From NCBI GenBank assembly GCA_958430865.1, contig CAUDNR010000615.1, forward strand, positions 1,918 to 28,135: a stretch of DNA of 26,218 nt, written 5' to 3'. The notes below the pieces were generated by a model, which was given only the letters and a program-made list of their open reading frames with translations, ran no database searches and had not been told where the DNA came from. This DNA is from Entrophospora sp. SA101 (Eukaryota > Glomeromycota > Glomeromycetes > Entrophosporales > Entrophosporaceae). A program made the position numbers and the translations under genes. Of this stretch, positions 1 through 26,218 are shown piece after piece. Numbering within the stretch: the first letter of the stretch is position 1; each line of letters begins with the position of its first letter.

Positions 1-739
1 AAAATATAAAATATTACCACTGTGAAGATCACCATGTGTAAGTTTTTCTTGGTGAAATGTGTTTAAACTTGAAATGATATCATAAAGCCTTGTGATTCTG
101 TTATTCCAATTTCTACAATATAATTTTAAATATTCCCTGTAATCTCCTAGTTCTGCATATTTCATTATGAGTACATATTCTTTTGTATTTGGATCTTGTG
201 AAATACCATAAATATTAACTATACCCATTTGATGAGGTCCTATAAATTTGATGTGGTTTTGAAGCTTTGTGAAAATTAATAAAAAATTAATATATTATTT
301 AAAAATCATTAATTGTCAAATTATATCAAATTATTTACCTCTTTTAAAAACTCTTCAGAAATGTCTTGAGAATTTTTAACCTTTTTTAATGCTACATGAC
401 CAATATTGCAATAAGATCTTGTATTTTTGTAAACATATCTAAGACCATTTGACCAATTACACTTATGCACAGTTGCAAAACCACCTTCACCTATTGCTTC
501 TTTAACTGTGAGTTGGTCATAAGGAATCCACTCAAGGTAATGATAACTATCAAATCCTTTTGCTTCAAGCTGTGTATTTCTGATTATTTCATCTAATTTG
601 TCATTACCACTGCTAGTCCAACTTTGAGCTAACAATTTGGGATCACATGATTGACACCACTGGTAATTAGTATTATACCTTGCACAAACAAAACAGGTTC
701 CATATTCTTTTTTCCCTTTTTTAAACTCCTTAGTGTTAT
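1..739 (-). CDS. Tyrosine-kinase-like protein kinase, 3'-truncated by the window edge
   Basis: Two exons are supported, 739-339 and 264-1, joined by a 74-bp intron (265-338; donor GTAAAT, phase 0). The first exon starts with a small Cys motif, CFVC followed by WCQSC (about 645-695), typical of the N-terminus of the large kinase families of arbuscular mycorrhizal fungi and perhaps zinc-binding. It continues with a glycine loop (GEGGFATVHK), the VAIK-type lysine (HVALKKVK) and, after the intron, a hinge (LIMKYAELGDYREYL) and the catalytic loop HGDLHSGNIL. The usual HRD arginine is Gly here, although the catalytic Asp and Asn remain. The activation loop and C-lobe lie beyond base 1. Acceptor choice for the 739 end is uncertain: an AG at 740-741 keeps phase 1, while alternatives lie at 729-730 and 707-708. 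In-frame stops just upstream mean the start codon is in another exon. Signalling substrate unknown. Confidence 0.85.
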
Positions 740-823
740 CTTATTATTTCATAAAAATAATGTAAATTTATTTTTCAACATAATTGAAAGTTATAAAATA
801 ATTAAATTTATAAATTATTTTAC

Positions 824-833
824 CTTCAGTCAT
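824..833 (-). other. Candidate alternative first exon or zero-length splice site of the kinase gene
   Basis: On the minus strand this reads ATGACTGAAG followed directly by the donor GTAAAA. It sits exactly where the next array unit would be: the upstream TTTATAATAAC matches the 3' end of the repeated introns, but the CAG acceptor is replaced. Two readings fit. It may be a 10-nt first exon ending in phase 1 that splices over an 84-bp intron to 739. Or it may be an AG immediately followed by GT, like a recursive splice site with a zero-length exon. A very similar ten-base sequence, ATGAATGAAG with a GTATTT donor, lies at 2065-2074. Transcripts would decide. Confidence 0.4.
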
Positions 834-924
834 AGTTATTATAAATAAATTTATACATTTAGACAAGGTTTTGATAAAAATTATTTTATGTTGCAAGTTT
901 ATTTTATATATAATATAACATAAC

Positions 925-1946
925 ATTTACCAGCTGTTATTATGAAGAAATAAGAAATATTTAATTAGATGATGCTATGAAAATTTATTTTATGCTGTAA
1001 AAATTACTTACATGCTGGTTATCATAAAGAAAAATAAATTTATTAATTAGTTGATGTTTTGATAAAAATTATTTGTAAAAGTTTATGATATGATACTTAC
1101 TTCCTGATTATTATAAAAATTTATTGATTAGACAATGTTTTAATAAAATTTATTTTGTGTTAATTTATAATATATTACTTACCAACTGGTTATTATAATA
1201 AAAAAATAAACTTATTGATTAGATATAAAAATTATAAAAGTTGATTTATAATACAATAAAATGCTTACCAGCTGGTTATTGCAAAAAAATAAAAATGAAT
1301 TTATTTAGTTGATGTTTTAATAAAATTTATTTTATGTAATGTATAAAAGCATAATACTTACAATCTGGTTATAAAAAAAAGTAAAAATTGTATTTATTTA
1401 ATTAGACAATGTTTTAATAAAATTTAGTTTGTAAGAAGTTGGTTCATATAATGCTTACATACTGGTTATTATAAAGAAATAAAAATTTTATTTAATTAGA
1501 TGATGTTTTAATAAAGTTTATTTTGTGTTGTAAAAGTTAATTTATAATATAATACTTACTCTCTGGTTATTATAAAGTAATAAAAAATAATTAGAAGATG
1601 TTTTAATAAAGTTTATTTTGTGTTGTAAAATTTAATTTTATAATATAATACTTACCAGCTGGTTATTATAAAGAAATAAAAAAAAATTTATTTAATTAGA
1701 TGATGTTGAAGATAAAGTTTATTTTGTGTTGTAAAAGTTAATTTTATAATATAATACTTACCAGCTGGTTATTATAAAGAAATAAAAAATAAAATTATTT
1801 AATTAGATGATGTTGAAGATAAAGTTTATTTTGTGTTGTAAAAGTTAATTTATAATATAATACTTACTCCCTGGTTATTATAAAAAATAAATTTATTTAA
1901 TTAGATGATGTTTTAATAAATTTTATTTTGTGAAATATTTATTTAC
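925..1946 (-). repeat. Tandem array of intron-like units enclosing eleven 3-nt microexon candidates
   Basis: Eleven imperfect repeats of about 81-106 bp. Read on the minus strand, every junction is CAG, then three bases, then GTAAG or GTAAAT. The three-base windows are 931-933 CTG, 1012-1014 CAT, 1101-1103 GAA, 1183-1185 TTG, 1269-1271 CTG, 1362-1364 ATT, 1459-1461 TAT, 1560-1562 AGA, 1656-1658 CTG, 1762-1764 CTG and 1868-1870 GGA. Flanks are conserved while the triplet varies. Implied introns are 76-103 bp, and each keeps a CTAAT/CTAATC/CTAAA branch-point-like motif about 25-40 bases before the acceptor. None of the triplets is a stop. Read in phase 1, as the outer exons need, they give GTAEIYSVGTS. 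Whether these triplets are exons or the array is a minisatellite in a long intron cannot be told without RNA. Confidence 0.7.
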
Positions 1947-1961
1947 CTTTATAGAATTTAG
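1947..1961 (-). other. Candidate 15-nt exon at the 5' end of the microexon array
   Basis: Minus strand CTAAATTCTATAAAG lies between an acceptor (AATTAG, AG at 1962-1963) and a donor GTAAAT (1941-1946). The downstream sequence is the same intron type as in the array. Its length is a multiple of three and it is open; in phase 1 it gives AKFYK with the flanking G. It would link the candidate start exon at 2065-2074 to the 3-nt exons. Confidence 0.4.
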
Positions 1962-2064
1962 CTAATTATTTTATTATAAAGCAATATTAAATTACAATGT
2001 AAAAATCCTTTTACTACTACTACATATTTTTATAACAGTTATTTTCTGTGTAAGAAAAAAATAC

Positions 2065-2074
2065 CTTCATTCAT
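2065..2074 (-). other. Candidate first coding exon of the kinase gene
   Basis: ATGAATGAAG followed by donor GTATTT (2059-2064). A tiny first exon ending in phase 1 is also inferred for the MBP1-like gene in this window (ATGCAAG at 13581-13587, also with a GTATTT donor). A 103-bp intron would lead to the 15-nt exon. Reading on through all candidate exons keeps phase 1 into the kinase exon at 739. This is inference from splice grammar only. Confidence 0.35.
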
Positions 2075-2591
2075 TTTTTTATTGGAATATAAAATTTTGT
2101 CTACTATTCCTTATAATTTTGTGAAACCTCTGAATATCTGCAAAATTATAAATATTCTTGAAAAGATATCTGAATTAGCAGTTCATAAATCAATTCATAT
2201 ATATTTTTTAAATGTATAGCTTGCTTAATATTAATATAACATTTCTGAATTGATTTATTTTAGTAAGTTATGTTCTGTTCATAACTAAATCTTATTTTAG
2301 AAATCATTAATCATTTGACATTTTTCTTAACGGCATTGATCATTCAATTTTAATAATTTGCAACATGGATAATTCAATTTTTTCTTAATGTGATGTCAGT
2401 TATTTGATTTTTAAAAGGTTTTGTTGTAATTAATACTGTAAAATAGTAATTTTACATATCATGCAAATAAAAATATCTCAAACAATGGAGAAATAAATAT
2501 TCTAACTTTTTAAATATAACAGATTTTTAATTCTTAGATTTAATTTAAACAAAGTAATTTAAATGATTGGGTCACTTTAGAAATAACTTTA
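2075..2591. other. AT-rich intergenic stretch, nothing recognised
   Basis: No open frame of note, no RNA gene and no clear repeat. It would hold the promoter of the minus-strand kinase gene if 2065-2074 is its first exon, but I see no convincing TATA box. Confidence 0.5.
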
Positions 2592-2674
2592 AATTTTTTC
2601 TGACATGGATTTATGTAATTATTACACTATTTACATAAGTTATGGCGGGTCCCATAATTATGGCACGCCATGCT

Positions 2675-2815
2675 GGACAAAAGTGTACCACATTTTGTTG
2701 TAATTAATTGCAACAATTTGTTGCAAAAAGTTGCAACATTTTGTTGTAAAAAAATAATTGCAACATTTTGTTGTAATTAGTTGAAACGTTTTGTTGTAAT
2801 TAATTGCAAAATTGG
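2675..2815. repeat. Left subterminal TTGTTGCAA repeat cluster of the nested transposon
   Basis: Repeated TTTTGTTG(C/T)AA motifs spaced by AT-rich links, mirrored by the right cluster at 4129-4310. Such subterminal clusters in other transposons are transposase-binding sites; that role is inferred here. Frames through both clusters are rich in TTKCCN-type repeats and are not genes. Confidence 0.7.
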
Positions 2816-4128
2816 ATGATCTGCAAGTAAAATTTTTGTCCAATTGTAAGAAATAAATGCAGTTTAAAGTTTTTCTTTTACATTTCATTTCTACATAAAT
2901 AATGACGATTAAAATAATTAGATAATGTGAGCAAGCAACAATAATATACAAATTGTCAAAAAGAAGGGATATTTAATAATATTATTAAAATGCATCAAAT
3001 ATTAAATAACTACTAAATATTAACAATAATAAGTTTTGAATATTATGTGCAATAGAATTCAGGCTTTCTTTTGAATCTAAGATCACTCAATTCGATCAAG
3101 TACTTAGCAAGATACAAAAATATATGGTAATAGGTAATGAACTATAGCATATCGTATAACTAGATAAAGCATTCATAAATTATATTTACAAAACTTGCTT
3201 TTCAAGCTTTGATCTCATTTAGTGTTAGTTAATTAGTTTTAGAGAGATTTATAAAAAAATAGTTTTATGAAGTAATGGTGGTAACATGATTTTTTTTTTA
3301 ATATTTACTTTTGTATCTATTTTTTAAATTAGTATTTATATATATATTTAAGAATGTAATAATTAAATTAAAAAAGTATTTACACAATTTCTTTTTCCAA
3401 AGGTTAATGATTGAAAAAAATCAGAAAGAATTATTATGATATATTCTTGTAAGATCTAGCGGTGTACGGATCATAAAGAATTGTCACGCAGCCATATTTT
3501 ATTATTTTTAGAAAACAGGTAGAAAATTCAACAGTTGATATAACAATTATACTATCAATTATTAATCACTTTTTTTAGATCTGATGGTGTATGATCAGAA
3601 AGAATTGTTACGCGGCCATATTTTATTATTTTTAGAAATAGGTAGAAAATTCAACATCAAAAAGTATAGTTAATATATTCTTGTAATAACAATTATACTA
3701 CTAATTATTAATCACTTTTTTTAGATCTGGTGGTGTACGATCAGAAAGAATTGTTACGCAACAATCAAATTGATTATTATTATTATTATATGTTACTATT
3801 ATTATTGTTTTAAATCTTTAATTTAATTTGATTTTTTCTATATATTTTAGAAAGGGAATATGCATATCCATTTTATTAATTAATTATTAGCAATTATTCA
3901 GTTATTTATCCATTTTATTAATTAAATTTATTCAGTAAATGCTCAGTCATTTATCCAAGCTTTATCCATTTTATTAATTAAATTATATCAGTGAAACCAT
4001 TTTTTATGAAAAATGGAATTTCCATAAATGTATCATATATATTCATTAATATAAACAGGAAAAACACTGAGATTAATCACGGAATAAATTTTTTGCAAGC
4101 CTGAAAAAATTTAGACACCTATCTATAA

Positions 4129-4310
4129 TTGCAACTTTTTACAACAAAATGTAGTCGTGCCATACAATTAACAACAAAATGTTGCAACTTTTTACAACAA
4201 AACGTTGCAATTAATTACAACAAAATGTTGCAACTTTTTACAACAAAATGTTGCAATTATTTTTTTACAACAAAATGTTGCAACTTTTTGCAACAAAATG
4301 TGGTACACTT
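4129..4310. repeat. Right subterminal TTGCAACAAAA repeat cluster of the nested transposon
   Basis: Inverted counterpart of the left cluster, slightly longer, with about seven ACAACAAAATGTTGCAA-like motifs. It includes an internal transposon-end-like sequence at about 4153-4163, which suggests that ends were duplicated within the element. Confidence 0.7.
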
Positions 4311-4469
4311 TTGTCCAGCATGGCGTGCCATACATAATATTATGCAAATAAGCATGCAAAAATTATGCAATTATTACATTGAGTGTAAACATTACATAAT
4401 TTTTTATGCAAATATTACAACTTTACATATTAAAATTTATGGACGTAATATTATGACAGGAAAATTTCC

Positions 4470-4829
4470 TGATGAATAACTTGAAAATATTTCTACACAG
4501 AAGGTTCAAGTAATACATTTAATTAGGATTTCAAAAAAATCAGAGAACTGGATGATCAAACCTTTAACATGTATAAATTATGTTGTATTTTTCTCAACTT
4601 CATGTATCATCTTTAATCATCATTCATAATCATCATTTAATAAATAATACTGTCCTTTATCCTTGTACTTATTGTCTTCAAACATTATATTTTCATAGTG
4701 ATAATAAATTTATCTCTAACAATGAATTCATACTAATCCCGTGCATAATTATTTTCTCTTATTTTATATTTGTCTCTATTATTTTTATTATTTTTTATTT
4801 CTTTCTTTTATTTTAGTGAGATAATTATA
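4470..4829. other. AT-rich spacer, nothing recognised
   Basis: An open frame at 4580-4816 is rich in Ile, Phe and His from AT-rich sequence and has no recognisable domain. I do not call it a gene. Confidence 0.5.
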
Positions 4830-4976
4830 CATGAAGTCAAAACTATTTTGACCATCTGCAGATCTTAATCTGGTCAAAATAGGGTCGAAATAAGGTCAAA
4901 ACTGATTTTTACTATGTATATGTAGTTGCCTCAAGTTGAAACATTTCAACTTTGGGGTTTTAATTTTGACTTCATG
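4830..4976. mobile_element. 147-bp TA-flanked MITE (Tc1/mariner-like)
   Basis: Ends are the inverted repeat CATGAAGTCAAAA / TTTTGACTTCATG, bounded on both sides by TA (4828-4829 and 4977-4978), the target duplication typical of Tc1/mariner elements. The interior is non-coding and holds further inverted pieces (TTTTGACCA with TGGTCAAAA; GTTGAAAC with TTTCAAC). Confidence 0.7.
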
Positions 4977-5336
4977 TATAGAGATAATATTTAATAAATT
5001 TTATTTAATGAAATATGGAGACATACCTGGCTTGGTAGCAAAGAGAAAAACAGCTACAGTACCTGGACAAAAGTTTCAGAACACTTGTTATTGTTCACTG
5101 CGCAAAAATGTACATAATAAACATATATGAAATTTATATCATTTGCGGTTTAGTTCCTTGTAAATATCTATGCAAAATTCCATGCGTCTAGGTTCCGTAG
5201 AACTCGAATAAATATATAAAAATGAAATTCGATTAAAAATTTTCTTTGACAATCACTAAATTTCTGATGCGAAATTTTTTTTTTATTTTATTACTCAAAT
5301 TTTATGTAATAATTTAATTTAAAATTTTAACTACTT

Positions 5337-5411
5337 TTAATATTTAGTTGGGTATCCTTTGCTCTTAATACAAGCCTGAATTCTTCTAGGCATGCTTTCA
5401 ATCAAATTCAT
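5337..5411 (-). pseudogene. C-terminal remnant of a Tc1-like transposase
   Basis: The minus strand encodes NLIESMPRRIQACIKSKG then YPTKY and a stop. This is the conserved tail of Tc1-like DDE transposases (consensus near LIESMPRR..A.I...G..TKY). Only about 24 codons remain; upstream the frame runs into the TTTCGTCGA repeats. It is a relic and cannot be active. Confidence 0.75.
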
Positions 5412-5417
5412 TAAAAA

Positions 5418-5745
5418 AGGTCTGACTCATTTCGTCGGACAATCATTTCGTCGACAGTCATTTCGTCGACACCCATTTCGTCGAAAGTTTGTTTCATCGA
5501 ATGTTCATTTCGTCGAATGTTCATTTCGTCGAAAATTATTTCGTTACAAAAAAAAAACTTCATTAAACAAATTTCTCCTCACACTTCCCACACACTCCGC
5601 TTTCCTCACCTAATTTCTTAACTAACTTCCCACACTCCTCACATCTAACTCATTCGGTCTCTGTCTCGAGGATGAAACAATTTTCGACGAAATGAACATT
5701 CGATGAAACAAACTTTCGACGAAATAATTTTCGATAAAGTAAAGC
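5418..5745. repeat. Inverted TTTCGTCGA minisatellite arms
   Basis: 5425-5545 carries about eight CATTTCGTCGA-type motifs on the plus strand. 5675-5740 carries TTTCGACGAAAT motifs, the reverse complement, separated by a pyrimidine-rich spacer. The layout (short subterminal motifs in opposite orientation) resembles the nested transposon at 2659-4332, so this is probably a non-autonomous element. I could not fix its ends or a target duplication. Confidence 0.6.
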
Positions 5746-5834
5746 GACCGATTAAAAAAATTAGTTTCGTCAAAGTTTAGGCCAATTAATTTCGGCAATT
5801 TCGGTCCACTAAGCTTATTTTTGGCCACTATCAC

Positions 5835-6470
5835 TAGTTCGAATCGAGTTGAGTTGAATCAGTTCAAATCAATGTTGTGACCCGAGACTCTGAGTTTAGG
5901 GAAGACCCGAAACAGAAACTAACAGAAACCAGTTTAGGTTAGTAGTTTATGCTTAGGTTTAGTTTTAGTTTTAGTTTTCTGCTTAGTGTAAGTTCATTTT
6001 CCGAAACGTTTCGGGAAGCCAAAGAGTTTCTGGTCACAAAACTGGTTCAAATCAAATTGAATCGAACAAGTTCGAATCAAATTATATATATTTAATATTC
6101 GAATCAGTTCGAATCGAATCGAATCGAATCAGAGTACAATTCGAATTTGATTCGACTCAAATCGAATTTCATTGATTCGTTCGGAGCTTTATCTGTTATG
6201 AAATTGAGTATTCGAATAAATAAAACGAATAATCATAAAGCGAATAATAATAAGAATTTATATTACGAATAGAAATTCTATATATTAATATTAATATATA
6301 ACAAAAAATTAATACAATTCACAGTTGCGCAATTCATTGTTTTAAATTTAAATATAAATATCAAATTAGATTGTTTATAGGCTTGAATCGAATCGAATAA
6401 AAACACGATTCGTGTTCGATTCGAGCGAAACGAATCAGAAATTTGATAATTCAAATCGGTTCGGTTCAGT
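5835..6470. repeat. GAATC/TTCGAA-rich degenerate repeat region
   Basis: Runs of TCGAATCGAATCGAATC and degenerate TTCAAATC occur at 5838-5870, 6043-6180 and 6375-6470, split by the MITE at 5875-6039 and by AT-rich sequence. The minus-strand frame at 6278-6616 runs through it and is not a gene. Confidence 0.6.
5875..6039. mobile_element. 165-bp MITE inside the GAATC repeats
   Basis: Inverted ends TTGTGACCCGAGACTCT and, from the other side, TTGTGACCAGAAACTCT, with two mismatches in 17. A second inverted block (GGGAAGACCCGAAAC against GTTTCGGGAAGCC) lies near the ends. Both flanks are TTCAAATCAA-like sequence of the surrounding repeat, so the target duplication is hard to define. The interior holds telomere-like TTTAGTTTTAG runs. 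Confidence 0.6.
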
Positions 6471-6474
6471 TCTA

Positions 6475-7135
6475 ATTTTATTGATTCATTCAAAGTCTTA
6501 CTCCTAATAAAAAAACAATGAAATATCAGATTCAAGAAAATTGTTAAATGAATAATTAAAGACAAAAATATGAATCGCACAATGATGGTAAATCTTTTTT
6601 TGTCATTGCTATTCATTATGTTGGTAAATTAAAATTTTTGTCAAAATCTATTAAATTAACACCAATTGATTTCACATCTTACAGATGCTCAATTGGCAGA
6701 AGCAGAAAAAATATGAATACAAAAAATAAGGAGATTCGAAAATAAATTTTTCAATGCGAGTTATAAAAGCTTTGTTGTACAGATTAAGATTTTTTTGAAA
6801 ATATATAATAATAGTAATAGTGTACGTTTTGCTTTTTCACTCAAAAATATTCATTATACAAAACTCCAAAAATCGTGATACAAAAAAGGATGTACGAGTT
6901 TTAAATACCTTTGTTATTATATGATCAGACCTTGTGACCAGGATCCTTATCTGAACTTTATTTGAAATTAGAAAATCTTGGCAAGGGCAAGAATAAGAAA
7001 AGAAAATAGTTACAATAATGAAATCAAAAAATCATTTTGGAGAATTTGTAGCACTTAATATTAAACAAGTTAGACTTGATTGCGGAGTAGAAATCTCTCT
7101 TAATAATGTTGGTGGAATTCCTTCAATGATATAAT
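6475..7135. other. AT-rich intergenic stretch, nothing recognised
   Basis: No supported gene. Short open pieces (for example about 7020-7130, plus strand) have no recognisable motif. Confidence 0.4.
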
Positions 7136-7141
7136 ATTAAT

Positions 7142-7982
7142 ATTAACGTGGTTTTTTTTCTAAATATAATGAATTTTTTATTAAGTAAACAAGGATATGT
7201 GGCAACGTATATATATACTATATATAGAAATGCTTGTCATCATTATCATTATTTCCTTTTAACGCAATTGTATGATTGATCAAATTTGCCAGAAGTTGTC
7301 GATTTTCAAGATGGATAACTTTCCTTATTTCCTTCATAATCAAAGTCCCGCCCAGCTAATTCTACGAGTCGTGTTTGTGCAAGAATACAAAAACACACTT
7401 TCTGCTTTGTGGCTTATTTATGCTTTTGATATCATCATTATTCCTAATTTTAATAGTTGTCAAACGGGAAAATAATCAATAGAAAAGAACAGTAAGAAAT
7501 AGGCTCATTAAATAGGTTAATACCAAATGCAAAAGAATGTGGAAAACAAGTGTATATTACTATCAAGACATGATAATGAGGGGAAAAGATCTTTAAGAAA
7601 ATTTTCTCGGGCTTACAATTTGCATGAACATATATTAATATTAACATGAAATCCGTCTAGTAATTATATTGTTAGAGATGTATGTGATATAATCAAATTT
7701 CTACCATGATCAGTTATTTATTCAATAAATAAGTATCAACTTTATTTTCTCTCATAATATCGAAAATTCTTTGTTGCAAAATGGTTTATTTTATATAGGA
7801 GATAAATAAATATGGAAAATAAAATCATACAAATAAATCCCCGATTTATCAATTTTATTTTTCCTCGTTTGCACTAAAGCCAAAATTAGTGTTGCCCCGT
7901 ATCATATCCTTGTTTACTTAATTAAAAAATTTCATTACATCGTTTTTGATTATTTATTTAGAAAAAAAACCACGTTAATTTT
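7142..7982. mobile_element. About 840-bp element with inverted ends upstream of the phosphodiesterase
   Basis: 7142-7207 and 7891-7982 are inverted repeats. Both, read inwards, run TTAACGTGGTTTTTTTTCT, then AT-rich sequence, then TTAAGTAAACAAGGATATG and GGCAAC. The right arm is about 25 bp longer through an internal insertion. The interior is AT-rich; a 67-codon plus-strand frame (7272-7475) shows no domain. A foldback or MITE-like element is the best reading. I could not identify a target duplication. Confidence 0.6.
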
Positions 7983-8194
7983 TTTTACAACATTTTGAAA
8001 ATAGAAATTTTACTCTTTTTATTATTAATATATTAGATAAAATTAAAACATGCTTTTATTAAAATATAACTCTTTACCTTCTGACAATTTAATAATATGT
8101 GAAAGTGTAAATCTCTTTTATTTTCAATCTAATATTATATATATTAATGCATTACTAAATTTTTTATTTCTCATCCCCCTTTAATTTTTTGTAG

Positions 8195-9899
8195 ACAATG
8201 TTAAAATTTTTGTATGATAAATTATCTTCAGACACTGGAATGTACTTTAATGTATGGGATTGGTCAATGCCAGAGTTATATGGTATAGTGTTGGGTATGT
8301 TGGTGAAATTGAATTTGAGCGGTTGTTTACAAATACAAGCGTCAGAAATGTTGGATTTTATTATCGATGTTGAGAAAGGCTACTTTACAACTGATTATCA
8401 TTCGTTCTACCATGCAGTGGATGTTGTGGCCATGTTATACTACATGTTGGTCGATTTAGGTGCTGCCAAACATTTGACTCCCTTGGATTCAATTTGTTTG
8501 ATGATTGCTGGATTGTGTCACGATATAGGACATCCCGGTCTAAATAATGCCTACCAGGTTAATGCAAGGACATCTCTAGCGATTAAATACAATAATCAAT
8601 CCGTATTAGAAAATCATTCTTGCACATTGACGATGGAGTTATTGTCAAAACATGAATTGTTTCGTCATTTACACAACGATGATTTCCGAGGAATGGATCC
8701 AGAACAAACTGACGTAACTTTGAAAACTTTAATAGGGAATATAATTCTAGCAACTGATATGATGAATCATTATGAACTATTGGAATCGTTGCATGATCTT
8801 ATTAATTCATCATCTTCTACAAACATTTATTGTTCTTTTCCATCATTATCTCTATGTTCACCTGATAAATATTTTAATGAAGAATTAGACAATAATAATG
8901 ATGATGATTACTCATCAAATTTCTCCATTGTTTCCTCACCTGAATATTTTTCAACATCTAAAAATCCACCTTCAAAATTATTTTCAACAACTCCGGCAGT
9001 ATCAAAATTATTGAATAAATATCAACGTGATATTTTATTAAAAGTTTTACTCCATGCTGCTGATTTGAGCAATGCTGTACGTCCATGGGATATATCCAAA
9101 CGTTGGTCCGATTGTATTGTTGAAGAATTTTTCAAACAAGGTGACTTGGAAAATCAAAAAAATCTGCCTATATCTCCAAATATGAACAGAGAACAAGCTT
9201 ATCAGTCACAAATAAGTCTTGGTTTTAGCGATTTTGTTGTCAAACCTTATTTTAAAGCATTTGCTTTATTCCTAAATCAAGCTACAATCTTTCTTAATGC
9301 TCTGGCAAAAAATCGTATCTATTGGGATGAAATAAATAACAACAAGAAGAAGAAAATTAATCACAATAATTCACAAATCAGTTCTTCTCCAAAGTCTTCA
9401 AAGATTAAAATTAACATTTCTAAAGGTAATAATACAAAATTAATCCATGCACTAAATACCATTAACAGTTTATCACCATCATTGGGTTCAAAGTCAGAAA
9501 TATCAATATTAAAAATGTCATTGAATATTATTTCTGCCACTAACACTCTTGATAAAACAATTCCATTGACAACAATCGTCATTCCATCATCATCATCATC
9601 ATCATCATCAATTAAAGGTCAACAATATTGTGTAAATTTGGCTGCTGGTCTACTGATCTTACCAGAAGATATCCAAGAAAGATTATGTCAAATGTCAACT
9701 CCACATACTTCCTACATGACAAAGTATTATTTTTGTAATGATAATAATAGTGATAAAAGTGAAAAAATGAAACATACTTTACCTGGTAGATCATATAATA
9801 GTAATACATTGTTAATGTTTACACCATCATCACCTAATATTATTGATCTTGATGATGGTTTTTATGACAAAATTTATGAATTTACTAAAAAATCTAATA

Positions 9900-9948
<49 letters not shown>

Positions 9949-10087
9949 CCATCATCACCACCATCATCATAATTATAATTATCATCTTAGCCACCATAAT
10001 CATAATCATAACCATAACCATAACCATAATCATAATCATAACAATCATAATCATAGTCATAGTCATAATCATAATCATCATAATCAC

Positions 10088-10141
<54 letters not shown>

Positions 10142-10165
10142 TATAAAATTAATAATCATCATTAA
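8195..10165 (+). CDS. 3',5'-cyclic-nucleotide phosphodiesterase (class I, fungal PDE2-like) with poly-His tail
   Basis: Hydrolyses cAMP and/or cGMP, ending cyclic-nucleotide signalling. Counting from the ATG at 8198, the HD-type catalytic domain covers about residues 20-380. YHSFYHAVDV supplies the general-acid His68 and metal His72; CHDIGHPGLNN supplies His108/Asp109; LLHAADLSN supplies Asp289; SQISLGFSDFVV supplies the purine-clamp-like Gln338. An 80-residue Ser/Asn-rich insert (about 203-275) splits the fold between ATDMMNH and the third metal motif. The C-terminus (about 570-655) is mostly His and His-Asn. A TTTTTTGTAG acceptor ends at 8194 with an in-frame TAG overlapping it, so an upstream exon probably exists but I could not find it; ATG 8198 is only the first Met. 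The catalytic residues are intact, so it is likely active. Confidence 0.85.
9899..10142 (+). repeat. CAT/CAC trinucleotide and AAT-CAT hexanucleotide microsatellite inside the phosphodiesterase
   Basis: Two nearly pure (CAT)n blocks (about 9901-9970 and 10095-10140) flank an (AATCAT)n-like block. They encode roughly 23 His, then alternating His-Asn, then about 17 His. Opposite-strand and shifted frames give poly-Met, poly-Ile and similar runs, which are not genes. Length polymorphism is expected. Confidence 0.9.
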
Positions 10166-10169
10166 ACAT

Positions 10170-10812
10170 TGCAAATGATTAGTTAGACAAGTAGACATAT
10201 ATTTTTAATTATTGCATAATATATACTTGCATCCACAAATATACATATACATATACATATGCATATACACATACACATACACATACACATATTTATTCAT
10301 CTTATTTATATGCTTACATTTTGCATTTCATGTTATTTTTTTTTTTTCGGCATATTTTCAAAATCAATGTAAATTTTTGCAGTTATTTATTTTCCTTTTA
10401 TAGATTATAACTTTTTTTAATACACATATATATATATACATGTACAAGATTTCATTTTCATTTTCATTTGTATAAATCTAAATAAATTGCATATATTAAA
10501 TATTTCTATGAAAATAACAATTACTTTTTTTGTGAAATGAATTTTCCTTTTGTTCAGAACAGTTAAATTAAATTAAAATTATGTGTAAAATGTAGGAATT
10601 TTAACACATCCAATACTCCCAATGCATAATAATAATGACAACATATATCAGTTATTTGATTATTATTAAAAGAAAATTATTTGCTTTATATCAAAGCAAT
10701 ACAATCACCAAAAATATAATGAAATTTATTATTATTTAATAATAGGTAAATATATCTATTTGAATATCTACTATAAATTAAAAATATGAAAAAAAGGACT
10801 TGCTCCCTCACA
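10170..10812. other. Spacer between convergent genes, with CATATA/CACATA microsatellite
   Basis: The phosphodiesterase and the MBP1-like gene converge here. 10243-10290 is a (CATATA/CACATA)n microsatellite. AATAAA-type sequence at about 10480 could serve as a plus-strand polyadenylation signal. No gene seen. Confidence 0.5.
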
Positions 10813-13587
10813 CTATAATTGCAAAGCTTCTTTGTCCAGTCTACCTAATATTTCTCCTATTCTTCCCAAACTAAACTCATCTTCAAGATCATTGTCAACT
10901 TCTCCCAGTATAATTTTCACAAAATCATCCACTTTATCAAGATTAATTTTACAACAAGTAGAAATAATTTGTTTATATTGCAACTCTGCATTTAATGACT
11001 TCTCTTGTAATTTCTCAATTTCACATTGAAGTAAATCCTTGTCAAATTGATATGCTAATAATTGAGCTTGAAGTATTTTTAATTCTTTTTCAGACATTTC
11101 ATTTTCATTGCCGCTACTAACAATAGTCATTTCAACATCAACAGCCATTTCTGATGAATCCATTACTACTTGATGTAAATTGTTTGTTGATATTGATGTT
11201 AATGATGATGTTACAATTGTTGGTTGTGTAATTAATATTAATGGCATGTCAATTTTTTTGTTTTGAAATGATTCTATGTGTGTTAATGGTGGTGGTGTTG
11301 TGGAAGCGGATGATATTATATCATCCAATAAAGCTAATTATTAGTGATGGTGGTAGTGGTAGATTCAGGTGATAAAACTTGTGATAATGGTGCAATATTA
11401 TTCTGTTGATTTGATGGTGTTGATGCTGGTGTTATATTAGAAATAATTGTTGTTGATATAGCATCATTATCATCATCATTATTATTACTATTATTAATGA
11501 TGTTATTATTATTAACCACAGGCTTCCTTAATAATGATGCATTATCTTCAAGATTTACTCTACATTTCCTATGCATAGAATATACATCAACATTATTATC
11601 TTCTTCTACTTCATTAATTACTTGTTTCAGAAACTTTAAATATTCTTCTATGCTATTATATTCCTTTTCATTTTGATGATAATATTGTAATGATCACTTC
11701 AAATCAATAAGTTGTCATGTCAAATCATTAAATCTACTTTGAGCATTAAATAATTCATCCTCTTTAACTCTAAGCTGTACCACCCATTCATTCTCTGCAT
11801 CTTCCACAAGTTTTTGTAATGCTAAAAATTAATTATCTGATTTATTATATATATAATAAGTTTTAAAATAATAAACCATTTTTTTTTTTTACCTAAAACA
11901 ACCTCTCTAGATTTTCTATGATTATTAACAAATGATGTAAATGGTTGAATAAAGAAATCAGATACATTTTCTTGAATCATATCTACATCCATATCTTCCT
12001 TTGAATCTTCAATGCTCTTTTTTATTTTCAAAAAATATATCAAACAATATCAATAATTTAATAATAAATATATATACATGTACATACATACATGAACTTC
12101 ATCATCACCATCTTGTTGACTAAAAACAAAATCAGAAGGTTTCAATCCAAGCTTATTTTGAATATCAGCATTTGCACCCATCATAACCAATTTCTCAGCC
12201 AATTCATTATTCCCTACTCTTGCAGCAATACACAATGCAGTATCATCATTTTTATCTTGAATGTTCAAAATAGTATTAAGAAATCCACAAACATCTGATT
12301 GAAACCATTTCTCTAAACAATCTATATAATATTTTGATACTGCTTCATGTCCTCTAACACCTGAGGACATTCCAATATGATGTATCACTGATCAATTATC
12401 TTTATCAGTAATTGGGATTGTGTCATGAAATAGTTTTACCACTTGTGAAAATGACTGAGAATCATAATTATTTGTCACAAATACAGATCTAATTAAAGCA
12501 GTCTCCCCATCATAATTCACTTGTTGCATATTAGCACCTCTATTCAACAACATTTCCAAGATTTTTAGTCTTCCCAAACACGCAGCCCAATGTATTGCAG
12601 AATTCCCACGACTGTCAATCACCATGTTTATATCAGGTTCAGATGAATATTGAGTAACCAACAAATCCTGTATTAATTCCGGTTTCTCACTCAAAAATAT
12701 TGCCATTAAAATATTCCCGAGTTGCTCACTCTCACCAATTTCAGGTGACGAAGAATTGTCTGCTGCTGCTGATTCACTAGCGGGTTCTGAATATGTTAAA
12801 ACCATATCACCATCATCATCACCATTGTGTCAAGAATATTAATTTTGTTACTATAATTATTGGAATGTTCATTAGATTGATTATATTTAGCTTACATATG
12901 TAAAGCTGCCATAGCTTGTTCTTTAGTTGGAGTGTATGGAGATGACAAATAAGGAGTATCATATTCTGGTGACATGTATCCAAGGATAGAACATAAACTC
13001 TCAAGGGCACCATATTTTGTAGCAAGTTCTTTGCCTTTTTCAAAAGGAATCCTAAAATAATAAAAAATTAGTGATGGTGAAATTGATCATATATGTGCAA
13101 AAGGAAAAAAGATTTATTTTATAATTTATTATGGTTATTATGTTAACATACCAAGTTCCTTGATATTTTCCATAACCTCCTTGTACTTTTTCATGTTCTC
13201 CTGTTAATATTTCTCTTTCAATGATTTTTTAGCACTTACCTTTATCCAGGCCTGCCACCTTTAGAATTTGTGTTGCATTCAAATAAGAATCCGGGCGTCT
13301 ACGCATAACAGCAACATCTTTGACAAGAAACTCACATAAACTGGCACTCCATAATATACTGCTGAATATATTGGATTTGACTTTGGGGTTGAAATTGTAG
13401 CACTTGATGATTTCTGGATGGCCGATGATCTAATATCATCATCACCACCATTATCAATAATTCTTTCATCAATTGTGTCTTTTAACAAAAAAATCACATA
13501 GTTTGTTAAGAATAATCCATGCATTTCACCTTTTAACAAATTTTATAACAAGTTCCATTATTCGTTAGAAAGAAAAATACCTTGCAT
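10813..13587 (-). pseudogene. MBP1-like KilA-N (APSES) / ankyrin G1/S transcription factor, disrupted
   Basis: Inferred exons: 13587-13581 (ATGCAAG), 13478-13152, 13051-12896, 12776-12092, 12016-11893 and 11821-10813. Introns run 71-119 bp with phases that fit; the 12777-12895 acceptor is least certain. In order it holds the KilA-N DNA-binding domain ([41 protein letters not shown]), ankyrin repeats (NSAIHWAACLGRLKILEMLL; DDTALCIAARVGNNELAEKL), then a coiled coil. This is the layout of MBF-complex subunits such as Mbp1/Res. Lesions: a 2-nt insertion near 13333, TAA at 13229-13231, TGA at 12392-12394, 11715-11717 and 11694-11696, and a 1-nt deletion near 11337. Sequence between lesions is well conserved, so the loss looks recent. 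The TGAs sit where Arg is expected. Confidence 0.8.
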
Positions 13588-13589
13588 TG

Positions 13590-14380
13590 AAAAAAAATTC
13601 TATCAATATTAATATTAATATACTAATACTGTGTGTAACGAAAAAACGACGGTGACGAAAATTGTAATAATAATATAAATAAAAAAAATTTCAAAAAATT
13701 GCATCAATCTTTGGCTCAAGGGTTTAATTAGCAAAAAAGCAAAAAAAATTCGTGTCTATTTTTGTAAACGTTTAATTGAAGATTACTATTACTTGCAATA
13801 AATACTCTTTTTCCGAAAATTGAGTGAGCTGGGATGCCCCTTGTTTAAAGCTAAAAGTCTTTCGAAAGTTTATTATTATTATACGCCAGTATTAATGAAT
13901 ATCCCACTCTAGAGCAGTTGCATAGGGATTCGATATAATCTTAATATCACACTGATAGATGAAAACTCGATGCATGATAAATTTTTATCAAACGAATAAT
14001 TTGATCAAACATAATCTTTGTTTACATTATCAATGAATGCTCGCCATGTAGGTTTTTTTGAGTGATTTAAAGCGACGAAAACTCAGTCACTTAATATGCA
14101 GGTATTCAGCAATAAAAATCAAGTTTTGTTTTAATTAACTCACGAAACTTTCCAGTTGAAAATAATTTTTAGTCAAATGAAATATTGCAGGTGGATAGTA
14201 ACCTAATAGATGTTATAGAACATTTGAAGGTTTGAATTTTTAATTTCTCAATAAAAAATATTAATGAACGTAGTAGCAAGATGCAAGTCAGATTAAAAAA
14301 ATGGTTACAATCACAAAAAATATCATTATAAATATTTTTTGCATTATTTGTCAGATAATCAAGTTGCAATAAAGAAACTG
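13590..14380. other. AT-rich intergenic stretch, nothing firmly recognised
   Basis: Upstream of the minus-strand MBP1-like gene. A palindromic TATTAATATTAATA block lies at about 13603-13620. I see no gene and no clear TATA box. Confidence 0.4.
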
Positions 14381-14385
14381 AAATG

Positions 14386-14770
14386 GCAAGAAAGCATCAA
14401 GTCAAAGAAATAAAGGAACAACTTTATTAGTTTTAAAAAGAAGAATAGGTGACATTAATTGTTATTTAAATTAATACAAATATTTTATTGTATAATGATT
14501 TATATATAATTAAATGATACAATCTATAGAGTTTACATTAGCGAAAAAGATGTTTTACCAGGATTAGAAAAAGTGAAAAAGAAACATTTCAATCAAAGAC
14601 TAATGGAAGAAATTGCAGATGTTATGTCATATCAAAATATTAATATAATATACACGTGTTTGCTCTTGAGCGAACGAGAGAGATTATTTATAGAAATAAG
14701 ATTAATTAATACAATAATAATAATTCGAAGAGAATTGGGTAGAATTCAAATAGAAGATGTTAATAGATGA
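14386..14770 (+). CDS. Unrecognised possible two-exon gene fragment
   Basis: A first open piece (about 14393-14450) reads KASSQRNKGTTLLVLKRR. It is followed by a GTGACA donor after AGAATAG, and a second open piece after the acceptor CTATAGAG (about 14532) reads VYISEKDVLPGLEKVKKK through to a stop at 14768-14770. The composition is more protein-like than the surrounding AT-rich frames (Glu/Lys/Leu-rich, QRLMEEIADVM). I do not recognise a family, the start is unknown, and the exon join is a guess. It may be a 3' gene fragment. Confidence 0.3.
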
Positions 14771-15770
14771 TGACGCAATTAAATTTTATGATGACATTAT
14801 CCAACGGTTTGGTAAATTATGATAGGGAATGACGTTAGAAGGTGCATGAAAGTAACTTCCAATTCAAGACTGTGCATGCATGATTTTTAAAAAATAATTA
14901 TTTTGGCAATTTTGTATAAAAAATAAAAAATGCTACCCACCTCATACATTGAGCCTGAAGGTCTTACGCAGACAACAATAAGATGTCTCAAAGCGACTCT
15001 TTTTGTGTACGACGGTCTTTTTCTGGATGGACTCGTATCCCAATTCTCGAAAATTCAAACATCTCTGATACATTTAATATGTCGTATCTTATTTATTTGT
15101 TTGTAAATATATATGCAAATGTGAAAAAGACCCCTATAATGTTTAATTTTGAAAAAACGTTTCATAAAAATAACATTATTCAATTAATTAATATAAAGAA
15201 TAATTATTCCAAATTAGTAAGTCATCACATTATGTATTTGAATGAATGTAAATAATTTTATATTATTATCTAAAATTTGAATGAATGCTATATTTATACA
15301 TATTTTGAATAAATGTTATGCCCCTCGAACTTATTATATATTAATATATATTCATTCATAAATCTGGGTTTCTTTCAATTTAATTTAATTTGATGAATTT
15401 GGGTTCTATTGTGTACATATATATCAATTAATCTTTGTGTACGGTTGAGTGTCAGATAAAAGATATATTTGGAAAGAAAACAAACATTGTGAAACGGTAA
15501 AAAAAATAATATTTTTTTTTGGGATTGTTTCATAATAAATTTTTAATAATATTATTATTATGTTAATATATTGTAATGAAACATTGCTTTTCTTTTTTTT
15601 TTATAAACAATTGTTCTTTGGAGGCAACGTACAATTAGATCGTCATAATTAAATTTTTATTGTTGTTTTACACGTTAAATTTCTTGGATTTTACTTATTT
15701 ATTTTTAATTAGAAAACAATATCAACAAAATTTATAATAATAATATTAATCGTTATCAAAGATTATTTTA
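14771..15770. other. Spacer with an unrecognised short ORF
   Basis: A 90-codon frame (14983-15255) starts MSQSDSFCVRRSFSGWTRIP and then becomes Ile/Asn/Tyr-rich. No domain is recognised and I do not call it a gene. The rest is AT-rich. Confidence 0.35.
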
Positions 15771-15776
15771 GATCAG

Positions 15777-15784
15777 TATAAAAG
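15777..15784 (+). promoter_or_regulatory. TATA box of the BTB gene
   Basis: TATAAAAG stands out from the surrounding sequence about 255 bp before the BTB start codon. A pyrimidine-rich stretch (about 15949-15972, CTTTCTTTCTCGCTCTCCC) lies between it and the ATG and may belong to the leader. A short upstream ATG at 15790 would be in the leader. Confidence 0.5.
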
Positions 15785-16037
15785 CAACGATGAATGAACC
15801 TATTTTTATTTTCTATCATCACCTTCAGTCCAAATTTAAAAAATATCATAATCGTAATCATAATCATATTATTATTGTATCAAAAAGAAAAGTCACAAGT
15901 ATTTTTATTAAAAGAAAAATATTATAATAAAAGTTATTGTTGATATCGCTTTCTTTCTCGCTCTCCCTTTCTCAAAAAAAAAACTTTTACTTGCAAGTTT
16001 TTTTTTTGGAAATTTAATTTTTTGAAAAGCTAAAATT

Positions 16038-16595
16038 ATGACAGTATCTACAACATCAGCACAGCATCGTAATAATACTCATCAACTTCAACACCGCCAT
16101 CAATTAAATCATCCATTACAACGTCGCAATAATCATCAATTACACCATCCGAATGGCCATCATCACCTTCATATTCATAATCAAAAATTAAGCGATACCG
16201 GAATTCCCGTATCCTTCATTCTACAAGAACTTTATCATCTTTCGCCAATTTTCTATAACAACAAATCAAAATGTGCCATTCAACTTCACATCACTGGTCT
16301 TCCAAAAATCTTTCACATTCATAAAGAATATCTTATTTTTCAATCAATATGTTTTCGTAAAATTTTTGAAACATTGTCTGGTGATATAATTCATCTTCAT
16401 GTTCCAAGCCCTGAAACATTTGAATGGTTATTAGAATACTTATATACAGGAAATTCTGATAAATTATATGATAGATTAAGATTAGAAAACTATAATAAAG
16501 TTTGGAAGAACGTTGAATTTCTTGGCTTGGGATCTGATGTTAGAGCTATTATTCTAGCTTTTTACCAAAATGAAATTCAACCCGAATCCGAATAA
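16038..16595 (+). CDS. BTB/POZ-domain protein with His/Gln/Asn-rich N-terminus
   Basis: 185 residues, apparently a single exon, opened by the first ATG after the leader. Residues 1-50 are low-complexity (HRNNTHQLQHRHQLNH and similar). Residues about 55-180 form a BTB fold. IFHIHKEYLIFQSICFRKIF is the conserved dimer-interface helix with its His-X-X-hydrophobic start, followed by HLHVPSPETFEWLLEYLYTG and VWKNVEFLGLGSDVRAIILA. Small BTB proteins with the VPSPETF and NVEFLGL motifs are common in Mucoromycota-type fungi. They dimerise and often bridge substrates to cullin-3, though there is no partner domain here to show that role. No lesion seen. Confidence 0.8.
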   Translation: MTVSTTSAQHRNNTHQLQHRHQLNHPLQRRNNHQLHHPNGHHHLHIHNQKLSDTGIPVSFILQELYHLSPIFYNNKSKCAIQLHITGLPKIFHIHKEYLIFQSICFRKIFETLSGDIIHLHVPSPETFEWLLEYLYTGNSDKLYDRLRLENYNKVWKNVEFLGLGSDVRAIILAFYQNEIQPESE

Positions 16596-16599
16596 TATT

Positions 16600-16990
16600 A
16601 ATCGTAAGAAAGAATTTTAAGATTTATTAAATATGCAAAAAAAATTTTATATTAAGATTTATTTTGACTTTCAAATTTAGTAGATTTTTTTTTAATTTAT
16701 GAATAATTCATTATTTATTAGAAATTTGATGGTTTTATTTTTTAAGATTTTAATTCGTAATTAAATTAATAAATAAAAATCATTAAAATAAAAATTTTTT
16801 CTCCATTAAACTTTTTTATATGTATTTTGAAGAAGGAACATTCGATCAATGAGGTTAAAAATATTTAAGGAGTTCCATATAATCCTTTGCAGGAAAACAA
16901 ATCACTAATAGAATTAGAAAAATATTCTAGTCAGATGAAAGGATAAATATGTTTACAAAATAAATATTTATAGTATATTTCAATAAACTA
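16600..16990. other. 3' region of the BTB gene, nothing else recognised
   Basis: AT-rich; AATAAA occurs at about 16769. No gene, RNA or repeat recognised. Confidence 0.4.
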
Positions 16991-16999
16991 AGTCTAACG

Positions 17000-17359
17000 C
17001 AATTGTTGCTGGTACAGAAGCGGGAGAATTTTCCGACGCTATTACAATCTCCTATAATATTAATATTACCAAGATTTAATGATGATAATACGATGCAAAG
17101 TGTTACCAGGGGTAAATTAAAGGTCCAAGAAGTTTCTAATACCGTTAATGCTACTACTGTTAGAATCACTAAAGCAAGCAAAAGAAAAGCCTTGGCTAGT
17201 ATTGGTAAAGGTAATGTCGAATTTGAGGATGCAGGTACTGGATCACAACAAGAATTCGTTGATGCTTCTGCTACAACAAAAGGAAAGGAAAACTAAAATT
17301 GACACAGATGTTAAGATGATAAAATCTGACCAAACTGATACAATATCAGTGCATAGTTA
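17000..17359 (+). pseudogene. Possible N-terminal fragment of a B-type cyclin
   Basis: The plus strand from about 17085 encodes MQSVTRGKLKVQEVSN, then KASKRKALASIGKGNVEFED, then TTKGKEN and a stop. The coding style continues one frame over (KIDTDVKMIKSDQTDTISVHS, stop at 17360), so a 1-nt frameshift sits near 17293-17296. KRKALASIGKGN resembles the destruction-box region (R..L..I.N) at the start of mitotic cyclins, followed by acidic and Lys-rich sequence. No cyclin box follows, so it is a truncated remnant or a different protein. This assignment is weak. Confidence 0.35.
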
Positions 17360-17595
17360 ATTATAACAGCGATAATACTAATACCCTAGTAGTAATTTAG
17401 TAATAGTAGAGGAAGGAACGATCAAGCAAGTTGTATCAAGCAAATAAATTTTTTTGGTGTTTGTTTCAACTAATATTGCAACAAATAACATTTAAATCCT
17501 TCATTATTTTTATTATTCTTCCTTTATTATTATATAATAAATAATAATTAATAATTTGAAAATTGCAAACATATTAATATTAAAATTTCTGCATA

Positions 17596-17743
17596 CACTG
17601 CCTTCCCAAAAGTTTCCAAAAATGATCGGGAGTTTGTTTTTTTATTACTCATAAAAGCTAGAGATATAAAATTTTATATTATTATTATACATTTTTGTGC
17701 AATTAATAAATTTGGGGTGACCGAAACTTTTGTGGAGGCAGTG
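17596..17743. mobile_element. 148-bp TA-flanked MITE (Tc1-like ends)
   Basis: Ends are CACTGCCTTCCCAAAAGTTTCC and, from the other side, CACTGCCTCCACAAAAGTTTCG, flanked by TA at 17594-17595 and 17744-17745. Ends of the form CACTGCCT....AAAAGTTT are typical of Tc1-like transposons. The interior is non-coding. Confidence 0.8.
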
Positions 17744-17868
17744 TATATCAAATAAAATTGTTCTAGTATGACAAAAAAACTTTTGGGTGATTTAATCAAA
17801 CAACTATTTTTACTCAAAGGAATTGACATAATTATATAAATCATTTGAAGAAATTTGATAACATTTAA

Positions 17869-18503
17869 TTAGTTCAAGCATGTATATCTTTTTAGTTTCA
17901 TAAAATCTCTATCATCCCATTCAACAATATCATTTCTTGTTACTAATTCAGAATTTAGACAATTCTCCATTGAAGGACATAATTCCAATTCTCTATTTAT
18001 AAATTGGTTTTTTTTTCCTAATATAGATTTGAGCAATAAATCACTTCATTACGCTAATATTAATGATTCATACTGTTATGAATGCAATCCATTGCTTTTT
18101 TGGTCAACAATTCCTGCAATTTCTTAAACAATTCATTTGGACATAATTCGTTGCAAGCCCAAAGGAGCTTCAATTGGATAAAGATTGATAATTCCATCAT
18201 AAACGTATCTTATAAAACAACTTACTATAGAAAGAAGATAAACAAATTATTGTTATTAATTGCTTGTTAGGCAAATCAACTATTAAATATTAAAAGCTTA
18301 CTTTAAAACAATTCTAAATGTTTTTGGAGAACTATTTTTCCATCAGATTTTCTAATTAAATTATTTAATAAAGGAACATTGAAATAAGGTGATCTTGTGG
18401 ATAATGTGCTCTATAAATTTTAATATCATGGTTTATTCCAACTGTGATTTGCATAAGAATCAGATTCTTTTAAAAGTCCTAGAAGATCATTATAAATTTT
18501 CAT
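17869..18503 (-). pseudogene. BTB/POZ-domain protein pseudogene
   Basis: Pieces in order on the minus strand: MKIYNDLLGLLKESDSY (from 18503); after a frame change, ITVGINHDIKIYRAH; after another, TLSTRSPYFNVPLLNNLIRK with DGKIVLQKHLELF. Further down come LLWACNELCPNELFKKLQEL and a final frame CPSMENCLNSELVTRNDIVE ending DDRDFMKLKRYTCLN, stop 17869-17871. STRSPYF and the preceding V.I.VG.....YRAH are BTB landmarks; the NELF piece fits the helical segment after the domain. Frame changes and missing sequence between pieces make it non-functional. Confidence 0.65.
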
Positions 18504-18504
18504 T

Positions 18505-18944
18505 CTTATCATATCCTATAATCATTTTCTTTCTCTTCTTTTCCCTTCTTCTTCTAAAGATGTTACTAATAAGCAAACATTTAAATAGGGAGCCATCTGA
18601 GAAAGTGAGTCAATTTCTTTTTATCATTTTTGAGATAATAATGCAGTTATATGTGTTTTGAGGTGGCGAATCTTTTCAGCTTAGAAATATCCTCATTTTT
18701 ATTTTAATGAAATTTTGTGTACCAAAAAAATTGACTCATTTTCTCAATGACCCCAAAAATTTTAGAACAGTTCATAACAACCACTAGATTGGTTCTTTGA
18801 CTATTATATAAAGTGCCAAATTCATCCAAACAAGCATTTATCTCTATTGGTTCTTATGCTAACAATATTCTTATCAACAATATTAGGTAAAAAAAAATGA
18901 ACTGGCTTAGAAACCAAATTGCAAAAATTAAAATTCACAATCAT
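18505..18944. other. AT-rich spacer, nothing recognised
   Basis: No gene recognised between the BTB pseudogene and the transposon. Short frames here are AT-driven. Confidence 0.4.
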
Positions 18945-19310
18945 TATATGGGAGCTTTTCTAGCAAAAAAGGGTTTCGACCTCATATGACCAAAAAAATT
19001 TTTTTTACATAATATTGATCTATAACATAAAGATTATAATTGGCAAAAATATTAGACCCTGTTTGCTTAATAAAAAAATGGAGAATTGTAGGCCGGATAC
19101 CTTTTTAAAGTAATTTGCACGCGATCTACATACCCCATTTTTTATTGTTACACGCAATAATTTAATTAAAAAATAAAATGTACGTTTATTATAAAATAAA
19201 TTAATGAATGTTATAAAAATACATATTGAAATAATAATAAATGAATAACAAATTAAATTTAAATAAGTACTAGGTTCTGGACAAAGAATATCTTTAAGTG
19301 GGTCTTGTAC

Positions 19311-21246
19311 ATGCTGGTGAATTTTTGTATACAAATATATTTTTCTTTCTTCTGTTAATGGAGCAGCCTCAAAAATATTTAATTGACCATCATCAGAAAA
19401 TTTTCCCTGCCGCAATATTACGTCTGTAAATTTTAATATGTAAAGTTGTAATATTTGCATAAAAATTATGTAATATTTACACTCGATGTAATAATTGCAT
19501 AATTTTTGTATGCTTATTTGCATAATATTACGGGCCTGCCGTAAACTTACGTAAATAGTGTAATAATTACGTAAATCTGCATCAGAAAAATTTCCTGAAG
19601 ATCTTTATTAAAATTATCATTCTTTAGAAGTTCAAAAGGAGTTTCCAGGCCACCAGAATTTTTGACAACATAAACTTTTCCAATATTATCCTTACTAAAA
19701 TGAAAATGATGGTATTTTGTTATATTTGGTAAATTTCTAAAACTATTTTTAAATAGTGAACTAAAGTCATGCCATCTCCAACCCATGCTACCTTTATATC
19801 TAATAGATTCATTATTATGTTTTGTTGTTGAATCATTTATAGCTTCTTCAACATGATCAACAGTATTAATGCATCTATTTCTATAAACTTTTTTGATTGA
19901 TCCAAAAAATCCATCACAGACAAATTTAGTGTGCCCAGGAATCATAAAAATTTATATATATATTTTCATACCAACCCAACATTATTAACCACAACCAAAA
20001 CCAGAGTGGTAGGTTATTCCTATTTTGACCTGAACAATTATCACATGTCTCATATAAATTTTTTTCACCATTATGACTAATCTTTTGGAGAAAATCAAAA
20101 ACCATATTTAAAGTTGTATTAGCTCCTTTTGATGTTCCTTCTGGCAATTCATCTTTTCCTATAGTATAGTTTAGTTGATAATTTTCACCCTCATCATTTT
20201 TAGTACATATACCAAAAATATTTATTTTAAAAGGAGTTTTAAAATAAATTGAACCAACTTGTTGAGGTGAATATGGTGCAGAAACACTTTGAGCATAATC
20301 ATAGCAAATGTGAGTTGATGTTGAATCATTTTTGCATTTTTCAATAGTTTTATTATAATGTTGTCTTTCATGATCTGCTGCTGTAAGATGTTCTTCATAA
20401 TCAAATTTTATTTCAACATTTGCATCATTACTTGATGTTACCAATTTTAATCTAAAAATTTCACAAGTCTCACACAGATCATTTGAAGCATTTAAAAATT
20501 TAATATTTGGTGTTAATTGATTTTAAAGTCTTCAAAAAGTTATATACTGTATACCTTGCATAGATGTACCAGCAAAATTATCCTCAAAACATTTTTTGTA
20601 CTCATTAAAAACTGATCTATAATTATGCTGAGTTTCTAGATAAATAATTGGGTCTGAATTATCATGAAGTCTCATTGGAGATGGCAATCCATGTAATTCA
20701 GCATAATTTAATATATAATTTTTCACCCTTTCCGCTACTTCTAAATCAACAAATGCTCATGATTTAAGTTTAGGAATATTTTTCATATTACCATGTTGAT
20801 GATCTTCTAAACCATTTGTTAATAAATGTTTTTGCAAATCAGTTAACACACCTTTTTTAATATCACAGTTTTAAAAACACAGGTTTACAAATTTGTATTT
20901 TTTCATTCTATTTATATCTATAGTTATGTCTAATATTTTCATTGTCAAATTGAAAAACCATCAATTGTGTTTTAATAGAAAGTTCTTTTTCTTTTTTATC
21001 TAAGCTTTTAAATTCAAAATGTCTCTCAAAAAAGTTTTTAAAGCTTATTTTTTCAAAGCAACTATGTGGATCATTTGTTGTTTTCACACATTTGCAAGAA
21101 GAACTTTGGAAAAATAATTTTAAATCATCAATTACACCAATTACTAAATCATTTTTTTCATAATCTTCAAATTCTTCAAATTCTAATAAATTATATTCTG
21201 GTATTGAATTAATTAAAGACATGTTTTTAATAATATTTTGAAGCAA
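19311..21246 (-). pseudogene. DUF7869-like (DDE-type) transposase, multiply disrupted
   Basis: Recognisable blocks in order: acidic N-terminus with SSSCKCVKTTNDPHSCFEK; KHLLTNGLEDHQHGNMKN; NYAELHGLPSPMRL; a Cys pair region NDLCETCEIFRLK; then the core motifs CYDYAQ, GTSKGANTTLNMV, CDNCSGQNRNN and GHTKFVCDGFFGSIKKVYR, and NITKYHHFHFSK. A tail (TEERKIYLYTKIHQHV, then DILCPEP) lies beyond an inserted repeat. The Asp residues of YDYAQ, CDNC and FVCDGFFG probably correspond to an RNase-H-like catalytic centre. Lesions: stop codons at about 20758, 20532-20534 and 20523-20525, a frame loss near 20868, a 1-nt frameshift in a T run near 19945, and the repeat insertion. Confidence 0.75.
19384..19592 (-). 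repeat. Dispersed repeat copy 2, inserted in the transposase
   Basis: Same repeat as 2592-2658 plus 4333-4468, on the opposite strand and uninterrupted. It separates the transposase block ending DLQEI from the one beginning DDGQLNIFEAAP. Both borders carry a near-identical 16-mer (GGAAATTTTTCTGATG and GGAAAATTTTCTGATG). This looks like a target duplication, but copy 1 has similar borders, so it may instead be part of the repeat. Palindromic TTACGTAA motifs occur inside. Confidence 0.7.
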
Positions 21247-21522
21247 TTTTTGATAATTAAATAGAATATTGATTGGAAAAATTTTATTTGACTTATAAAA
21301 CTTATTAAAAGCTTTTTACTTTCAAAATATTATTTATAAAAATTTATTTTATAATAAAATAATCTCAGCCGGTATTATAACTTTGACAATCACCGAGTTT
21401 AAAAATAGTATCAAATTTTAGGGGGCAATTTTCCTTTTTCGTGTAACAATTTTAATTTGTGATTTACCCAAAAAAAATCTATTTTTATGGAAGACCGTTT
21501 TTGCTAGAAAAGGCCCCATATA

Positions 21523-22075
21523 GTGTTTATATAATATATATCTTGATTAACACATATTTATTATACAAGGACCAAAATTTTTTCGGCTTACACCTTAATG
21601 ATAAATGATAGAAATGTTATTTATTTATTTACTGTTGCAATATATTTATGTTACGCGTTAAGTTTAAAATGTAGATCATCAAAAATTTGGATGTGATGAC
21701 AAATTTAGAGCAACTTTGTTATTAATAAAATCAACATCCAATTCCGCTCAGGAAAGAACAAAAATTGCAGTACATTTGTGCAAATTTTTGAGGTGGTGTT
21801 ATATAGTCTGTACAGCGTCACATTTCTATGTGGTTTCACAATACTATATATTAAAAGTGTGTAATGTCGATCTATCCATAAAAGGATTTTTAACTATCAG
21901 AGAGAAACCAAATATATATATTTTTTGTTTTTCTTTCATTCATTTTCAGATTTGGAAACAATTTTTTTCTCATTTTTATTATTTTTTTTGGAAATAATTT
22001 TTTTTTTAATTTTTTTATCAAAAAAAAGTACTCGACTCAATCAGATGGTGGTTTTTTGACGCAGTTAAAAATCGA
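21523..22075. other. AT-rich stretch, nothing firmly recognised
   Basis: A plus-strand frame at 21716-21997 has a protein-like start (SNSAQERTKIAVHLCKFLRW) but no recognised domain, and it dissolves into Phe/Ile-rich sequence. Not called as a gene. Confidence 0.35.
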
Positions 22076-22620
22076 GAGTTTGGGGAATTGACAAAGTGTT
22101 CCATCCGATTCAAAAAATAGCTTCTACTAATAATGACAAACAACAACGACGGCAAAGTATTTGTCCAGTTCAAATTCAAAGGACAGCCTCTTCTACTAAT
22201 AATGACAAACAACAACGACGGCAAAGTATTTGTCCAGTTCAAAGGATAGCTTCTTCTACTAATAATATTAACAACAAAGTATTTATCCAGTTCAAAAAGC
22301 AACTTCTACTAATAATGGCAATCAACCACAACAAAATATTTATCCAGTCCAAAGAACAATTTGTCTTCATCGAATTCATCTGAACCAGTCACTTCTTGAA
22401 ATAGATTTCCGTTACCTACAAGTATTGTACAACAAGGAACAGGGAACACGGATTTTATTGAGGCTGTGCATAATAATAATAATAATTCCCAACGGTTAAA
22501 CAGAATATTTTATTTATCCGTGAAATTCAATTCAACCAATCAGAAATTTTGTAAGCAACCCATCCCAAAATTTATTATTATTATCAAATTCACACGGTCA
22601 GGTCGTGCGGGAATAAGTAG
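22076..22620 (+). pseudogene. Fragment of an unrecognised Asn/Gln-rich repeat protein
   Basis: Four degenerate copies of a coding repeat begin at 22121, 22190, 22253 and 22303. The best are NNDKQQRRQSICPVQ and the later QQSIYPVQ / QQNIYPVQ. Copies 1-3 are in one frame; the last part is in another, so a frameshift lies near 22265. Coding style continues downstream (LPTSIVQQGTGNTDFIEAVH, then an Asn run, about 22410-22490). No domain recognised, no start found; probably a decayed gene segment. Confidence 0.4.
22121..22365 (+). repeat. Tandem repeat of about 50-69 bp
   Basis: Core CTTCTACTAATAATGACAAA followed by CAACAACGACGGCAAAGTAT, about four copies. The first two are nearly identical to each other; the last two are shorter and diverged. 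Confidence 0.75.
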
Positions 22621-22764
22621 ATGACTATCATCATAGTAAACCTGTTCAATCAACAAGCATCCAAAGTAACCTTTTTGTTTTGGGTTTCATTAAAAGGTAA
22701 TACTTGATATAAAATTAAAATACATTTTAGTTTAAACAAAAAAACCTCCTAAACGAGAAATTTT

Positions 22765-23049
22765 CTATCTAAACTTGGTTATTTTTAAAACACAATGTAC
22801 GTTTGATTCAAAACTAGATGATTCAATTAATTCATTCAACAAAAAAATAATTATAATGCCTATTTTAAAAGGTTTAGGTCCTTTCCTATCCTTCATTAAA
22901 TTTTCCAGTAAATTATCTGACATAGTAGCGTCACCGTAAACTTGAGCACCATTAGTTTTTAAGGGTAACTAACACTAACTTGTGAGTTTTTGAACATTCG
23001 AAGAAGTTGGTTGTGATGGTGGGTCACAGTCAACTGAAGAAGATTGCAT
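22765..23049 (-). pseudogene. Unrecognised small protein-like frame with two stops
   Basis: From ATG at 23047-23049 it reads MQSSSVDCDPPSQPTSSNVQ, then KLTS, TAG (22975-22977), Cys, TAG (22969-22971), then open again as LPLKTNGAQVYGDATMSDNL and on to GPKPFKIGI, ending at 22765. The part after the stops looks more like real protein than local noise. Family unknown. It may be a decayed gene or two exons with an intron I could not place. Confidence 0.3.
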
Positions 23050-23434
23050 TTCAATAAAAATTTTTATTCTAAAAAAAAAAAAAAATAAGAATGCAAATAA
23101 GAAATTTTTTTTAATATCTGCTTTTTGTAAAACTATTTTCAGCAATTTCTGAGTCAACAACAATGAAATCACGAACATTTGAAAGCAATATTGATATCAG
23201 TAAATGTGCTGTACCATTATTATTAACTATAATAGTGTAGTTGATTATTAATTAATAGAGAAATTTTGATCCACATCGCCTTCACAACTCGGACAAAACG
23301 CTTTTAAATTTTATTTTTAACATTATTATTTATTATATTATTAAATTTATACATGTATTTACGGAACTTTTTTATTTTAAAATTATCATATTATTAAACA
23401 AATTAGGAATTCGCCTCTCAAAAAAGTAAATTAT
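23050..23434. other. AT-rich spacer, nothing recognised
   Basis: Lies between the unrecognised minus-strand frame and the end of the aldo-keto reductase gene. No feature seen. Confidence 0.4.
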
Positions 23435-24969
23435 TCAAGCGAAAATAGGAATTCCAAATGTTGTACCGGGATCATTGAATCTTAATTTTCTGTCCAATGA
23501 AGAGATTGCTTTAACTTCCTCGTCGGTCAAAGTAAATTCTATGACTTTATGATTTTCAACAAGTCTACTTGGATTAGTTGACTTTGGTATAACCACGATA
23601 TTACGTTGAACTGCCCAACGAAGTGCCACCTATCATTACAACAACGAGGATTGCATAAATATATTATTATTATTATTAATACTGAAATTATCACCATTCA
23701 TTCCCAATATATATTAATATGAAAAAAAAGACAAACCTGAGCAGTAGATCTGTTATATTTCTTTGCAATCTGTTCCAATATAGGTTCTTTTAACAATTGA
23801 GGAGAGTTCTCGTCTTTTTTCGGTCCATAACTACTTGAACGTATAGATGAGTAGGCATTCACTGCCAAACCTTGAGATTTTGCATAATCTACCAATTGTT
23901 CTTGTGTCAAGTATGGATGATGTTCTATTTGTAGAACTGCTGGTTTGACACGTGCATATTTCAACAAGTCCATTATCAACGCTGCATTAAAATTAGAAAT
24001 TCCAATGTTCTGTAAATATATGATGAAAGTGAATGAGTCATGTACGTACACATACAAAATACTTGTGTATATGTATATGTATGTATATATATATATATAC
24101 ACTCACCCTAACCAATCCAGAATCAACCAATTCTTCCATGGCTTCCCATGTTTCTCTAATGGTGACATTTTCTTGAATGCAAGTCTTATTCTTGGTATCG
24201 TAATACCAATCAGCAGGATAACGTTCTTTTGGATCAACACATACAAAATACTTGTGTATATATATATGTATGTATATATATATATACACTCACCCTAACC
24301 AATCCAGAATCAACCAATTCTTCCATAGCTTCCCATGTTTCTCTAATGGTGACATTTTCTTGAATGCAAGTCTTATTCTTGGTATCGTAATACCAATCAG
24401 CAGGATAACGTTCTTTTGGATCAACATGTTTCAAAGAGATAGGGAAATGGATCAAGTAAAGATCTAAATATTTTACTTTAAGATCATTAAGGGTTCTCTC
24501 AAGAGCTGGTCTAACATGTTCTTTTTTATGAAAAGTGTTCCATAACTATTTGCGAACTAGTAGTTAAAAAAAGGCTTCGCTCATCACAATTCATCACAAT
24601 AAATATGTTTATTTGTTTATTTTTATTACCTTGGATGTGATGAAAATATCATCACGTTTAACAATTCCATAATCGATCGCTTTCTTAATCCCATCGCCTA
24701 TTTCTTTCTCATTGCCATAAAGGGCCGCACAATCCTACATCCATCCGTCAAAAAAAAAAAAAAAAATCACAAATCGTTAAATAGATTACAAATAAAACAA
24801 ACAAACAATTTCAAATATAAACATTTACCAATAATCGATAATCATTTTTTAAAGCTTGATAAATACTATCGGCAACTTTGTCATTAGGTAATTCCCATGA
24901 ACCGAAACCAACAAGTGGCATACGGTCGCCTGTCGGTCTTAAAATAATAGCATTATCTGAGGATACCAT
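23435..24969 (-). CDS. Aldo-keto reductase (AKR family), five exons
   Basis: NAD(P)H-dependent carbonyl reductase of the (beta/alpha)8-barrel family. Exons: 24969-24829, 24734-24630, 24545-24294, 24009-23737 and 23629-23435. All introns are phase 0 and the spliced product is 321 residues, the usual length. The tetrad is complete: Asp of [12 protein letters not shown] (the DCA aspartate, split by intron 1), Tyr of LYGNE, Lys of FITSKLWN and His of LYLIHFP. Cofactor motifs follow: [18 protein letters not shown] (substrate-barrel Gln/Glu), and [17 protein letters not shown], the phosphate-binding loop. It ends [12 protein letters not shown]. The start is the first ATG, giving MVSSDNAII before the barrel. 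Relatives include xylose and glycerol reductases; the substrate cannot be read from sequence. A duplicated exon piece lies inside intron 3 (24107-24236). Confidence 0.93.
24048..24425 (-). repeat. 189-bp tandem duplication of exon 3 end plus intron 3 start in the aldo-keto reductase
   Basis: Unit A (24048-24236) and unit B (24237-24425) are almost identical: one substitution in the coding part (GGC/AGC context near 24142/24329) plus length changes in the TATA/CATA microsatellite. Each contains coding sequence from [13 protein letters not shown] to ELVDSGLVR followed by donor GTGAGT. Using donor B (24293) and the acceptor at 24010-24011 removes copy A and restores a normal enzyme. An AG at the end of the microsatellite (ACACAAG) would join copy A in frame, but only over an intron of about 37-39 nt. 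Confidence 0.9.
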
Positions 24970-25441
24970 TTTTTTTTTTTTTTTTTTTGAAATGTGAGAG
25001 AAAAAAAGTAAAGGATGGGAAAATAAAAAAAAAGTTCGTTATATAAATAATAATAAATATTTATTTAAACTTTTTTTTATATTAAAAATTTTCATACTTT
25101 ATAAAAAGAAGCATAATCGGTGTAATTCATCATCGGATGGTTTCAAGGGCTTTGAATTTTGATTCTATGATTAATTAATTAGGATTTCGTCGATCACCTT
25201 AGACAACTTATTATTGTTATGTTAGTCTCAAAAAATCCTTTATAAAAAAAATAAAAAACATCACTTCTCACGCATACAATTATATTATTATAATTGTAGA
25301 TTTATTAGATTTATTTGTGCAAAAGGTATATTTTTTAAAAAAAATTAACTATACTTTTTTTAGAGTAAAATAACAGCAGCGGCAATATTACCAAGTCCGA
25401 GAGAACAGAAGTTTTAAATATTGTGAAATTGAGACTCCACA
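24970..25441. other. 5' region of the aldo-keto reductase, nothing else recognised
   Basis: Starts with a long T run on the plus strand (24970-24988), so an A-rich leader precedes the minus-strand start codon. No clear TATA box; no other gene seen. Confidence 0.4.
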
Positions 25442-25663
25442 TCACCAGGTTGGCTGATTTTCCAGGTGCTGAAGTATATCTGCACATGCTACTAATTTTG
25501 CAATTAGGAATCCAGAGGTTATTGATTTTGGTCTTCCTTCTATAAAGATACTAACAAATGTGGTTGGTCCAACACTTTTAGCAGCATCAATGGCATAGAC
25601 TAATATACTTTTGAATGTTTTAACGTCGCCAACAGTAACTTTGACAGCAGTATAAATAAACAT
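25442..25663 (-). CDS. Unrecognised 73-residue protein
   Basis: One open frame from ATG: MFIYTAVKVTVGDVKTF, then KSILVYAIDAAKSVGPTTFV, then GRPKSITSGFLIAKLVACAD and a short tail. The balanced composition (Val, Ala, Gly, Thr, Asp) and absence of AT-driven Asn/Ile/Lys runs suggest real coding sequence. I do not recognise the family. It could be a complete small protein or one exon of a longer gene. Confidence 0.4.
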   Translation of the reverse strand: MFIYTAVKVTVGDVKTFKSILVYAIDAAKSVGPTTFVSIFIEGRPKSITSGFLIAKLVACADILQHLENQPTW

Positions 25664-25858
25664 TTTATATGATATAATTTAAAGTTTGAAAATGGAGTTT
25701 TTTTTTGAGAATAATAGTAATTCCAGTAACAAACAATTCTCTCGTATATAGTATTATCAAAGAAGTAGAGATTGGAACTGGTTTCAACCCAATTATAATA
25801 ATATAAAGTTTGATTTTATGGGAAGGAAGTTTAATCGATTAGGATCAGATGAAATACA

Positions 25859-26044
25859 CGCACTCAAACTCAATGCTATTACACTTGCTGCTCCATAATA
25901 TAATAATGGTACATATAGTCAGACCTTGTTTCTATGAATCTATGAAACACACAAGAAAATTTCATTTAAACTAATCATGTCTCAACGAATTTTATATGTT
26001 TTAATAATTATAATAAGATTCGTTGAAACGAGGTTTGAGTGTGC
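25859..26044. mobile_element. Possible foldback element at the right edge
   Basis: Short inverted ends (CACTCAAACTC at about 25861 and GAGGTTTGAGTG at about 26030), and inside them a hairpin, TCTCAACGAATTTTA against TAAGATTCGTTGAAAC (25979-26028). No target duplication recognised. Confidence 0.35.
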
Positions 26045-26218
26045 AAGCAATAAAATAGACAGTAAATAACAAAGATCTTTACACCGGATGTTGGAACCAA
26101 ATTCGGTCGTCCGAAATAATCCGATTTTTTCGAATATAAAAAAAATAGGAATCGAATGAAACTATTTTAAGAGAAGAAAGTCAAAATTAGCTTCGAGACC
26201 TTGACTTTCGTACAACCG

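Follow-up and report, generated by a model that had tools for sequence, protein, structure and literature searches.

Introduction

The spliceosome has difficulty recognising exons that are very short. In human RPS24 one microexon is 3 bp long, the gene holding three microexons and no known repeat array or hypervariability, and the bicycle genes of aphids have many microexons. The three RPS24 microexons are described as consecutive (PMC12686416, PMC11162997), the 1-nt microexons of plant APC11 and VPS55 indicate that exons shorter than 4 nt can be spliced (PMC8831610), and bicycle genes are presented as a rapidly evolving family (PMC9168663). The micro-exon genes (MEGs) of Schistosoma have exons of 3–81 bp, each gene having 10 to 20 that are very short; the exon sizes differ, the introns range from 100 to almost 5000 bp, and the products are secreted proteins (PMC10526429).

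Here we describe arrays of candidate 3-nt exons in the genome of an arbuscular mycorrhizal fungus, Entrophospora sp. SA101 (Glomeromycotina). Introners as known so far are dispersed among genes, unlike the array introns here, which sit head to tail 3 nt apart. Many similar introns within one genome are a feature common to both (PMC9860276). Many tiny exons placed consecutively, together with protein variation, are likewise shared with the MEGs (PMC10526429); here, in contrast, the exons are uniformly 3 nt long, the introns belong to one repeat family of ~90 nt, and the host gene encodes a kinase. The plant microexons are single and conserved (PMC8831610), unlike these arrays, and the bicycle genes differ in organism, exon sizes and proteins. 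Each compared system shares single traits with the arrays, and none is known to us to combine uniform 3-nt exons, a single tandem intron family and variable codons. Among the titles and abstracts listed in our searches of an open-access literature collection, none describes such an array, and no paper in that collection mentions both Entrophospora and SA101.

Results

Eleven candidate microexons precede a kinase domain

The analysed window is a stretch of 26,218 nucleotides (C562:1918-28135 of the 101.35-Mb assembly). Its minus strand carries eleven CAG-NNN-GTAA units upstream of kinase exons, each unit comprising a putative intron of 76–103 nt and a 3-nt exon, with the CAG starting at 1873, 1767, 1661, 1565, 1464, 1367, 1274, 1188, 1106, 1017 and 936. 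The initial annotation had reported eleven minus-strand repeats with a period of 81–106 that keep CAG, GTAA and a gap of three bases, and all three features were recovered in 11/11 units (GTAAG in 10, GTAAAT in 1), along with the spacing of 81–106 and the triplet set that it had listed: GGA CTG CTG AGA TAT ATT CTG TTG GAA CAT CTG. It had also noted a branch point in essentially all units; CTRAY is present in 10 of the 11 introns preceding microexons. The pattern CAGNNNGTAAG matches the window 10 times against 0.25 expected, and none of 100 shuffles gave at least 10 matches. The features of the locus are as follows, the candidate microexons being placed by the unit pattern and the translated frame.

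2065..2074, minus strand: exon 1, ATG AAT GAA G, 10 nt, followed by donor GTATTT; ends in phase 1; placed by translation
1947..1961, minus strand: exon 2, CTAAATTCTATAAAG, 15 nt, with TTAG upstream and GTAAAT downstream; phase 1 kept
934..1946, minus strand: eleven array introns, 76–103 nt; family consensus ~91 nt
1868..1870, minus strand: candidate microexon 1, GGA
1762..1764, minus strand: candidate microexon 2, CTG
1656..1658, minus strand: candidate microexon 3, CTG
1560..1562, minus strand: candidate microexon 4, AGA
1459..1461, minus strand: candidate microexon 5, TAT
1362..1364, minus strand: candidate microexon 6, ATT
1269..1271, minus strand: candidate microexon 7, CTG
1183..1185, minus strand: candidate microexon 8, TTG
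1101..1103, minus strand: candidate microexon 9, GAA
1012..1014, minus strand: candidate microexon 10, CAT; CAT is also found at or beside the end of 10 more arrays
931..933, minus strand: candidate microexon 11, CTG, the last; its G and the AT of the following exon give GAT
821..830, minus strand: ACTGAAG|GTA, AG followed by a possible donor (TGAAG|GTAA); splits the last intron of ~190 nt into ~107 + 83 nt
339..739, minus strand: exon with CxxC-x9-CxxC and the start of the kinase domain (DNTKEFKKGKKEYGTCFVC...), from the open reading frame and paralogues
1..264, minus strand: next kinase exon (LQNHIKF...HGDLHSGNIL...), read from the sequence; continues past the window edge

Removing every intron of the window gene leaves a single open frame, which runs from exon 1 through exon 2 and the triplets into the kinase exon, MNEAKFYK-GTAEIYSVGTS-DNTKEFKKG.... 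The CxxC-x9-CxxC of exon 339..739 is zinc-ribbon-like as judged by eye, and the kinase domain is identified through the paralogue L045, which matches PF07714 (PK_Tyr_Ser-Thr / Pkinase) with an E value of 2.7e-36. A protein search with the N-terminal part returned 2 distant matches and no protein with the array-coded segment. With the whole kinase as query, the nine closest matches span 59–67% of its length, which fits genomic open frames that begin at the next exon; remoter kinases, ~33–43% identical, span up to 97%. The exon 1 motif ATGAATGAAGGT (ATGAATGAAG followed by GT) was found at 13 of 23 loci scanned and the exon 2 motif at 11 of them, the 23 including L047, a duplicate of L044.

Three further features were seen elsewhere in the window. 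Inverted copies of GGCACGCCATGCTGGACAAAAGTGTACCACATTTTGTTG at 2662-2700 and 4291-4329 surround short TTGCAACATTTTGTTG-like repeats and look like a DNA transposon or MITE. An aldo/keto reductase gene contains a 187-bp tandem duplication (24048-24426, 97% matches), apparently of an exon and an intron, and a long His-coding hexamer repeat lies within a PDEase open frame at 9901-10141. Over the region searched, this PDEase shows 100% identity to a protein cluster named Entrophospora sp. SA101.

The three-base gap and the splice sites are retained across the genome

The unit core CAGNNNGTAAGTATTATATTAT, allowing up to 2 mismatches, has 696 matches in the assembly versus 12 for the reversed pattern. 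In 27 regions sampled from the listed core matches (20 first, 7 later) we detected 19 arrays with at least 4 units, those with fewer being excluded; they hold 6 to 43 detected units each, the longest being L037 (43 units) and L036 (30). Most reside in paralogous kinase genes with common leader exons and a common downstream exon, and these kinase-type arrays (n = 16) contain 6 to 30 detected triplets. A search for the first kinase exon, with a composite of family members as query, found 51 matches at 74–94% identity and 99 at 63% or less among the best 150 of 1352 genome candidates scored; in one of the latter (401 bases read) the same exon is preceded by a different kinase-like stretch, without an array. 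The array introns are 71–117 nt long with a median of 90, introns above 119 nt having been excluded from this set, and CTRAY lies 10–60 nt upstream of the acceptor in 182 of 238 introns and is absent from 56.

When the gap in ATAACCAG...GTAAGTATTAT was left free between 0 and 24 nt, we obtained 213 matches, against 0 for the reversed control, and the gap was 3 nt in all 100 listed. The exons are therefore tiny and of a length that is a multiple of three, as in micro-exon genes. The same intron pattern with a gap of 4–33 nt has no match genome-wide, and gaps of 0–2 nt, searched with the anchor one base shorter, gave 1 match, with a gap of 2 nt. The unit profiles were seeded on 3-nt units, so the gap within them says nothing; the exon length of 3 in 152 of 153 pairs was obtained with the same seeds.

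GC-AG introns are the commonest functional non-canonical class. An anchor placed on intron bases +5 to +24 alone, which supersedes an earlier looser scan (465 sites, 237 with GT and AG, many others plainly off-array), identified 217 sites after removal of L047 as a copy of L044. AG stands exactly 3 nt before the donor at 201 of the 217, and the donor is GT at 192, GC at 8 and AT at 4; the remaining 13 look like register shifts in which the anchor slid along its own repeat. The initial annotation had said that splice-site bases mutating like the rest of the unit would refute it, and no such decay is seen. Tandem Repeats Finder calls the array region of the window as repeats with a period of 82–106, as expected of an intronic minisatellite that is removed as one intron and has CAG-NNN-GTAA as its conserved part. 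Such a repeat has no reason to retain AG at 201 of 217 sites or to vary chiefly at three bases, and we consider this explanation improbable.

In kinase-type arrays, stop avoidance is confined to the frame that the flanking exons impose

The two leader exons of the window gene each end in phase 1; the kinase exon also starts in this phase, with AT. The flanking exons thus fix phase 1 across the array, and each triplet straddles two codons: every codon takes its first base from the end of one triplet and its other two from the start of the following one, ~90 nt away in the DNA. This corrects the initial annotation, which took each triplet as a codon. Triplets read as whole codons in phase 0 were rejected because the flanking exons give phase 1 and because 3 of the 210 triplets are phase-0 stops.

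Across the 16 kinase-type arrays, with 210 triplets and 177 adjacent junctions, we counted 3, 0 and 19 stops in phases 0, 1 and 2, respectively. Shuffling triplets within arrays gave a mean of 9.27 stops in phase 1, and 0 of 20,000 shuffles reached the observed value of 0. The corresponding shuffle means are 21.3 in phase 2 and 7.0 in phase 0, where 5% of shuffles are as low as observed. Of the 16 arrays, 14 share their contig with the kinase exon; in the other two, L031 and L035, the leader exons are present and the contig or array ends or breaks before the kinase. Junctions more than 135 nt apart were excluded, as were L037, L052 and L036 array 0, which are reported apart; the last has no kinase downstream, and in it AGT and AGA would form TAG across a damaged unit.

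Paralogues share ancestry, and the shuffles therefore overstate independence. When each junction type was counted once (122 pairs), phase 1 still contained 0 stops versus 7.4 expected, and phase 2 contained 15 versus 13.9; removal of the junctions of shared 3' units left 130 junctions with 0 stops versus 8.0. A confound is that triplets starting with AA, AG or GA tend to come after TAG-type introns. With intron type held, phase-1 stops numbered 0 versus 7.8 (0/20,000 shuffles), and with both array and intron type held 0 versus 4.2, a value of 0 being reached by 58 of 20,000 shuffles. At TAG-type introns, the preceding triplet ends in T at 0 of 28 stop-prone junctions versus 9 of 17 others (Fisher p 3e-5). 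A weaker result came from exact patterns collected genome-wide, many of whose junctions come from loci already in the 16-array test: T|AG, which makes a stop, was found at 4 of 30 N|AG junctions versus T|NT at 30 of 117, a difference that is not significant (p 0.12). Two of the four T|AG junctions are on C262 (L037) and two on C973, which is without a kinase among the 150 scored kinase-exon matches; p is 0.053 without C262, and 0.003 without C262 and C973, the latter having been dropped post hoc.

Since stops are avoided only in the frame that the exons set, bases ~90 nt apart appear to be read together, and we regard this as strong evidence, drawn from sequence only, for splicing and translation of the triplets. 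On this ground we rejected a plain unspliced tandem repeat. The intronic minisatellite, too, has no reason to avoid stops across ~90 nt solely in a frame set by outside exons, and the variation is not spread across the unit regardless of coding frame, as it would be in a minisatellite.

Related arrays occur in two other gene contexts

Near-identical introns of one family were found in three gene contexts. L052 (C939:13200-17000) has 23 detected units of the same intron family placed C-terminal to the kinase C-lobe of another gene (…DDNQ G|), with a small phase-1 exon (VEVKDNAINK G|) between the C-lobe and the array; past the array, a phase-1 exon (AT TAT GGA GAT...) leads into an Asn-rich tail. 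Its 20 junctions contain 0 phase-1 stops, where just 0.56 are expected. L037 (C262:1-9000) contains the 43-unit array at ~2341-6764 on its minus strand, and no kinase was seen in it. This array has 4 stops in phase 1, 6 in phase 2 and 0 in phase 0, the last against 3.0 by column shuffle, with 2% of shuffles as low; the end of a possible exon upstream is likewise in phase 0. These observations are modest evidence that L037 may be a second gene, read in another frame.

Variable triplets are embedded in near-identical introns

Within arrays (15 arrays), introns differ by 5–14% and triplets by 59–79%. Mismatches in three parts of the intron amount to 4.2, 5.3 and 4.5% in L031, L035 and L036 and to 6.9, 6.6 and 9.8% in all kinase arrays; being spread along the intron, they indicate that the likeness is not merely one of splice signals. 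The array-coded strings are exemplified by GTAEIYSVGTSD (window), GEKKFDFEQWWEFYSAG (L031, skipping one unit with a damaged donor) and VVGGMHYHEWAEFERGKRKYQLEQYSAGTSD (L036), and YS(A/V)G occurs near the end of the segment in 7 of the 16 kinase-type arrays. Close to the 3' end some units are shared: GGA and CAT are neighbours in 9 of 19 arrays and CAT and CTG in 8 of 19. Elsewhere the triplets are almost random, so that variable and more constant parts coexist and a triplet need not be inherently unstable.

At the middle position, 182 of 210 kinase triplets have G or T, as do 41 of 43 in L037 and 17 of 23 in L052. This bias spans two likely frames and is therefore not a codon rule. GT at triplet positions 1-2, which would create a second donor, is absent from the kinase set. 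Ongoing hypermutation of the triplets was rejected, since the apparent duplicate contigs C852/C982, C312/C810 and C513/C586 carry identical triplets where both are listed, which is weak evidence because duplicate contigs may be assembly copies. A hairpin around the exon was likewise rejected: in three examples the fold was not better than that of shuffled sequences (z -0.63, 0.16 and 0.75), and TAG-type introns are without the left arm. The correlation between intron halves, within and across units, is about zero and uninformative because the comparison was ungapped.

An introner-like origin is compatible with microexons and would give intron similarity and codon diversity different histories: the near-identical introns would have spread by mobility or copying, and the triplets would be coding bases that are older or were newly captured. 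Where two units agree at all 50 flanking bases, their triplets still differ at 68% of positions if the units come from different arrays (36 pairs; 70% for dissimilar pairs) and at 47% if they come from one array (10 pairs), in line with such an origin, as are the presence of one intron family in three gene contexts and the mean mismatch of array introns at 18 loci to one consensus of 2–13%. Introners with target duplications of 3–9 bp have also been described (PMC9860276). A spacing of 3 nt kept this regularly would not be expected from random insertion. Of 194 neighbouring pairs of triplets just 12% are identical (2–9% at lags 2–8), and no empty site was seen; the low identity makes it unlikely that the triplets are simple target duplications of a transposon. 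The shared GGA-CAT and CAT-CTG units also have matching intron subtypes, with a pairwise intron divergence of 6%, the groups having been chosen by their triplets. We view an introner-like origin as possible but rather doubtful.

An AG|GT site follows many arrays

In 10 of the 19 arrays sampled, the motif TGAAGGTAA lies 85–114 nt beyond the last donor. The AG|GT site that it contains is a candidate zero-length exon, recursive splice site or remnant of an exon 1 copy. The last donor is separated from the kinase exon by 187–248 nt in the eight AG|GT arrays for which the kinase acceptor was located. Among arrays without the site, the distance of 104 in L038 agrees with a zero-length exon or a recursive splice site, and that of 181 in L057 does not. 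Such a site past the array speaks for recursive splicing stations, the units then being ratchet points that help remove a long intron and the triplets being removed or rarely retained. Ratchet points expect AG directly before GT, an arrangement present only at the single site after the array; within it the gap is 3 nt rather than 0 in the 100 listed of 213 matches. The avoidance of phase-1 stops indicates translation, moreover, and recursive splicing of the array seems very unlikely.

In the window, an in-frame ATG at 831-833 precedes the AG|GT site, and as a second start it could yield an array-free form of this paralogue. If transcription started at 833 (ATG ACT GAA G), the array would be skipped altogether by an alternative first exon in frame with the kinase exon. 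No ATG stands at the equivalent position in the 9 other arrays that have the site, and the stop avoidance would be left unexplained; we give this alternative very little weight.

Discussion

The array is real and constrained in frame, a row of exons each the size of one codon, and it belongs to a large gene family. The proposal that these are consecutive 3-nt microexons is borne out by a spacing fixed genome-wide, by AG and GT sites that are kept, with GC as the commonest substitute, by the layout of the paralogues and above all by frame-specific stop avoidance. We conclude that the array probably, and with good confidence, represents consecutive 3-nt spliceosomal exons that encode a short hypervariable segment before the CxxC motifs and the kinase domain; on the sequence evidence, it is very likely that the triplets are both spliced and translated.

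In the mechanism that we propose, each unit would combine three exonic bases with an entire short intron from a single repeat family, and intron removal would join the two leader exons to the triplets and these to the kinase exon in one open frame. The resulting hypervariable segment, often ending in a YS(A/V)GTSD-type sequence, would lie directly before the CxxC motifs and kinase domain, and it would tune or label the kinase, most likely as a binding or sorting peptide. Skipping of any subset of units keeps the frame, so that isoform diversity is possible. A more tentative extension, which we consider possible but less likely than not, is that the genes encode hypervariable kinase tails codon by codon: the tails would be stored as single-codon-sized exons, near-identical intron cassettes would be gained, lost and shuffled while the triplets diversify freely, and the whole would act as a germ-line generator of protein diversity. 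Random skipping of units would then widen the diversity further.

If spliced, rows of 3-nt exons, with only three bases between one splice site and the next, would push exon recognition to a new limit, and the arrays sampled from this one genome, with 6 to 43 detected units, offer a natural series for studying how such exons are spliced and whether arbuscular mycorrhizal fungi make use of variable kinase tails. The arrays may also explain why our searches did not recover these kinases as annotated proteins. They would constitute an extreme of finely chopped coding sequence and would show how intron cassettes can diversify proteins. Under the codon-by-codon reading, a nucleus would have dozens of these genes and a hypha many nuclei, and the tails could then act as labels for recognition or sorting.
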